In this document: piece by piece, positions 1 to 64,000 of the stretch | Position numbering within the stretch: position 1 is the stretch's first letter | Layout of the letters: each line of letters starts with the position of its first letter | DNA from: Salegentibacter tibetensis | Lineage (GTDB): Bacteria > Bacteroidota > Bacteroidia > Flavobacteriales > Flavobacteriaceae | Direction of reading: 5' to 3' | NCBI RefSeq assembly: GCF_020164485.1 | Contig: NZ_JAIQZA010000007.1 | Location: 1-64,000 of the forward strand | Length of the DNA stretch: 64,000 nucleotides | Program-made: the position numbers and the translations under genes | Notes under the pieces: generated by a model | Databases searched by the model: none | Seen by the model: the letters and a program-made list of their open reading frames with translations, nothing else | Told to the model about the DNA's origin: nothing

Positions 1-174
1 GAATTTCTATTAGAGATTTTTGATGAAAATCTGAACTTAAGTCTGAATCGAAGTATGAATTTGTAAATTCTGAGTGTCTTTAGGGTACTTAAGTTCAGCT
101 CTCTTCTTTTAATTTAGCTTAATATAAATATATTAATACAAGTCTAAAGGAGTGGTCCCGATGTAATCGGGAGT

Positions 175-211
175 GTATCGAGAAGTGGTGAGGTCAGGCT
201 GTTCTCGATAC
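175..211 (+). terminator. Perfect 10 bp inverted repeat followed by a T run
   Basis: GTATCGAGAA (175-184) pairs with TTCTCGATAC (202-211) and is followed by GCTTTTTTT, which would work as a rho-independent terminator for plus-strand transcription entering the window. The same arms recur in longer repeats at 20887-21012 and 45313-45433, so it may simply be a copy of a dispersed palindrome. Confidence 0.4.
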
Positions 212-302
212 GCTTTTTTTCATTCTCATTTTAAAAAGCTATTCCTTGCAATTGAGAAAATTGTATGATTTCCCTTGAAGCTGTCTGAAAAATTCTTTAA
301 AT

Positions 303-712
303 CGTCATTCTGAGGTCTGAGATAAAAAGTTTTATCTAGCGGAGGGAAATGACGTTTCGAGCATGGCGAGTTTTAAACTCCGTGTGTGAGTGCAGCAAAT
401 CAGCAGCGTTAAAAATTTTTGAAAGCTTGTCCTGAGTGGAGTCGAAGGGCCCTGGAAAAAATTTAGCTGCTGATTTGCGATTTTTTCTGCCTCCGACGAC
501 CAAAAGGGAGAGGAAGGCAATTGCCAAAAAAACACCTCCACATAGGGCGCACTTTTTTGTTTCGTTTTAATTGTATCCGACGAACGGAGTGAGAGGAATA
601 CACACAAAAAATGAAAAAGGAAACTTCCAAACCAGGTAAATTTCTTTTTGAATTATAAAAACATAAAAAACAAACCTAAATATTTGGGTTTTAAAAATAC
701 GTCAATGGTAAC
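303..712 (-). repeat. Type A hairpin element, copy 1 (inverted)
   Basis: About 400 bp, homologous to the copies at 10551-10930, 12621-12942 and 17648-18002 but in the opposite orientation. In A orientation it starts at TACCATTGAC-like sequence (right end, near 710) and ends at a hairpin containing CTAGATAAAACTTTTTATCT (left end, near 303-353). Inside are several hairpins, including long arms built on GCAAATCAGCAGC / GCTGCTGATTTGC. It encodes no convincing protein. Confidence 0.8.
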
Positions 713-1062
713 CTGCCCGTCCGTTCAGGCGGGCTTGTTTCAGAATCTAAGATATTGGAAATTAGAGCATGTTAGAATCCCGAAGTAAATTCGGTATAAA
801 AGCTCCTCACCCTTTTTTCAATGGGAGCCCGCCTGAATGATGAAGTCGGGCAGGGTGGATTTTCGTTTGCAAAACGAAAAGACGGAGGGGTTCTTTTTTA
901 GTTAATTCGTTAATAGTTAATGGTTAATCGTTAATTAGTGATTTGACAAAAAGTATTATCACCCCGGGACAACTAAACATTTTGTAGCTTAAACTAAAAA
1001 CTGACAACCCATAACTGAGAACCGGGAACGGAGAACAAAAGATTACCCCGCTCCTGCCTCGC

Positions 1063-1438
1063 TACCATTGATAGAGGTAGATTTTATTATTTATTAGAGA
1101 GTAAAGAGTAGTTATATAATACTTAGTAGAAAATTCAAGCGGCCTATCGAAAATTGATGGTGAAATTTGAAGTGAGATGTCGTTTAAATTTTCTGCTGTT
1201 TGAGCGACACGTCTTTTCTCGTTACAAATATTTTCCCCGCGAGTTCAGAAAATTTAGACATCGAACGAAAAATTTAGATCCATTTTCGTAAGCCTAGATT
1301 TTTTGGTTCTTTTTCATCAATGGAAAAAGAACAGAACACCAATCTATTTCAGCCTCATTAATAATTCAGTAATATCATATTTATCTGTCATTTTCCTACG
1401 TTAGATATTTTTTTTTATCACTGGTCTCGTTATGATGG
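1063..1438 (+). repeat. Type B hairpin element, copy 1
   Basis: Starts with TACCATTGAT and ends with a CATTTTCCTACGTTAGAT...GGTCTCGTTATGA terminus, the same ends as the type A element. The interior differs: it forms one hairpin with arms of about 50 bp (left arm containing TCGAAAATTGAT and TAAATTTTCTG, right arm their complement) and a second with arms GTTCTTTTTC / GAAAAAGAAC. Other copies are at 10960-11330 (+) and 21048-21420 (-). Confidence 0.8.
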
Positions 1439-1466
1439 AAATAAGCCAGAACAAAAAATCTAACAA

Positions 1467-3872
1467 TTATGATTTTTTCCCCGTCATTCTATTCTTTATT
1501 CGCTGCCAGCGGGACTCCTTATCGACTCCGTAGCCATAACCATATCCATAAGAATAACCATATTTAGCCCCATAGGAGAATTTAGAATAATCGACATCAT
1601 TTAAAATAATAGCCGGACTTTTAATCTTTCCTTGCTGCTTGAGTTCTTTAGGAAAATCGAGCATTTTCTTATCGGTTAGATCGGCTCGCACTACATAAAG
1701 CGTGGTATCAGCCAACGGACTAATAAGTAAGGTATCGGTAACAATCATGGTAGGCGCCGTATCTACAAGAACATAATCATATATTTTAGAAGCATATTTT
1801 ATAAGCTGCTCCATACGATCGTTCATAAGTAACTCTGCAGGATTGGGAGGTATTGGCCCGGAGAGCACCATATCTATTTTTATACTACCACTTTGATCTT
1901 TAGAAATAATCTGGTCTTCTGTCACTTCAAAATCATACAGGTAGTCTGACAATCCCTTTTCCCCCGCATTAACATCGGCATACCTGTGTAATTTGGGGTT
2001 TCTAATATCCGCTCCAATTAAAAGAACTTTTTTTCCGGTACTCCCCAAAGTCCTGGCCATATTATAGGAAATAAAGGTTTTTCCCTCACCTTTAATGGTA
2101 GAGGTTATAAAGATAATTTCTCCCCTATCCATATCTTTATTTTGGATTAGATAAGCAAGGTTGGTTCTTAAAATCCTGAATGACTCAGCTAAGGGAGAGC
2201 GATCATTAAGTTCTATCTGTTCACTTTGGTCTCCGGTAATTTTTGGAACTTCTCCTATAAACGGTACATGCTTAGTTAAGCTCTGTAATTCTCCTTTATG
2301 GTGAACCTTGGTATCCATCATATTTTTGAGAAAAATAATGAGAATTGGGATAATTAAGCCTATGATAAATCCACCTACTAAAATCAACCAGGGTTTGGGG
2401 TCTACCGGCGCATTATTAGTAAAAGCAGCATCAATTACTCGGGCAACAGAAGCAGTAGCAGCAAAAGAAATTGCAGCTTCTTCCCTTCTTTGTAAAAGAA
2501 ATAAGTAGAGTTGTTCTTTGATTTCCTGCTGCCGCTGTATACTTCGCATTCCTTTCTCCAATCCGGGAAAGTTGCTAAACTGTCCTTGTGCTACATTTTC
2601 TCGCTGATTGAGTTCCCTTAATCGCACATTCAATGAACGCCTGGTACTTCCTATATTTTCATAAAGATTTTCTCGTAGACTATCAAGTTGTTCGGTTATG
2701 GTCTCTACAACAGGATTCTTTGCAGTTCCTGCCTTTAAGTAGATATTACGCTCCATAACAAGTGCATTATAGGAGTTTATTAAACCAGAAACACCACCTT
2801 CGTTTATTCCTACCTCAGGCAATAACTCATAATTCCCCTGATTTCTTAAAACTTCTTCAATAGACTCAAGAAGGGAAAGTTGTGTCTCAATATTGAAAAT
2901 TTCCTGCTCGGCAGCAGTAAATTTAGTTTGAAATTCCGAAGCTCCACTTCCTATATCCATTATTCGATTCTGTCGCTTAAAATCGGCAATCCCAACTTCT
3001 ACCGAATCTAATTCTGTGGTAATCATTTCAAGCCTATCCTGGATAAATTTAGTAGTATTTTCTGCAACCTCCTGTTTATCTTTAATCCCTTCTTCGTTAA
3101 AGCGTTCCATTAATTTGTTCAGGAAATCTTCAGATTTATCAGAAGATGCCTGAACTAAACTTAAGGCTAAAATATCCTTGGCCTGACCTTTTTGAGCAAT
3201 TTGTAATTTAGAAATATAATCGGCAGCTACAGATCTCAAAGCTTGTATTTTTATATTTACAGAACGAGTTCTTCTAAAAGTGCCTTCTTCTTCTCCTGAT
3301 TGAGGTAATATTGTAAACTCTAAATTCTCTATTTTTATTAACTCACCAATTTTATGATTCTCTGAATACCCACTGGTCTCCTCTTCCAGCTTAAAAGAAG
3401 TATCTGAAGTTGGAGTAACGATCAAATTTTTAGAAATGGAATTAACAATACTGTCAGGAGTAATAAATTCAATTAAAACAGGACTTGATTTATAAGCCTC
3501 AACGGTAATCACATTTCCTTCAATAAAATAGCTGATGTTATGATCTAATTCACCTACAACACTCTCTACCAGCTGTTTAGATTTTAGTTTTTCTATATGA
3601 TTTTGAATACCATCATCCCCCAGAGAAAAAATAGCTCCGCCACCGGAAGGGGTGGCGTTCATGGCATTTTGCTCCTGATCATCTACGATCATCATCGTAG
3701 CTTCGGTATTGTATTTAGGTATAGTATACCTATTATATAAATAGGCTAATAAACCGCCTATAAGAAAACCGAGCAAGATCCATTTCCAATAGGTTAGATA
3801 TTTAAAAATTTCTGCTTTTAAATCGAAAGTTGATTCTTCCTTTTCTTCAGTGAAGTCGTTTAATTCTTCCAT
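1467..3872 (-). CDS. wzc: Wzc-type tyrosine autokinase / polysaccharide chain-length determinant
   Basis: Controls polymer length and export of the exopolysaccharide as an inner-membrane tyrosine autokinase partnered with the Wza-like pore encoded directly upstream. The 801-residue protein has the expected order: first membrane helix near residues 30-48, a Wzz-type periplasmic region with long coiled-coil stretches, a second helix near 492-515, then a cytoplasmic BY-kinase domain. The P-loop is IKGEGKTFIS (about 590-600), Walker A' is LLIGADIRNP, and Walker B is YVLVDTAPT (about 697-705). The C-terminus carries eight tyrosines in a YGYSYGYGYGYG-like cluster, the usual autophosphorylation tail. 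Its ATG abuts the stop of the wza-like gene, so the two are co-transcribed and probably translationally coupled. No Wzb-type phosphatase gene is visible in the window. Family assignment is secure; which polymer it serves is inferred from context. Confidence 0.95.
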   Translation of the reverse strand: MEELNDFTEEKEESTFDLKAEIFKYLTYWKWILLGFLIGGLLAYLYNRYTIPKYNTEATMMIVDDQEQNAMNATPSGGGAIFSLGDDGIQNHIEKLKSKQLVESVVGELDHNISYFIEGNVITVEAYKSSPVLIEFITPDSIVNSISKNLIVTPTSDTSFKLEEETSGYSENHKIGELIKIENLEFTILPQSGEEEGTFRRTRSVNIKIQALRSVAADYISKLQIAQKGQAKDILALSLVQASSDKSEDFLNKLMERFNEEGIKDKQEVAENTTKFIQDRLEMITTELDSVEVGIADFKRQNRIMDIGSGASEFQTKFTAAEQEIFNIETQLSLLESIEEVLRNQGNYELLPEVGINEGGVSGLINSYNALVMERNIYLKAGTAKNPVVETITEQLDSLRENLYENIGSTRRSLNVRLRELNQRENVAQGQFSNFPGLEKGMRSIQRQQEIKEQLYLFLLQRREEAAISFAATASVARVIDAAFTNNAPVDPKPWLILVGGFIIGLIIPILIIFLKNMMDTKVHHKGELQSLTKHVPFIGEVPKITGDQSEQIELNDRSPLAESFRILRTNLAYLIQNKDMDRGEIIFITSTIKGEGKTFISYNMARTLGSTGKKVLLIGADIRNPKLHRYADVNAGEKGLSDYLYDFEVTEDQIISKDQSGSIKIDMVLSGPIPPNPAELLMNDRMEQLIKYASKIYDYVLVDTAPTMIVTDTLLISPLADTTLYVVRADLTDKKMLDFPKELKQQGKIKSPAIILNDVDYSKFSYGAKYGYSYGYGYGYGVDKESRWQRIKNRMTGKKS

Positions 3873-4661
3873 TTAAAGGCTATTAATTAAAAAATAAAGA
3901 CTAATTATTGTGGTGCCTACTGAAATTATCCCCTGGTAACTGCTAAAAAATCCAGCTGACTTAACCGTTCTATAGGTGGGCTCTACATACACTAAATCAT
4001 TTTGTTTTAAATAGTAGAACGGACTTTCAAAAAGATCAGATTCAGTCATATCAATATAGCCTATAGTTTTGACTCCATTTACCTCTCTTATTATTTTAAT
4101 ATTCTCACGCCTACCATTATAGGTTATATCGCCACTCATTGCTAATAGTTCTGGCATAGTAATTCGTTCATCGGTAATCTGCAATCTCCCCGGGGAGCCT
4201 ACTTCTCCTAAAACAGTAACACTAAAATTAACAATCCTCACATCTACTACAGGGTCTTTAACATACTCCCTAATTTTTAACTGCAGCATTTCCTGAATTT
4301 CTGTACGTGAAAGACCTGTAACCTCTATTGTACCTAATACCGGAAATTGAATAGCTCCATTAGATCCCACCAAATACCCCGTTAAAGAAAGATTTTGACC
4401 ACCACCGCCTATATTACCTCCTCCCTGCCTCATCATTGGGTGTTGGAAAGGAGCCACGATTTCTTCATTTATTGAAGAGGAAGAAACCGTAATTCGCAAA
4501 ACGTCGTTTTTTTGAATCACGGGTTCATAATCCAAAAGGTTTTCCTGGCCTTCAAGATTTTCTGATCCATCAAAATATACCACCTGATCTTTGGTGGCAC
4601 AACTAGAAACTATAATAGCAGAAATAAGAAACAATCCCAGCTTCTTAATTGATTTTAACAT
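3873..4661 (-). CDS. wza: Wza-like polysaccharide export lipoprotein
   Basis: Outer-membrane polysaccharide export protein that should form the exit channel with the Wzc-type kinase. A lipoprotein signal is clear: basic MLKSIKKLG, a hydrophobic stretch and the lipobox VSSC. The mature part has a polysaccharide-export (PES) domain with the QKNDVLRITVSS entry motif, followed by SLBB-like segments (GSNGAIQFPVLGTIEVTGLSR, and the VLGEVGSPGRLQI turn) and a C-terminal hydrophobic helix. A GTG at 4679 would extend it by six residues and overlap the upstream gene by 8 bp; the ATG at 4661 gives a more typical signal peptide, so it is preferred. About 262 residues from that start is normal for Bacteroidota Wza-like proteins, which are shorter than E. 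coli Wza. It lies between the PglF-like gene and wzc. Confidence 0.92.
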   Translation of the reverse strand: MLKSIKKLGLFLISAIIVSSCATKDQVVYFDGSENLEGQENLLDYEPVIQKNDVLRITVSSSSINEEIVAPFQHPMMRQGGGNIGGGGQNLSLTGYLVGSNGAIQFPVLGTIEVTGLSRTEIQEMLQLKIREYVKDPVVDVRIVNFSVTVLGEVGSPGRLQITDERITMPELLAMSGDITYNGRRENIKIIREVNGVKTIGYIDMTESDLFESPFYYLKQNDLVYVEPTYRTVKSAGFFSSYQGIISVGTTIISLYFLINSL

Positions 4662-4671
4662 GTAGCTTTTT

Positions 4672-6648
4672 TTAATCACTTATTACTTCTTCTTTATTAT
4701 CCAGGCTTTCAAATAAAGAGTTGTTACTCTTAAATTCCGGGATAAGCATTTTTAGTTTCTTAACCATCTTATCGGCTTTTAATGAGTTAGCCGATTTAAT
4801 GATACTCTCAATTTTGTCGCTAATCATTTCATAATCCCTCACCACTTCCTGGCCTATCATTATTTTTTTATGATGGGTTGGAAGGGTTTTACATTCATCA
4901 TTCAGTAATTCCTCATAAAGCTTTTCGCCGGGTCTTAATCCGGTGATTCTTATTTTTATATTTTTATCTGGCTCATAACCGGCAAGTTTAATCATTTTTA
5001 TCGCCAAATCCATAATTTTTACCGGTTCTCCCATATCAAAAATAAAGATCTCTCCCCCTTTTCCCATAGCCCCGGCTTCCAGTACTAGCTGACAAGCCTC
5101 GGGAATTGTCATAAAATACCTAATGATATCAGGATGGGTTATAGTCACCGGGCCACCTTTTTCAATCTGCTTTTTAAATAACGGAACCACAGAGCCATTT
5201 GAGCCGAGCACATTTCCAAAACGGGTGGTGATAAATTTAGTAGTATTTGAATCGTCTTTGATACTTGAATGATAAAGTGACTGCACATACATTTCAGCAG
5301 CTCTTTTAGAAGCTCCCATGACATTACTTGGGTTTACCGCTTTATCAGTAGAGATCATTACAAAATGTGAAGCTTTATATTTTAAGGAAAGGTCGGCCAA
5401 ATTTTTTGTTCCCTGGATATTTACAAAAACAGCTTCATGAGGGTTTTCCTCCATTAGCGGTACGTGCTTATATGCAGCTGCGTGGTAAACCACATCAATT
5501 TGTTGGTTTTGGAACATCAGTTCTAAACGCTTAAAGTTTCCAACATCGCAGATTATAAACTTACATTTCAGCTTTGGAAATTTTGCGTTTACCTCAAGAC
5601 TAAGGCTATGTAAAGGCGTCTCAGCCTGATCGAGAATTATTAATTTCTTCGGATTATATTGTGCAACCTGCCTTACAATTTCACTTCCAATAGAACCTGC
5701 TCCCCCGGTTACCAAAATAGTTTTCCCGGTTAACTGCTCTATCTTATTTTCCGGATTAAGTCTTATGGGTTCCCGTTCTAAAAGATCTTCAATTTGAAGT
5801 GACTTCACTTTCTTCGCAATGGGTTGAGTATCTTCCCCCCAGGTAGAAACAATGGGTGCATTAAAGACCTTAATATTATTCTCAAGGCAATCTTTCACAA
5901 AATTGAATTTTTCTTCAGCAGAAAAATTATTTTCAGAAAGAATAATGGCTTCTGCATTTACCGATTCAACAGCCTTATGTATTTGAGCCGAATAATTTAT
6001 AACCGGCTTATCCAGTAACCTGATACTTTTGTTATGTCTCTCATTGGTTAAAAAACCAACTATCTTAAATCTTCTGGGAATTTCAATATCCAGGGCACCA
6101 GCAATGGAAATCGCGTTTTCATCGGCTCCAAGAATAACCGCATTTAAGATATCTTCATCCCTGCTTACTAACTTGAAATATTCATATATCTGCTTTACAC
6201 CTAGCCTAAATAGAAAAAGCAGAGAAAAAGAAATACATAAATTTATTAATAAGCCGCCTACCAAAAAGATCTTTTCTTTTATAACAAAATAGGTGATATA
6301 ATTGATAATCAATAAAGTGATAAATGCACTAATGGTGGCCAGTAATAGTTTTAGAGCATCTATATTAGAGGAATACCTGATAATCCCGGCATAAGTTTTA
6401 AATATATAGAAGTAAAAAGTATGCACCAATATTACAATAAATGCTTTATCATAAAAACTAAGTATAGTATAGTAATTTGGAGTAAGGTCTACAATAATTA
6501 GAACGGTAAACAATGTTGAAATAGCAACCAGAGAAAGATCTATCAAATATACAGCCCATCTGGGAAGATATTTTATATTCCTTAAATCCAGGGCGTTATC
6601 TGTACCCGAAAGTATGTTCCTTAATGCATTATTTACTTTATTTCCCAT
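4672..6648 (-). CDS. pglF: PglF/WbpM-like UDP-GlcNAc 4,6-dehydratase, membrane-bound
   Basis: Predicted to convert UDP-GlcNAc to the 4-keto-6-deoxy sugar, the first step to UDP-bacillosamine. The 658-residue protein has about four N-terminal membrane helices (first 150 residues), a CoA-binding-like Rossmann segment, then a catalytic SDR domain. The NAD-binding motif is TGGAGSIGSE (near residue 315). The active-site stretch NPSNVMGASKR (near 437-447) has Met where classical SDRs have Tyr, which is the hallmark of the FlaA1/WbpM/PglF group. Downstream genes encode PglE-, PglD- and PglC-like proteins, so bacillosamine rather than only a keto-sugar is the likely product. WbpM-type activity for another 6-deoxy sugar cannot be excluded. 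The 101 bp upstream contain the 13 bp palindrome CTCGATAATCGAG (6660-6672). Confidence 0.92.
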   Translation of the reverse strand: MGNKVNNALRNILSGTDNALDLRNIKYLPRWAVYLIDLSLVAISTLFTVLIIVDLTPNYYTILSFYDKAFIVILVHTFYFYIFKTYAGIIRYSSNIDALKLLLATISAFITLLIINYITYFVIKEKIFLVGGLLINLCISFSLLFLFRLGVKQIYEYFKLVSRDEDILNAVILGADENAISIAGALDIEIPRRFKIVGFLTNERHNKSIRLLDKPVINYSAQIHKAVESVNAEAIILSENNFSAEEKFNFVKDCLENNIKVFNAPIVSTWGEDTQPIAKKVKSLQIEDLLEREPIRLNPENKIEQLTGKTILVTGGAGSIGSEIVRQVAQYNPKKLIILDQAETPLHSLSLEVNAKFPKLKCKFIICDVGNFKRLELMFQNQQIDVVYHAAAYKHVPLMEENPHEAVFVNIQGTKNLADLSLKYKASHFVMISTDKAVNPSNVMGASKRAAEMYVQSLYHSSIKDDSNTTKFITTRFGNVLGSNGSVVPLFKKQIEKGGPVTITHPDIIRYFMTIPEACQLVLEAGAMGKGGEIFIFDMGEPVKIMDLAIKMIKLAGYEPDKNIKIRITGLRPGEKLYEELLNDECKTLPTHHKKIMIGQEVVRDYEMISDKIESIIKSANSLKADKMVKKLKMLIPEFKSNNSLFESLDNKEEVISD

Positions 6649-6749
6649 AATTCAATTTACTCGATAATCGAGATTTAATGATCCGAAGGCTGGCCTCGAA
6701 ATCAGGGTATATTCTTCACTAATGCCACGTAGGCTTGCCTCGAGGTAGT

Positions 6750-7904
6750 TTATTTCTCAAAACAGGATAAAATTCCCGTTTTAATACGGTTTTTTTCTTC
6801 CGGACTTAGATTAGAGCCTGAAGGTAAACAAAGTCCGTTTTCAAATAAGCGCTCTGCAACCCCATCTCCATAAAAAGGCGCATCTTTAAAAACCGGTTGC
6901 ATATGCATAGGCTTCCATAAAGGCCTGCTTTCAATATTTAATTTTTCAAGGTGTAAACGCAAAGCTTCGCGATTTATTCCCCCGGTCTTCTTTTCGTCCA
7001 GACTTATTACACTTAACCAATGATTGGAAAAATAATCCTCATTTGGTGCGCTATAAACCTTAACCCCCTCAATTTCAGAAAACAAATTTACATAAAAATC
7101 GTGCATTTGTCTTCTGGCGTTCACTCGGTTGTCAACTACTTCCATTTGTCCCCGGCCTATTCCTGCGGAAATATTACTCAATCGGTAATTATAACCTATT
7201 TCACTATGCTGATAGTGAGCTGCTGCATCTCTTGCCTGGGTTGCTAAAAACACTGCCTTTTCTTTAGCAGCTTGAGATTTGGTAACTAAAGCCCCACCGC
7301 CGGAAGTTGTAATAATCTTATTGCCATTAAATGAAAGTATCGCATACTCGGCAAAAGTACCGCATTTTTCACCCTTGTAGGTACTCCCTAAAGCTTCAGC
7401 AGCATCTTCTACCACGGGAATTTCAAACTCCCGGGCTATTCGATTGATTTCATCTACATTGTACGGCATCCCGTATAAATGTACGGCAATTATTGCTTTT
7501 GGTTTTTTTCCTTTTGAAACTCTGTCTTCAATAGCCTTTCTAAGCTGATCTGGACAAAGATTTAAAGTGTCCTCTTCACTGTCAATAAAAACCGGTGTGG
7601 CACCTAAATAAGCTATGGGGTTTGCTGAAGCAGCAAAGGTCATACTTTGGCAAAGCACTTCGTCTCCCGTGTTAACCCCCAGCATTATCAAAGCCAAATG
7701 CAAAGCGGCTGTTCCTGAACTTAATGCAGCGACAGCCCCCTCCCGGGATGAATCAGAAAATAGATATTTTCTTATATCTTCCTCAAAGCCATTTACGTTG
7801 GGGCCTAATGGTGCAACCCAATTTTCTTTAAAAGCTTCGTTGACGAATTTTTGCTCATTTCCGCCCATGTGGGGAGATGATAACCAAATTTTATCTTTAT
7901 TCAT
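6750..7904 (-). CDS. pglE: PglE-like UDP-4-keto-sugar aminotransferase (DegT/DnrJ/EryC1 family)
   Basis: A PLP-dependent aminotransferase of 384 residues expected to aminate C4 of the UDP-4-keto-6-deoxy-GlcNAc made by the PglF-like enzyme. Family features are visible: the start KIWLSSPHMGGNEQKFV typical of PglE-type enzymes, the substrate and cofactor region ALSSGTAALHLAL, the Asp of VVEDAAEALGS that contacts the PLP ring nitrogen, and the Schiff-base lysine in SFNGNKIITTSGGG. It overlaps the PglD-like gene by 8 bp, so they are coupled. Two other DegT enzymes in the window (35472-36686 and 52237-53319) belong to the nonulosonate and dTDP-sugar pathways. Substrate is inferred from neighbours and from the family. 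Confidence 0.9.
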   Translation of the reverse strand: MNKDKIWLSSPHMGGNEQKFVNEAFKENWVAPLGPNVNGFEEDIRKYLFSDSSREGAVAALSSGTAALHLALIMLGVNTGDEVLCQSMTFAASANPIAYLGATPVFIDSEEDTLNLCPDQLRKAIEDRVSKGKKPKAIIAVHLYGMPYNVDEINRIAREFEIPVVEDAAEALGSTYKGEKCGTFAEYAILSFNGNKIITTSGGGALVTKSQAAKEKAVFLATQARDAAAHYQHSEIGYNYRLSNISAGIGRGQMEVVDNRVNARRQMHDFYVNLFSEIEGVKVYSAPNEDYFSNHWLSVISLDEKKTGGINREALRLHLEKLNIESRPLWKPMHMQPVFKDAPFYGDGVAERLFENGLCLPSGSNLSPEEKNRIKTGILSCFEK

Positions 7905-8499
7905 TTAAGTATTTTATAATTTTTCCAGGATTACCAACCACTACGGCAAAATTCGGAATATCTTCAATTATTACGGCACCTGCACCAATGGAGGCCCATT
8001 TCCCAATCTTAACCCCTGGGATTACTGTAGCACCGGCACCAATCTGTGTACCTTCCGCAACACTAACATTTCCTGTGAGTACCGCATTTGGAGCTATATG
8101 TACAAAATCTTCCAGGAAAACGTCGTGCTCAACAATTGCACCAGAATTTATAATACAGTGTTTTGCAATTTTAGATCCCGCGTTAATTATCGCTCCCGGC
8201 ATTATAATAGTACCGGCTTCAAGTTTAATATCATCTGAAATTATTGCTGAAGAATGACTTATTGCTTCTCCTATCACACCGGTAAACCTACGGGCAACTT
8301 GTTTTCTTATTACATTATTTCCGATAGCTAAAATTGAAGGAGTTTTCAGTTGCTCCTCATGCGGTGCATGCGTTACTTTAAAGCCAAGGAATTCTTCAAG
8401 TTTAACATTATCATCAAAAATTGATTCTACTTGAATATTCCTGCTTTTTAGAATATCAAAAACAACCTTTCCGTGACCGCTAGCTCCGTAAATATTCAT
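7897..8499 (-). CDS. pglD: PglD-like UDP-4-amino-sugar N-acetyltransferase
   Basis: A 200-residue hexapeptide-repeat acetyltransferase of the NeuD/PglD group that should acetylate the 4-amino group to give UDP-diNAc-bacillosamine. The N-terminal third is the small Rossmann-like domain (GASGHGKVVFDIL) that binds the UDP-sugar. The remainder is a left-handed beta-helix with repeats such as AGTIIMPGAIINAG and GTQIGAGATVIPGVKIG. The probable catalytic histidine is in GAIVEHDVF. It sits between pglE (8 bp overlap) and pglC (2 bp gap). A second, more divergent member of this fold is encoded at 14167-14826. Confidence 0.9.
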   Translation of the reverse strand: MNIYGASGHGKVVFDILKSRNIQVESIFDDNVKLEEFLGFKVTHAPHEEQLKTPSILAIGNNVIRKQVARRFTGVIGEAISHSSAIISDDIKLEAGTIIMPGAIINAGSKIAKHCIINSGAIVEHDVFLEDFVHIAPNAVLTGNVSVAEGTQIGAGATVIPGVKIGKWASIGAGAVIIEDIPNFAVVVGNPGKIIKYLNE

Positions 8500-8501
8500 T
8501 C

Positions 8502-9107
8502 TTAATTTTTTCCGTTAAAAGCTTCAGTAGTCGCCATATTTGCGGTATTTATTCCTTCAGAAATCAAAACCTTTTTGATTGTTTTAAAAATAATACTTAA
8601 ATCCAATCCGAAGGATAAATTCTCTACATACCAAACATCAAATTCAAATTTTTTAGTCCAGCTAATCGCATTTCTACCATTAACCTGTGCCCAACCGGTT
8701 ATTCCCGGTTTTACCTCGTGCCGCTTTCGTTGTCTATCAGAATACAAAGGCAAATATTGAGGCAATAGTGGCCGTGGTCCAATTAAACTCATATCTCCTT
8801 TTAAAACATTTATTAGCTGCGGAATCTCATCTATAGATGTTTTTCTTACAAATTTACCTATTGCGGTTAATCTTTTTTCGTCAGGGAGCAAATTTCCATT
8901 TTCATCCTTTTCATCTGTCATTGTTTTGAACTTGATAATATTGAAAATACGTTCGTCTTTCCCCGGTCTTTTCTGGAAGAAAAAGGGTTTTCCGCGATTC
9001 GCCAAAGCTAATAAAACTGTGATTGGAATTAATAACGGACTTAGTACTAATAATGCCGTAAAAGCAATAAAAAAATCCAGGAAATTTTTAAAAAAGTGCT
9101 TATACAT
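8502..9107 (-). CDS. pglC: PglC-like monotopic phosphosugar transferase (priming transferase)
   Basis: Starts glycan assembly by moving a phospho-sugar from the UDP-sugar to undecaprenyl phosphate. At 201 residues it is the minimal PglC form, without the extra membrane domains of WcaJ or WbaP. A re-entrant membrane helix with the SPLL helix-break (VLSPLLIPI) is followed by the conserved core: KFKTMT, the catalytic Asp-Glu pair in [24 protein letters not shown] and [13 protein letters not shown]. Given PglF, PglE and PglD encoded next to it, diNAc-bacillosamine-1-phosphate is the probable substrate. It is the only priming transferase recognised in the window. Confidence 0.93.
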
Positions 9108-9153
9108 AAAAGTGATTTGGGGATTTTTTTATGCTAAATTTGTTTGTACAAAA

Positions 9154-10320
9154 TTAAGATTTAATAAACTCCTGTTCTAAGCTTTTGTATTCCTTTAACA
9201 AAATTTGCCAAAATTCTTTTCGTTCATAGTATTTACAGATCTCCTCGCGGGCATTAGCTGATAGCCTTTCAGTATAATTTTTATTTTCTACAAACAATTC
9301 CATGGCCTTAAGCAAAGCTGAAACATTTTTTGATGGAATTATAACCCCATTAACCCCTTCTAAAATAATTTCGTTGCAGCCATTAATATCGCTAACAATT
9401 GCGGGTAAGTTCATCGCGCCTGCCTGCATCACCACATTGGGAAAACCTTCGCGATAACTGGGAAATGCCAGCGCATTGGAAACAGCCAAATAAGGCCGCA
9501 CATCTTCCTGATAGCCGGTAGTAAAGATCTTTTCGTGATCCCTTATGGTTTTGAAAGTGTCTTCTTTTAAAGCATCCAGTTCTTTTTCAAAAGGCCCCAC
9601 CAGGAGCAGGGAAATGTTTTGATGCTTTCTTTGTAGTTTTCTGAAGGATTCTACCAGTTCATTAATTCCTTTTTCACTCACTAACCTCCCGATAAAAATA
9701 AAGACAAAATCCTCCTGGGGAATTCCCTGGGATTGCCTTTTATTCTTCTTTTGAGTATCCTCAAATTGGTAAGGATCAAAGTATTTAGTATCAATCCCGT
9801 TGGAACTTCCTTTCCCCAATACCTTTAGTTTACTTTCCTTTGCAAAGCCTTCTTTCAAAATAATTTCCCTTAAGCCCCTGGAGTTGGGATAAACTTTTGT
9901 CGCTAATTTATAAGTGAATTTCTCAACCTGATCCAGAACTTTTCGCTTCTTTCCTGTTGTTTCCATCAAAGGCAATCCCGCAACAGTATGCAGTCTTAAA
10001 GGCACCCCGGCCATCTTTGCCGCCAACATACCAACAATTCCGGCTTTGGGAGTGTGCGTATGAACAATCTCGGGTTTTTCTCTTTTAAAGAAGTTGTAAA
10101 GTTTCCAAACCGCTTTGAGGTCCTGAACCGGAGTAATCGCGCGGGTCATTTCTACCCAAAAGGTCTCCACTCCGTTTTTTCTACCGTACTTCTTCAAACG
10201 TTCTTTTTCGGCAGCCACCGCGGTTACCTCGTAATATTTACTCATAAAGCTTAGCTGCCCTTCCAGTAATTTTTCCAGAGAAAGTGGGATGGTGGTTATG
10301 CGGACGAGTTTTCTGGGCAT
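9154..10320 (-). CDS. GT4 glycosyltransferase (EpsD/PglA-like)
   Basis: A GT-B fold retaining glycosyltransferase, 388 residues, probably adding the first sugar to the lipid-linked primer because it is the gene directly upstream of pglC in the same run. Seen in the sequence: the N-terminal acceptor domain with IVHTHTPKAGIVGMLAA, the donor domain with VFIFIGRLVSEKGI, and the GT4 nucleotide-sugar motif FPSYREGFPNVVMQAGAMNLP. The donor sugar cannot be read from sequence. A Bacteroidota -7 box (10338-10345, minus strand) lies just upstream, so this gene may head the transcript running through pglC, pglD, pglE, pglF, wza and wzc. Confidence 0.9.
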   Translation of the reverse strand: MPRKLVRITTIPLSLEKLLEGQLSFMSKYYEVTAVAAEKERLKKYGRKNGVETFWVEMTRAITPVQDLKAVWKLYNFFKREKPEIVHTHTPKAGIVGMLAAKMAGVPLRLHTVAGLPLMETTGKKRKVLDQVEKFTYKLATKVYPNSRGLREIILKEGFAKESKLKVLGKGSSNGIDTKYFDPYQFEDTQKKNKRQSQGIPQEDFVFIFIGRLVSEKGINELVESFRKLQRKHQNISLLLVGPFEKELDALKEDTFKTIRDHEKIFTTGYQEDVRPYLAVSNALAFPSYREGFPNVVMQAGAMNLPAIVSDINGCNEIILEGVNGVIIPSKNVSALLKAMELFVENKNYTERLSANAREEICKYYERKEFWQILLKEYKSLEQEFIKS

Positions 10321-10337
10321 AAGATTAGTTTGGGAAG

Positions 10338-10345
10338 CAAAACTA
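10338..10345 (-). promoter_or_regulatory. Possible -7 promoter box
   Basis: On the minus strand this reads TAGTTTTG, matching the Bacteroidota -7 consensus TAnnTTTG, about 18 nt before the ATG of the gene ending at 9154. No clear TTG lies at -33, so support is partial. Confidence 0.4.
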
Positions 10346-10550
10346 AACTTTTTTAAAAGTATTTATCTGAAATTAATGTTAACGAAAAGAGGCTGTTTGA
10401 AAGATTTAATTTTCATCAGGCTGAACCTGCCCATCCGTTCAGGCGGGCTTGTTTCAGACTTTATCCCGAATTAACTTCGGGATTCTAACATGTCTTAATT
10501 CCAACATCTTAGACCCCCGATAAAAAGTCGGGGCAAGCTCTGAAATAAAT

Positions 10551-11330
10551 TACCATTGACGTTTTTATAAAACCCTGATATTTAGGTTTGTTTTTTATAT
10601 TTTTATAATTCAAAAAGAAACTTACCTAGTTTGGAAGTTTACTTTTTCATTTTTTGCATGTATTCCTCTCACTAAGTTCGTCGGATACAAGTAAAACGAA
10701 CCAAAACCCGCCTGAACGGACGGGCAGGAAGGGCGTCCTATGTGGAGGTGTTTTTTTGGCAACTGCCTTCCTCTCCCTTTTGGTCGTCGGAGGCAGAAAA
10801 AATCGTAAATCAGCAGCTAAATTTTTTCCAGGGTCCATCGACTCCGCTCAGTACAAGCTTTCAAAATTATTAAAGCTGCTGATTTTCTACACTCACACAC
10901 GGAGTTTAAAACTCGCTAAGCTCGACCAAAGGAAAAATGCAATCATTGACAGAGATAGATTTTATTATTTATTATAGAGTTAAAGAGTAGGTATATAATA
11001 ATTAGTAAAAAATTTAAGTGGCCTATCGAAAATTGATCGTGAAATTTGAAGGGAGATGTCGTTTAAATTTTCTGCTGTTTGAGCGACACGTCTTTTTCTC
11101 GTTGCTCATATTTTCCCGCGAGTTCAGAAAATTTAGACATCGAACGAAAAATTTAGATCAATTTTCGTAAGCCTAGATTTTTTGGTTCTTTTTCATCAAT
11201 GGAAAAAGAACAGAACACCAATTTATTTCAGCCTCATTAATAAATTCAATAATATCATATTTATCTGTCATTTTCCTACGCTAGATAACTTCTTTATCAC
11301 GGGTCTCAGGGTGACGAGTTAAAGATCTTT
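10551..11330 (+). repeat. Composite of type A and type B hairpin elements
   Basis: Begins with the A start TACCATTGAC (10551) and continues as A to about 10925. Before the usual A terminus it enters a B element (ATTGACAGAGATAG near 10946) and ends with the shared terminus TGTCATTTTCCTACGCTAG...GGGTCTCAGGGTGACG (to about 11322). A 22 bp GC-rich palindromic repeat (near 10709-10730) is nested inside the A part and absent from A copies 1, 3 and 4, indicating later insertion. Confidence 0.75.
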
Positions 11331-11365
11331 TCAGACAGCCTCTTAAGCCTGGTATATATTGCAAT

Positions 11366-12337
11366 TTAATCTGGCACCACCCTTATAGTCAATTGAACTG
11401 AATCTGTACAATCTCCATCTGTTATGGTGTAGGTGGTGGTGTAATCTCCAACCGGATTATCTGTAGCATTAAAGGCATCTATCAAATTCCAGATGGAAGG
11501 ATCAAACACTCCATCACGAGGAACTCCACTAGCCAAAAGACTGAGATAAAGTTTTCTAACCTCGTCCCAACTTGGTAAGGCCGCTGCTTCAGATACACTC
11601 ATTTCTTTTAGATTATCAGGCCCCGCATCTAAGCCATCGCATACTGGCTCCTGCTGCTCATCTGGAATAACGTTTACAGTTAATAGTACTGAATCACTGC
11701 AATCCCCCTCGGTAATGGTATAAGTTGTAGTATATGCTCCAATAGCATCTTCAGCGGCATTAAAAGCATTGATAATATCCCAAATTGAGGGATCAAACGC
11801 TCCAGCCCTGGGCACACCGGATGCTAGTAGATTCAAATATAACTTACGGACTTCATCCCAGCTCTCAATTGCAGTTGCCTCTGAAAGACTGATACTGGTG
11901 GAATTATCCGGACCTGCATCTACACCCTCACATACGGGTTCCTGTTGTTCATCAGGAACTACGGTAATTGTTAATACTACCGAATCAGTGCAGTCCCCCT
12001 CTAAATAATAAGTGGTAGAATATTCCCCTAATGGATCTTCAGCATCATTGAAAGCATCGATAATATCCCAAATCGAAGGATCAAATGTTCCATCCCTGGG
12101 CACTCCCGGGGATAAAAGACTTAAATATAATTTTCGAACCTCATCCCAGCTTTCTATAGCCACGGCTTCAGAATAACTAATGGATTTTGAATTATCGGAT
12201 CCTGCACATCCCACATCGTCTGTTATGAAATCAATCTCCTGAACTTTCTGGAAATTAATTTCTTCATCTATTGGATCTACTGAACAGGCAGTAAATAAAA
12301 ACCCAATGATTAATAAGTAAAGTAGCTTTGCTTTCAT
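11366..12337 (-). CDS. Lipoprotein with three tandem copies of a ~95-residue surface-repeat domain
   Basis: I do not recognise a named family. The 323-residue protein has a lipoprotein signal (basic start, hydrophobic core, lipobox FTAC), then a short linker and three near-identical modules. Each module runs from a cysteine and a DNS/DNL turn, through SEA..IESWDEVRKLYLSLL, GVPRDGTFDPSIWDII.AFN, and TTTYTI..GDCTDSVQLT to VVPDEQQEPVC, and the protein stops right after the third VVPD. The paired cysteines in each module suggest a disulfide or a turn outside the cytoplasm. The same module occurs once in the next gene (12981-13757). From memory it resembles repeats of large Bacteroidota cell-surface adhesins, which is unverified. 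A role in anchoring or interacting with the polysaccharide is inference from location only. Confidence 0.8.
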   Translation of the reverse strand: MKAKLLYLLIIGFLFTACSVDPIDEEINFQKVQEIDFITDDVGCAGSDNSKSISYSEAVAIESWDEVRKLYLSLLSPGVPRDGTFDPSIWDIIDAFNDAEDPLGEYSTTYYLEGDCTDSVVLTITVVPDEQQEPVCEGVDAGPDNSTSISLSEATAIESWDEVRKLYLNLLASGVPRAGAFDPSIWDIINAFNAAEDAIGAYTTTYTITEGDCSDSVLLTVNVIPDEQQEPVCDGLDAGPDNLKEMSVSEAAALPSWDEVRKLYLSLLASGVPRDGVFDPSIWNLIDAFNATDNPVGDYTTTYTITDGDCTDSVQLTIRVVPD

Positions 12338-12980
12338 AGCTGTTTGTATTTAAAATGGTTACCTAAATTTACCACTTAAAACCCATGAATTTTCAGCTAA
12401 TCGTTATAGCGTAGAAATACTTGTTAATATAATTTGGCGTAGGATTTTGTATTTTATTTTGGAGGAATTTGTAAAATTTTTGTAAGGATGAGGCTGTCTG
12501 GAAAGTTTTTCAATCATTATTCTGTCCCGAAAGTTTTCGGGATTGTGTCAGAACCTAAGATATTGGCAATCAAACAAGTTAGAATCCCGAAGTAAATTCG
12601 GGATAAAGTCTGAAACAAGTTACCATTGACGTATTTTTAAAACCCTGATATTTAGGTTTGTTTTTTTATAATTCAAAAAGCAACTTACCTGGTTTGGAAG
12701 TTTCCTTTTTCATTTTTTGCTCGCCCAAAAAACGAAACAAAAAAGTGCGCCCTATGTGGAGGTGTTTTTTTGGCAACAAGGTCAAAAAATCGCAAATCAG
12801 CAGCTAAATTTTTTCCAGGGCTTCAAAAATTATTAACGCTGCTGATTTGCTACACTCACACACGGAGTTTAAAACTCGCTATGCTCGAAACGTCATTTTC
12901 CTACGCTAGATAAAATTCTTTATCACGGGTCTCAGCTTGACGAAATCCAGACAGCTTCTTTTGAAGATATTCAAGATTTT
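12338..12980. repeat. Gene-free region with type A element, copy 3
   Basis: No gene. After about 130 bp of AT-rich leader for the lipoprotein gene, there are palindromes with CCCGAAAG/CTTTCGGG-like and TCCCGAA/TTCGGGA arms (12530-12605), then a type A element from TACCATTGAC (12621) to CTCAGCTTGACG (12942). In this copy the GCAAATCAGCAGC / GCTGCTGATTTGC arms are perfect over 13 bp. It lacks the segment between TTGGCAAC and AAAAAATCGC that copies 1 and 2 carry. Confidence 0.75.
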
Positions 12981-13757
12981 TCAATCAGGGATTACCCGCA
13001 GGGTCAGTTCTACTGAGTCTGAACACTCGCCGGTTCCTAAAGTATAGATGGTAGTATAATCGCCCAATTTAGATTCCCGACCCGGATCATTAAAGTCATT
13101 TATAATATCCCATATACTCGGTTCGTATGTTCCGTTATTACGGTCTACCCCAGCATCCAGCATTCCTGCATAAACTTTCCTAACCGCATCCCAGCTGGGT
13201 AAAGCTTCAGCATCTGAAATACTTATTTCCCTCATTTGATCGGTTCCGGCATAGAAAGAAAATTCTTTAACCTCATATTCAGCATAGCTCCAGTCTCCCT
13301 CTTCGCCGGCTATATCTCCGGCCCATCCCTTAAATTTATCTGTCGGGGATTCCATTACCGCATAAGCTGCCATTAAAAAAGAATCAGGGACTTCGTCTAA
13401 AGGAAATGTAATTTCGGTTTCATAGGTATTATCATCATAATTATATTTATGTTCCATTCTACCCGGAATAAGACCAATTTTATTTAAAGGAAAATCTTCA
13501 AGTCTTTCTGCAAAGTGAAGATTAAGTTTTTTAAGGGAGTAATTTTGCTTTGAACTAAATTTAATTGAAAGATAATCATAGAAACTACGGACTTCGAGTT
13601 GCCCCACCTCATCAAATTCAAAAGAATAAATTGAACACCCATCCCGTTCTATAAGCAGATCGAGCTCATTAAGTTCAGATTCATTTACAGGTTGGTCTTC
13701 TACGCTGCAGGACGACAAAAAAGCCGCCATACAAACCAAAATAAGAACATTTTTCAT
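12981..13757 (-). CDS. Lipoprotein with a unique N-terminal domain and one C-terminal surface-repeat module
   Basis: A 258-residue predicted lipoprotein (lipobox LSSC after a hydrophobic start). Residues 25-165 are an unrecognised, probably beta-rich domain. The last 90 residues (from AGTDQMREISISDAEALPSWD to TLRVIPD) are one copy of the module found three times in the neighbouring lipoprotein: SWDAVRKVYAGMLDAGV, EPSIWDIINDFN, GDYTTIYTLGTGECSDSVELT. Both proteins end exactly at the V.PD boundary and neither has a T9SS C-terminal sorting domain. The pair are therefore paralogous or domain-shuffled and probably displayed on the same membrane. Function unknown. Confidence 0.78.
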   Translation of the reverse strand: MKNVLILVCMAAFLSSCSVEDQPVNESELNELDLLIERDGCSIYSFEFDEVGQLEVRSFYDYLSIKFSSKQNYSLKKLNLHFAERLEDFPLNKIGLIPGRMEHKYNYDDNTYETEITFPLDEVPDSFLMAAYAVMESPTDKFKGWAGDIAGEEGDWSYAEYEVKEFSFYAGTDQMREISISDAEALPSWDAVRKVYAGMLDAGVDRNNGTYEPSIWDIINDFNDPGRESKLGDYTTIYTLGTGECSDSVELTLRVIPD

Positions 13758-14166
13758 AAGTTTTATTTTAAGAAATGACTGGCCGTTAAAACACCTAACA
13801 AGTAATTTAAATTGAAAATTGCCTCGTCGAGTGCCATCTCGACTATGTACTGGCGGGCAGTCGAGACGTTTTTGTTTGACCCTTCGACTAAAGCTTGCCT
13901 TGAGCGAAGTCGAAAGGCTCAGGGTGACAAAAACTGATATTAGGGATTTAAACGGATATACATTTTTATGTTAAACAAATGAAATTTAGAGCCTTACTTT
14001 AATATTTTAAACTATTTTTAAAATTATTCGTTAAAATTTCATTCTGCTCTGTCCAAAAACAAATCTTTCCTTTTTCTTCCTACAAAAAGAGGAAGAAACC
14101 GATTATCGTTTGAAACAATTTTAAAACCGGTATCTTTGAAAAGACATTGGATAGACATAAAAATCG
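13758..14166. other. Divergent intergenic region with palindromic repeat and promoter
   Basis: Separates the minus-strand lipoprotein from a plus-strand acetyltransferase gene. Between about 13818 and 13935 lies a repeat with GTCGAGA/TCTCGAC and TCGAC/GTCGA arms, ending in GGCTCAGGGTGACAAAAAC. The same core is found in the insertion that splits the four-helix-bundle gene (43010-43156). The promoter for the plus-strand pair is at 14109-14138. Confidence 0.6.
14109..14138 (+). promoter_or_regulatory. Bacteroidota-type promoter for the 14167-15770 pair
   Basis: TTTG (14109-14112), 18 nt spacer, TATCTTTG (14131-14138): a good fit to the Bacteroidota TTTG / TAnnTTTG promoter. Transcription would begin near 14145, about 20 nt before the ATG at 14167. 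Confidence 0.7.
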
Positions 14167-14826
14167 ATGAAGAAAAATTTAATAATTTACGGAGTAGGGA
14201 AATTTGCCGAATATGTTGGCTATGTGTTTGAAAATGATAGTCAGTATAAGGTTATTGGATATTGTATTGAAGAAGAATTCTGGAAGGAAAATACATTCTT
14301 TAATAAGCCCCTAACCATTTTTGATAGTTTAGATAGTGAATTCTCCCCGGAAGACCATTCACTTTTTATTGCAGTTGGGAGCAATAAGATAAGAGAGCGA
14401 ATTTACAACAGGGCTGCCAAAATGGGATATGAATTCGCCTCATATATCTCATCTAAATCCAGCCATTGGGAAAACCTTGAAACAGGAAAAAATGTTTTTA
14501 TTGATGAAGGCTGTACATTACAGCCATTTATCAAAATTGGAAACAATACAATAATATTTGCTTCAAATATTGGTCATCACAGTATTATTGGAAATCATTC
14601 TCTATTGAGTGTAGTAACCACAGGAGGGAATGTATCTATTGGTGATGATTGCAACATAGGTTTAAATTGTAGTATTAAACAAAATATTTCGATTTCCAAT
14701 AATACGATTATTGGAATGGGTTGTGTTATCGAAAAAGATATTTTAGAACCCTCGGTATATACCCATAAAGGAACCATAAAAAGAGATTTAGACCCTGAAA
14801 AAATCTCCAGATTATTTCTTAAATAA
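14167..14826 (+). CDS. NeuD/PglD-like hexapeptide sugar acyltransferase
   Basis: A 219-residue acyltransferase with an N-terminal Rossmann-like domain (IYGVGKFAEYVGYVFE) and a C-terminal left-handed beta-helix with hexapeptide repeats (IGNNTIIFASNIGHHSIIGN, IGDDCNIGLNCSIKQNISI). Compared with PglD at 7897-8499 it is more divergent and has a different active-site context; a candidate catalytic His is in IGHHSIIGN. It starts a two-gene plus-strand operon with the GT2 gene, whose ATG shares its stop (TAATG). Probably acylates a sugar in this repeat unit, perhaps the one transferred by its partner; substrate unknown. Confidence 0.82.
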   Translation: MKKNLIIYGVGKFAEYVGYVFENDSQYKVIGYCIEEEFWKENTFFNKPLTIFDSLDSEFSPEDHSLFIAVGSNKIRERIYNRAAKMGYEFASYISSKSSHWENLETGKNVFIDEGCTLQPFIKIGNNTIIFASNIGHHSIIGNHSLLSVVTTGGNVSIGDDCNIGLNCSIKQNISISNNTIIGMGCVIEKDILEPSVYTHKGTIKRDLDPEKISRLFLK

Positions 14827-15770
14827 TGAATTTTTTAAGCTTTAGGAAAAAATATCAGAAGACTGAAGTGGAACACTTTCCCCATCAGGTTTCTTCCAAT
14901 CCCTTAGTTTCGGTTTTGGTCCAAACTTATAATCATGAGGCTTATATAGCAGAATGCCTGGATGGAATTTTAAATCAGAAAACCGATTTTGATTTCGAGA
15001 TATTGTTAGGCGAAGATGCTTCTACAGATAATACCAGAGAAATATGTATTGATTATGCCAGGAAATATCCGGAAAAGATCAAATTGTTTCTTCATCATCC
15101 ATCCAATAAAATTAAGGTGATGGGCATTAATACCGGGAATTTTAACGCCTTTTATAATTACTATCAGTCAAGGGGTGAATTTATCGCATTTTGCGAAGGA
15201 GATGATTTCTGGAAAGACCCTTTTAAGCTTCAAAAGCAGGTAGATTTTCTTAAAGTTAATCCTGAATTTGTCCTAACCTACCATAAATTTGAAGAGAAAT
15301 ATGAGTCCTCATCCGACCAAGGAGACCGGGCCCTTTTAGAGCAACCTGAAAAGGACCTCACAAAAGAAGAATTATCTGGGCTTATTTATCTTCCTTTGCT
15401 TTCTAGCGTTTGCTTTCGTAAATGTTTCGGGGAACTTCCGGAAGAAATGATTCAGGTTATCAATGTGGATAGTTTTCTAATTAGTCTTTTAGGAAACTCA
15501 GGTAAGGCTAAATTTCAGCCAGAAATTGAAGCTTCAGTATATCGAAGACATTCAGGGGGTATTTGGACAAAAAAAAACAGGGAGACCCAGTTATTAACCA
15601 AGATCCTGACTTTTCAAAAATTAGCCTGTTTTTATAAAGATAAAGACGAAAGCTTAATAGCCAGATTTCAAGGAAAACTTAAAAAAACACGAAAAATGCT
15701 TTTAGTGTTATATTTAAAAGGAATGAAACCATTTAAGGCAGTGCAATTTTATTTAAATCAGTCTGAATAG
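14826..15770 (+). CDS. GT2 family glycosyltransferase
   Basis: A GT-A fold glycosyltransferase of 314 residues. The N-terminal half has the family signature: SVLVQTYNHEAYIAECLDGI, the nucleotide-contacting Asp in LLGEDASTDNTREIC, and the metal-binding DxD-like GEFIAFCEGDDFWKDP. The WKDP motif after the acidic pair is common in Bacteroidota EPS GT2 enzymes. The start codon overlaps the acyltransferase stop, so translation is coupled. It ends 2 bp before the convergent GT2 gene (stop at 15773), with no room for a terminator between them. Donor and acceptor unknown. Confidence 0.88.
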   Translation: MNFLSFRKKYQKTEVEHFPHQVSSNPLVSVLVQTYNHEAYIAECLDGILNQKTDFDFEILLGEDASTDNTREICIDYARKYPEKIKLFLHHPSNKIKVMGINTGNFNAFYNYYQSRGEFIAFCEGDDFWKDPFKLQKQVDFLKVNPEFVLTYHKFEEKYESSSDQGDRALLEQPEKDLTKEELSGLIYLPLLSSVCFRKCFGELPEEMIQVINVDSFLISLLGNSGKAKFQPEIEASVYRRHSGGIWTKKNRETQLLTKILTFQKLACFYKDKDESLIARFQGKLKKTRKMLLVLYLKGMKPFKAVQFYLNQSE

Positions 15771-15772
15771 TT

Positions 15773-16618
15773 TTAAAGGTTCAAGCCCAGCCAAAGACTT
15801 TTTATAAAAGCTTTCAAATATAAAGGTCTTAAACTCCAGGCTTGCCGATAAAGCTTCAAAGCCTCCCTTTTATTTCCTGATTTTTCATTTAAGTAAGCTA
15901 ATTGGTACTTCAGCCTGGAATGAGAATAGGAGTCATTTTTATATTTTTCCTTGTGTTTGCAAAGAAGATAGGTGTTGGATTTCAATTTATTGTGAATGGA
16001 ATCACTCGATCTGTTTTGGGTTTGAATACTATAAAAAAGAAAGCCTTGGTTAAGAATTTTAATTTTCAGTTTTTCCAGGTTCGCAATCCTTATTCCCAAC
16101 TCATAATTTTCTCCAAAAGAGATCTTTGGATCGAAACCTCCTGCCTGTAAAAAAACTTCTTTCTTATAGCAAACACTACCCGCCAGAAATGTCGCCTTAA
16201 TATTATTATAGATTTTTTCAAGTTTCTGAGGTTTCCAAACTGAAGATTTTCCGTCGATCAATTTCGAAACCTGCCAGCATATCAGGTCGTAACTGGTATA
16301 ATCAACTTCATTTAATCTGGAAATAAGTCCGGGTAAAAATTTGTCATCTGAATCCAGGAAAATAATATAATCTCCCCGGCTTAATTCTACTCCTTTATTT
16401 CTAGCGGCAGAAACCCCTGCTTTTTTTTGAAAATAATATTTAATCTTTTTGTCTGAAAGATGTTTGGCTATTAGCTGTCTGGTATCATCAGTTGAGCCGT
16501 CATCTATAATTATAAGTTCCCAATTGCCGGCGGTCTGATTAATAACACTCTCCAGGGCAACAGGAAGCATATGCGCCCGATTAAAGGCAGGAATAATAAT
16601 AGAGATCAAACTATTCAT
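15773..16618 (-). CDS. GT2 family glycosyltransferase
   Basis: A 281-residue inverting GT-A enzyme. Motifs: SIIIPAFNRAHMLPVALESVI, LIIIDDGSTDDTRQLI (UDP-binding Asp), the SAARNKGVELSRG loop, and the DxD motif YIIFLDSDDKFLPG. It follows the deacetylase gene by 4 bp on the minus strand, so the two are likely co-transcribed, and it converges on the plus-strand GT2 gene. The short C-terminal region is basic and hydrophobic (LRPLYLKAFIKSLWLGL), suggesting membrane association. Confidence 0.9.
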   Translation of the reverse strand: MNSLISIIIPAFNRAHMLPVALESVINQTAGNWELIIIDDGSTDDTRQLIAKHLSDKKIKYYFQKKAGVSAARNKGVELSRGDYIIFLDSDDKFLPGLISRLNEVDYTSYDLICWQVSKLIDGKSSVWKPQKLEKIYNNIKATFLAGSVCYKKEVFLQAGGFDPKISFGENYELGIRIANLEKLKIKILNQGFLFYSIQTQNRSSDSIHNKLKSNTYLLCKHKEKYKNDSYSHSRLKYQLAYLNEKSGNKREALKLYRQAWSLRPLYLKAFIKSLWLGLNL

Positions 16619-16622
16619 ATAA

Positions 16623-17582
16623 CTATTTTACAGCCTTCTTTGCAACCTCCATCATACTTAAAGATTCAAAATTAAATTCGTTTTTAAGAGATTTGAAATG
16701 TTCCAGGATAAATTTGAGTTCCTGCAGGTTCTTTTCGGGCTTATCTCCGAAGTTATGCGGATGCCACCATAAATGATAGATTTCTTTGTTTTTAGCTGCT
16801 GAATTTAATTCAGATTTTATCCTTTTAATACGTGCCTTATCGAGAAAATCATTTCCACTATTTGGCCTTAGCAATCTGCTTGCTTTTTGTCCGGTAATTC
16901 CGGGAGATATTTTAGGAGTATTCTGGTAGGATTTATTATTCAGGCCAATATAAGCATCTCCTGTTCTAAATATTTTATGCTGAAGACTGTCCTGCTGGGT
17001 ATTCTTCCAGTACCAAACATCCGGATTGGTCCTCACGGTACTTAAGCCGATCTCCCTGCATACTTCCAGATAGTTTGAATTATACTGATTTCGGGGAAAT
17101 ACCAGAGATTTCAACCTAATTCCAAATTTCTCTGCGAGCTCCCTGGATTTTTCCAGGTCGGCCTTAAAGCTTTCCGGCGTTTGCCCCGGTTCAAGGCAGT
17201 AATAATGGGAGTAAGTATGAGTACCTATCTCCTGCCCTCGTGTTTCTTTAATCCTTTTTATAAGATCAGGAGCAAAACAAAGCGCTTCGGTTTCTTTACT
17301 TTGCATAGATTTCCCGTATAAATATGCAGAAAGCTTCTCATTATCATATTCGGGCAGTATCTCTGGAATATTTTGATTCCACTCTTCCCAGTTCTCATTA
17401 AATAACATGCCTACTGTAGCCCAGGTACAGGATATCTCATATTCTTCAAAAAGTTCAAGGATTACCGGAATTAGCTTCCGGGTATTCTGAAAATACTCTT
17501 TCTTTTCCCTCCAATCCACCTTATCAAACACCCCCCACAGCAGTTCAAAATCCAATGATATTACTAAAGTACCGTTTTCCAT
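16623..17582 (-). CDS. Polysaccharide deacetylase (NodB-like, CE4)
   Basis: A 319-residue NodB-homology protein. The first motif is VISLDFELLWGVFDKVDW, where the catalytic and metal Asp sits in a DFE rather than the usual DDG context. The zinc HxxxH motif is in GTHTYSHYY, and a late motif HLWWHPHNF supplies the C-terminal histidine. There is no signal peptide, so it would act in the cytoplasm on a lipid-linked sugar or repeat unit, removing N- or O-acetyl groups. A second deacetylase (28901-29662) is of a different subtype. The GT2 gene follows after 4 bp. Confidence 0.82.
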   Translation of the reverse strand: MENGTLVISLDFELLWGVFDKVDWREKKEYFQNTRKLIPVILELFEEYEISCTWATVGMLFNENWEEWNQNIPEILPEYDNEKLSAYLYGKSMQSKETEALCFAPDLIKRIKETRGQEIGTHTYSHYYCLEPGQTPESFKADLEKSRELAEKFGIRLKSLVFPRNQYNSNYLEVCREIGLSTVRTNPDVWYWKNTQQDSLQHKIFRTGDAYIGLNNKSYQNTPKISPGITGQKASRLLRPNSGNDFLDKARIKRIKSELNSAAKNKEIYHLWWHPHNFGDKPEKNLQELKFILEHFKSLKNEFNFESLSMMEVAKKAVK

Positions 17583-18587
17583 AAACCTTTTTTAAGATTA
17601 AAATTTATAATCTACTATTAACCATAAACACCAAACTACAAACGAACTACCATTGACGTATTTTTAAAACCCTAATATTTAGGTTTGTTTTTTATGTTTT
17701 TATAATTCAAAAAGAAACTTACCTGGTTTGGAAGTTTCCTTTTTCATTTTTTGAGTGTATTCCTCTCACTCCGTTCGTCGGATACAATTAAAACGAAACA
17801 AAAAAAGGCGTCCTATGTGGAGGTGTTTTTTTGGCAACAAGGCCAAAAAATCGCAAATCAGCGGCTAAATTTTTTCCAGGGCTTCAAAAATTTTTAACGC
17901 TGCTGATTTTCTACACTCACACACGGAGTTTAAAACTGGTTTTGCTCGAAAACGTCATTTTCCTCCGCTAGGTAATTTTTTTATCACGGGTCTCAGCTTG
18001 ACAAAAAAACACGTTGAACCTTGAACCTAAAACCCTAACAATAAACTAAAACCAAGAACAACAAACAATAAACCATAAACATACTCTAACCGAAACTCAT
18101 AACTGAGAACTGAGACAAACGGCTTCGACCATCTCTTTATCCGTCCTCCCGGCCGGAAAAAGAGGCTCAGCCTGACAAAAAAACACGTTGAACCTTGAAC
18201 GTAAAACCTTAACAAACTAAAACAACAAACCCTAAACAACAAACAGAACTAAAACCGAGAACCCATAACTGAAAACTGACAACAGCCGACCCGAACTAAC
18301 AAATTAACGAATCACGAATTAAGGAACACCAAACTACAAACCCTAAACAACAAACATCCTTTAACAGAAAACCGAGAACTGAGAACTCAGAACTGAAAAA
18401 CGGCTTCGACCATCTCTTTATCCGTCCTCCCAGCCGGAAAAAGAGGCTCAGCCTGACAAAAAAAACACGTTGAAGCTTGAACGTAAAACCCTAACAATAA
18501 ACTACAAACCCCAAACAATAAACGAATTAAAACCGAAAACTCATAACTCATAACTGAGAACCGAGAACCGAGAACCGAGAACCGAAA
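17583..18587. repeat. Gene-free region: type A element copy 4 and AAC-rich direct repeats
   Basis: No gene. A type A element (17648-18002) is followed by about 580 bp of AAC-rich degenerate sequence. Within this, a block of roughly 90 bp (18118-18208: CGGCTTCGACCATCTCTTTA through GAGGCTCAGCCTGAC and GAACGTAAAACC) is repeated almost exactly at 18399-18490, and part of it also follows the A element at 18000-18030. The tract ends in a pure heptamer run, (GAGAACC)4, at 18555-18582. An open frame on the minus strand (18027-18242) only reflects this bias. Confidence 0.75.
17648..18002 (+). repeat. Type A hairpin element, copy 4
   Basis: Starts TACCATTGAC and ends ATCACGGGTCTCAGCTTGAC, with the same internal hairpin series as the copies at 303-712 and 12621-12942. 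The IR arms here read GCAAATCAGC and GCTGATTTTC, so the pairing is slightly decayed. Confidence 0.8.
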
Positions 18588-19790
18588 TTAACCAACTTCA
18601 AGTTTTCTACTCTCCAAAGCTTTTTTCCTCCTTCTTTTCAACTTAACAATCCTATCATATTTCTTCTGCGCCAGATAATAATAAACTACAAAAAAAAGAA
18701 AATACATTACCATGGATTTCTGCCGCATTATAATTCCCAGATTGGACATCACAAAGGACATCGCGATGGATGCCAGCAAAAACACAGTAATACTCATTTT
18801 TACGGCGACAGGTGACTTTTTTAAAAAACTGATAAAATCCTTCTTCAGAATTTTAAAAAATAGAAAAAGATATATTAGATTCTCCATAGAAACTATTAAG
18901 CCCAGAGCTCCCGGGGCATCTATAAACAAAGGCCTGAACCAGAAAGTAAATAATTTAAACGGTAGAGGATAATTTACCATATCAACACCGGAACCCGATT
19001 TTGCAAGTTCTCCACCCCTCTCTGTAGAAAACTCATCAAAGCCTTCTATTAGGTCCTCCGATTCATTAAGCCCCGCCATCCCCAAAATAGTGTCCTGTAC
19101 AACGATAAGGGCACCTATCATGCCAATGTAGACTAACATTTTCTTCCAAAGAGCGATTTTTTCTTTACCCGTCATATAACCCAATACTGTGCCGGCTGCT
19201 ACAAACAGAAATACATGGGGTCTTATATAATAGGTGATTATGGAAGCTACAATTAAAACACCCCACCGCCCTTTCGGATCTTTTATTGCATAGGCAAACA
19301 TCATTAAACTCATAAATATTGGAGCTCCTTTTCCTAAAGATGCCGTCCAGAAATGCATATTAGGAAGAAATAGCACCAAAACCAGAAAATCAATATTAAA
19401 TACTTTAATTTTAATGGGTATATTCTCTCTAAAGAAGAGGTAGGCGTAAACAAAGCCAATATACCCGAACCAGGCAAAGAGCACCATCATCATTTCATAA
19501 TTAAAGCCAAAAACATTTATAAATGGCCAGGAAATAAAATCGATAAAGGTGGTACTAGTTCCGAAATAATTACCCCAAGAGCTATACCACTGAGGTCTTT
19601 CAAAATATTTTATTGAATCAGATGGATTAAAAGCAGCATAAGTATAGTATATTCCCAAAAAAAATAAATGATATAAATAGAGGGTATTCATCAATTTTTT
19701 AGAAAACCATCTATGTTTTTTTGAGAAAGAGCTAAACACCCCCTGGGTGATACCAAATAAAAATAATATTAAAACTAAGGCTCCTATCAT
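18588..19790 (-). CDS. Multi-span membrane protein, candidate polysaccharide polymerase (Wzy-like)
   Basis: A 400-residue integral membrane protein with about ten hydrophobic segments and a basic C-terminal tail (KLKRRRKKALESRK). No enzyme motif is certain. A large soluble-looking loop (about residues 235-275, LNESEDLIEGFDEFSTERGGEL) lies between late helices, and conserved-looking polar spots in or near helices (MHFWTASLGKGAPIFM, YYIRPHVFL, LGIIMRQKSM) resemble Wzy/EpsG-type polymerases of Bacteroidota EPS loci. It is the only protein in the window with this topology that is not a flippase, which supports a polymerase role. It directly precedes no other gene on its 3' side and follows the GNAT gene with no gap. 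Family assignment is inference. Confidence 0.6.
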   Translation of the reverse strand: MIGALVLILFLFGITQGVFSSFSKKHRWFSKKLMNTLYLYHLFFLGIYYTYAAFNPSDSIKYFERPQWYSSWGNYFGTSTTFIDFISWPFINVFGFNYEMMMVLFAWFGYIGFVYAYLFFRENIPIKIKVFNIDFLVLVLFLPNMHFWTASLGKGAPIFMSLMMFAYAIKDPKGRWGVLIVASIITYYIRPHVFLFVAAGTVLGYMTGKEKIALWKKMLVYIGMIGALIVVQDTILGMAGLNESEDLIEGFDEFSTERGGELAKSGSGVDMVNYPLPFKLFTFWFRPLFIDAPGALGLIVSMENLIYLFLFFKILKKDFISFLKKSPVAVKMSITVFLLASIAMSFVMSNLGIIMRQKSMVMYFLFFVVYYYLAQKKYDRIVKLKRRRKKALESRKLEVG

Positions 19791-20714
19791 TTAAAATAAT
19801 TCAAGATCTCCTAAACTATAAGACCAGGTTTTTAAATTTAAAAAATCAGGTTGGCTAAGTGTAATGGGTTTATAAGTAAGAACCGGACCAAAATTCCCTT
19901 TAATTCCCGCTTTAAATTTAATCCCGGCATCCGGAGATATACTTAAAACCTTTGCCTCAGATAATTTTGCTAATTTCAAAATAGCCGATTTGGCTGATTT
20001 GCCTCCGGTTTTACTGAAAATAGCTTCCGATACCCTAAATTCAAGAAATCTTTTCCGTTCTTTAACGTAACCCGCTATAAAATATTCTTTATCGAAAATT
20101 ACAACATAACTTTGTAAAGGATTATCTAGATACCGCCATTTTAAATAAGCAATATCTTTAGGGGTAAAAAGTCTGTCGGTAGTTTTTAGTTGCTTAAAAT
20201 AAGAATTTAAAAGTCCTTCAATGACCTCTTCACTACCTGAGGTTTTATATTCTAATTCTTTATTTTTAAGCTCTAGTAAATTCAAGGGACGCAAGTGTAT
20301 TTTAAGTTTATCCACTTCTTCCCACCCCATTTTTAGATACCCGGGTTTACTTTGAGCATTTGGGGTGTTAAAGACAAAATGATCTCCACGTATCTCGCCT
20401 ATTTCAAGGGCCTTTAAGGTCAGTTTTTTAAATATTCCCTTCCCCTGGTGATCTGGATGCGTCGCAGTGTCTACCGCCCTAAATGCAGAGTAAACTTTTT
20501 CTCCTCTTTGCCATTGCCAGCGCATAAAAGCTCTTATCCCTATCAATTCACCATCTTCCTCTGCCACCAATACTAAAGACTCCCCAAAGGGATTATCTAT
20601 ATGTTTATATCGCCATACCTCTTCCGTCTTCTTTGAAGAAGTCTCTCCCAGGCTGGCCTTTAGCACATTTAATATCTGTGGAATGTCATTATGATTTGCT
20701 TCTCTGATGTGCAT
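19791..20714 (-). CDS. GNAT-family N-acetyltransferase, EPS-associated
   Basis: A 307-residue protein with an N-terminal GNAT domain: LVAEEDGELIGIRAFM is the beta4 region and ATHPDHQGKGIFKKLTLKAL the acetyl-CoA pyrophosphate loop (Q/RxxGxG/A type). The C-terminal half is a second, less clear domain with the motif DIAYLKWRYLDNP. The protein at 26914-27804 has the same layout (RYKHIDNPFG / WKHLNNPFG early, RGKGIFKKL loop, WRYQNP late), so they are paralogues. Each paralogue lies near a polysaccharide deacetylase gene, which suggests acyl exchange on amino sugars, but the substrate is not known. Confidence 0.78.
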   Translation of the reverse strand: MHIREANHNDIPQILNVLKASLGETSSKKTEEVWRYKHIDNPFGESLVLVAEEDGELIGIRAFMRWQWQRGEKVYSAFRAVDTATHPDHQGKGIFKKLTLKALEIGEIRGDHFVFNTPNAQSKPGYLKMGWEEVDKLKIHLRPLNLLELKNKELEYKTSGSEEVIEGLLNSYFKQLKTTDRLFTPKDIAYLKWRYLDNPLQSYVVIFDKEYFIAGYVKERKRFLEFRVSEAIFSKTGGKSAKSAILKLAKLSEAKVLSISPDAGIKFKAGIKGNFGPVLTYKPITLSQPDFLNLKTWSYSLGDLELF

Positions 20715-21904
20715 TTAAATAATTTTCCGCAAGTTATGAATTAATATAAAACCTGATCAATTGGTTATTTCCTTTTCGTCCGTCATTGCGAGCGACAAAG
20801 GTGCACGACAATCTTCTAATTTTATCACTCATAAACTATCAAATTCCCAATTAACCAATGAACTAAAAACGAGTTAACGAAACAACCGTCAGTTCGAGTG
20901 GCGATATTTGAGCCTAAAGCGAAAATAGCGCTGTATCGAGAACCCATTGATTTTGTGACTCAATAGCACCTCTCGATACTCCCGATAATTATCGGGATCC
21001 TTCGCAGTGACGACTAAAAGATTACGAATTTACAGATTACTTTACTTCCATCATTGCTAGAGCGCAGAAAAAGTTTATCTAGCGGAGGGAAATGACAGAT
21101 AAACATGATATTCCTTAATTCATGAGGCTCGAATAGATTGGTGTTCTGTTCTTTTTCCATTGATGAAAAAGAACCAAAAAATCTAGGCTTACTAAAATGG
21201 ATCTAAATTTTTCGTTCCATGTCTAAATTTTCTGAACTCGCGGGAAAAGTAGGAGTAAAAAGAAAAAGACGTTTCGCTCAAACAGCATAAAATTTAAACG
21301 ACATCTCACTTCAAATTTCACGATCAATTTTCGATAGGCCGCTTATATTTTCTATTAAGTATTTTACACCTACTCCTATAACTCTCTAATAAATAATAAA
21401 ATCTATCTCTGTCAATGGTAGCGACGAAGGAACGTGGCAATCTGTTTCTTAAAACCTGTAATACTAATCTTACATTGTAATTAAATATCAACCGGGTATC
21501 GAATCATAGAACAACAGATTGCTTCAGTACTCCCGATAATTATCGGGATCCTTCGCAATGACGATTACAATAAGATAAATATAAAATACATTACGCTTTA
21601 CTTTCCTTCCGTCACTGCGAGCGACGAAAGGAGCGCGGCAATCTCCTCTTTACAACCCTGAACTAAACTTCATTATTCCTGATTTATGCAATAAAAATAA
21701 AACCAGGGGCAGTAGTAGTATTCTAATCAGCTCTCTCGTCATTGAGCAACAAATAAAGCGAAGCAATCTCCTAAACCAGCCCAACACTCTTCAAATTAAC
21801 AAATCACGAATTACCGAATCACGAACTAACGGTTCTTCGTTACAGCATCATTTCGTCACTCCTTCACCTATTAACATTAAACCTTAAACGGGAAACTTTA
21901 AACT
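20715..21904. repeat. 1.2 kb gene-free region packed with dispersed repeats
   Basis: No gene. It contains palindromic repeats of the GTCATTGCGAGCGA...GGCAATCT kind (20781-20815, 21421-21440, 21609-21645), a longer repeat with TGTATCGAGAAC / CTCTCGATAC arms ending in CCCGATAATTATCGGGATCC (20887-21012, and the ending again at 21528-21565), a type B element in minus orientation (21048-21420), and degenerate ACGAATTAC- and TCACTCCTTCACC-like tracts towards 21780-21900. Confidence 0.75.
21048..21420 (-). repeat. Type B hairpin element, copy 3 (inverted)
   Basis: Minus-orientation copy. The B start TACCATTGACAGAGATAG is at the right end (to 21420) and the shared terminus with TCTAGCGGAGGGAAATGACA at the left. 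The long internal hairpin and the GTTCTTTTTC / GAAAAAGAAC hairpin (near 21148-21175) are both present. Confidence 0.8.
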
Positions 21905-23011
21905 TCAAACACTATATTCTTCATATAATTCCTCCAATTCCTTAACCATTCGTTGTAAACTAAATAATTCTATAACTCGTTTCCGTGCTGCTAGTTTATA
22001 TTTTTTCAGACTCTCAGGCTCATCAAGTAAAATCTGAACTTTATTCGCAAGCTGCTCCCACTCATCAACCGGACAGGTCAACCCATCTTTTCCATCTCTA
22101 ATAACCTCCTTTATTCCTCCAGCATCAGTCGATACCACAGCGCATTCCATACTCATAGCTTCCAGCAAAGCAATTGGCAAACCTTCAAAGGACGAAGCCA
22201 TCATAAAAATATCCATCACTTCAAAATAAGGCTTAACGTCGGTTTTAAGACCGGGAAAAAACACAAATTTTTCCAATTCGAGATCCTTCCACTCCTTTTT
22301 GATCTCCTCTTCTAAAGGTCCGGCACCAACGATAATTCCGTAAACATTTGAATTCTTCTCCCGAATCTTTTTAATTACCTGTAACCATTCCACAAGGCGC
22401 TTTTGAAACCTAAATACGGCTACATTTCCGATTACAATGGCATCTTCCGGAATACCCAATTGCGATCTTATTTTTGAATCGCCTGATCTTTGAAAAGACT
22501 CGGTATTAACTCCGTTTAACAGTGTTTGCACAGGAATTTTCGGTTGAATATTCCTTTTGATCGATTCGCTTACATCTTGCGAGACCCCCAAAGCAAGGCT
22601 TTGCGAATTAAAACTAATTTTATTAATACTTTTAGTAGCGATATGATAGCGCTCCTGCATATTATGCTCGGTATAGATAACCGGGATTCCGGTTTTTCTA
22701 TGAACCAATCTCCCTACAAATCCTGCCCAGGGAAGATGACAATGGATCAGGTCTATTTTATGCTCTTTACAATACCTAATAATTCTTTTAAACTGAATTA
22801 GCAAACGAATATTATCTTTGGCTTCAAAACAGGTCACTTTTCCTTCGGCATCTTTTATTGCCTCTACCATCTGATCCTTCCAGGGCAAAAAATAGATATA
22901 ATGAAATTCGAATTTTTCCTTATCGTGAAGCTTTAAGGTTTCGGGCAGTAACATTTCTGCTCCACCCCGCCCGAGGGATTTTATGATGTGAAGTACTTTA
23001 ATTTTTTGCAT
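21905..23011 (-). CDS. GT4 glycosyltransferase
   Basis: A 368-residue GT-B enzyme. The start KVLHIIKSLGRGGAEMLLPE contains the Gly-rich acceptor-side loop (GGAE). The centre has LIHCHLPWAGFVGRLVH, and the donor domain has VAVFRFQKRLVEWLQV and the EX7E motif ASSFEGLPIALLEAMSMECAVV. Transcribed alone from a good promoter (23033-23062), between a repeat-filled gap and the divergent DUF4143 ATPase. Sugar specificity is unknown. Confidence 0.9.
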   Translation of the reverse strand: MQKIKVLHIIKSLGRGGAEMLLPETLKLHDKEKFEFHYIYFLPWKDQMVEAIKDAEGKVTCFEAKDNIRLLIQFKRIIRYCKEHKIDLIHCHLPWAGFVGRLVHRKTGIPVIYTEHNMQERYHIATKSINKISFNSQSLALGVSQDVSESIKRNIQPKIPVQTLLNGVNTESFQRSGDSKIRSQLGIPEDAIVIGNVAVFRFQKRLVEWLQVIKKIREKNSNVYGIIVGAGPLEEEIKKEWKDLELEKFVFFPGLKTDVKPYFEVMDIFMMASSFEGLPIALLEAMSMECAVVSTDAGGIKEVIRDGKDGLTCPVDEWEQLANKVQILLDEPESLKKYKLAARKRVIELFSLQRMVKELEELYEEYSV

Positions 23012-23032
23012 CTATCTTAAATACCTGATCGG

Positions 23033-23062
23033 CAAATGTAAGGCAATATAAAACTACGGCAA
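23033..23062 (-). promoter_or_regulatory. Bacteroidota-type promoter of the GT4 gene
   Basis: Minus strand: TTG (23062-23060), 19 nt, TACATTTG (23040-23033). It fits TTG / TAnnTTTG with normal spacing. Predicted transcription start is near 23026, about 15 nt before the ATG at 23011. Confidence 0.72.
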
Positions 23063-23235
23063 GGAATTAAGAGGAATTTAAGAGTGTGATATTGTAACAG
23101 AGTCACGTTGTGATGCAATAAAATGTGGGAATTACAACAATACTTCGTCACTGCATCACGACATTACTTTATCACGAATTGAGGAATCTGGTCTTCATAA
23201 TGTTTACCTCAGGAAACAAATTTTAAATATATTGA

Positions 23236-23266
23236 TTGTTAAAACAAACAAAAATGTGTAATTTTG
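23236..23266 (+). promoter_or_regulatory. Bacteroidota-type promoter that decides the DUF4143 start
   Basis: TTG (23236-23238), 20 nt, TAATTTTG (23259-23266). Transcription would start near 23273. That makes the upstream in-frame TTG (23236) and ATG (23254) unusable in this transcript and points to the ATG at 23284. Confidence 0.7.
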
Positions 23267-23283
23267 ATGCTTGTATTGTACAA

Positions 23284-24480
23284 ATGGAACAGTTTATAGA
23301 GCAATATCGAAATAAATTAAAATATACACCTACGGCGGTGGTACGCAGTACCCGGGATGAAATCCAGTGGAATAGCCGGCTCATTGGAATCAAAGGTCCA
23401 CGGGGAGTCGGGAAAACCACGTTATTGCTGCAGTATATAAAATTAAAACTCGCAAATGAACTTGATAATAGTTTGTACGTGAGTTTGGATTCATTATGGT
23501 TTGCCGAAAATTCACTTTTGAATCTGGCAGATAGTTTTGTGAAGCAAGGGGGCAAATACCTTTTTCTTGATGAGGTACATAAATATCCTAACTGGTCTCA
23601 GGAGTTAAAGAATATTTATGATGATCATCTCCAGCTTAAAGTGGTTTTTACAGGTTCTTCCCTGTTGGAGATTCTGAACGCCCGATCAGATTTAAGCAGG
23701 CGTGCCATTATTTATACCATGCAGGGTCTCTCTTTTAGGGAATATCTCATGATAGAAACAGGAGCCGATTTAAAAGCATATAAACTGGAAGAAGTTTTAA
23801 CCGGACATACGGCCCTGGTAAACGATGTATTGGAACAAATAAAGCCTTTGGCGCATTTTTCCAAATATTTAAGATCTGGCTATTATCCCTTTTATTTGGA
23901 ACAGCCTGATGTTTATATTATGCGGCTAAATGAGATCGTCAATATGATGCTGGAAATAGAATTACCGTTACTAAGGGGTTTGGATGTAGGTTATGTATCC
24001 CGTATTAAACAATTGCTGTTTATTATTTCCCAATCGGTGCCATTTATTCCCAATGTGAGCAAATTAAGTGATAAGATAGGGATCCAGCGAAGTACGCTTC
24101 TGGGGTATTTACACTATCTGGAAGAAATAAAACTGACCATTAATTTATTCAAGGAATCGAGAGGGATCAGCAAGTTGCAAAAACCACTCAAAATTTACCT
24201 GGAAAACACCAACCTGATGTATGCGATTGGTTCAGAAGAAGTAAATAAAGGAAATTTGCGGGAGACTTTTTTTGCCAATCAGATTAGGCACCAACATAGC
24301 GTCAGTTACACTGCCAAAGGTGATTTTTTGATCGATGGAAAATATATTTTTGAAATTGGAGGAAAGGACAAAACCCGGAAACAAATCAGGGATCTTGACA
24401 AGGCATTTATAGCCGCAGATGATATTGAATACGGTCATCAAAACAAAATTCCACTATGGCTCTTCGGATTTCTTTATTGA
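23284..24480 (+). CDS. AAA ATPase with DUF4143 domain
   Basis: A predicted ATPase of the AAA_14/DUF4143 kind, about 398 residues from the preferred start. The P-loop is IKGPRGVGKTTLLLQY, Walker B is YLFLDEVHKYPNWSQE, and sensor 1 lies in VVFTGSSLLEI. These are followed by the typical LSRRAIIYTMQGLSFREYL and a DUF4143 C-terminal part (YLHYLEEIKL, LENTNLMYAIG). The family is widespread, often sporadic and of uncertain function; some members are suspected to belong to toxin-antitoxin or defence settings, which is not shown here. It is a lone plus-strand gene among minus-strand sugar genes, with its own promoter and repeat-like flanks, so it is probably a later arrival with no role in polysaccharide synthesis. 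Confidence 0.88.
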   Translation: MEQFIEQYRNKLKYTPTAVVRSTRDEIQWNSRLIGIKGPRGVGKTTLLLQYIKLKLANELDNSLYVSLDSLWFAENSLLNLADSFVKQGGKYLFLDEVHKYPNWSQELKNIYDDHLQLKVVFTGSSLLEILNARSDLSRRAIIYTMQGLSFREYLMIETGADLKAYKLEEVLTGHTALVNDVLEQIKPLAHFSKYLRSGYYPFYLEQPDVYIMRLNEIVNMMLEIELPLLRGLDVGYVSRIKQLLFIISQSVPFIPNVSKLSDKIGIQRSTLLGYLHYLEEIKLTINLFKESRGISKLQKPLKIYLENTNLMYAIGSEEVNKGNLRETFFANQIRHQHSVSYTAKGDFLIDGKYIFEIGGKDKTRKQIRDLDKAFIAADDIEYGHQNKIPLWLFGFLY

Positions 24481-24677
24481 AAACACGAATTGCAAGGATT
24501 AAATCGAATTGCATGGATTGGGGTTCAAGGAAATAACCAATTAACAATTCACGGATTAACAAATCCCCATTAACGATAAAGCACCAGCCCTCATCACACG
24601 ATCACAGCTTCACACGGTCACAGCATTGCTCTATCAGTAGATCACAGGATTAAAATGCTTCCTCAATACCATTTAAA
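24481..24677. repeat. Short-period degenerate tract between convergent genes
   Basis: No gene. GAATTGCAAGGATTAAATCGAA-like, AATTAAC/AATCCC-like and CATCACACGATCACAGCTTC-like sequences follow one another. These classes recur at 23095-23165, 40955-41035 and 41220-41365. Confidence 0.55.
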
Positions 24678-26930
24678 TTACAATTCAACAATACGTTTAT
24701 ACATTTCCATAAATTTCGCGGAAATCTGTTTATTCATAAACTTCTCCCTTACCATAGCACAGGCTAAATCGGTCTGTTCAGTATTTGGTTGTTCCAGAAT
24801 ATCCAGAACAGCCTGAGCAAATGTATTTTCCTCATTTTCAGGAATTAAATGCCCCGTCTCGGAACTAACAATCTCCTTAATCCCGCCAACACCATAAGCA
24901 ACAACCGGAGTTTTACAATACATAGCTTCCAAAATTACTCCGGGCAGCCCTTCAATAATACTAGGCAAAACCAAAACATCGGCCGCAGCTATAAAATCTA
25001 ATGGGTTATTGACGAAACCGTAAAAATTTACCTGATCCTGTAGATTTTCTTTTTGCACCAAATTCTCAATTTCAGGTCGTAAGGTACCGTCTCCTACCAG
25101 GTGTAAGTTCACATTTTGCCTACCAGCCTTAATTTTTTTAAAAATATCCAATAAACCTTTATGGTTCTTTTCAAAACTAAAACCTCCAACATGAACAATG
25201 TGTTTATGGGATTTCGGTTTAAACTGAAAAGCATGACAAGTTTCTTTCTCTTCCAGCCCTACCGGGATTACACTCGTCTTTCCCTGTAAAAAAGAAAAAT
25301 GCGTCAAAATGTCTATTTCCGAAGCTTTTGATACCGAAGCTACTCCTGCAACATTCTTATATAAATAGCTATTGAGTTTTTTTTGCAAACCTGACTTTAA
25401 ATACCTGCCTACCTCACTGGCATTTCTAAAAACTACAGGAGTATTCCAACCAAAAACCTTTTTTGAAAACACTGCATATTTTAAAGTATCCCCTGCATTG
25501 GCCTGAATGATATCCGGGTTGAAACTCCTAATTAACTGATTTAAAATCCTCCAGGCTTTGTAATCTGCAAACCGGGAGTTAGGATTTCCTTCCAGATTAA
25601 TAATTTGCTCATCCCAATTTAACTCTGCATCTCCACTATATACACTGACAATTTTAACCTCCATACCCGCATTTTTTTGATGCTTTGCTAACTGACAGGT
25701 GAAAGTCTCGGCGCCGCGATGCTGAGGCTTTTGAATAAGGTGTAAGATCTTAAGGTCTGATTTATGAAAAGCATCATAAAAGCTTTTGTAAGCCTCTTCA
25801 TATTCCCCGACAATTTTTCCAGTTTCAAATTTTTCTATTGCCATTTCTCTTGCAAGCTTGGCTTTAATTTGGAATTGTGAAGGATTACGCAATACTCTTG
25901 TAATCTTATCTGCAAGCTCTTCGATATTACCTTTTTCAAATATTAACGCACAATCTTCATTAACACATTCCAGGTTCTCAGGAATATTAGAGGCTATAAT
26001 AATCTTCCCGGCCATCATAGCTTCAATAAGTGCCCCGGGCAAACCTTCGGAATAAGAAGGATATACAAAAACATCAGCAGACATCAATAATTTATTGATA
26101 TGATCAACTCTTCCTAAAAACTCTACTTTCTCCTGCAGTTTATGTTTAGACACCTCTTTTTCCAACTCATTTCTAGAAGGCCCATGCCCGGCGAATAAAA
26201 GCTTTGTTTCCGGGATATGTTTAATTACCAGGCTAAAAGCCCTGATGATATCTAATTGCCCCTTTAATGGAATTAGCCTACTCACATTTAAGATTAAAGC
26301 TGAATTGTCATGATTTCTTAATCTTGGTATATCTAAACTGCCCGAAGTTTTACTAAAAGCTTTACTATCGCGCCCGCGATAAATAACCTTAATTTTTGCA
26401 GGATCAATGCCTAATTTTTTTCCAGTATTTTCCTTTATGGTATGCGAGTTTGAAATAAAAAAATCAACCTGTTTTACTGAATTTTTATCCAAACGATAGA
26501 TATAATCGAGTTTAAGGCGTTCCATAAAAGATTTATTATGATAACGAACCCTTGAATAAGCATTACTTACAAAACTACCTATCAAAGGAATGCCAGGGAA
26601 GTGATTCTTCAGTTTTCTTGCAATAATTTCAGCTCTGAATAAGGTGGCATGAATTAAATCTGGTTTCTCTCTATGCACTAAAGGGGTTAATTTTTTGAGC
26701 GCCTCCCTGAAACCGTACTTTTGCATCAAATCTAATGAATATACTTTAATCCCGGCATCTTCTAATTTTGCCTTAAGCATATCCCCCTGATATATATGAG
26801 CAAAAACAGGAGTTACTTTTTTTAAATTACTGGTGATTTCTACCAGGCTTTTTTCAGCGCCATAGCCTTCAAGGGTGTCTATTATATATAAGACTTTAAT
26901 TTTGTTCACACTATCAAAGTTTACCTTCAA
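24678..26930 (-). CDS. Fusion of two GT4 glycosyltransferases
   Basis: A 750-residue protein with two complete GT-B glycosyltransferases in tandem. The first half starts KIKVLYIIDTLEGYGAEKSL, has LILNVSRLIPLKGQLDII and the donor motif YPSYSEGLPGALIEAMMAGK. The second half starts LKILHLIQKPQHRGAETFT, has KHIVHVGGFSFEKNHKGLL and LPSIIEGLPGVILEAMYCK. Each half is the length of a normal single GT4 (about 370 residues), and the joint is a short charged linker near residue 380 (YDAFHKSDLK). It may add two successive sugars. Its start overlaps the GNAT gene stop by 17 bp, placing it last in the long nonulosonate operon. Confidence 0.9.
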   Translation of the reverse strand: MKVNFDSVNKIKVLYIIDTLEGYGAEKSLVEITSNLKKVTPVFAHIYQGDMLKAKLEDAGIKVYSLDLMQKYGFREALKKLTPLVHREKPDLIHATLFRAEIIARKLKNHFPGIPLIGSFVSNAYSRVRYHNKSFMERLKLDYIYRLDKNSVKQVDFFISNSHTIKENTGKKLGIDPAKIKVIYRGRDSKAFSKTSGSLDIPRLRNHDNSALILNVSRLIPLKGQLDIIRAFSLVIKHIPETKLLFAGHGPSRNELEKEVSKHKLQEKVEFLGRVDHINKLLMSADVFVYPSYSEGLPGALIEAMMAGKIIIASNIPENLECVNEDCALIFEKGNIEELADKITRVLRNPSQFQIKAKLAREMAIEKFETGKIVGEYEEAYKSFYDAFHKSDLKILHLIQKPQHRGAETFTCQLAKHQKNAGMEVKIVSVYSGDAELNWDEQIINLEGNPNSRFADYKAWRILNQLIRSFNPDIIQANAGDTLKYAVFSKKVFGWNTPVVFRNASEVGRYLKSGLQKKLNSYLYKNVAGVASVSKASEIDILTHFSFLQGKTSVIPVGLEEKETCHAFQFKPKSHKHIVHVGGFSFEKNHKGLLDIFKKIKAGRQNVNLHLVGDGTLRPEIENLVQKENLQDQVNFYGFVNNPLDFIAAADVLVLPSIIEGLPGVILEAMYCKTPVVAYGVGGIKEIVSSETGHLIPENEENTFAQAVLDILEQPNTEQTDLACAMVREKFMNKQISAKFMEMYKRIVEL

Positions 26931-27804
26931 GATCCCCCAGAGTTACTACCAGATTGTCCGGAATGTTGTAATCATTTCCTTTAAACACAATCAATGCCTT
27001 TCTATGTTTTAATGAAAATAAAGATGATATTTCCTTATTAAGTGGATTCTCAAGAAAATAAATAAAAGGAGTCTTCTCTATGGCAAGGATTCTGTTTATT
27101 GCTCTCTGCAATATTTTATTATCCCCATAGGTATCACATAAAACAACCGTTTTAAGCCTTTTGATCCGATCCATTCTATAAATTGCATAAAGTAATTGCC
27201 CATCAGGCGCCGTGAATTTTACTTTTTTATAATTAGGATTTTGATACCGCCATTGTATAAACTCAAGAGAATTACCAACCCGAAAAAGATCGCTGGATGA
27301 AAGTATGTCTGAAGAATTTTCCGATTTCGGGATGTCGCTTAAGCTTTCTTCCATTCTTAATTTGGAAGGCACAATTAATCCAAATTTATATACATAATCA
27401 TGCTTGGGCTCTTTCCATCCTAATTTTAAAAATTCGGGATGACTATTGGAGTTTGGATTAGCCAACAGAATTTGATAATCATTCTTATATCCTTCCAAAC
27501 CTTTCACCATTAATTTTTTAAAAATACCCTTTCCTCGCATATCAGGTGATGTGCAGCCATCAAAGGGGCGAATACATTTAACTATTTTACCTTCCTGGTT
27601 ATAGAAGTTATACCGCATATAGAAAACCACCCCGACTATCTTATTATTAAATGTAGCAATCATAGATAAGGAAGGACCAAATGGATTATTTAAATGTTTC
27701 CAGATCAAAAATTCTCTTGTATATTTTGGCTGCAGATTCCGTTTTATTAATTCTACAACCTCATCTATCTCACTATCGTAATTTAAGGGTCTAAACTCTA
27801 GCAT
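26914..27804 (-). CDS. GNAT-family N-acetyltransferase, EPS-associated
   Basis: A 296-residue paralogue of the protein at 19791-20714. It has the N-terminal GNAT domain with WKHLNNPFGPSLSMIA, IVGVVFYMRY and the acetyl-CoA loop PDMRGKGIFKKLMVKGL, then a second half with the FIQWRYQNPNYKKVKF motif. Start and stop overlap the neighbouring GT4 genes (7 bp and 17 bp), so it is translated as part of that operon. With the deacetylase two genes upstream it could re-acylate a deacetylated amino sugar. The acyl donor and target are unknown. Confidence 0.8.
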   Translation of the reverse strand: MLEFRPLNYDSEIDEVVELIKRNLQPKYTREFLIWKHLNNPFGPSLSMIATFNNKIVGVVFYMRYNFYNQEGKIVKCIRPFDGCTSPDMRGKGIFKKLMVKGLEGYKNDYQILLANPNSNSHPEFLKLGWKEPKHDYVYKFGLIVPSKLRMEESLSDIPKSENSSDILSSSDLFRVGNSLEFIQWRYQNPNYKKVKFTAPDGQLLYAIYRMDRIKRLKTVVLCDTYGDNKILQRAINRILAIEKTPFIYFLENPLNKEISSLFSLKHRKALIVFKGNDYNIPDNLVVTLGDLEGKL

Positions 27805-28904
27805 AACTTCTTGTAAAGTTTAAGCATTTCCTGATTACTCACTTCTTCTCTAAATTTCTCTTCATAATTCTTCAAACTATTTTGTGAGAATTCAGTCATC
27901 AGTTCAGGGAAATTTTTTAGTTTTAATATAGCCTGAGCTAAAGCTTCTGTATCTTTAATATCAACAAATATCGCATTTTTATTATCTACAGCTACTTCTC
28001 TCAACACCTCTATATCGTTAGCAATGATAGGTAATCTGGCAGACTGCGCTTCAATTAAAGCTCCTCCAAGACCTTCAAATAAAGATGAAAACACAAATAT
28101 ATCAGCCATAGAAAAATATTCTGAAACATTATTGGAGAAACCGGCAAAATTAACATAGGGTTCCAAAGATCTTTCCTTTACAAAAGTTTTTAAATTAACT
28201 GTAACCCTTCCCTCAACTCCTAAAATTATTAACTGAATATCTTTTACACCCTTTCCTACCAAATTATCAATTGCTTGTAAAAGATAAATTTGACCTTTTT
28301 GATAATCCTGCCTGGCTACATTGAGAAGTGTAAAACGTCTGTTTTTTTCCTGCTCTTTATCAATCAAAACAGGTTTCCTTCCCCGGTAAACAATACTAAT
28401 ATTTTTCGGATCTATATCCAGTTCTCTTACATAATGGTTCTTAACCGAATTAGTTATACCGTGAAAATGATCAACAAATTTTTTTGCTGTAATCTTATCT
28501 ATTTGTTTATAAACCTTTAATACCCTTGCATTAACATTTTCATCAAAAAATCTTTCTTTAGAATAAGTGGAATTCACCAAACTTTCGAGATGAAAAAACT
28601 GAGCAAACAATTTTGCAAAACGGGTTCTTAAATTTGATTTAAATAAAATACTATGAACTATATCATAATCTCCATCCGTGATAATAGAGGCAATTTCTTT
28701 TGTTTGACCCCAAAAACTCTTTTTACTGAGAAACTGGATGTCATAGCCTTTATCCATCATTTCCTGGTGAAAACCTTCAGGAAAATAATATAGACATACA
28801 ATTTTAAAATCAACATCATTGTCATAAAGGTAATTACATAAAACCTGAGTAGATCTTTCTGCTCCTCCACCTCCAAGAGAGTCAATTATAAATAATATCT
28901 TCAT
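27798..28904 (-). CDS. GT4 glycosyltransferase
   Basis: A 368-residue GT-B enzyme with the acceptor-side motif KILFIIDSLGGGGAERSTQV, central YDIVHSILFKSNLRTRF, donor-side TLLNVARQDYQKGQIYLL and the EX7E motif FSSLFEGLGGALIEAQSARLP. It overlaps the deacetylase gene by 4 bp upstream and the GNAT gene by 7 bp downstream, so tight translational coupling is expected. The Gly-rich GGGGAE loop is typical of GT4 enzymes in EPS loci. Confidence 0.9.
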   Translation of the reverse strand: MKILFIIDSLGGGGAERSTQVLCNYLYDNDVDFKIVCLYYFPEGFHQEMMDKGYDIQFLSKKSFWGQTKEIASIITDGDYDIVHSILFKSNLRTRFAKLFAQFFHLESLVNSTYSKERFFDENVNARVLKVYKQIDKITAKKFVDHFHGITNSVKNHYVRELDIDPKNISIVYRGRKPVLIDKEQEKNRRFTLLNVARQDYQKGQIYLLQAIDNLVGKGVKDIQLIILGVEGRVTVNLKTFVKERSLEPYVNFAGFSNNVSEYFSMADIFVFSSLFEGLGGALIEAQSARLPIIANDIEVLREVAVDNKNAIFVDIKDTEALAQAILKLKNFPELMTEFSQNSLKNYEEKFREEVSNQEMLKLYKKLC

Positions 28905-29662
28905 AGTCTTTTCTTTAATTTAGCAAGCATCTTTGTAACCGGTAATATTTTAGTATGCCAACCGCTAAGTATTAATTTAAACTTCCACATAGGAGTAGTA
29001 TCATTGACGACTAAACGGGAAATCCTAAGAGGATTGAAGTTCTTCTTTCTATTTATTTTATGGTCAAATAAAAATGCCTTTTTTACACCAAATTTTTTAA
29101 GAACTTCTTCAGATTTCTGTGAGTAATTACCATTTGGATAGGCAAATATATCAGACGTAAATCCTGATTCCTTTAAAACATTTAAAGATTGTACCATTTC
29201 AGTTTCCAATTCTTCCTGAGTACATTGATCAAATAAGGGATGAGTATGGGAGTGATTTGCAATTATAATACCGGCATCTTGCATCTCCCTCAATTGCGAA
29301 GTAGTTAATTGTTTATATTTTAAAATAGGTTTAGCAGATGTACCCCGTAATTCTTCTAAATAAGCTTCACGTTCTTTATTAGGCCAACCTTTTACCTCCC
29401 AAACTTTTTTATTACCCTCCACTTTTCCTAAATAATATTCAATTTCGTCCCACCAGAAAGGTTGATCGGAATCAATTAAAGATGTTATGATAAATAAAAT
29501 ACAAGAAATATCATATTTTAGAATTATTTTATAAGCATTTTCATAAAAAGAGATATCCCCATCATCTACAGTTAACAATACATCTTTCCCTTCAAGGAAT
29601 TTGAGTTGATTTTCAAATAATTCCGGATTATTAATAGTATGGTATGCAAGTATCGTTTTCAA
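28901..29662 (-). CDS. Polysaccharide deacetylase (short NodB-type)
   Basis: A 253-residue CE4-like protein without a signal peptide. The first motif is VLLTVDDGDISFYENAY (TxDDG), the metal-binding HxxxH is in IANHSHTHPLF, and later come FAYPNGNYSQ and a basic C-terminus. It acts presumably in the cytoplasm on a nucleotide- or lipid-linked amino sugar. It starts a tightly overlapping block (deacetylase, GT4, GNAT, double GT4) following the candidate nonulosonate transferase by 47 bp. It differs from the deacetylase at 16623-17582 in length and in its DDG motif. Confidence 0.82.
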   Translation of the reverse strand: MKTILAYHTINNPELFENQLKFLEGKDVLLTVDDGDISFYENAYKIILKYDISCILFIITSLIDSDQPFWWDEIEYYLGKVEGNKKVWEVKGWPNKEREAYLEELRGTSAKPILKYKQLTTSQLREMQDAGIIIANHSHTHPLFDQCTQEELETEMVQSLNVLKESGFTSDIFAYPNGNYSQKSEEVLKKFGVKKAFLFDHKINRKKNFNPLRISRLVVNDTTPMWKFKLILSGWHTKILPVTKMLAKLKKRL

Positions 29663-29709
29663 GAATTTAATTTTTATAAATTTCTAAAATAATTGGGAGT
29701 AAAATATAC

Positions 29710-30825
29710 TCAGCTTACTAGCCGTTTATAACAGTCTTCAAAATCTTTATCAATCCTCAAATATTCCCTTTTTATATAATTTTTATCTAAATTGTTTAAT
29801 ATATCTATTTTTTCTTTTATTTCTTTTACATCCTGTATATTTTCAGCACTTGTATATAAAGAATAATTTCCCACCTCAATAGCTGAAAATTTTTCTAAAG
29901 AAAGCTGTAATACCCGACAACCTTCTGCCATTGCTTCAATCATCAGAGTTGAAACCGCACCAATCACCAAACCATAATCTTTTAAATTAATTCTATTTGT
30001 AAATAAAACATCATTGTTTTCTAAAGCTGCATCAAATTGAGCAGATGGTAACGCACGAGGGTGCTTTTTAAATACAAATTCATTGTACATAGTGTTCTTC
30101 TTTAAATATTGTACCATTTGTAACACCTTTTCTCCATATTCTCTATCAAAATCTGTATCAATTTTATTTAAAGATTCACCCACAATTAAAACTTTATTAG
30201 AAGTGTTCAGGTTCTTTATCTCTTTAAATAAATATGTGGGTAAGACATGAACTTTTTCAGGTAGCATCCCTAAAGAAATATAATTTTGAGCAAGAAAATC
30301 ACTCCATACAATAGATCTACTTGCTTTCACCCTGAATTCGAATTCATATGGTTTATAGTCAAGTTGATATAAACCATGTTGAATGATATAGTATTTACTA
30401 TTATCATTTTTGTCTTCACATAATTTTGCTAAAAACGGGCTTAAAATAGAAGGACCGCAGTTTAAAATTGTAATATTTCCAGATTTAAAGTAACACTGTA
30501 AATATTCATAACCCTTCCTTGCAGCCCATACACGAACTCCAATAGATGGAGCTATGTATCCTAGCTGAACATAAAATAAGGCTATTTTTAAGTATGAGGA
30601 TTTATTTATGTCTAAATCTATAGCATCTGAAAATATTTTTTTAATCTCCGGTTTAGGATGTAACAAAAACGTTCTAGCATCGGTTCTCACCAATTTAACT
30701 TTAAAAATATACAGAAAATTTTTTAGTATAGAACGCCCGGCTAGTCGTTTTTTCCTCTTTCGGAATTCTGGGAAACCTCTTTCCATTGAATTATAGGCGG
30801 TTGTAACAAAATTTTCATCTAACAT
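29710..30825 (-). CDS. Candidate nonulosonate (sialyltransferase-like) GT-B glycosyltransferase
   Basis: A 371-residue protein I cannot place in a named family. Secondary-structure-like patterning is GT-B. It contains KYYIIQHGLYQLDYKPYEF, KVLIVGESLNKID, the HP motif in FVFKKHPRALPS, and a Ser/Thr motif in VIGAVSTLMIEAMAEG followed by the late Glu. HP plus a downstream S-S/T motif is the signature of bacterial sialyltransferases and polysialyltransferases (GT38, GT52, GT80) and of some capsule GT-B enzymes. It is the next gene after the PseI-like synthase (187 bp gap), so transfer of a CMP-nonulosonate is a reasonable proposal. CDP-glycerol transferase-like or other GT-B functions remain possible. 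Confidence 0.55.
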   Translation of the reverse strand: MLDENFVTTAYNSMERGFPEFRKRKKRLAGRSILKNFLYIFKVKLVRTDARTFLLHPKPEIKKIFSDAIDLDINKSSYLKIALFYVQLGYIAPSIGVRVWAARKGYEYLQCYFKSGNITILNCGPSILSPFLAKLCEDKNDNSKYYIIQHGLYQLDYKPYEFEFRVKASRSIVWSDFLAQNYISLGMLPEKVHVLPTYLFKEIKNLNTSNKVLIVGESLNKIDTDFDREYGEKVLQMVQYLKKNTMYNEFVFKKHPRALPSAQFDAALENNDVLFTNRINLKDYGLVIGAVSTLMIEAMAEGCRVLQLSLEKFSAIEVGNYSLYTSAENIQDVKEIKEKIDILNNLDKNYIKREYLRIDKDFEDCYKRLVS

Positions 30826-31012
30826 AGCTTCATTTAAATTAATTCTCTAAAATTTGACTTTAATTTTATTACAACCCTGTAGTACTGATCTAAAAGTTAC
30901 CGCATACATTCGGTTTACCAGAACGAATAAGCGATCCACTTATAACTAAATCTGAAAAAAAATTAATTCACAAATTTAAATTATTCAGATCATTCAATTT
31001 GGCCCAAATTAA

Positions 31013-32038
31013 TCATTGAGAAAATCTTTCACCTTTCTCCCAATTTTTATTTGCTCTTTTACCCAAAAAATCTTTTAAATATTTAGGATGCATCCCAAAG
31101 CCGGGACGTATAGAACGTAAGTTTTTCTCTGTAAAGACCTCACCCGCTTTTATATCTTTTGCGATGTATAAAGAGCGCGAGAAATCCTTTCCTTTCTTTT
31201 GTTTTTCAGTTAACCTATAATCCACTTGCCCTATAGCTTTTTCTGCTTCTCTCACTGCTTTTACCATTTCTGTGAATTCCTGTTCATCCATGGAAAAGGA
31301 AGCATCCGGCCCACCTATGCTCTTATCCAATATAAAGTGTTTTTCTATTATTTTAGCACCCATTGCGGTAGCTACAATAGGGACAGTACTCCCCAGTGTA
31401 TGATCTGACAGACCAGAGATTACATTGTAACGTTCTGCTAAATCTGTTACCATTATCATATTAGCTTCTTCAATAGGTGCCGGATAAGAGGAAGTACATT
31501 TCAAAAGAGCTATATCTTTATTTCCCATTCTATGGCAGGCATCCAGAGCAAGTTCAATATCCTCCTGTTCTGCAATACCGGTCGAAATTATTACGGGTTT
31601 CCCTTTTGAAGCCGTATATTCTATAAGGGGGATGTCAGTGATTTCAAAAGATGCAATTTTATAAGCAGGTACCTTTAAATCTTCCAAAAAATCTACGGCA
31701 GTTTTATCAAAGGGCGAGGAAAAACATATTAAGCCTTCTTCCGAAGCAGCCTCAAAAATTGTCTTATGCCATTCCCAGGGCGTATAGGCCTCCTGGTATA
31801 AATCGTATAGATTTTTACCTTCCCAAATAGTTCCTTTAATTAAGAAATCCTCTTTTTGTGAGTCTAAAGTAATTGTCTCAGGTGTATATGTCTGTAGTTT
31901 AATACAATCGGCTCCTGCCCTCTTGGCTGCTTTAATTGTTTTTAAAGCAGTTTCAATACTTCCATTATGGTTAGCAGATAACTCAGCAATTATAAAAATA
32001 GCATTATCTCCTCCTATGTATTTATTTCCTATTTTCAT
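31013..32038 (-). CDS. pseI: PseI/NeuB-family nonulosonic acid synthase
   Basis: Condenses phosphoenolpyruvate with a 6-carbon amino sugar to give a nine-carbon nonulosonic acid. The 341-residue length and layout are those of the NeuB family: a TIM barrel with IIAELSANHNGS at the start, GADCIKLQTYTPETI, SSPFDKTAVDFLEDL, YKIASFEITDIPLI, STGIAEQEDIELAL, LLKCTSSYPAPIEEANM, the SGLSDHTLG metal/PEP region and IIEKHFILDKSIGGPDASFS. These are followed by a C-terminal antifreeze-like (SAF) domain from SRSLYIAKDIKAGEVFTE. SPFDKTAVDFLE and the KIASFE sequence favour PseI (pseudaminic acid) over true NeuB. It overlaps the double-GNAT gene by 4 bp. Confidence 0.92.
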   Translation of the reverse strand: MKIGNKYIGGDNAIFIIAELSANHNGSIETALKTIKAAKRAGADCIKLQTYTPETITLDSQKEDFLIKGTIWEGKNLYDLYQEAYTPWEWHKTIFEAASEEGLICFSSPFDKTAVDFLEDLKVPAYKIASFEITDIPLIEYTASKGKPVIISTGIAEQEDIELALDACHRMGNKDIALLKCTSSYPAPIEEANMIMVTDLAERYNVISGLSDHTLGSTVPIVATAMGAKIIEKHFILDKSIGGPDASFSMDEQEFTEMVKAVREAEKAIGQVDYRLTEKQKKGKDFSRSLYIAKDIKAGEVFTEKNLRSIRPGFGMHPKYLKDFLGKRANKNWEKGERFSQ

Positions 32039-33042
32039 TTTATGATTTTTTCAAATTTAAATTCCGAAGGATTATCAGCTACATTTCTAAATGACAATTT
32101 TTCAAAAATTCTTACCGATGCTAAATTCTTTTCTAATACATAACCATAAACCTTCTGAACTGACGTTCTATTTTTTTGAAGAAATTTTATCCCATTTTCA
32201 AGTAAATATGTTCCGAGCCCTTTACCTGTAAAATTCGGATCAAGTAAATAATTTATTTTTGCAATATGATCTTTCTCAATATCAAATCTTATAGAGCCCG
32301 CCGCATTACCATTAACCTCCAGCATATAATATTCACTATTCGAATTTTCCAATGTAGAGAAAAACCAGCTTGCATGTTCCTTTAAAGTAATTTTATTTTT
32401 ATTAAAGGAAAACTTTCTAACATTTGGATCATTGGCCCAACCATAGGTTACATATAAATCTGCAACTTGAATGTCACGTATTTCCTTCTCTCTATTAATC
32501 TTCGAATGAATTTTAACGCTAATAAACCTATCGTCAAAAAAACAATGCTCCTTGAGTTCGGCATTGAGACCAAATCCAGATTTTTTTAAGGCAGTATAAA
32601 GTCTTGGCCTTAAATCAAAGGCATAGGTAAAGATTTTATGAAGCTTTAATTCTTTAAAAGCAACTTCTTCTAATAAGTCCAAAATAATTTCCCAATGAAA
32701 TTCGAAAAACTCTTTTTCAAGTTCTGTATTCATTATAAAAGAAATTTCTGCGTTCTTGTCTATCCAGTTTATATGTACAAGACCACCGTAACCAATACAT
32801 TTTTCCCCTTCCAGATAAGAAAATAACAATTGTTCAGGTTTTTCTTCTTCAAATAGTCTAGCTACTACTTTATCAAAATAACTATCCTGTTTCTCTCTGG
32901 TAAGAGGCTCATTTTGACGTAAATGATACATTTGTTCATTACGCCATTTCATTATATCATAACGGTCCTTTGAACGAATAGGAACAATAGCGTAGTTCCC
33001 CAAAGAGAACTGTTGTTTATTTAGAATTCTATAATTCTTCAT
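32035..33042 (-). CDS. Double GNAT protein of the nonulosonate pathway (PseH-like)
   Basis: A 335-residue protein with two GNAT folds. The N-terminal one (residues 15-175) contains IMKWRNEQMYHLRQNEPLT, IGYGGLVHINWIDKNAEISF and KIFTYAFDLRP. The C-terminal one (residues 180-335) contains YGWANDPNVRKFSFNKNKIT, AAGSIRFDI, INYLLDPNFTGKGLGTYL (acetyl-CoA loop) and VLEKNLASVRIFEKLSF. The second domain resembles the GNAT module that is often fused to PseG hydrolases. One of the domains probably does the PseH step (4-amino acetylation); the other could add a different acyl group. Overlaps of 14 bp and 4 bp with its neighbours place it firmly in the operon. Confidence 0.8.
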   Translation of the reverse strand: MKNYRILNKQQFSLGNYAIVPIRSKDRYDIMKWRNEQMYHLRQNEPLTREKQDSYFDKVVARLFEEEKPEQLLFSYLEGEKCIGYGGLVHINWIDKNAEISFIMNTELEKEFFEFHWEIILDLLEEVAFKELKLHKIFTYAFDLRPRLYTALKKSGFGLNAELKEHCFFDDRFISVKIHSKINREKEIRDIQVADLYVTYGWANDPNVRKFSFNKNKITLKEHASWFFSTLENSNSEYYMLEVNGNAAGSIRFDIEKDHIAKINYLLDPNFTGKGLGTYLLENGIKFLQKNRTSVQKVYGYVLEKNLASVRIFEKLSFRNVADNPSEFKFEKIIK

Positions 33043-33886
33043 TTTTATCTTTTAAAAAAGAGGAGAGTCTGTTAAGCTCATACTCCTGAAGCAAAGGCCC
33101 TATTTCCTTTATTTCTTCTTTCAATGATTTATAAACCTTTTTTTGGTAATTAGTTTTATTCACCTGGAACAACCAATTGAAATGTTCCTTGCAGTATTTA
33201 ATTAAATCTAAACCTATAGGAAATTTGCCTTTCTCTGCAATTGAAAAAATAGCAGATAATACCAAATAATCAGAAGGATAATCAATAGTTAAACGCAGTT
33301 CTTCTAAATTTTCATTTTCATTTTCATTAACTTCAAAAGTTGATGTATTATAATTTCCACTTTCTCTCAAGAATAAGGTAACATGTTCTTCATCTTCTTT
33401 TTTAAGGTCTTCAGACTCTAAACTTAATAAAGCTTGTTTGGTAATTATTTCAAAATTCATTCCCGTAGGCAATCCTCTTGTTATAGTATAATCAACTTCA
33501 GAATTAGCATGTGCTACAAGGCTTTTTTCAAGAAAGTTGGTGTCTATTATAGGATTATCTCCTGTTAAACGAACAACATAATCAAACTCATCCCTCTTTA
33601 AAATATCAATAAAACGGCTTAATACATTATCCTCAGATCCTCTATAACAGTTTACATTATTAGTTTCACAAAAGGCTTCCAAAGGGTCATTTGCAGTATC
33701 TAAGGAAGTTGCTATATAAATTTGCATTTGAACTTTGAGTTTTTTTAGACCCTCAACTATTCGAAATAATATACTTTTATCTGATCCTATCGGCATAGGC
33801 ATTAGAATTTTACCGGGTAAGCGTATAGATGCCATCCTAGCCTGGATAATAAAAGCTATTTTTTTATTTTGAAGTCCATCCACCAT
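33029..33886 (-). CDS. SpsF/PseF-like CMP-nonulosonate cytidylyltransferase
   Basis: Activates the nonulosonic acid with CTP. The nucleotidyltransferase N-terminus is clear: IAFIIQARMASIRLPGKILM, then IATSLDTANDPLEAFC, VNCYRGSEDNVLSRF and YVVRLTGDNPIID, all hallmarks of the SpsF group of cytidylyltransferases. An open frame extends back to 33952, but that extension (LLSYLQMHLILSQ) lies inside the SDR gene and is out of keeping with the family. The ATG at 33886 (MVDGLQNKKIAFII) is preferred and still overlaps the SDR stop by 23 bp. The C-terminal 80 residues are charged and less conserved. Confidence 0.87.
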   Translation of the reverse strand: MVDGLQNKKIAFIIQARMASIRLPGKILMPMPIGSDKSILFRIVEGLKKLKVQMQIYIATSLDTANDPLEAFCETNNVNCYRGSEDNVLSRFIDILKRDEFDYVVRLTGDNPIIDTNFLEKSLVAHANSEVDYTITRGLPTGMNFEIITKQALLSLESEDLKKEDEEHVTLFLRESGNYNTSTFEVNENENENLEELRLTIDYPSDYLVLSAIFSIAEKGKFPIGLDLIKYCKEHFNWLFQVNKTNYQKKVYKSLKEEIKEIGPLLQEYELNRLSSFLKDKNEEL

Positions 33887-34661
33887 CAACTGTAAAATTT
33901 TGTCCTGTGATAAAATCAGATGCATCTGAAGATAGGAAAGTAAATATACCACCTAAATCTTCAGGTTGTCCAATTCTATCCAAACAGGTTCTTTGTTTCA
34001 ATTCATTTATAAATTCTAAATCCTCCTGAACTTTCTGTGAAGGAAATGGGCCTGGACTTACCGCATTTACCTTAATATTCCATTTACCAAGGTAGGCCGC
34101 ATAGTATTTTGTCAGTTGGATTACACCAGCTTTGGCTGCCCCGTAATGAGGAGGGTTTAAAAATTTTGGTGATTCATCATATATCTTAAAGTCTGGCGCT
34201 ACCATTCCGTACATAGAAGAAACATTAATAATTTTTCCTTCTCCGGCTCTTTTGAAATATGGTATTATCTCTCTAATTGTTCTGAAAACTGAATTTAGGT
34301 TTCCATCTATACCTTGTGCCCAATCTTCGTCATTCATCTTTTCAGGAGATTGTCCAGTTAAATAAAAAGCGTTATTGATTAAAGCATTGACAGTGCTAGT
34401 TTGAGAAATTTCAGAAAAAGCTTTTTTAATACTTTTTGTTTCTGAAATATCACAAAACTCGAACAAAAGGTTTTTATCTAAATTCTCATTTCCTTCAAAA
34501 ACTTTATAAAATTTGTTCTCATCTCTACCAAGCACAAAAACCCTGGCATTATGAGAAAGTAAACTTTCTGTAATGGCTTTTCCCAAATAACCATATCCTC
34601 CAGTAATTAAGATTACTTTCTTGTTTAGGTTTATACTAAAGGTGTTCTCTAATTTGGCCAT
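33864..34661 (-). CDS. SDR-family oxidoreductase of the nonulosonate operon (PtmA-like)
   Basis: A classical short-chain dehydrogenase of 265 residues: the NAD(P)-binding motif LITGGYGYLGKAI, the NNA-like segment ALINNAF, the catalytic Ser in INVSSMYGM, YxxxK in HYGAAKAGVIQL, and the SPG/TVDGGW ending usual in this family. Related SDRs (PtmA type) occur beside CMP-nonulosonate genes in Campylobacter legionaminic acid loci. Its role here could be to change the oxidation state of a precursor or of the finished acid, together with the aldo/keto reductase encoded just upstream (13 bp overlap). Substrate not established. Confidence 0.87.
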   Translation of the reverse strand: MAKLENTFSINLNKKVILITGGYGYLGKAITESLLSHNARVFVLGRDENKFYKVFEGNENLDKNLLFEFCDISETKSIKKAFSEISQTSTVNALINNAFYLTGQSPEKMNDEDWAQGIDGNLNSVFRTIREIIPYFKRAGEGKIINVSSMYGMVAPDFKIYDESPKFLNPPHYGAAKAGVIQLTKYYAAYLGKWNIKVNAVSPGPFPSQKVQEDLEFINELKQRTCLDRIGQPEDLGGIFTFLSSDASDFITGQNFTVDGGWTSK

Positions 34662-35482
34662 CTTGAGGGTATTAAAATATTGTCAGCTATTTTATTTTCT
34701 AATTCAGGTAAATCAGGTGCATTTTTTAAATTCTCAATATTTTGCACCAACTGTAATTCATTTTCTACGCCGATAATTACTTTATCAATAAAAGGTTTTT
34801 CCAGCACAAACTTTAAGAGACCTCCGTTTAAAAAAGATTTTTTTTGAAGTTCAATTAATAGAGGCTTCACTTCATTAAAAAAATTATCCAGTTTATGGGG
34901 ATTCATAAAAAATACGCCCTGTAAAAAAGCCGATCTCGTATGAATTTCACAACCTTTACTTTTAAGGTCTTTCATAGCACTTTCAAACCTCCTGTCAAAG
35001 TAATTATAAGGAACCTGAACTAAGTCTGGATAATATTCTTTTTCCAAAAGCCGTTCTAGTTCATTAGGCTCATTAACTGAAAATCCAATTTTAGCTACCT
35101 TTCCCTCTACTTTAAATTCTAATAATTCTTCCCATTGTTCCGGGTGATCTAAGATATCCATCGGGCGATGGGCAAGATATCCGTAAAATGAATTGAGTCT
35201 AAGTTTTTTAAGGCTTTGGTTGAGTTGGTCTGAAATACATTGCTCCTTTGTTGGGGGCATAAATTTAGATACCGTTTTAAAATAAGATAGGTTATTTTTC
35301 CCAAGTACGTCTTCAGAGCTTCCATAAGCAGAGGCTGAATCCAGGACTTCTATCTTATAAGATTTAGCAATATCAAGAATTTTAGTAACTTCCTCTGGAG
35401 GGGTTTGTCCCTTATTATTAGATATACCATACGGAAGTCCAAACTGAACAGTTCCTAAGCCCAATTTTTCCCTAACCTTCAT
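34649..35482 (-). CDS. Aldo/keto reductase of the nonulosonate operon
   Basis: A 277-residue TIM-barrel oxidoreductase. The family start is KLGLGTVQFGLPYGISN. The catalytic tetrad is visible as Asp and Tyr in VLDSASAYGSSE, Lys in YFKTVSKF and His in GYLAHRPMD. NADPH-contacting residues fall in the late IIGVENELQLVQNIENL segment. It overlaps both neighbours (11 bp with the aminotransferase, 13 bp with the SDR). Aldo/keto reductases of this subgroup are often found next to SDR and SpsF-like genes in Bacteroidota surface-sugar operons, but their step is not defined. Confidence 0.87.
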   Translation of the reverse strand: MKVREKLGLGTVQFGLPYGISNNKGQTPPEEVTKILDIAKSYKIEVLDSASAYGSSEDVLGKNNLSYFKTVSKFMPPTKEQCISDQLNQSLKKLRLNSFYGYLAHRPMDILDHPEQWEELLEFKVEGKVAKIGFSVNEPNELERLLEKEYYPDLVQVPYNYFDRRFESAMKDLKSKGCEIHTRSAFLQGVFFMNPHKLDNFFNEVKPLLIELQKKSFLNGGLLKFVLEKPFIDKVIIGVENELQLVQNIENLKNAPDLPELENKIADNILIPSRWPN

Positions 35483-36686
35483 AAAATGATTTTATCTTCC
35501 CTATTACATAGTTTTGTTCTTCTTCCTGTAAGGTAGGATACATCGGTAAACTTATACAATGCTTGTAATAGTTTTCAGCATTTGGAAAATCTCCTTCCTG
35601 CCACCCTTTTTCACGATAATAGGGCATTAAATGACAGGGAATATAATGAATTTGAGCAAAGATTTTATTTTCCCTTAAGTAATTATAAAGGCCTAATCTA
35701 TCTTCTACCTCAAGAATATATAAATGGTAAGCGTGTCCTTCAATCACCCCTGATTGTCCTTTTATAAAATCTTTATTTTTAAACGCCTCCTGGTATCTGG
35801 CCGCCAGGATCCTTCGCTTCTCCAGTCCATCATCGGCTCGTATTAATTGACTGCTCCCTAATGCTGCCTGAAAATCGGTTAAGCGGTAATTATAACCTAA
35901 TTCCTGCATTTCCATATACCACTGCGGATAGTCTTGAGTATCGAGTATTGAGTATTGAGATTCATCCAGTCCGCTGGCAAAAGCCGGGGTGTTTTTATAT
36001 TTACTTTCATCCTTTACGATTCCATGTGTTCTTAACTGAAGTAATTTTTCGTAAAGTTTTTTATCATTGGTAGTTATCATCCCTCCTTCTCCACTGGCAA
36101 TATGCTTTACAGGATGAAATGAAAAAATAGCCAGATCAGCAAATTTACCTTTTCCGCATAATTGTTTCTCTTCTTTTGAATCAATAAAATATCCCCCAGG
36201 TGCGTGACAGGCATCTTCTATTATCCAAAGATCATATTCTTCGGCAAGCTGACGGAATTCTTCGAGATTAACCGCTCTTCCGGCAAAATCAACGGGAATA
36301 ATTCCTTGGTAAGTTCCTTTGGGAGATGCCTCCAGAAATTCCCTTACTTTATTAATGTCTAATAAATAAGTGTCAGGATCAATATCTGCAAAAACCACTT
36401 CCCCTCCACAATAACGAATACAATTGGCTGATGCTGCAAAGGTAATTGGTGTGGTTATCACTTTATCCCCGGGCTGAACATTGAGAGCCATGGCGCAGAG
36501 ATGAAGCGCTGCAGTGCCATTTGATACAGCCACTGCATATTTACTATCTACATAAGTAGCAAAGCCTTCTTCAAATTCAGGAATCCTGGGACCCTGGGTA
36601 AGATAATCAGATTTTAAAGTGCTTACAACTGCCTCTATATCCTCCTCTGTAATATTTTGACGACCGTATGGAATTGGGTTATTCAT
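35472..36686 (-). CDS. pseC: PseC-like UDP-4-keto-6-deoxy-AltNAc aminotransferase
   Basis: PLP-dependent DegT-family aminotransferase, 404 residues, second step of pseudaminic acid synthesis. It begins with the characteristic IPYGRQNITEEDIEAVVSTL and LTQGPRIPEFEEGFA. PLP-binding features are AVSNGTAALHLCAMAL, IIEDACHAPGG and the Schiff-base Lys in SFHPVKHIASGEGG. It follows pseB by 3 bp and overlaps the aldo/keto reductase gene by 11 bp. It differs from the PglE-like (6750-7904) and VioA-like (52237-53319) relatives in its active-site lysine context. Confidence 0.92.
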   Translation of the reverse strand: MNNPIPYGRQNITEEDIEAVVSTLKSDYLTQGPRIPEFEEGFATYVDSKYAVAVSNGTAALHLCAMALNVQPGDKVITTPITFAASANCIRYCGGEVVFADIDPDTYLLDINKVREFLEASPKGTYQGIIPVDFAGRAVNLEEFRQLAEEYDLWIIEDACHAPGGYFIDSKEEKQLCGKGKFADLAIFSFHPVKHIASGEGGMITTNDKKLYEKLLQLRTHGIVKDESKYKNTPAFASGLDESQYSILDTQDYPQWYMEMQELGYNYRLTDFQAALGSSQLIRADDGLEKRRILAARYQEAFKNKDFIKGQSGVIEGHAYHLYILEVEDRLGLYNYLRENKIFAQIHYIPCHLMPYYREKGWQEGDFPNAENYYKHCISLPMYPTLQEEEQNYVIGKIKSFYEG

Positions 36687-36689
36687 AAA

Positions 36690-37706
36690 TTAAACTTCAA
36701 ATGTTGGATCAACATGTTCTTTTATTAAATCTCTAAGGTCTTCTACCGATTCCCATTCCTCATTTTCACCAGAGTTATACTGAAAACCGGGAGTTACTTT
36801 CTTGGCACCAAATTTTTCTACAAAATCTTCTAATTTCCATTTATGAGTAGCCGGTAAAATAGTATAATATTTACCTAAATCATAGGTGTAATAAGAATCT
36901 GAATCAGTAATCATTTCTTCGTGAATTTTCTCCCCCGGACGTATCCCTACAATCGGTTTTTCACATTCCGGGCCTATAGCCTCAGCAATATCCATAATTT
37001 TATAGGAAGGAATTTTGGGTACAAAAATTTCTCCACCCCAAGCGTGTTCCAGTGCATGCATCACCATATCTACTCCTCCCTGCAGAGAAATATTAAACCT
37101 GGTCATCGTAGGATCTGTAATAGGCAATACCCCTTCTTTTTTCTTTTTAAGGAAAAATGGAATAACAGACCCATTGGATCCCATTACATTCCCATAGCGA
37201 ACTACCGAAAATTTAATCGGGTTCCAACCGGTAATATTATTAGCAGCCACAAATAATTTATCTGATGCCAGTTTTGTAGCACCATATAAATTAATAGGAG
37301 CAGCAGCTTTATCTGTAGATAACGCGACAACACGTTCTACTTCAGTTTCCAAACAGGCATTAATTATATTTTCTGCCCCCATGATATTCGTTTTCACACA
37401 TTCCATAGGATTATATTCGGCAATCGGCACATGTTTCATAGCGGCTGCATGAATTACATAATCAATTCCTTTTAAAGCTCTTTTAACCCTGGCCTCATCT
37501 CTTACATCCCCTATAAAAAACCTTAATTGGGGAAATTTATCAGTCGGAAAATCCTGAGCCATCTGAAATTGTTTTTGTTCATCTCTTGAAAATATTACAA
37601 GCCTTTTAACCTCAGGATATTTATCCAGGATATGCGTGGTTAAGGCTTTTCCTAAGGATCCGGTACCCCCGGTTATTAGAATGGATCGATTATTTATACT
37701 CATCAC
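36690..37706 (-). CDS. pseB: PseB UDP-GlcNAc 4,6-dehydratase (inverting)
   Basis: First step of pseudaminic acid synthesis: dehydration with C5 inversion of UDP-GlcNAc. A 338-residue soluble SDR with SILITGGTGSLGKALTTHI, the IFSRDEQKQFQMAQDF segment typical of PseB, GDVRDEARVKRAL, AAAMKHVPIAEYNPMEC, STDKAAAPINLYGATKL (Tyr-Gly-Ala-Thr-Lys active site) and the late RPGEKIHEEMI. Unlike the membrane-bound PglF-like protein it has no membrane helices and keeps the Tyr. It is the first gene of the nonulosonate operon, following the flippase gene after 48 bp. Confidence 0.94.
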   Translation of the reverse strand: MMSINNRSILITGGTGSLGKALTTHILDKYPEVKRLVIFSRDEQKQFQMAQDFPTDKFPQLRFFIGDVRDEARVKRALKGIDYVIHAAAMKHVPIAEYNPMECVKTNIMGAENIINACLETEVERVVALSTDKAAAPINLYGATKLASDKLFVAANNITGWNPIKFSVVRYGNVMGSNGSVIPFFLKKKKEGVLPITDPTMTRFNISLQGGVDMVMHALEHAWGGEIFVPKIPSYKIMDIAEAIGPECEKPIVGIRPGEKIHEEMITDSDSYYTYDLGKYYTILPATHKWKLEDFVEKFGAKKVTPGFQYNSGENEEWESVEDLRDLIKEHVDPTFEV

Positions 37707-37754
37707 TTATATTTTTAGATTATGCAATAATAAAAACACTTTACTGTTTACTTA

Positions 37755-39188
37755 TTAATCTTTTCTTAATATTTTAATTAACTCTACAAAGCTCGCCAAT
37801 TTAAAGAAATAACTTAACCCAAGATAAAATAGAAGCCCTAAGGTTCCATTAACTACCAGCCTAAATAAATCGGGTAAGTGTTTAAGCAAATTATCTAAAT
37901 ATAAAAGTCCTGCGCCTGTAAGAATTGTTAATAAAAAAATAGGAAGTAGATCTTTTAATTGAGCTAAAGGAGAATATTTTATAAACTTATCGGCATAGCT
38001 GGCATTTAGAAAAAAGGCGAATAAGGTGGTAACAACTTTTGCTATTATTAGGCCATAAATCCCAAATTGTAGACCTATAAATAATAATAAGATTAAAACC
38101 CCTTTAGTGACAAGGGTTACTTTTAAAAACAAATCACTTCGTCCCTTTACATTTAAAACATTGGTATTATACATATTAATAGGGTATAAAATCCCTCCTA
38201 CACATAGTATCTGAAAATAAGGAACTGCTGGCAACCATTTTGCGGTAAACAAGAAGCGAAAAAGAGGTTCTGCTAAAACTGCCGAAAAAACCATTAATGG
38301 AGCAATAACAAAAACTACCAAAGACATTAAGCGTTGGTATACGTCTCTCAGTTTAAGATTATTATGTTTAATTTCAGCAAATAAAGGATAAGTCACCCTA
38401 TTAAGTGCCATGCTTAAATTTGAAACCGGCAAATTTTTCATGGTTTCGGCCCGTGTATAAAATCCTACCTGGGATGCTGAAAAAACCTTCCCCATTATAA
38501 TCATAATACTATTATCGGAAATTTTACCCAGTAGAGCAGAAAGGGTAATCTTATACCCAAATAAGAAATGAAATTTAAATTTTTTTATATCAAATACAAA
38601 TTTTGGAGTCCATTTGGAATAAATCCAAAATTGCACACTTCTAATTGAAGATGATACAAGTTCGTACCATACAAGACTCCAGACACCGTACCCGAAATTG
38701 GCTAATAAAATTCCACAAGTACCGCCTACGACTGTAGAAGGCAAAGCAATTAAGGCTTGGGACTTAAAATCCATCTGCTTCGTCATTCTGGCCTGTTGCA
38801 CCACTGTAAATGCGGCAATGATAAAACTTAAACAGTATAATCGAACAATATCAGTCAAAATTGGCCTTTCATAGAAATCAGCTATAAAAGGAGCGGATAA
38901 AAAGACCAGTACATAAATCAATAAACTTGCTCCAAGATTATAAAAAAAGACCGTAGCATAATCTATTTCATCGAGATCATCAGTTCTAATAAGCGACTGA
39001 GTGAGTCCAGAATTCATCAATGCATTACCTACTCCAATAAAAATAGAAATCATTCCAATTAAACCAAATTCTTCAGGAAGAAGAATTCTTGCTAGCACGA
39101 CAGAAACAGCAAACGCTATGATCTGGTTTCCAAATTGTTGAAAAAAAGACCAGGATAAGCCAGTTAAAGCTTTCTTCTTTAATGTCAT
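37755..39188 (-). CDS. Wzx-type lipid-linked oligosaccharide flippase 1
   Basis: A 477-residue MOP-superfamily flippase (WzxC-like) with about 12-14 membrane helices. The start LKKKALTGLSWSFFQQFGNQ, RILLPEEFGLIGMISIFIGV, NSGLTQSLIRTDDLDEIDY and FYTRAETMKNLPVSNLSMALNRV are typical. It is closely similar throughout to the second flippase (53316-54752), sharing for example ARILLPEEFGLIGMI, AEPLFRFLFTAKWLPAVPYF (AEPTFRFLFTEKWLPAVPYF in the other) and INMYNTNVLNVKGRSDLFLK. The two are recent paralogues or came from two merged loci. It should move the lipid-linked repeat unit across the inner membrane. Confidence 0.9.
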   Translation of the reverse strand: MTLKKKALTGLSWSFFQQFGNQIIAFAVSVVLARILLPEEFGLIGMISIFIGVGNALMNSGLTQSLIRTDDLDEIDYATVFFYNLGASLLIYVLVFLSAPFIADFYERPILTDIVRLYCLSFIIAAFTVVQQARMTKQMDFKSQALIALPSTVVGGTCGILLANFGYGVWSLVWYELVSSSIRSVQFWIYSKWTPKFVFDIKKFKFHFLFGYKITLSALLGKISDNSIMIIMGKVFSASQVGFYTRAETMKNLPVSNLSMALNRVTYPLFAEIKHNNLKLRDVYQRLMSLVVFVIAPLMVFSAVLAEPLFRFLFTAKWLPAVPYFQILCVGGILYPINMYNTNVLNVKGRSDLFLKVTLVTKGVLILLLFIGLQFGIYGLIIAKVVTTLFAFFLNASYADKFIKYSPLAQLKDLLPIFLLTILTGAGLLYLDNLLKHLPDLFRLVVNGTLGLLFYLGLSYFFKLASFVELIKILRKD

Positions 39189-39490
39189 TTTTTTACGCCA
39201 ATTATTTTCAAAAAAACACTTAAGTTAAGTCTATAACTTTTCAACCTATATATAATTGGATGCAACCTCATTCATTCTGTTTAATCCTTTACTAAAGGGA
39301 GGGAAAGATTACTAATGTTATAAAATTCCCGTATTTAAAATAGATATAAGAATCTTATATCTTTAATGTTTTAAATCTTTATTTTCAATTTAAAAATAAA
39401 ATAAGGTAGTTAGTTTAATTTTATAAGCGTTTAATGGAAAAATATTTACCAGCTAATAACCTTATTAAACCTCGTCGGTACTAAATCTCC
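39189..39490. other. AT-rich intergenic region, nothing recognised
   Basis: About 300 bp between the flippase and UDP-glucose dehydrogenase genes. Only a small CCTTTACTAAAGGG-like inverted repeat (39290-39303) was seen. No promoter of the TAnnTTTG type and no open frame stand out. Confidence 0.5.
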
Positions 39491-40888
39491 TTAGCTTCCA
39501 ATCGCATAAAACTCAAACCCAATTGCTTCCTTTGTTTCTCTCTCAAGTAACCTTCTACCATCAAAAAGAAAAGCCGGTTTTAGCATTTCATCATATATTT
39601 TTTGCCAGTCTAAATCTTTAAACTCATCCCATTCGGTCAATACAGCTACTGCATGGGAATCTTTTGTGGCCTCGTAAGGGGTATTTACCACTTTCACCCT
39701 GCTACGGTTTTCTTCTGAAGAACGGCTGTTTAGATAATCGAGGTCGGCATATATCTGCTCGGTTTTTACCTTAGGATCATAGATTACAATTTCTGCCTGT
39801 TCATTTAATAAATAGTCTGCCACATAAATAGCGGCAGATTCCCGGGTATCATTTGTATCTTTTTTAAATGCCCAGCCTAATAAAGCGATTTTCTTACCTG
39901 AAACGGTATTAAAAAGAGTTTGAACTATTTTTGCCGCAAATCTTCTTTTTTGATGGTCATTCATCAGAATCACCTGCTCCCAGTAATCGGCTACCTCATT
40001 TAATCCGAAGGATTTCGAGATATAAACCAGGTTCAGAATATCCTTTTGAAAACAAGAGCCTCCAAATCCAACAGAGGATTTTAAGAATTTTGGTCCTATC
40101 CTGGAGTCCATGCCTACGGCTTTAGAGACTTCATTTACATCGGCCCCGGTTTTTTCGCATAGTTCACTCATCGCATTTATACTGGAAACCCGTTGCGCTA
40201 AAAATGCATTGGCGGTTAGCTTAGACAATTCTGAGGACCATACATTAGTAGTTAATAAGCGTTCTCGTGGAATCCAATGGGCATATATATCCACCAATGC
40301 GTTTACCGCTTCTTTTCCCTCTTTAGTATCTAAGTCACCCCCAATTAACACCCTATCCGGCACCATTAAATCATCTACCGCAGTACCTTCTGCCAGAAAT
40401 TCCGGATTGGAAAGGATTTGATAATTAACTCCGTTCCCAGTGTTATCCAAAATATTCTTTAAAGCTTCTGCAGTACGAACCGGGAGGGTAGATTTCTCTA
40501 CTACAATCTTATCTGTTTTTGAAACCCTTGCGATCTGGCGGGCACAAAGTTCGATATACTTTAAATCGGCTGCCATTCCTTTTCCTATCCCGTAAGTTTT
40601 GGTAGGCGTATTCACCGAAATAAAGATCATATCGGCCTTATCTATAGCCGAGTCTACGTCAGTAGAAAAAAACAGGTTTCTATCACGGGCTTCTTTAACT
40701 ACTTCAGACAAACCGGGTTCATAAATCGGAATATTTTCTACATTCTCATCATTCCAGGCAGCAATTCTTTGTTCATTAATATCTACAACTGTTACATTTA
40801 TCTCAGGACATTTCTGGGCGATTACCGCCATTGTTGGTCCACCTACGTAACCTGCGCCGATGCAGCATATGTTTTTAATTCTTGTCAT
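39491..40888 (-). CDS. ugd: UDP-glucose 6-dehydrogenase (eukaryote-like class)
   Basis: Oxidises UDP-glucose to UDP-glucuronic acid with NAD. The 465-residue length and sequence are of the longer, animal-like UGDH class rather than the short E. coli class: [55 protein letters not shown], the [14 protein letters not shown] loop, [14 protein letters not shown], the catalytic Cys in [19 protein letters not shown] and [19 protein letters not shown]. Provides uronic acid for an acidic polysaccharide. It stands alone between two repeat-bearing gaps. Confidence 0.94.
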
Positions 40889-41369
40889 GTTTATATTCTA
40901 TTTTTTGATCAAGTAATGGTTTATTAAAACAGTGAATCTGCTTGTTATATGTAACGCAGTGACCTTGTGATGGAGTAACGGAGCCAATTTTTACTTGGTT
41001 ACTTCATCACAGCATCACTTCGTTACTTCATTACTCTTTCAAACTTTGTATTAATTTCAGAATCATCCTTATGATATATATTATTTCATAGAAATTAGCA
41101 ATAAATCATATTTTATTTTCTAAACGCCACCCTGAACCTGTTTCAGGGTCTAAGTCGAACATTAACACCTGTCATGTTTGATGCTGAAACAAGTTCAGCA
41201 TGACGATTTAATGATAATTTTGAATTTAATCAAAAAATCATCAGTTTACTAATCACCAATCCTATTCCCTAATTAACCATTCTCAAATTACTAATTAACT
41301 AATCTCCAATCCCCAATTAACCAATTCACCAATCCCGAATTAACGAATCCCGAATCCCGAATTAACGGA
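40889..41369. repeat. Gene-free region of short degenerate repeats
   Basis: No gene. Three repeat classes follow one another: a GTGACCTTGTGATGGAGTAAC / GTTACTTCATCACAGCATCAC inverted pair (40955-41035); a pair of hairpins with CACCCTGAACCTGTTTCAGG and GCTGAAACAAGTTCAGC (41128-41207); and an AATTAACCAATCCCGAATTA-like tract of loose 7-8 bp period (41250-41365). Confidence 0.6.
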
Positions 41370-42755
41370 CTACAACTTTTTATCACACCTATCCCCAAGC
41401 ACTCCCTTCACATCATAAACAACGGTATTCCCATTTTTTAACTGATCGAGGTCCATTTCGAGGAATTCTTTATGAGCAACCGCTAAAACAACCGCATCAA
41501 ACTTTTCTTTCGGAAGCTCTTTACTTGTTTTTAAACCATATTCGTGCTCTACCTCCTCCGGTTTCGCAAGTGGGTCGTAAATAGTCACGTTGGTTCCATA
41601 TTCCTTTAGGTTCTTAATAACATCTACCACCTTAGTATTTCTAACATCGGGACAATTCTCTTTAAAGGTAATTCCCAATACAAGAATATTTGCGTTTTTG
41701 ACCTTCTGGTCATTTTGCAACATTAGTTTAACTACTTCTGAAGCGACATATTGCCCCATAGAGTCGTTCATTCTTCTACCAGCAAGGATAATTTCGGGAT
41801 GATAACCTATTTCCTGGGCCTTTTGAGCAAGGTAATAAGGGTCTACGCCTATACAATGTCCGCCAACCAGGCCTGGCTTAAACGGAAGGAAATTCCATTT
41901 TGTTCCGGCAGCTTCTAAAACATCCTGGGTATCTATACCCATCATATTAAAGATCTTAGCCAGCTCATTTACAAAGGCGATATTAATATCCCTTTGTGAA
42001 TTTTCTATAACTTTAGCAGCTTCAGCAACTTTAATGGTAGGAGCCAAATGTGTTCCTGCGGTAATTACTTCGGCGTATAGATCATTTACCTTCTTCCCGA
42101 TTTCAGGAGTTGAGCCCGCAGTAACCTTTAAAATCTTATCTACAGTATGTTCTTTGTCTCCCGGATTAATTCTTTCCGGAGAATATCCCACAAAGAAATC
42201 TTCGTTGAATACAAGGCCACTATGTTTTTCTAAAACCGGCACGCATTCGTCCTCAGTTACGCCGGGGTAAACCGTAGATTCATAAATCACAACATCCCCT
42301 TTCTTAAGTACTTTAGCAACGGTTTCGCTGCTTTTATAAAGCGGAGTAAGATCTGGCCTGTTGTTTTTATCTACCGGAGTAGGCACCGTAATAATATAAT
42401 AATTACAGTCTTCGATATCTTCCAAATCTGCAGAACAAAACAAGCCTTTGCCTTTAGTCAATGCTTTTTTATCCACTAGAGCTGACTGTAGAATATCATC
42501 CTCTACCTCTAAGGTGGCATCGTGACCGCTCATCAACTCTTTAATCCTTGCATGGTTTATATCGAAGCCGACTACGGGATATTTAGTGGCGAATAATCTT
42601 GCTAAAGGAAGACCTACGTATCCTAAGCCTATTACTGCGATTCTCTTCGAGAGGGAAGAGGTGCCTTGGAAACTGGGGGATTTGGAGCTCTGCGTACCTG
42701 GGGAGCCGGGGACTTGGAGGCTGGGGCAATTTTCTTTATTATTTGGAGTATTCAT
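41370..42755 (-). CDS. Nucleotide-sugar dehydrogenase (TviB/WbpO-like UDP-HexNAc dehydrogenase)
   Basis: A 461-residue UDP-glucose/GDP-mannose dehydrogenase family member likely to oxidise UDP-GlcNAc or UDP-GalNAc to a HexNAc uronic acid, given the epimerase encoded upstream. Motifs: RIAVIGLGYVGLPLARLF, YIITVPTPVDKNNRPDL, YESTVYPGVTEDECVP, VGYSPERINPGDKEH, and the catalytic Cys in GLVGGHCIGVDPYYLA. The first 36 residues (Pro/Ser-rich, CPSLQVPGSPGTQSSKSPSF) are not part of the family fold. They are encoded by a GC-rich degenerate repeat tract, and there is no later Met before the Rossmann start, so the tract appears to have become the N-terminus. Confidence 0.9.
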   Translation of the reverse strand: MNTPNNKENCPSLQVPGSPGTQSSKSPSFQGTSSLSKRIAVIGLGYVGLPLARLFATKYPVVGFDINHARIKELMSGHDATLEVEDDILQSALVDKKALTKGKGLFCSADLEDIEDCNYYIITVPTPVDKNNRPDLTPLYKSSETVAKVLKKGDVVIYESTVYPGVTEDECVPVLEKHSGLVFNEDFFVGYSPERINPGDKEHTVDKILKVTAGSTPEIGKKVNDLYAEVITAGTHLAPTIKVAEAAKVIENSQRDINIAFVNELAKIFNMMGIDTQDVLEAAGTKWNFLPFKPGLVGGHCIGVDPYYLAQKAQEIGYHPEIILAGRRMNDSMGQYVASEVVKLMLQNDQKVKNANILVLGITFKENCPDVRNTKVVDVIKNLKEYGTNVTIYDPLAKPEEVEHEYGLKTSKELPKEKFDAVVLAVAHKEFLEMDLDQLKNGNTVVYDVKGVLGDRCDKKL

Positions 42756-42870
42756 TTTTCTGTTTTATTCATTTATTTAATCTTCCTTTTAGTCTGACCT
42801 GGGAACCTGGAGCCTTAGGGAGTTGGGGAGCCAGAGACCGTGGAACCGGAGGGCTGAGATTTATTTTCTT
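42660..42870. repeat. G-rich degenerate tract at the dehydrogenase N-terminus
   Basis: Plus-strand units such as GGGGAGCCGGGGACTTGGAG and GGGAACCTGGAGCCTTAGGG recur with a loose 8-10 bp period. The tract covers the first codons of the dehydrogenase gene (42660-42755) and its upstream region (42795-42860). A C/T-rich tract of opposite sense lies on the other side of the four-helix-bundle gene (43455-43590). Confidence 0.6.
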
Positions 42871-42905
42871 GGTAATTCATTTTATATTTTGCTTTAAACT
42901 CTATA

Positions 42906-43427
42906 TTATAAAGTCCATTTAGATGGGTTAATTCTCATGTTAACCAACATTCCTAAAATGGAATCATATTTTTCATAAATTGGTTTATGTTGTTCTTCAT
43001 CAATATATTTATATGCTTATCCTTTTAGAAACCTAAAACAGTTTTTGTCACCCTGAGCCCAGTCGAAGGGTTAAACAAAAACGTCTCGACTGCGCTCGAC
43101 GTGACACTTTATTTCAATTTTGTCTTTTGGATCACTTAGCGGATATACAATATATTCGCAAGCAAGAGCATAATCCAGCCAAACCTGAGTTTCAGCTGCT
43201 TCACCTTCACAATCAACTAATTTAGACACGAAAGATTTCGGATACTTTCGCTTTCTCCAGGCTTCAGCTAAATTTCCAGAAACAGATCTTGATGATCTAC
43301 GAATTTGGTCGGTTAGAGAGTATAATTCTTCCCTGGGAAACAATTTAGAGAGTCTAAAAACATCCATCCCTGCTTCAAAAGACAGCTGATACACCCTTAA
43401 ATCCTTATGAGTTTCTATTTTAGCCAT
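42906..43427 (-). pseudogene. Four-helix-bundle (S23-like) protein gene split by an insertion
   Basis: The family is that of the 23S rRNA intervening-sequence (S23) four-helix-bundle proteins, function unknown. The first 93 residues (MAKIETHKDLRVYQLSF, FPREELYSLTDQIRRSSRSV, WLDYALACEYI) are intact. After them the frame enters a palindromic insertion that supplies 25 foreign residues (ending HVERSRDVFV) and a stop at 43071. On the far side of the insertion the original C-terminus is still readable (DEEQHKPIYEKYDSILGMLV to NPSKWTL, stop at 42906). Removing 147 bp joins GAATATATT to GATGAA in frame and gives a normal 124-residue protein. The 118-residue shortened product may still be made, but lacks most of the last helix. 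Confidence 0.85.
43010..43156. mobile_element. Palindromic miniature insertion with 9 bp direct repeats
   Basis: CAATATATT occurs on both sides (43001-43009 and 43148-43156), as a target-site duplication would. The 138 bp between the copies have weakly inverted ends (TATATGCTTATCC against TATATCCGCTAAG) and a central hairpin: GTCAC...GTGAC outer arms and CAGTCGA...TCGACTG inner arms. It carries no gene, so it could only have been moved by a transposase supplied elsewhere. Part of its core recurs at 13818-13935. Confidence 0.7.
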
Positions 43428-43454
43428 GTTTCATTATTGTTTTAAGCCGCTATT

Positions 43455-43590
43455 TTGAAATATCTCCTCTTCTCCTCGTCTCCCTTCTCCCAGTCACCTT
43501 TACTCCAAATCTCCTTTTCACCAAATCTCTCCAGAGTCTCCTCTTCTCCAGATCTCCTCATCCCCTTTTCTCCTCTACTCCAACTCAACG
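43455..43590. repeat. C/T-rich degenerate tract
   Basis: Plus strand of repeated TCTCCTCTTCTCCAGATCTCC-like units with a loose 8-10 bp period, ending just inside the C-terminal codons of the epimerase gene. It lies upstream of the four-helix-bundle gene and has the opposite strand bias to the G-rich tract at 42660-42870. Confidence 0.6.
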
Positions 43591-44589
43591 AAGATTCTCC
43601 CAGTACCATTCAACAGCTTCCTTCAGACCATCATCAATTCGATGACTTGGCTCATATCCCAATAAATTTTTAGCTTTTTCAACTGAAGCTAAAGAATGAG
43701 GAATATCACCTGCTCTATTCGGGCCATGTTTTACTTCTACATTTGCAATTTCCGGGTCAAACTCTGAAAGGTGCTTTTTTAATAATTGGGTAAGTTCCAC
43801 CAAGTTAGTTCTGTCGCCCACTGCTGTATTATACACCTCATTAACCGCCTCTTGATTTTCCGTGATCAGGGCACGTAAATTCATTTGAATTACATTATCG
43901 ATATAGGTAAAATCACGGGAGTAGGTACCATCTCCATTAATCACCGGACTTTCGTGCTTCATAAATTGCATTACAAATTTCGGGATAACAGCCGCATAAG
44001 CCCCATTTGGATCCTGTTTTCTTCCGAAAACATTAAAATATCTTAATCCGATAGTATCCAATTTGTAAGCATCCTGAAAGATATCTGCATATAATTCATT
44101 TACATACTTGGTGATAGCATAAGGGGAAAGCGGTTTCCCTATTTCGTCTTCAACTTTAGGAAGTTTTTCTGAATCTCCATAAGTAGAAGAACTTGCCGCA
44201 TAGACAAAGCGTTTTACTCCTGCATCTCGCGCAGCAACCAACATATTCAAAAACCCGGAGATATTTACTTCGTTACTGGTAATAGGATCGGCAAGAGATC
44301 TTGGCACGGAACCTAAAGCCGCCTCGTGTAATACGTAATCTACATTTTTACACGCCTTATGGCAGATATCCAGGTTACGGATATCTCCTTCAATTAACTG
44401 GAAATTCTCGTGGTCTTTGAAAGCATCAAGATTGTATCTATGCCCAGTGGCAAAATTATCCAGGCAAATTACACTGGCGTCAAGACTAAGAAGGGTTTCA
44501 CAAAGATTTGAACCTATAAAACCTGCGCCACCGGTAACTAAAACTTTCTTGTTTTCTAACTTCTTCTTTATTTCTCTATCTATTTTCAT
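43585..44589 (-). CDS. UDP-HexNAc C4-epimerase (WbpP/TviC-like SDR)
   Basis: An extended SDR of 334 residues. NAD motif VLVTGGAGFIGSNLCETLL, DNFATGHRYNLDAF, the catalytic Ser in YAASSSTYGDS and YxxxK in PYAITKYVNELYA, then RYFNVFGRKQDPNGAYAAVIP and NGDGTYSRDFTYIDNVI. The FGRKQDPNGAYAAVIPKF stretch is typical of WbpP/TviC-type UDP-GlcNAc/GalNAc (or uronate) 4-epimerases. Together with the dehydrogenase at 41370-42755 it would give UDP-GalNAcA from UDP-GlcNAc, in the same partnership as TviB/TviC or WbpO/WbpP. The four-helix-bundle gene and repeats now separate the pair. The last codons overlap a C/T-rich repeat tract. Confidence 0.88.
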   Translation of the reverse strand: MKIDREIKKKLENKKVLVTGGAGFIGSNLCETLLSLDASVICLDNFATGHRYNLDAFKDHENFQLIEGDIRNLDICHKACKNVDYVLHEAALGSVPRSLADPITSNEVNISGFLNMLVAARDAGVKRFVYAASSSTYGDSEKLPKVEDEIGKPLSPYAITKYVNELYADIFQDAYKLDTIGLRYFNVFGRKQDPNGAYAAVIPKFVMQFMKHESPVINGDGTYSRDFTYIDNVIQMNLRALITENQEAVNEVYNTAVGDRTNLVELTQLLKKHLSEFDPEIANVEVKHGPNRAGDIPHSLASVEKAKNLLGYEPSHRIDDGLKEAVEWYWENLR

Positions 44590-45610
44590 CCTGACCTGTT
44601 TATCCCGTGAAATTTGTTAAAATATTTCATTAGAGGAAATACGATTTGCGACGATTTCTCACTTTTTTATGAAAAGTTTTCTTTGAATATTTTCTTTCCT
44701 TCTGAGTTTTTTATTTAAAGAATTAACCAATCACCAGTTAACTAATTCCCAAATTTTTAACAGCCGCAAAGATAGAATTTCTTTATTGGGCTATTGCTAA
44801 AGAAACCTTAAAGCTTTAAAAACGTTAAGAATCATTTTAATTGTGGTATGGAGAGTTTTTATATTTGACCCTGCTATTCTAACTCAGGTCAAAAAAATTC
44901 TGTTTTCGCCAAGCTGATTGTTTCAGCTTCTAAACTGTTTGGATTATCAACAACTTGGATCTCCGGGTAAATTTCGGAGCAGGCTATGAAATAAACCAGC
45001 CTGAACGGACACGGGCAGGTTCAGGATGACGAGCTGAAAAAGCAAAACTTGAAATGCCATTTAATAAAACCTACTTTCTATAAATAGCTCCTCCTCCAAT
45101 TTGAGAGTGGGTGTTAGTTTGCAAAACGAAAAGACGGAGGGGTTTGTTATTAGTTAAATCGTTAATCGTGATTAGTTAATTAGATAATGGTAATTAACTA
45201 ATAATATAAGATTGCCACGTCCGGCTTAGGCCATCCTACTATTGACGTTTTTTTAGAACGTAATATTCCTACGCTAGATTTTTTTTTCTATGGTCTCGCT
45301 ATGACGTTACGTCACTTCGATGGCACGACGTTAGTCGGGGTGTATCGAGAAGTGCAATGCAGTTCGAACTTCTAAGGTTCTCGATACAGCGTTATTTTCG
45401 CTCAGGCTCAAATACCGCCACTCGAACTGACGTAAAAGGAAAAACTGACAACAGAGAACGGAGAACTGAGAACTGATAAGAAAAGATTGCCGCGTCCGGC
45501 TTGGGCCGTCCTCGCAATGACGACCCTAAAGGCAACCACCAAACATCAAACTTTGAAACCACAAACAACAAACCCTAAACGAAAAACTGAAAACCGACAA
45601 CCGAGAAATC
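44590..45610. repeat. Gene-free region with several repeat types
   Basis: No gene. It holds palindromes related to the CCTGAACGG/CCGTTCAGG repeat (44990-45030), the TTTGCAAAACGAAAAGACGG repeat (45090-45150), GATTGCCACGTCCGG-type repeats (45205-45232, 45481-45524), an end-only mini version of the A/B element (45238-45306), a GTATCGAGAAG / TTCTCGATAC repeat (45313-45433), and an AAC-rich tract (45535-45605). Confidence 0.7.
45238..45306 (+). repeat. End-only miniature of the A/B hairpin element
   Basis: Begins TACTATTGACG and ends CCTACGCTAGATT...GGTCTCGCTATGACG, the two termini shared by types A and B. Only about 15 bp of unrelated sequence lie between the ends. Confidence 0.65.
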
Positions 45611-46867
45611 CTAAACCACCATCCCCGCTGCAACGGTTTCATTTGTACTTTCATCTATAAGGATAATACTACCGGTATTACGGTTATCCCTATAGGCATC
45701 TAACATCATTCTGCGGGTGGTTCTGATTTTCACCCTACCAATATCGTTCATACTTAAATTAGAATTCTCACTATCTCTTTCAAAAGTATTGATATCCATT
45801 TTATAGACTACCTCTTTAATTATTGCCCGCTCTTCGTGGGAAGTGTGCACAATGGTATATTTCGCCCGGGGTTTGGCGGCATCATTGGCTAACCAGCATA
45901 ACATCACATCAAATTCCTGCTCCATTTCCGGTTGATTGTTTTTTCTTACAATCATATCACCCCGACTTACATCAATATCATCTTCAAGGGTCATGGAAAT
46001 ACTCATTGGCGCATAGGCCTCCTGCACTTCCTGCTCTCCGGCATTTATCGACTTGATTTTTGACTGAAATCCTGAAGGAAGAACCGCTACTTCATCACCA
46101 ACACGGTAAATTCCGCTGGCTACTCTTCCGGCATATCCCCGGTAATCCCTGTTCTCCTCGCTTTGAGGTCGTAATACGGTTTGCACCGGGAACCTCGCAT
46201 CTATCTTATTAATATCGCTACTAATATGTAGCGTTTCCAGGGTGCTTAGTAAAGTCCCATCCTGGTACCAGTTTGTATTTTTTGAACGATTTACCACATT
46301 ATCCCCCAACAGCGCACTAATTGGAATAAAGCGAACATCCTTCATTAAAAGTTTAGAAGAAAATTCTTCAAACTGGGTAACTATACCGTTATAAACTTCT
46401 TCAGAAAAATCTACCAGATCCATTTTATTGATACACACAATAAGATGCGGAATATTTAGTAAGGATGCGATAAAAGAATGCCGCTTGGTTTGCTCTATCA
46501 CCCCGTGACGCGCGTCAATCAGAATAACTGCAGCATTAGCCGTTGAAGCACCGGTAACCATATTGCGGGTGTATTGAATATGCCCCGGGGTATCAGCGAT
46601 AATAAATTTACGTTTTGGCGTGGTAAAATACCGGTATGCCACATCGATAGTGATTCCCTGCTCCCTTTCATCCTTCAAACCATCTGTAAATAGTGCCAGG
46701 TCTACTCCGTCGTGCCCTTTTTTAGCACTGGTATTGCTTACAGATTCCAATTGATCTTCAAAAATGGATTTTGAGTCGAATAAAAGTCTACCTATTAAAG
46801 TGCTCTTCCCGTCGTCTACAGAACCTGCTGTGGTGAATCTTAGTAGTTGATTATTATCTATTATCAT
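45611..46867 (-). CDS. cysN: Sulfate adenylyltransferase subunit 1 (CysN GTPase)
   Basis: The GTPase subunit that drives adenylylation of sulfate by CysD. 418 residues with translation-factor-like GTP motifs: TAGSVDDGKSTLIGRLLFDS (P-loop), DEREQGITIDVAYRYF (switch I), IADTPGHIQYTRNMVTGA (G3) and VCINKMDLVDF (G4), then beta-barrel domains. There is no fused APS kinase; CysC is separate at 48311-48904. It should follow CysD directly, as in other genomes, but an unrelated GxxExxY gene with repeat flanks is wedged between them. Product APS goes to CysC. Confidence 0.95.
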   Translation of the reverse strand: MIIDNNQLLRFTTAGSVDDGKSTLIGRLLFDSKSIFEDQLESVSNTSAKKGHDGVDLALFTDGLKDEREQGITIDVAYRYFTTPKRKFIIADTPGHIQYTRNMVTGASTANAAVILIDARHGVIEQTKRHSFIASLLNIPHLIVCINKMDLVDFSEEVYNGIVTQFEEFSSKLLMKDVRFIPISALLGDNVVNRSKNTNWYQDGTLLSTLETLHISSDINKIDARFPVQTVLRPQSEENRDYRGYAGRVASGIYRVGDEVAVLPSGFQSKIKSINAGEQEVQEAYAPMSISMTLEDDIDVSRGDMIVRKNNQPEMEQEFDVMLCWLANDAAKPRAKYTIVHTSHEERAIIKEVVYKMDINTFERDSENSNLSMNDIGRVKIRTTRRMMLDAYRDNRNTGSIILIDESTNETVAAGMVV

Positions 46868-46904
46868 TTCAATTTATTCTTTAATTTTCTTCCTTTCCGT
46901 GATC

Positions 46905-46980
46905 TATATTACACAGATTTTAATTGATTACGCGGATTGGCTCTCATTATTACACGGATTTTTATTGATTACGCAGATTT
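46905..46980. repeat. ATTACACGGATT-type flank of the GxxExxY gene (left)
   Basis: Two imperfect copies of ATTACACAGATTTTAATTGA / ATTACACGGATTTTTATTGA followed by TTACGCGGATT / TTACGCAGATT. A related sequence in inverted orientation stands at the other end of the gene (47365-47402). Confidence 0.6.
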
Positions 46981-47364
46981 GGTATTAATAAATCTTTTCC
47001 AGGTTAAACTTTGCTGTCCAAAATTTATCAGCAAACCGACTGGTAATCCGGTAGATTTCAAATAATTTATGGTTTGAGTCTCCATGATTTTGTTTAAAAA
47101 AGAGGCTGCTTTTATTTCTATAATTATCTCTTGAAAACATACAAAATCAGCTATAAAATATTTCTTTAAAGGTTGACCATCATAGGTTAGCTGTAGTCGT
47201 ACTTGTCTATTAAATTCAACAGCTTGTTTTGTTAATTCCCTTTCTACAGACTCCTGATAAACCGACTCCAAAAATCCCGAGCCTAAATTCCTGTGGACTT
47301 TCATACAAGCACCTATTATTTTATAGGTCTTTTCCTCATATAGTAATTCATTCGCCTCGTCCAT
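46969..47364 (-). CDS. GxxExxY family protein
   Basis: A 131-residue protein of the GxxExxY family, named after the motif seen here as GSGFLESVYQESVERE near residue 30. The second part has KKYFIADFVCFQEIIIEIKA, reminiscent of PD-(D/E)xK nuclease-like cores (D...ExK), then NYLKSTGLPVGLLINFG. Function is unknown; the nuclease resemblance is inference. It interrupts the cysD-cysN operon and is bordered on both sides by ATTACACGGATT-type repeats in inverted orientation, so it has the look of an inserted cassette. It runs in the same direction as the cys genes and probably does not block their transcription. Confidence 0.85.
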   Translation of the reverse strand: MDEANELLYEEKTYKIIGACMKVHRNLGSGFLESVYQESVERELTKQAVEFNRQVRLQLTYDGQPLKKYFIADFVCFQEIIIEIKAASFLNKIMETQTINYLKSTGLPVGLLINFGQQSLTWKRFINTKSA

Positions 47365-47402
47365 ACTAATCTGTGTAATCCGCTCTAATCCGTAAAATCC
47401 GT
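47365..47402. repeat. ATTACACGGATT-type flank of the GxxExxY gene (right, inverted)
   Basis: Plus strand AATCTGTGTAATCCGCTCTA then ATCCGTAAAATCCG, that is CGGATTTTACGGATT and GGATTACACAGATT on the minus strand, related to the left flank at 46905-46980. It ends at the CysD stop codon. Confidence 0.6.
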
Positions 47403-47403
47403 T

Positions 47404-48309
47404 TTAAAAATAGCCTTGCTTCTTTCTATCCTCCATCGCTGTTTCACTCCTCTTATCATCAGAACGGTCACCCCTTTCGGTTTTACGCATTGCGGAAACT
47501 TCCTGTACAATTTTTCCGAGCGTATCGGCATCAGACTCTATACCGCCGGTAATGGTGATATCACCTAATGTTCTAAACCTTATTTTCTTATTTTCAACAT
47601 TTTCTCCTTCTTCAAGCTTTAGATATTCTGAAACAGGAATCCAGGAATTGTTTCTAAAAACAACTTCCCGCTCGTGTGCAAAATATAAAGATGGAATACT
47701 GATATTTTCCCTTTTTATGTAGTTCCAAACATCCATCTCGGTCCAGTTACTAATAGGAAATGCCCTGAAATGCTCCCCCTCAAAATGCTTTCCGTTTAAA
47801 AGATTCCACAGTTCGGGGCGTTGATTTTTAGGGTCCCATTGCCCAAAATCATCACGATGACTGAAGAAACGTTCTTTAGCTCTCGCTTTCTCTTCATCCC
47901 GTCTCCCTCCGCCAATGGCACAGTCTACTTTATTACTTTCAATCGCATCAAGTAAAGTGGTGATTTGAAGCGCGTTTCGGGTAGCGTTTTTTCCTTTTTC
48001 TTCAGCAACCCGACCATTATTTATAGACTCCTGTACCGAACCAACAATTAATTTTACGCCTAGTTTTTCAACTAAATCATCTCTAAATTGTATGGTTTCC
48101 GGAAAATTATGTCCGGTATCTACGTGCATTAGGGCGAATGGAATTTTACTTGGATAAAAAGCTTTTTTCGCCAGATGGGTTACCAAAATAGAATCCTTCC
48201 CTCCTGAAAATAGAATTACCGGGTTCTCAAATTGGGCCCAAACTTCCCGTAAAATATAGATCGCTTCCGATTCTAATTCATCTAAATAATTTAAATAATA
48301 CTTGCTCAT
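47404..48309 (-). CDS. cysD: Sulfate adenylyltransferase subunit 2 (CysD)
   Basis: Catalytic subunit of ATP sulfurylase, making APS from sulfate and ATP with CysN. 301 residues with the PP-loop ILFSGGKDSILVTHLAKKAF, MHVDTGHNFPETIQFRDDLV, CAIGGGRRDEEKARAKERFF, and the typical C-terminal end DRKKQGYF. It lies 1 bp after cysC, so the order cysC-cysD is a tight pair. Confidence 0.96.
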   Translation of the reverse strand: MSKYYLNYLDELESEAIYILREVWAQFENPVILFSGGKDSILVTHLAKKAFYPSKIPFALMHVDTGHNFPETIQFRDDLVEKLGVKLIVGSVQESINNGRVAEEKGKNATRNALQITTLLDAIESNKVDCAIGGGRRDEEKARAKERFFSHRDDFGQWDPKNQRPELWNLLNGKHFEGEHFRAFPISNWTEMDVWNYIKRENISIPSLYFAHEREVVFRNNSWIPVSEYLKLEEGENVENKKIRFRTLGDITITGGIESDADTLGKIVQEVSAMRKTERGDRSDDKRSETAMEDRKKQGYF

Positions 48310-48310
48310 T

Positions 48311-48904
48311 TTACTTTATTTCAAGTTTCTTTCGAAGCAGTTTTATAATCCTGTTAGCTGCTTCCTCTAAATTTTCTTTTTCGGTGTTTATTTCAATATC
48401 AGGATTTACAGGTTTTTCATATGGCGAATCAATTCCAGTAAAATTCTTTATTTCTCCTGCTCTTGCTTTTTTATATAAGCCTTTTACATCACGTTTTTCA
48501 CAAGTTTCTAAACTCGTGTTTACAAAAACTTCAATAAAATCTTCTTCTCCAATAATATCTTTCGCCGTTTCCCTATTGGCTTGTTGCGGGGAAATAAAAG
48601 AGGCCAGCACAACCGAGCCAGATGAAACTAAAAGTTTAGCGACTTCAGCAGCTACCCTAAGATTTTCCTCCCGTTCTTTAGCACTAAAATTCAGATCTTT
48701 ATTAAGTCCACTTCTTAGACTATCACCATCTAAAACAAAAGTTCTCACTTCCTGCTCATAAAGTAGTTTTTCTACCATATTGGCAAGAGTAGATTTTCCC
48801 GAACCCGATAGCCCGGTAAACCAAACCACAAAAGAATTATGGGCGTTTAATTTGTTACGCTCCTCTCTCCCCAGGGAAAAATTAAATGTTGTGATGTTTT
48901 TCAT
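48311..48904 (-). CDS. cysC: Adenylylsulfate (APS) kinase
   Basis: Phosphorylates APS to PAPS. 197 residues; P-loop VWFTGLSGSGKSTLANMVE, then VLDGDSLRSGLNKDLNFS, NLRVAAEVAKLLVSSGSVV, ASFISPQQANRE, FIEVFVNTSLETCEKRDVKG and FTGIDSPYEKP, all standard for CysC. PAPS is used either for sulfate reduction or by sulfotransferases; no PAPS reductase gene is nearby, and the position inside a polysaccharide locus favours sulfation. Confidence 0.95.
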   Translation of the reverse strand: MKNITTFNFSLGREERNKLNAHNSFVVWFTGLSGSGKSTLANMVEKLLYEQEVRTFVLDGDSLRSGLNKDLNFSAKEREENLRVAAEVAKLLVSSGSVVLASFISPQQANRETAKDIIGEEDFIEVFVNTSLETCEKRDVKGLYKKARAGEIKNFTGIDSPYEKPVNPDIEINTEKENLEEAANRIIKLLRKKLEIK

Positions 48905-49095
48905 ACTATTTTCTGACTTTTGTGGCTGGAAACCAATATTTATATCATACTTCTTCGTGAAGATAATATAAAGTCATTTTTATCACAACTTCCAATGAAC
49001 CTACTTTTACTCGATAATCGAGATTTTAAATACCTATGTTTACAACTAATATTTGCTCCCCCTAATTTCCTTATTTCGGACTGTTCCTAAAAAAA

Positions 49096-49920
49096 TCAAC
49101 AAAGGTTTGAAACCACAAACGAGTTATTCAGCAATTTCTTTCTATTATAAAGCATTTCCTTTCCGGTTCCTTTATCCAGTACCGTTAACCCAACTGCTTT
49201 ACAAATAGCATGACCGGCGGCGGTGTCCCACTCCATAGTTGGTCCTAACCTGGGATAAACATCCATAAGCCCTTCGGCCATTAAACAAAACTTAAGGGAA
49301 CTTCCTTTCGGGATAATATTTACTTCCTGATCATATTTTTCTTTAATCTCATCTATAAAACCCAGGGTTTCTTTATTAATATGAGATCGGCTTCCTGCAA
49401 CATTTATAGTTTGCTGTACACTACCCGGAAATATTTCTTCCGCGTTTTTTATCAAATCCTCTACTTTATTTTTATCATCCACAACAACTTTATAAGACTT
49501 CCCAGCCTTTACGTCTCCGTAATAAAGCTCTCTACTTACCGGGATATAAATCACTCCGAACACCGGCTTATTATCTTCTATCAGTGCGATATTTACCGTA
49601 AACTCTCCACTTTTTTTAATAAACTCTTTCGTACCGTCTAAAGGATCTACAATCCAGCATTTATCCCATTTTTCTCTTTCACCAAAGGCAATTTCCTCGT
49701 TTTCTTCACTGATAATCGGAATTCCCGTAGGCTTCAAAAACTTATTAATTATGCTGTTAGCCGATTTATCTGCCAGGGTTACCGGAGAATCATCTTCTTT
49801 AAGTTCTACCTGGAAATTACCATTTTCATAGACCTTCATTATTTCTACCCCAGCCTTTACAGAGGCTTCAATTGCCACCAAGTAATCCATTAAGATCTCA
49901 TTCTGAATTTCGTTTTTCAT
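49096..49920 (-). CDS. cysQ: 3'(2'),5'-bisphosphate nucleotidase (CysQ)
   Basis: Hydrolyses PAP, the by-product of PAPS use, to AMP. 274 residues of the inositol-monophosphatase fold: the early ISEENEEIAFGER metal Glu motif, the second metal motif WIVDPLDGTKEFIKKSGEFT, GSRSHINKET, and the late WDTAAGHAICKAVG Asp. It is about 190 bp upstream of cysC on the same strand. The intervening gap includes the palindrome CTCGATAATCGAG (49010-49022), which is also upstream of pglF. Confidence 0.94.
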   Translation of the reverse strand: MKNEIQNEILMDYLVAIEASVKAGVEIMKVYENGNFQVELKEDDSPVTLADKSANSIINKFLKPTGIPIISEENEEIAFGEREKWDKCWIVDPLDGTKEFIKKSGEFTVNIALIEDNKPVFGVIYIPVSRELYYGDVKAGKSYKVVVDDKNKVEDLIKNAEEIFPGSVQQTINVAGSRSHINKETLGFIDEIKEKYDQEVNIIPKGSSLKFCLMAEGLMDVYPRLGPTMEWDTAAGHAICKAVGLTVLDKGTGKEMLYNRKKLLNNSFVVSNLC

Positions 49921-51271
49921 ATGTAGATATTTATTGTTTTTTAACGGTTATATGCAATTCGCATATCTTCATTGGAGTTTGCATCGGATTTCCGTTATGC
50001 TCATTTCATACAATTTACTTTTTGGCAATATAAAAGATACTCCGCAAATATAATGTTTCCTATTAGTCTATCGAATTAATAGGGTTTTAAATATTTAATT
50101 TTTTTATGTTCTTATTTATGGAAGATTTTTTTGTCAAATATGCTGGAATTGGAGAACTCAGGATGTGAAAATTAGGAATATCCGAAAATAGTTAATCGGT
50201 GATTGGTTAATTGGTTAAAAGTATTTTCATCCCAGAGTAACAAGTCATTTTTTAGCTTCGAAAAAATATCAGAAAGATAAAATTGAAACGCCAAACAGAT
50301 GGTAATTAACTAAAAACAAAAGATTGCCACGCCCGGCAAAAGCCGTCCTCGCAATGACGGGGAAAAGAATATTCATGTATTCGTGGCCTTTCAGTTTAAA
50401 GAAATAAAAACACCTTGAAACCCAAAATAACAAACCCAAAACGAAAAAAACTGACAACCGAGAACAGATAACTGATAAAAAAGATTGCCACGTTCGGTTA
50501 AAAAACCGGCCTGGCAATGACGCACAACCGGAAAAAAAGCCATTTTCGCAATGAACTGCGTTGGTAATCAATTCCCTTATACCGCTGGTGCTTAGTCGGT
50601 AGACCTTAGTCTTTAGACAGTAGTTTTTTTATAAATCTAACAGCTACAGAATACCGTCTGATTTTATTCGTGGATTCGTGGCTTTCAATTGCCAGCTCCA
50701 ATTTAAAGTAAAATTAAAAGCTCCTCACCTTTTTTCAAGGGGAGGTGGATTTTCGTTTGCTAAAACGAAAAGACGAAGGGTTTCTTTTTAGTTAATGCGT
50801 TAATGGTGAATCGTTAATTGGTTATTAGTTATTGGTCAATTAGAAAAAACTAACACTAATCCATTAAAAATGCGTTCAATAAAACATTTTTGCTGCTTCT
50901 ATTAAGCATAAAAACAGCAAGCTAAGAACCAGGAATTCTTACCAAAAGATTGCCACGTCCGGTTAAAAAACCGGCCTCGCAATGACGAGGAAAAAATATT
51001 TGTGGATTCGTGGTTTTACAGTCTGCACTCTCAATTTAAAGTAAAATTAAAAGCTCCTCACCTTTTTTCAAGGGGAGGTGGATTTTCGTTTGCTAAAACG
51101 AAAAGACGGAGGGGTTCTTTTTAGTTAATGCGTTAATGGTGGATCGTTAATTGGTTAACTGTGTGAACCCTAAACAACGAATCCTAAACGAAAAACAAGG
51201 AACCGAAAACCTACAACTGAATACCGGTTTGTAATAGCAAAAACTTAAAACTTGTTTACCTGAACAACATA
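49921..51271. repeat. 1.35 kb gene-free repeat region upstream of cysQ
   Basis: No gene. Near the cysQ end there is a possible -7 box on the minus strand (50045-50052, TATATTTG). Beyond it lie three copies of the GATTGCCACG...CGGTT...CCGGCCTCGCAATGACG repeat (50320-50360, 50483-50522, 50946-50985), AAC-rich tracts (50420-50465, 51165-51230), and a direct duplication of about 150 bp (50665-50824 and 51001-51156) that includes the GCTCCTCACC / GGGGAGGTGG and TTTTCGTTT / AAACGAAAA hairpins. Confidence 0.7.
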
Positions 51272-52144
51272 CTACTTCACCAAATTCAGTAAATACTTTC
51301 CATATTCACTTTTCTCCAGCTCGGTAGCCAGCTTCTGTAATTGATCTTTAGCTATATACTTTTTTCGAAAAGCGATCTCTTCAGGACAGGCAATTTTTAA
51401 GCCCTGTCTTTTTTCAATGGTTTGCACAAAGTTTGAAGCTTCTAACATGGAATCGTGGGTGCCGGTATCCAGCCAGGCATAGCCGCGCCCCATAATTTCT
51501 ACTTTTAATTCTTTTCGGTTTAAATATTCCTGGTTAATACTGGTGATCTCCAGTTCTCCCCGGGCACTGGGTTTACAATGTTTAGCAATTCCTATAACTG
51601 AATTCGGGTAAAAGTAAAGTCCGGTTACCGCGAAATGACTCTTGGGGTTTTTCGGTTTTTCTTCTATACTAAGCGCATTCCCGGTGTCATCAAAATCTAC
51701 AACCCCATAGCGTCTGGGTTCTTTTACATAATAGCCGAAGACAGTAGCCTGCCCTGATTCTTTACAGGTTTTAACCGCATTCTCGAGTAATCCGCTAAAG
51801 CCCTGTCCGTAGAAAATATTATCTCCTAAAACCAGGCACACATCATCATTTTTAATAAAATCTTCACCAATTATAAATGCCTCTGCCAGGCCATTGGGTT
51901 CAGGTTGTTCAGCATAAGACAAATCCAATCCCCAGGCTTTTCCGTCGCCCATTAATTTCTGAAAATTAGGCAGATCTTCCGGAGTAGAGATTATAAGAAT
52001 TTCCCTGATTCCCGCTAGCATTAATACCGATAGCGGATAGTAGATCATTGGCTTATCATAGACCGCCAGTAATTGCTTTGAAACACTTTTGGTAAGTGGA
52101 TACAAGCGTGAACCTGTGCCACCGGCTAGAATAATTCCTTTCAT
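51272..52144 (-). CDS. rfbA: Glucose-1-phosphate thymidylyltransferase (RfbA)
   Basis: Makes dTDP-glucose from dTTP and glucose-1-phosphate, first step of dTDP-deoxysugar synthesis. 290 residues with the nucleotidyltransferase signature [71 protein letters not shown] and the late [16 protein letters not shown]. It is the last gene of the minus-strand run rfbB, (fucosyltransferase on the other strand), wzx, aminotransferase, rfbA. Confidence 0.96.
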
Positions 52145-52236
52145 TTTATTTCTGATTTTATGTTTGCTAAAATAATTATTCCTGCCTTTCTCATTTGGGG
52201 TTTCATGGATTGTTTTTTCCTTGAATCAGGGACTTA

Positions 52237-53319
52237 TTAAGATGTGCTCAGTACTTTATTTATTATTTTTGAGATCAGATCTATCTCCTGATCCTGAAGT
52301 TCAGCATATAAAGGCAAGCACAAAATTCTCTCAGAAATATCCTGTGAAATTTTCATTTCTTTAAATTCAATGTAATCTAACGTATTTAAAGATGGATAAA
52401 AATACCTCCTGGGGAAAATTTTCTTATCGTTTAAGGCTTTCTGAACCTTTAACAACTTGTCTTCACTTTTAAAAATAATGGGATAGTAACTATAATTCCA
52501 ATCTGTATCCTCCCGAATTACAATCCTCCTTAAATTTTTAAAATTCAAAGTTTCATCATAAAGTTTCACCTGTTGCTTTCGGGTTTGAATTAGACCTTTA
52601 ACATAGGGCAAAACTGCCAGCCCCATCCCGGCCTGTAATTCACTCATTTTCCCATTTATTCCCAGGCCATAAAATTCCAGTTCCCCTTTATGACCAAAAT
52701 TATGGCTGTAAAAAAGCTTTTTATATAGCTCCTCATCTTTACAAAACATAGCCCCACCTTCCCCGGTGTGGAAAATTTTTGTAGCGTGAAAACTGCACGT
52801 ACTTACATCGCCATAATTAAAAAGAGAGTTTCCCTTATAATTCACACCAAAGCAATGCGCAGCATCATATATCACTTTTAAATTATTCCTTTTTGCGATT
52901 TTTTCTATTTCCTCCACATGGCAGGGGTTCCCGAAAACGTGCGTTGCCAGGATAGCAGTAGTTTTTTCGGTAATAGCAGTTTCAATTTTGGTTTCATCTA
53001 TAGTTAAAAGGTCTGGATGTATGTCTACAAACACAGGGCTGCAGTTTTCCCAAACAATACTGGAAGTAGAAGCTACATAACTAAAGGGTGTAGTAATTAC
53101 TTCTCCGTTTCTAGCAAGGTTTTTTAATGCAATTTGAAGCGGTATTGTTCCATTGGCGGTAAGAATAGGATCAGATGTCCCCAGCTTATCTTTTAACTTA
53201 CGTTGTAAATCAAACAAAAGTTCTCCTCCATTGGCTATCTGATTACTCCCCCAGATCTGCCGGATTATTTTAAAATACTCCTCCTTAGGGGGTAGAAATG
53301 TTTTGGTAACCGAAATCAT
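52237..53319 (-). CDS. VioA-like dTDP-4-keto-6-deoxyglucose aminotransferase
   Basis: DegT-family PLP aminotransferase, 360 residues. The start ISVTKTFLPPKEEYFKIIRQ matches the VioA-type (dTDP-4-amino-4,6-dideoxy-D-glucose, viosamine) enzymes. Key residues: LTANGTIPLQIALKNL, VIYDAAHCFGVNYKG and the Schiff-base Lys in SFHATKIFHTGEGGAM. RfbA and RfbB in the same cluster supply the 4-keto substrate, and RfbC and RfbD are absent, so a 4-amino sugar is more likely than rhamnose. FdtB-like 3-amination is a less likely alternative because no ketoisomerase (FdtA) was seen. It overlaps the flippase gene by 4 bp. Confidence 0.82.
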   Translation of the reverse strand: MISVTKTFLPPKEEYFKIIRQIWGSNQIANGGELLFDLQRKLKDKLGTSDPILTANGTIPLQIALKNLARNGEVITTPFSYVASTSSIVWENCSPVFVDIHPDLLTIDETKIETAITEKTTAILATHVFGNPCHVEEIEKIAKRNNLKVIYDAAHCFGVNYKGNSLFNYGDVSTCSFHATKIFHTGEGGAMFCKDEELYKKLFYSHNFGHKGELEFYGLGINGKMSELQAGMGLAVLPYVKGLIQTRKQQVKLYDETLNFKNLRRIVIREDTDWNYSYYPIIFKSEDKLLKVQKALNDKKIFPRRYFYPSLNTLDYIEFKEMKISQDISERILCLPLYAELQDQEIDLISKIINKVLSTS

Positions 53320-54752
53320 CTTTTTAAAATTAGTTTATAAAGTTCAGGAAGACTATTAAAACGAAAAACAAAGGCAAAACCTATATATGTGAGAATCCCG
53401 ACTATTCCACCTACAATTATTCTAAGCAGGTCTACCTCATTTAACAAACCGAATTGATCGACGAAAAATACAATTAAGCCTGAAAAACAAGCAATCAGAA
53501 TGATTGGAAAAATATCCCTTATTTGCTGCCAGCCAGAATACCCTATGAATTTTTTCGTATAATGAGCGTTGATAAAAAATGCCAATAAGGATATTATTAC
53601 CTGCCCATATAATAAAGCTAAGATCCCAAAAGGGATTGCAAGCAGAATTATTATCACAATTAATATTTTTTTAATGACCTCAAGTTTTAGAAATAGATCG
53701 CTACGCCCTTTTACATTCAAAATAGTTAAATTATAGGAATGAATTGGAAAAAGGATACCTGTCACACAAAGTATCTGGAAATAAGGCACCGCCGGCAACC
53801 ATTTTTCAGTAAATAAAAACCTAAATGTTGGCTCTGCCAGCACCGCTAAAAAAATAAGAAGCGGTGTAATTACAAAAACCACCATCAGCATCAGCTTTTT
53901 GTAAACCCTCTTTAACCTTAGTTCATCATCTTTGATTGAAACAAGCAATGGAAAACTAACTTTATTAAGTGCATTTGAAATATTATTTACAGGCAACTGT
54001 TTCATAGTTTCTGCCCTTGTATAAAACCCAACCTGCCCCGCTGAAAAATACTTCCCGATAACAATAAGAAAGATATTATTGAATATTCTATTTAAAAGAT
54101 CAGACAGCGTGAGTTTGTAACCATAATTAAAATGCTTTTTAAATTTTACGCTACTGAATATAAAATCTGGTGTCCAACCTGAATATATCCAAACCAGGAT
54201 AGAGTTCACTATAGAAGTTATAATGCTGCTCCAAACCAGGCTCCATACCCCATAACCAGTATAGGCCATTGAAACCCCAACTATTCCCCCAATAATTGCT
54301 GCCGGAATAGCTATTAAGGTCTGGGTTTTAAAATCCATTAGTTTAGTCAGTCTCGCTAACTGAACTGCAGAAAAAGAAGTTATAACCAAGCTTAAAGAAT
54401 AAACCCTGATTATATCGATAAGAACCCCTTCCTCATAAAAATCTGCTATGAATGGTGCCGAAATAAAAACACCGGCATATACTATTAAACTGGAAATAAG
54501 ATGAAAATAAAATACCGTTGAATAATCTTCCTGGTCACATTCATTATCCCGAATAAGGGATTTGGTAAGTCCGCCATCAAGCAGGGCATTTCCCACAGCT
54601 ACTACAACAGCTATCATTCCTATAAGTCCGAATTCCTCAGGAAGCAGGATTCTCGCAAGAACCAGCGAAACAATGAAACCTACTAATTGGTTCCCAAATT
54701 GCTGGGTGAAGGTCCATACCAGACTTATTGTAGCTTTCTTTTTTAAAGACAT
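53316..54752 (-). CDS. Wzx-type lipid-linked oligosaccharide flippase 2
   Basis: A 478-residue MOP-family flippase of the WzxC type, paralogous over its whole length to the one at 37755-39188 (start LKKKATISLVWTFTQQFGNQ, RILLPEEFGLIGMIAVVVAV, FYTRAETMKQLPVNNISNAL, EKWLPAVPYFQILCVTGILF, LNVKGRSDLFLKLEV). About 12-14 membrane helices. It is coupled to the VioA-like gene by a 4 bp overlap. Two flippases with one recognised polymerase candidate and one Wza/Wzc set imply either two repeat units sharing export proteins or a redundant copy from a merged locus. Confidence 0.9.
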   Translation of the reverse strand: MSLKKKATISLVWTFTQQFGNQLVGFIVSLVLARILLPEEFGLIGMIAVVVAVGNALLDGGLTKSLIRDNECDQEDYSTVFYFHLISSLIVYAGVFISAPFIADFYEEGVLIDIIRVYSLSLVITSFSAVQLARLTKLMDFKTQTLIAIPAAIIGGIVGVSMAYTGYGVWSLVWSSIITSIVNSILVWIYSGWTPDFIFSSVKFKKHFNYGYKLTLSDLLNRIFNNIFLIVIGKYFSAGQVGFYTRAETMKQLPVNNISNALNKVSFPLLVSIKDDELRLKRVYKKLMLMVVFVITPLLIFLAVLAEPTFRFLFTEKWLPAVPYFQILCVTGILFPIHSYNLTILNVKGRSDLFLKLEVIKKILIVIIILLAIPFGILALLYGQVIISLLAFFINAHYTKKFIGYSGWQQIRDIFPIILIACFSGLIVFFVDQFGLLNEVDLLRIIVGGIVGILTYIGFAFVFRFNSLPELYKLILKR

Positions 54753-54877
54753 TTAAAGTTCAACTAAAACAGGAATTGTAGAAATACTTAAATTATTTTA
54801 CGAATGTATCAATTTAAGATATATAATCACACTTAGTAATAACTATACCTGAAACCTCGAAAAAGAAGCTTTTTGAT

Positions 54878-54885
54878 TAGATTTG
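54878..54885 (+). promoter_or_regulatory. Possible -7 promoter box
   Basis: TAGATTTG fits TAnnTTTG, 24 nt before the ATG at 54910. There is no clear TTG at the -33 distance. It overlaps the in-frame TTG at 54883, which argues against that TTG being the start codon. Confidence 0.45.
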
Positions 54886-54909
54886 GAGAAGGAAACTGAA
54901 TCTCCGGAT

Positions 54910-55893
54910 ATGAAAAAAACAATAAAACTTTGGTTCATAGATTTTTATAAAGGATTTGATCCTTATGATAATTATTTAATAAATTTCCTGAAGCCAGAAT
55001 TTCAACTGGAAGTTAGTCCCAAAAATCCCGATTTTATTATTTACAGCTGCCATGGCAAGGAATTTTTAAATTTTAATTGCACGCGAATTTTTTATACCGG
55101 TGAGAATTTGGTACCTGACTTCAACCTGTGTGATTTTGCTATTGGCTTTCACCATCTTCAATTTAATGACAGGTATTTGCGATTTCCTAATTATGCTTTT
55201 CTTCGGGATCAGTTTGAGCAATTAGTACAGTTCAAAACCTTTACTTCAGAAGATCTTCACAAAAAAACGATTTTCTGTAATTTTATTTATGCTAATTCTG
55301 AAGCCCATCCAGCCCGGGATGAGTTTTTTCACGCCTTGAATAAATACAAAAAGGTCTCCTCCCCAGGCAAACATCTAAATAATATAAATTTTGATATTGG
55401 GAAACGCTTTGCCGATGATTGGATGTATACAAAACTTAATTTCCAAAGCTCCTGTAAATTTAGCATTGCTTTTGAAAATACTTCCACACCTGGTTACGTA
55501 ACAGAAAAGATCATGCACGCCTTTATTACCAATACGATTCCTGTTTATTGGGGAGACCCGGAAGTGGCCAGGGATTTCAATCCTAAAGCTTTTATCAACT
55601 GTCATGATTTTGGAACCTTTGAAGAAGTTGTGGCCTATATTGAAAAGATAGATGATAACCAAAAGCTCTTTCTTGATATACTGAACGAACCGGCTTTTCG
55701 GGATAACAAGGTTCCTGAACATTTACAACTCAAGAAATTAATGGAATTTTTCAATAATATTTTCAGCAAAAATGAACAGCTAAGAATAAAAAGACCCCTT
55801 CACGGGGCTTGCAAAAATTATGAAGAGGGATTAAAAAGCAGTCTAAATAAGAAGAGGATTTTGGGAAAACTGAAAAGCAAGTTTAAACTTTAA
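54910..55893 (+). CDS. GT10 alpha-1,3-fucosyltransferase-like enzyme
   Basis: A glycosyltransferase with the GT10 fucosyltransferase core: YPDF-like PDFIIYSCHGKEF and RIFYTGENLVPDFNLCDFAI in the N-terminal half, and the diagnostic donor motif FSIAFENTSTPGYVTEKIMH followed by AFITNTIPVYWGDPEV. About 327 residues from the preferred ATG; a TTG at 54883 would add nine residues but overlaps the likely -7 box. GDP-fucose synthesis genes (gmd, fcl) are not in the window, so the donor must come from elsewhere, or the sugar is not fucose. The stop codon overlaps that of the convergent rfbB by 3 bp, leaving no terminator between them. Confidence 0.87.
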   Translation: MKKTIKLWFIDFYKGFDPYDNYLINFLKPEFQLEVSPKNPDFIIYSCHGKEFLNFNCTRIFYTGENLVPDFNLCDFAIGFHHLQFNDRYLRFPNYAFLRDQFEQLVQFKTFTSEDLHKKTIFCNFIYANSEAHPARDEFFHALNKYKKVSSPGKHLNNINFDIGKRFADDWMYTKLNFQSSCKFSIAFENTSTPGYVTEKIMHAFITNTIPVYWGDPEVARDFNPKAFINCHDFGTFEEVVAYIEKIDDNQKLFLDILNEPAFRDNKVPEHLQLKKLMEFFNNIFSKNEQLRIKRPLHGACKNYEEGLKSSLNKKRILGKLKSKFKL

Positions 55894-56957
55894 CCTGTAT
55901 ACTGCTTTTTATAATATTCCTGGTAACTTCCCGAAACAACTGCTTCTATCCAATCCGGATTTTTCAGATACCAGTCTATGGTCTTTGCCAAACCTTCTTC
56001 AAAAGTAACTGAGGGTTCCCACCCAAGTTCCTTATTGATTTTACCGGCATCAATAGCATAACGTTTGTCGTGTCCCGGGCGGTCTTTTATAAAAGTGATA
56101 AGCGCTTCAGACTCACCTTCCCTCCTATCAAGCTTTTTATCCATGATTTTACATAACAACTTAATTAAATCGATGTTCTGCCATTCGTTAAATCCGCCGA
56201 TATTGTAGGTCGATTTATTTTTTCCCTGGCGAAAAACCAAATCTATAGCCTTTGCGTGATCTATTACATAAAGCCAATCCCGGGTATACTTTCCGTCTCC
56301 GTAAACCGGTAAAGCTTTACTTTCTATAATATTATTGATAAATAAAGGAATAAGTTTTTCAGGAAACTGGTTAGGCCCGTAATTATTCGAACAGTTTGAG
56401 ATCACATAAGGTAAATTATAAGTCTCTCCATAAGCTCTTACAAAATGGTCTGAAGCCGCTTTGGAAGCTGAATAGGGAGAGTTTGGCGAATAAGAAGTGG
56501 TTTCGGTAAACAATCCTGTTTCGCCCAGGGTACCATAAACTTCATCGGTGCTGATATGGTAAAATAACTTATCTTCTAAATTTTCCTGCCAAATTTCCAG
56601 CGCGGCTTCCATTAGGTTAAGGGTGCCTGTAACATTGGTCTCAACAAAAATTTTTGGATTGGAAATAGACCTGTCTACGTGAGATTCTGCAGCAAGGTGA
56701 ATTACACTATCAAACCGGTATTTTTGAAATAATGCTTTTATTTGATCGGCATCAGTAATATCGGCCTTTATAAAATGATAATTTGGGGCGTCCTCGATAT
56801 CCTTTATATTTTCAAGATTACCGGCATAGGTTAAAGCATCTAAATTGTAGATCTGATATTCTGGATATTTATTTACGAAAAGTCGAACTACATGGGAACC
56901 GATGAAACCTGCTCCACCGGTAATAAGAATCTTTTTTTCTGAAGATTTATCTTCCAT
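55890..56957 (-). CDS. rfbB: dTDP-glucose 4,6-dehydratase (RfbB)
   Basis: Converts dTDP-glucose to dTDP-4-keto-6-deoxyglucose. 355 residues, extended SDR: KILITGGAGFIGSHVVRLF, LDALTYAGNLENIKDIED, HLAAESHVDRSISNPKIF, the catalytic STDEVYGTLGETG with Asp-Glu, YSASKAASDHFVRAYGET (YxxxK), NCSNNYGPNQFPEKLIPL, and RPGHDKRYAIDAGKINKELG. A -7 box lies 23-30 bp upstream. With RfbA (51272-52144) and the VioA-like aminotransferase it makes a dTDP-4-amino-4,6-dideoxy sugar. Confidence 0.96.
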   Translation of the reverse strand: MEDKSSEKKILITGGAGFIGSHVVRLFVNKYPEYQIYNLDALTYAGNLENIKDIEDAPNYHFIKADITDADQIKALFQKYRFDSVIHLAAESHVDRSISNPKIFVETNVTGTLNLMEAALEIWQENLEDKLFYHISTDEVYGTLGETGLFTETTSYSPNSPYSASKAASDHFVRAYGETYNLPYVISNCSNNYGPNQFPEKLIPLFINNIIESKALPVYGDGKYTRDWLYVIDHAKAIDLVFRQGKNKSTYNIGGFNEWQNIDLIKLLCKIMDKKLDRREGESEALITFIKDRPGHDKRYAIDAGKINKELGWEPSVTFEEGLAKTIDWYLKNPDWIEAVVSGSYQEYYKKQYTG

Positions 56958-56979
56958 TTAAAAGGTATAGTTTGTCTTT

Positions 56980-56987
56980 CAAAGATA
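56980..56987 (-). promoter_or_regulatory. Possible -7 promoter box for rfbB
   Basis: Minus strand TATCTTTG fits the TAnnTTTG consensus, 23 nt before the rfbB ATG. The -33 TTG is not clear. Confidence 0.45.
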
Positions 56988-57065
56988 GTTTTTCTGATTA
57001 CTATTGAAAATAGTTTTGACTCTTGATTCTTAACTCTTGACTCTTAAATCCTTTTTTTCTAAACC

Positions 57066-58073
57066 TTAAAACCCTGTAGATTCCAGATGCATCAATTTAG
57101 TATGTATAGTCTTATTAATCGGTAGTTTTCCCGCTACGCGATTTTCTATACGATCTACCAGTAACTCAACTGCCTCTTCCCCTATTTGTTCGGGAAACTG
57201 GTCTACATAACTTATAGAGGGAGTTAGATAACGAGCCACATCGGCATTAATAAAACCAATAACTTTCAAGTCTTTTGGAATGCTTATCTTATTTTCATAG
57301 GCCAATCGGTAGACCAGCATAGTGCTTTCAAAATCGGTACACAATATCGCTTCTACTTTATCTTCTACAAGCAATTTTCTGGCTTTTTCCCTTAAAATAT
57401 CCGGTTTGGAGGAATTTGCTATATAAAAATCATTTTCATTCTTTAAGGCATTTCTATACCCGGTAATTCTGAGCTTCCCTACTCCAAGATGATGAATAGA
57501 GGTAGCAATTCCTATTTTTTTAATACCGCGAGTTTGTAATAAACGTGTAGCTTCCTCAAGGCTATGCTCATCGTCTATTCCAATTTTATCTACAGGGAGA
57601 TCCAGGTTTGTCCTATCATATAGTACAACCGGAATGTCATAATCTACCAGGTTAAAAAGATGTTCGTATTCTTTTTTGCGCTGTGTTTCTTCTGAAATGG
57701 CTATCAGCACCCCATCTACAAAACCCGAAGTTAACATTTCGGCAATTTGCTGTTCCCTGGCTAAACTTTCGTTAGATATATAGGTAATAACCTGTAAACC
57801 GGCTTCCTGTGACCTGGCCTCGATTCCCGATAAAACATTGGCGAAAAAAGTATTTGAAATATTAGGAATAATCACCCCTATAGTATTGCTTTTACTGCTC
57901 TTTAAATTTACAGCTACCGGATTTGGCCTGTAATTGTGTAATTTGGCCAGTTCTTTAACCCGTTCAACAGTTTTAGGACTAATTTCGGGGCTATCGTGCA
58001 AAGCTTTAGAAACGGTAGAAACCGACACATTAAGCAATTTCGCCAGTTCCTTTAAGGTTATTTTATTTTTCAT
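57066..58073 (-). CDS. LacI/PurR-family transcriptional regulator
   Basis: A 335-residue regulator with an N-terminal helix-turn-helix (TLKELAKLLNVSVSTVSKAL, then the hinge helix HNYRPNPVAVNLKSSKSNTI) and a periplasmic-binding-like sensor domain (IGVIIPNISNTFFANVLSGI, FVDGVLIAISEE, IPKDLKVIGFINADVARYL). In Bacteroidota such regulators usually control sugar uptake and use. It stands beside rfbB on the same strand after 108 bp, but whether it controls the polysaccharide locus cannot be told, and no operator was identified with confidence. Confidence 0.92.
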   Translation of the reverse strand: MKNKITLKELAKLLNVSVSTVSKALHDSPEISPKTVERVKELAKLHNYRPNPVAVNLKSSKSNTIGVIIPNISNTFFANVLSGIEARSQEAGLQVITYISNESLAREQQIAEMLTSGFVDGVLIAISEETQRKKEYEHLFNLVDYDIPVVLYDRTNLDLPVDKIGIDDEHSLEEATRLLQTRGIKKIGIATSIHHLGVGKLRITGYRNALKNENDFYIANSSKPDILREKARKLLVEDKVEAILCTDFESTMLVYRLAYENKISIPKDLKVIGFINADVARYLTPSISYVDQFPEQIGEEAVELLVDRIENRVAGKLPINKTIHTKLMHLESTGF

Positions 58074-58561
58074 CTATTTATAATCTTAATCCTTGCATGG
58101 GAATTTCTTCACAGGCATGTAATTTCACCCCTCTTTAAACTATAGGGATTATTTACACCCAACATCAAGCTGGTTTCATTTGCTGAATTCTTAGTAATCG
58201 AATACTTTTCCCTTATTTTTTTTTTAACGAATTCGCTAATTTGCAAATATCCAATAAATTCGTGAATTATTAAACCCAGATTTCTTAAATATTTTTCAAA
58301 GAATTTACAGATTCAGAAAAAATAATACTAAAAAATATATACTGAAATTTTTAAAAATCTGGGGTCAAAAGGGAAGAGATAATCTTATCACTAAAAACTG
58401 AAGGTTTATTTTAAACGCATCATAATTTGTTGTGATCACCATCCAAAAAACTAAAATATTATGCACTTCTATATACCATTTTTATCATTTTAATTTTAAT
58501 ATTAGTATTTTAAAACCGCTTCATATTCTTAAATTTGTTACCCTAATCCCAAATTTCAATT
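58074..58561. other. Divergent AT-rich region between regulator and small membrane protein
   Basis: About 490 bp. Around 58226-58268 there is an interrupted inverted repeat (AACGAATTCGC...ATTCGTGAATT) that could be a binding site for the adjacent LacI-type regulator, which is speculative. The -7 box for the small gene is at 58530-58537. Otherwise nothing was recognised. Confidence 0.4.
58530..58537 (+). promoter_or_regulatory. -7 promoter box for the small membrane protein
   Basis: TAAATTTG fits TAnnTTTG and lies 25 nt before the ATG at 58562. The -33 region is T-rich but has no exact TTG. Confidence 0.45.
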
Positions 58562-58711
58562 ATGAAATTCCATAAATCCTATTGGTTCTATATTATTGCT
58601 GCCATCATTACCATTGTTGGTCTGGTATCAGGATGGTATTTTTTCCTTTTGCTGGTTTTTCCGTTAGGTCTATTTAGCTTCGGAAACAACAAAAACGAGA
58701 ATGATAATTAA
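58562..58711 (+). CDS. 49-residue single-span or hairpin membrane protein
   Basis: A short gene: MKFHKSYWFYIIAAIITIVG starts it, a second hydrophobic stretch WYFFLLLVFPLGLFSFG follows, and the tail GNNKNENDN is polar. Two short hydrophobic segments separated by SGW suggest a membrane hairpin. Support comes from the positive-inside start, the polar C-terminus, a TAnnTTTG box at the right distance and absence of repeats. No family was recognised. Confidence 0.6.
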   Translation: MKFHKSYWFYIIAAIITIVGLVSGWYFFLLLVFPLGLFSFGNNKNENDN

Positions 58712-58867
58712 GGTAGTTTCCTAATTCCCTGGAACCTTTTAATTCCTCTTAAGCCTTTAAAAACAAGGCTTCGTCAGGAGTTAAACTTATCCTAAACAAG
58801 ATTCATAATTTGCATATCAGGTCCTGTAAACGTAATTTAACATTATTAATCAATCAAACAGTTTAAG

Positions 58868-59188
58868 ATGAAAGATTACGGAACGCTTTCTCAAGCGATA
58901 AACAAATTAAAATTAGAAGAAGGCTATGAACACGATTTCAACCTTCTGGACGAAGAAATAGAACTTAAAACTAAAAAAGAAACTTTTGGAATTAAAGATT
59001 TTGATGTTGACAAAGTACTTCGCTTTGAAGGCATGAGCAACCCAGACGATAATGCAATTCTTTACGCAATTACCACCTCCAAAGGATATAAAGGCGTTTT
59101 AGTAGATGGTTATGGCATTTCAAGTGGCCAGGTTTCTAAGGAGATGATGAAAAAGCTTGACTTAAAAGATAACCGTCCAATAAACTAA
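58868..59188 (+). CDS. Small conserved Bacteroidota protein, function unknown
   Basis: A 106-residue soluble protein (MKDYGTLSQAINKLKLEEGY, DEEIELKTKKETFGIKDFDV, FEGMSNPDDNAILYAITTSK, GVLVDGYGISSGQVSKEM). As I recall, similar short proteins are labelled phosphoribosylpyrophosphate synthetase in some Bacteroidota genomes, but no PRPP synthetase motif is present and the label looks wrong. It precedes a Dps-like and an MscS gene on the same strand, which hints at a stress setting. Confidence 0.72.
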   Translation: MKDYGTLSQAINKLKLEEGYEHDFNLLDEEIELKTKKETFGIKDFDVDKVLRFEGMSNPDDNAILYAITTSKGYKGVLVDGYGISSGQVSKEMMKKLDLKDNRPIN

Positions 59189-59223
59189 GCTTCGTTAAAC
59201 TTCTATTAAATCAGTTGATTTTA

Positions 59224-59254
59224 TTGGCTGAACCTCCAAACTATTATATTTTTG
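59224..59254 (+). promoter_or_regulatory. Bacteroidota-type promoter of the Dps-like gene
   Basis: TTG (59224-59226), 20 nt, TATTTTTG (59247-59254). Predicted start of transcription near 59261, about 26 nt before the ATG. Confidence 0.72.
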
Positions 59255-59286
59255 TATTGAATTTTTAAAAACAATAAATTAAAACT

Positions 59287-59778
59287 ATGAGCTATTTAGG
59301 ACTCGATAAAGAAAAAACAAAACAAACTGTAGATGGATTAAACGTTCTACTTGCAGATTACCATTTATACTATCAAAAACTCAGAAATTTTCACTGGAAT
59401 GTAATTGGAAAGAACTTTTTTGATCTTCACGAAAAATTTGAAGAATTATATGATGATGCTAAATTGAAGGTTGATGAGATCGCTGAGCGTATTCTTACTT
59501 TAAGATATACCCCAACCAGCAATTTAACCGACTATTTGAAAGCATCGAATATTAAAGAATCTAAAGCAGATTTAACCGATTATGAAATGATCGAAACTTT
59601 GCTGAAAGATCATGGCACCTTATTGAAACAAATGCGATCTGTAGTGGAAACTGCAGATAAAGCAGGTGATGAAGGTACTATAGACCTTATTGGCGCATAT
59701 ATAAGAGAACTGGAAAAAACCAGCTGGATGTTAGATGCCTGGAAAATGAAAACTACAGATTCTCATAAAACCAGTTAA
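59287..59778 (+). CDS. dps: Dps-family ferritin-like DNA-protection protein
   Basis: Forms a 12-subunit shell that oxidises and stores iron and protects DNA. 163 residues; the Dps ferroxidase residues are visible in NVLLADYHLYYQKLRNFHWN (His), FFDLHEKFEELYDDAKLKVD (His, Asp, Glu) and EIAERILTL. It is transcribed from its own promoter (59224-59254), and the MscS gene follows after 10 bp, so the two are probably co-transcribed. Confidence 0.93.
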   Translation: MSYLGLDKEKTKQTVDGLNVLLADYHLYYQKLRNFHWNVIGKNFFDLHEKFEELYDDAKLKVDEIAERILTLRYTPTSNLTDYLKASNIKESKADLTDYEMIETLLKDHGTLLKQMRSVVETADKAGDEGTIDLIGAYIRELEKTSWMLDAWKMKTTDSHKTS

Positions 59779-59788
59779 TAGATAAATA

Positions 59789-60670
59789 TTGGAAGAAGAA
59801 TTTAACCTGAAAGAATCCCTGGAAGGAATTACTGCTAAGATGATTAGTTGGCTTGATTCAATAATATTGAATTTGCCAAATTTCCTTCTTGCGATCGTTA
59901 CTTTTATAGTGTTTATTTTCGTGGCCAAATATGCCGGTCAGTTATTAAACAGGCTCTTAAGCCATCGGGTTAAACAAGATTCTATTAGACATATAACCGT
60001 TAAGGTGACCAAGATAGTTGTGATCCTTATCGGTTTTTTTATTGCCCTGGGGATTTTGGATCTCAACAAAATCCTTACATCGGTACTTGCTGGTGCAGGT
60101 GTTATAGGTCTGGCTATTGGTCTTGCGTTGCAGGGCACCTTAAACAATACATTTTCAGGAATTATATTAAGTTTCTTGCCTCAGCTTCAAATTGGGGACT
60201 GGATAGAAACAAACGATTATGCCGGGGAGGTAACTGAAATTAGCCTTCGAAATATTGTAATAAAACAATCGGATAATAATTACGTAATAATTCCCAATTC
60301 TAAAATTGTAGAATTGCCTTTTAAAAATTTCTCCCGGACAAAACGTTCCCGAGTTATGCTTAATTGCGGCGTGGCCTATTCTTCAAACCTTGAAAGGGTG
60401 AAAGAAATGACTATTGAAACTATTTCAGAACATTTCCCCGCGCGCGGTAATGAAGAAGTAGAATTTATGTTTACCGAATTTGGGGATAGTTCTATTAATT
60501 TCGTGGTACGTTTCTGGATCGATGCTACCAAAAACAAGGATTTTTTAATCGCAAAGGACATCGCTATTATTGAGATTAAGAAAACTTTCGACAAAAACGG
60601 TATCAACATCCCATTCCCTATTCGAACTATCGATTTCTCAAATACTCTGAATATGAAGAAACCCGAATAA
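59789..60670 (+). CDS. MscS-family mechanosensitive channel
   Basis: A 293-residue small-conductance mechanosensitive channel: three hydrophobic segments in the first 130 residues, the pore helix AGAGVIGLAIGLALQGTLNN with Ala/Gly packing, then the beta-domain (LQIGDWIETNDYAGEVTEIS, VIIPNSKIVELPFKNFSR) and the C-terminal alpha/beta domain ending at RTIDFSNTLN. The reading frame begins with TTG at 59789, 10 nt after the dps stop; an ATG at 59840 would remove 17 residues including a likely amphipathic start. TTG is preferred but not certain. Confidence 0.9.
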   Translation: MEEEFNLKESLEGITAKMISWLDSIILNLPNFLLAIVTFIVFIFVAKYAGQLLNRLLSHRVKQDSIRHITVKVTKIVVILIGFFIALGILDLNKILTSVLAGAGVIGLAIGLALQGTLNNTFSGIILSFLPQLQIGDWIETNDYAGEVTEISLRNIVIKQSDNNYVIIPNSKIVELPFKNFSRTKRSRVMLNCGVAYSSNLERVKEMTIETISEHFPARGNEEVEFMFTEFGDSSINFVVRFWIDATKNKDFLIAKDIAIIEIKKTFDKNGINIPFPIRTIDFSNTLNMKKPE

Positions 60671-61115
60671 GCTGAAAGGTTTTCAGTATTCTTACACTTT
60701 TTTCTTCTAAAATTTCTGATTAACTTTTTTACAAGGGATATCTATACTCCCGCAGGAAATAAGATCACTATAATTTAATTTATTAGACCTGATCAATTCT
60801 TATTAAACTTAATTTCGAATCGATTTCCATTATTTCCCAAATCGACTCTGAAAATGCAATCCTCATATTAAGACAAATCACAGACCCCTACTTTAAGCTT
60901 AAGACTTCGCACCTTCGTTTTCTTCCTATAAATCGGAATTCATTCCATCCTTCGAAGGAAGGTTGAGCTTTAAACATCTTATATTATTTCAGATCCAGGA
61001 AAATCCCAAAATTATCCTGAAACTACTTTAAGTCCTCAAATCCTTAAATGAAGAAAACAAAAAAGCCGTCCAAAATTAATTCCCGGCGGCCTTTAAAATT
61101 ATTCTGTATTATTCT
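60671..61115. other. Convergent intergenic region
   Basis: About 445 AT-rich bp between the MscS gene and the end of the phosphoesterase gene. Apart from the terminator at 61058-61092 nothing was recognised. Confidence 0.5.
61058..61092 (-). terminator. Terminator of the large outer-membrane gene
   Basis: On the minus strand GCCGCC, a short loop and GGACGGC form a stem (one C-A mismatch) followed by TTTTTTGTTTT, 25 bp after the stop codon. Read on the plus strand the stem pairs slightly better but the tail is weak, so it mainly serves the minus-strand gene. Confidence 0.55.
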
Positions 61116-64000
61116 TTAAAATCGGAATCCGAATCCAAATGAGAATCGGTAACCATCATCACTTCTAAAGAGGTTAAATGTTCCGTTTATCGCTTCAGCA
61201 CTGTTTACCCAGAATCCCACTCCGTAACTATCGTGCCACTGGTTACTGTCTTCAAAATCGCTCCAAACCCTACCTAAATCATAACCGGCAAAAACACCAA
61301 TTTGTAAGGGCAAAAACTTAGTGGTGAATTGATCAAAACCATATCTAAGGTCTGCTCCGGTAGCAAAAGCACTTTTCCCGTTAAAACGTTGTATACGATA
61401 TCCCCTAAGGCCTGAATTCCCACCTAAGTGCGCGGCCTGGTAAAACTCATAATCGTCTCCCATATTTAAATGAGCCTGGGCCCTTGTTTTCAGTACCAAT
61501 TTTCGGTTTGTGGTAAGCGCATTATAAAAACCCCAATAAGGTTTAAAGTAACCATACATCTGGCTTGTTTCAGTTGTATTCATTTGCCCACCAAGATTAA
61601 GTTCAAACTTCATCCCCCTGCTCGGGTTAAGGTTGTTGTCATAACTTTCGTAACGATATAATGCATCTAAGCCCGCAAAATATTTCCTTTCAAAGAAATT
61701 AGGGTCATCTGTTTCAAAATCTTCAGTAATAAACCTTCCTTCAGTAGCTTCTACTTTATTGCCTTCAAAAGTGGCCATGTATCTAAACATACTACCAAAA
61801 GGGGTTTTGTTTTCAAACCCGGCATTCACACCAAAGCGACTAATTTTTACGCGGTTGTAATCAAAATCCAGTTCATCATCAAAATTCGGAGTTTGATTTC
61901 CGTAGCCAAAAAAGTTTCTGGCAAAATTCGGGCTGGTATAATCGGCACCAACTTTCAGATTATAATTTCCGAGGATATGGGCAAACTCACCTTCGTAATA
62001 AAGGTCAAATCCATTAGTTGCAAAATAATATCCACCGCCAAAAGTATGCTGGGCCGTGAAAGGATTACGTTTAAACCCATTAGTGGTATTTACTACTTCA
62101 AGCCCTACTTTAACACCATCATCTGGGTTAAACCCAAGTCCCGGCAAAATAGCTCCTGTGGTAAAGGTTTTCTTATCCTTGTCGTAGGTATTGATTTCAT
62201 AATTATCCCTAAATCTGAATTTAGCACCACCGCCTTCTTTTACCGTATTTGGTTTAGATTTATGGTCATAGATTTTAAGTCGCTTATTATTTTTGATGGT
62301 ATAAATATCATTGTTCTGGCCACCGATTATTCTTAAAAAGATATAATTATCGCCTTCGCCTTCTACCAAAATCTCATCATCATCATCCAGGGCATATAAC
62401 CAAATTTCATCGGTATCTTCCTTATGATAAATTTTATCACTTAAAACATCGGCTCTTTCACCGCCTTTATTTCTACTTATTTTAATCCTGGTCTTCCCGC
62501 CTTTCATTCGGGTTACATCTACAAAATCGTCTTTATCTGTTCCGGTAACAATAGCAAGATCTGCAAAGTGATCGTAATACCTCATCGCGATATCCACAAT
62601 ATTATCCCTTCTTCCTTTAACCTTTTCAATTAATCCCTTAGTAGTGTCATCATAGGTTTCAGACGGAAGTTTTTCGAAAGCTTCTTCAATAACCGCATCG
62701 GTTATATTTTCCTGTATAAATTCAGCTTGCGCTTTCCAGGTTTCTTTTCCTACATTTTGAAGTAGCGAACGATCTAACCCGGTTGCTGCAACATTAAACC
62801 ATTCCACATCACTAATATCTTCACTATAAACCGCAAACTGAGAGGCGAAACCGGTTAAGGCCCTTAAAGTACCAAAAAATGCACCGTCAAAATTTGAAAA
62901 TACCTGGTCCCTATCTCTTGGAATTGGTTTAAAAACGCGATTACCTTCTTCATCTTCAATTTCGGCCCAACGCCATTGATCCTGGTGCCTGTCCCAATCT
63001 CCAATAAGCATATCAAAAATCCTGGCCTTTACATAAGCAGTTTCATCCAGAGAATACTTTTCGTCCCGGCGTAAACGGTCAAACATTCCCGCGGTACTTT
63101 GAATATCATGATTGGGAGAACCAAAACTCTCTAAGCCCAACCAATGATCTTCCGGCCTTTCTTCTATCATATAAAGTGCATCCCCGTGTTCATCATTATA
63201 TTTCCCTAGTTTGGGTTGCTTTGGTAAATAATAGATTTCGGGATTGGTGTGCAAAACCCCAACTGCATCGGCCATAGTTGGGATGGCTAAGAATGCATAA
63301 GGATGTGCCGCTGTATAAAAATCGGAAATTATATCTTCAGCTACGGTATTCTCTAACTGTGTCTCAATAGGAGTATTTTTAAAAGCTACGGTTTGTAAGA
63401 ACTGAACAGCTTTCTTTTCAAGCCTTCTAAAATTATATTCACGATTTATGCTATCTTTTACTCTAACTGAGATCGTTTGATGACCACCACCGGCCCGCAT
63501 TGGGGTTAATCCTCCATACAAGGTATCCAGGTCTGCAACTTTCACAGTGATATCTGTACCATAAAGTTCGCGATATCGCTGCCCCCAAACCGTTCTATGT
63601 ACCGATCCTTTATCGGTTTCATCCTTTGGATATACAGAAGTGGTAATTGTTTTATCAAATTGCTGCGGAAGATCGGAAACATCAAATTCCTTTGGTGCCT
63701 CAAAAATTTCTTTCTGAAATAATAATTTTGGTTTATTATTTTCATTTCCATAAAAACTCGCCCAGGAAGATCCGTCTTTAAAAACGTCATAAACTACAAA
63801 TCCCTGTTCTGGATAAGCAAAAACACCATCGTTACTCAGAGTGGCATAAGTTGCCTTGGAGGTAGACCCTGAAACAATTTGTTTAATATTTCCGTGCTCT
63901 ATATACTGTAAGGAGTGTTCGTGACCACTTACAAAAATCAATCGCTCTGAATCATGTCCTAATGTCTCCAGGCGTTTTACCATAGATTTATAACGCTCAT
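61116..64000 (-). CDS. Metallophosphoesterase / kinase-like / outer-membrane-barrel protein (5' end outside window)
   Basis: Partial: the frame stays open to the window edge (…ERYKSM before the MVKRLE methionine at 63983), so that Met is internal. Visible part, numbering from it: end of a calcineurin-type phosphoesterase with the metal motif FVSGHEHSLQY (about 17-27); a middle region (about 150-600) with a Gly-rich MRAGGGHQTISVRVKD (162-177), then IGDWDRHQDQWRWAE (327-341) and PIPRDRDQVFSNFDG (353-367), whose pattern recalls HipA/CotH/Fam20-type kinase catalytic loops; and a C-terminal beta-barrel (about 600-955) with aromatic-rich strands, ending FGFGFRF with the terminal Phe typical of BAM-inserted proteins. 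Such fusions are known in Bacteroidota as metallophosphoesterase or surface-antigen proteins; enzymatic roles are unproven. Confidence 0.8.
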   Translation of the reverse strand, partial: ERYKSMVKRLETLGHDSERLIFVSGHEHSLQYIEHGNIKQIVSGSTSKATYATLSNDGVFAYPEQGFVVYDVFKDGSSWASFYGNENNKPKLLFQKEIFEAPKEFDVSDLPQQFDKTITTSVYPKDETDKGSVHRTVWGQRYRELYGTDITVKVADLDTLYGGLTPMRAGGGHQTISVRVKDSINREYNFRRLEKKAVQFLQTVAFKNTPIETQLENTVAEDIISDFYTAAHPYAFLAIPTMADAVGVLHTNPEIYYLPKQPKLGKYNDEHGDALYMIEERPEDHWLGLESFGSPNHDIQSTAGMFDRLRRDEKYSLDETAYVKARIFDMLIGDWDRHQDQWRWAEIEDEEGNRVFKPIPRDRDQVFSNFDGAFFGTLRALTGFASQFAVYSEDISDVEWFNVAATGLDRSLLQNVGKETWKAQAEFIQENITDAVIEEAFEKLPSETYDDTTKGLIEKVKGRRDNIVDIAMRYYDHFADLAIVTGTDKDDFVDVTRMKGGKTRIKISRNKGGERADVLSDKIYHKEDTDEIWLYALDDDDEILVEGEGDNYIFLRIIGGQNNDIYTIKNNKRLKIYDHKSKPNTVKEGGGAKFRFRDNYEINTYDKDKKTFTTGAILPGLGFNPDDGVKVGLEVVNTTNGFKRNPFTAQHTFGGGYYFATNGFDLYYEGEFAHILGNYNLKVGADYTSPNFARNFFGYGNQTPNFDDELDFDYNRVKISRFGVNAGFENKTPFGSMFRYMATFEGNKVEATEGRFITEDFETDDPNFFERKYFAGLDALYRYESYDNNLNPSRGMKFELNLGGQMNTTETSQMYGYFKPYWGFYNALTTNRKLVLKTRAQAHLNMGDDYEFYQAAHLGGNSGLRGYRIQRFNGKSAFATGADLRYGFDQFTTKFLPLQIGVFAGYDLGRVWSDFEDSNQWHDSYGVGFWVNSAEAINGTFNLFRSDDGYRFSFGFGFRF

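What the first reader, a model, noticed from the sequence alone, without database searches (positions are those of the whole stretch)
10551..11330. Two families of hairpin-rich non-coding elements (A and B) share the same ends but have different interiors
A copies lie at 303-712, 10551-10930, 12621-12942 and 17648-18002; B copies at 1063-1438, 10940-11330 and 21048-21420. Both begin with TACCATTGAC and finish with a hairpin GTCATTTTCCTACGCTAGAT ... ATCACGGGTCTCAG ... TGACG. The A interior is a chain of separate hairpins (AAACTTACC/GGAAGTTT, TGTATTCC/GGATACA, and 13 bp arms GCAAATCAGCAGC/GCTGCTGATTTGC). The B interior is one hairpin with arms of about 50 bp plus a GTTCTTTTTC/GAAAAAGAAC hairpin. 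Common termini with exchangeable, structured, non-coding cargo look like a non-autonomous mobile family that moves or recombines through folded single strands, with the ends as the recognised part. The composite at 10551-11330 would be a recombination product.
Basis: partly seen in the sequence, partly recalled or inferred. Interest (0 to 1): 0.75.

Follow-up and report, generated by a model that had tools for sequence, protein, structure and literature searches.

The report
Stowaway DNA using an RNA-guided transposon
A marine bacterium carries dozens of short gene-less DNA elements with very different folded interiors that share the ends of an RNA-guided jumping gene (IS110) and sit in the same kind of target site, so they look like natural hitch-hikers that the jumping gene's enzyme and guide RNA move for them.

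Summary
In a Salegentibacter genome the A, B and composite copies are discrete elements with RE TACCATTGACG.. and a ~41-bp LE ending ..ATCACGGGTC. The same ends bound a multi-copy IS110-family insertion sequence whose interior is missing from this draft assembly; complete copies occur in Salinimicrobium marinum and Gillisia hiemivivida. It encodes a DEDD 'RNA-guided transposase' and, upstream, a conserved non-coding region whose guide-like loop tracks the target across lineages. A/B keep LE and RE but show no guide region. Several interiors share these ends: A, B, A+B (one 755-bp element), 290- and 393-bp types, and a 59-bp cargo-less form at 45237-45295. Best reading: natural non-autonomous IS110 elements mobilised in trans by IS110 recombinase plus bridge RNA/seekRNA into REPs, not by RAYTs or folded single strands. 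Movement is inferred. B's core is separately a covarying ~200-nt structured repeat.

The parts
10551..11305 (-). Composite A+B non-autonomous element: RE at 10551 (from A), LE ending 11305 (from B); one element, strand given in the orientation of the IS110 (LE to RE)
11306..11317 (-). Half of the target REP (TCAGGGTGACGA) on the LE side of the composite; the other half (..CTGAAATAAAT) ends at 10550
314..710 (+). A element (397 bp), LE of the variant type GGTCTGAGATAAA
1063..1426 (-). B element (364 bp)
12621..12931 (-). A element (311 bp)
17648..17992 (-). A element (345 bp); no related empty site found for this copy
21066..21420 (+). B element; RE end at 21420 exact, outermost LE bases degenerate so the lower boundary is approximate
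45237..45295 (-). Cargo-less 59-bp element (RE+LE only) in a REP; an uninterrupted relative of its target lies at about 45486-45521
11020..11213 (+). B core: structured ~200-nt repeat family also found without IS110 ends

Best explanation
A, B and their kin are natural non-autonomous members (mini-ISs) of an IS110-family insertion sequence. Shown by sequence: they share LE and RE with a multi-copy IS110 in the same genome; they lack its transposase and guide-RNA region; they sit at one defined position of REP palindromes, the two flanks sharing only one or two bases with the element ends (A, or AG, in IS orientation); and unrelated non-coding interiors occur between the same ends. Inferred: recombinase and bridge RNA/seekRNA made by autonomous copies act in trans, excise the mini-IS as a circle with an RE-LE junction (CAATGGTA|GACC) and insert it into REPs of the form CATNCTGA^(A/G). 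The composite is inferred to have arisen where two elements lay side by side (tandem states are seen at C104 and C111) and the inner ends were lost, leaving one RE and one LE able to move as a unit.
For: Ends: LE profile matches all 41 A/B copies over its first 33-47 positions at E<=10, 34 of them at E<=0.01; RE identical over at least TACCATTGACG. Target: REP half after the tail in 39 of 41; related empty sites 26 of 31 vs 1 of 200 random, not REP-matched, junctions. Partner: IS110 RE at 4 and LE at 7 contig ends of this genome, full copies in S. marinum and Gillisia, PF01548, PF02371 and NF033542 above cut-off. Guide: loop covaries with target across S. lacus, S. marinum, Gillisia and G377; base before CTGA in IS targets is G in 6 of 7 here (guide G; background 7 of 22, p 0.005) and C in 6 of 6 in S. 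lacus (guide C; background 9 of 19, p 0.011). Several cargos between the same ends. Composite present twice with different flanks. Laboratory precedent: ISEc21 ends of 29 and 16 bp move cargo with enzyme and seekRNA supplied in trans (PMC11187229, section 12 read).
Against: No transposition, circle or transcript was observed. The complete IS copy of this strain is not assembled, so its gene may be broken. A/B LEs (GACCCGTGATAAA..) differ from the resident IS LE (GACCTGCGGTAAA..) at several positions. Two single-contig genomes, G010 and G011, hold A/B copies, but no autonomous partner was found there with the C-terminal peptide or the LE region, apart from a remnant in G011. S. lacus has IS copies but few A/B in the capped listing. 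The base after the insertion point is A in 25, G in 5 and C in 1 of 31 copies, whereas the donor core is AG. A/B targets include T before CTGA, which fits neither known guide. Right-hand guides not identified; NCR fold only z -1.36. Five of 31 copies have no related empty site in the sequence held.
Confidence: 0.85

Rival explanations
1. RAYT/TnpA(REP) mobilisation: A and B are large BIME/REPIN-like elements moved through folded single strands.
For: 9 Y1_Tnp matches in the genome; hairpin-rich interiors; REPs at both flanks.
Against: 0 of 7 inspected RAYT-like loci carry the A/B ends or the scanned REP motifs within 700 bp; the ends belong to an IS110; A's hairpins show no covariation. The REP motif scan used only a few patterns.
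Confidence: 0.05
2. A and B were moved by an extinct or different IS110 relative with LE closer to theirs; the resident IS110 only shares ancestry and no longer mobilises them.
For: A/B LEs differ from the resident LE and include a second type (GGTCTGAGATAAA) that resembles the LE of the G011 remnant; A copies diverge from each other more than the IS copies do; copies in G010 and G011 without a partner found.
Against: The donor-core region (AATGGTA|GACC) is shared; LE/RE homology is otherwise close.
Confidence: 0.4
3. The interiors are the point: A and B are conserved functional RNAs (regulators or terminators) and their IS110 ends are incidental.
For: B core appears as core-only BLAST matches in nine other Salegentibacter genomes of the listing; nine such loci printed with flanks lack IS110 ends and three of them share a flank in different species; 11 of 42 pairs compensatory.
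Against: Does not explain site-specific placement in REPs with exact ends; A lacks covariation; no Rfam match; no expression data.
Confidence: 0.2
4. Copies arise only by segmental duplication or gene conversion between REP-rich regions.
For: REP-rich flanks resemble each other; copies are clustered: seven in this window, while 0 RE 11-mers occur in 400 kb sampled elsewhere in the genome.
Against: Exact ends in different REP classes and related empty sites.
Confidence: 0.03

Closest known systems
IS110 family insertion sequences with bridge RNA / seekRNA (IS621, ISEc21)
   Same: DEDD transposase family, NCR upstream of the gene, guide loop matching the target's left side, REP target as for IS621 (PMC11208160, passages and section 7; PMC11187229, sections 11-12), no TIR, core of one or two bases
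   Different: A/B carry neither transposase nor guide RNA; natural, many copies, several cargos
Laboratory mini-IS constructs of ISEc11/ISEc21
   Same: short ends around foreign cargo; LE 29 bp and RE 16 bp sufficed for ISEc21 (PMC11187229, section 12 read)
   Different: these are natural; LE about 41 bp, RE 11-20 bp; movement not shown
Bacterial MITEs
   Same: short, non-coding, multi-copy, dependent on another element's transposase
   Different: no terminal inverted repeats and no usual target duplication; ends of an IS110. MITE papers seen in passages trace theirs to IS982, IS1182, or IS5-like elements (PMC9769881, PMC11578231, PMC3189936)
CGTC-tagged REPs
   Same: likely class of the targets (CGTCANNCTGA..); that paper reports no transposase gene flanked by CGTC repeats (PMC3733652, passages)
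   Different: REPs are the 20-40 bp target; A/B are insertions into them
Coxiella QMITE2 / IS1111
   Same: IS110-superfamily element inserting into a REP-bearing repeat (PMC5896051, abstract and passages)
   Different: there the repeat is the target, not a derivative of the IS

Membership tests
IS110 family (non-autonomous member) | ends shared with an element that encodes a DEDD IS110 transposase | tested here: met
   LE and RE match; PF01548, PF02371, NF033542 in the partner from S. marinum; the partner in this genome is seen only at contig ends
IS110 family (non-autonomous member) | sequence-specific target, no TIR, target duplication of at most a few bases | tested here: met
IS110 family (non-autonomous member) | partner has an NCR whose RNA matches target and donor | tested here: inconclusive
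   left target guide and left donor stretch found and covarying; right-hand guides not found; RNA not shown to exist
IS110 family (non-autonomous member) | circular intermediate and movement in trans | not testable with these tools
   needs the bench
classical MITE (DDE transposase derived) | terminal inverted repeats and a fixed target-site duplication | tested here: not met
   RE TACCATTGACG and LE end GGGTC are not inverted copies; no duplication beyond 1-2 bases
RAYT-mobilised REP/BIME/REPIN | the same ends flank a RAYT gene | tested here: not met
   0 of 7 inspected loci of 9 matches
Element carrying its own bridge RNA | NCR guide region present inside A/B | tested here: not met
   only LE matched in 41 of 41; two further interior matches have negative scores, E 6.7 and 8.4
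Rfam RNA family | match above gathering score | tested here: not met
   window; for 11 other loci two sub-threshold matches only

The most novel reading that the evidence does not exclude
A natural satellite economy around a bridge-RNA recombinase: one IS110 and its guide RNA serve, in trans, a population of mini-elements whose cargos (A, B, A+B, 290- and 393-bp types, none) are exchanged between the same ends. Some cargos, such as the covarying B core, would be functional RNAs that gain dispersal, or give something back to the host or to the recombinase, rather than passive filler.
Probability: 0.2. Interest if true: 0.85.

Novelty: new variant of a known kind. Interest (0 to 1): 0.63.

Why it matters
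IS110 recombinases with their bridge RNAs/seekRNAs are programmable DNA-insertion systems, and laboratory work moved cargo between short IS ends with enzyme and RNA supplied in trans (PMC11187229, sections 11-12). These elements suggest that nature does the same, many times in one genome and with several cargos, and they display minimal ends (LE about 41 bp, RE 11-20 bp, down to a 59-bp element) and tolerated targets. I found no description of non-autonomous IS110 derivatives in the held open-access library (searches; passages of PMC10969869, PMC11578231, PMC9769881, PMC3718332, PMC3189936, PMC5896051). Subscription papers, preprints and ISfinder were not searched.

Tried and rejected
Rfam: nothing of relevance. 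RAYT partner: rejected. The IS110 gene that is fully assembled in this genome (C1, 457-465 aa) has other ends and interrupts what I take, from recall, for an M16-type peptidase gene. I screened IS110 loci L186-L214 and L077 from the genus by script for matching ends and C-termini and saw none, but for several loci the frame printed was not the transposase, two gave no frame, and PF01548 rows without a locus were not inspected. The 44-aa C-terminal peptide alone matched no NCBIfam or Pfam model. Own guide RNA inside A/B: not found in 41 copies. Structure prediction of the transposase had mean pLDDT 40.7 and was not used. No PDB sequence match at E<=0.01. Clean orthologous empty sites: in G013 and G001 the syntenic gaps lack REP and element together. 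The 31 copies were chosen by a regex that required a CTGA/TCGA/ACGA/GCGA left flank, so that set was not used to count target specificity; the BLAST-defined 41 were. In one search the class label missed two true A copies.

Full report
What was checked. Searching the whole genome of the window (4.2 Mb draft, 187 contigs; window = C155:1-64000) gave 31 A-type and 10 B-type intervals. The exact 11-base head occurs 44 times, the reversed control pattern 3 times.

Exact ends and targets. The edges of all 41 intervals show that homology starts at TACCATTGACG and stops at ..ATCACGGGTC. What follows, and what precedes the head, joins into REP palindromes, for instance CTGAAACAAGT^TCAGNATGACG, CCCTTCGACTGCGC^TCAGGGTGACAAAAACTG (three A copies, with a B copy in a close variant), GGAAAC^TCGAAGTGACG and GTTGC^TCGTAATGAC. 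The REP half TC(A/G)NNNTGA follows the tail in 31 of 31 A and 8 of 10 B intervals; the two exceptions are a B copy abutting another element's head (C104) and the copy at 21048-21420 with a degenerate LE tip. Joining the two 20-base flanks of 31 regex-defined copies finds an uninterrupted related site in the same genome for 26 of 31, spanning at least 9 bases on each side, against 1 of 200 random junctions; the control is not matched for REP content. In the orientation of the partner IS the insertion is CATNCTGA^; the next base is A in 25, G in 5, C in 1 of 31. LE is GACCCGTGATAAA..CTAGCG.AGG..TGACG and RE is CGTCAATGGTA. The flanks share one base (A) or two (AG) with the element ends, and there are no terminal inverted repeats.

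The partner. Four contig ends of this genome carry the same RE followed by the 3' end of a reading frame, and seven carry LE followed by one conserved non-coding stretch: a repeat the assembly could not cross. S. lacus shows the same. Full copies lie in Salinimicrobium marinum (L217, 1551 bp) and Gillisia hiemivivida (L218, 1552 bp). The S. marinum protein (435 aa) matches PF01548, PF02371 and, above its curated cut-off, NCBIfam NF033542 'IS110 family RNA-guided transposase'. A protein of another genome of the family (G377) is 76% identical. In the family-wide search 6 of 397 genomes had a match at E<=1e-60; 4 of those 6 are only 35-38% identical, the one in this genome (C1) among them.

The guide region. 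Between LE and the gene lie about 190 conserved bases. A short loop before GTATGG changes with the insertion site: TTCCTGAG with CATCCTGA or CAACCTGA in S. lacus; TTGCTGAG with CATGCTGA in S. marinum; GTGCCTGAG with CACCCTGA in Gillisia; GTGTTCGAG with CAGTTCGA^G in G377. In this genome the loop is TTGCTGAG, and the base before CTGA in seven IS targets is G in 6 and T in 1; in S. lacus it is C in 6 of 6. In about 400 kb of each genome, taken at spaced places, unfilled GTCANNCTGA sites have G in 7 of 22 (this genome) and C in 9 of 19 (S. lacus): binomial p 0.005 and 0.011. An earlier count in sequence around insertions gave G 23 and C 40 of 79. A second conserved stretch, AATGGTAG, equals the RE|LE junction. 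This is how left target guide and left donor guide lie in bridge RNAs (PMC11208160, section 7 read). I could not place the right-hand guides, and the RNA fold is only weakly better than shuffles (z -1.36).

What A and B keep. A profile of the non-coding region matches all 41 A/B copies within its first 33-47 positions, that is LE; 34 of 41 at E<=0.01, the other seven at 0.012-0.7. Two further matches in interiors have negative scores (E 6.7 and 8.4), so no guide region is seen. Interiors differ: A, B, the A+B composite, a 290-bp type (C122:154323, partly related to A), a 393-bp type (C111:125858), and a 59-bp element with no interior at window 45237-45295. A Gillisia element with similar ends lies beside that genome's IS110. 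The composite of the finding is a single 755-bp element with one RE, one LE and one target; a second copy with the same inner junction and other flanks exists, truncated at its head. Tandem neighbours sharing a junction (C104, C111) look like the state from which composites arise; that is inference.

Mechanism. Most likely an IS110 recombinase and its guide RNA, supplied by autonomous copies, move these elements in trans into REPs. That short ends suffice is known from the laboratory: ISEc21 ends of 29 and 16 bp moved a promoterless reporter with enzyme and seekRNA supplied separately (PMC11187229, sections 11-12 read). Here it is inferred from anatomy. Against a simple picture: A/B LEs differ from the resident LE at several positions; two single-contig genomes (G010, G011) hold A/B copies but no autonomous partner was found in them; S. 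lacus has IS copies but few A/B in a capped listing; some A/B targets fit neither known guide. So an earlier relative may have moved them, and present activity is open.

The interiors. B's core is a ~200-nt repeat seen as core-only matches in nine other Salegentibacter genomes of the listing; nine core-only loci printed with flanks lack IS110 ends and three share a flank. In 21 sequences 11 of 42 consensus pairs changed on both sides, z -9.0 against shuffled columns. It is a structured family of its own that IS110 ends have picked up. A's hairpins fold well as a consensus (z -4.5) but lack covariation.

Known or new. IS targeting of REPs and RNA-guided IS110 transposition are known; natural non-autonomous IS110 elements were not found in the held library. 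I file this as a new variant of a known kind.

Noticed in passing
window 11020-11213; L044-L049, L165-L168: B core is an independent dispersed structured repeat ending in a GTTCTTTTTTCATCAATGGAAAAAAGAAC hairpin, with conserved TTTGAGC and GCGAGTT strands; L044, L165 and L168 share a flank upstream of a conserved gene.
   Followed up: partly
C122:127193-127923 and C104:19582-19929, compared with window 10940-11330: A 22-base palindrome (CCTGCCCG..CGGGCGGG type) is inserted in the B hairpin before TTTGAGC in some copies; similar palindromes occur as indels in A.
   Followed up: no
L113 (C104:38813), L063 (C35:63190): Heads TACCATTGACG stand alone in REP flanks with no element behind them; possible excision or deletion scars.
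   Followed up: no
window 1-64000: The window holds seven elements of this family, while 400 kb sampled elsewhere in the genome held no RE 11-mer: strong clustering.
   Followed up: no
L232 (G011:C1, about 3031500-3031700): Remnant of an IS110 NCR with the second LE type (GGTTTGAGATAAA) and guide GTGGCTGAG, without an intact gene seen.
   Followed up: partly
L117 (C1:145671-147044): A different IS110 (457-465 aa, 38% identical to the partner) interrupts a gene that looks like an M16 peptidase (recalled, not searched).
   Followed up: no
window 854-949, 45104-45195, 50744-50839, 51077-51158: Another dispersed repeat of about 75-95 bp with TTTGCAAAACGAAAAGACGGAGGGG, plus a 160-bp repeat 50665-50824 / 50997-51157.
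   Followed up: no
window 41248-41366: Tandem array of AT-rich 15-45-base units (AATTAACCAATC type).
   Followed up: no
window 38121-39140 and 53685-54704: Two 1-kb stretches about 66% identical, probably paralogous genes.
   Followed up: no
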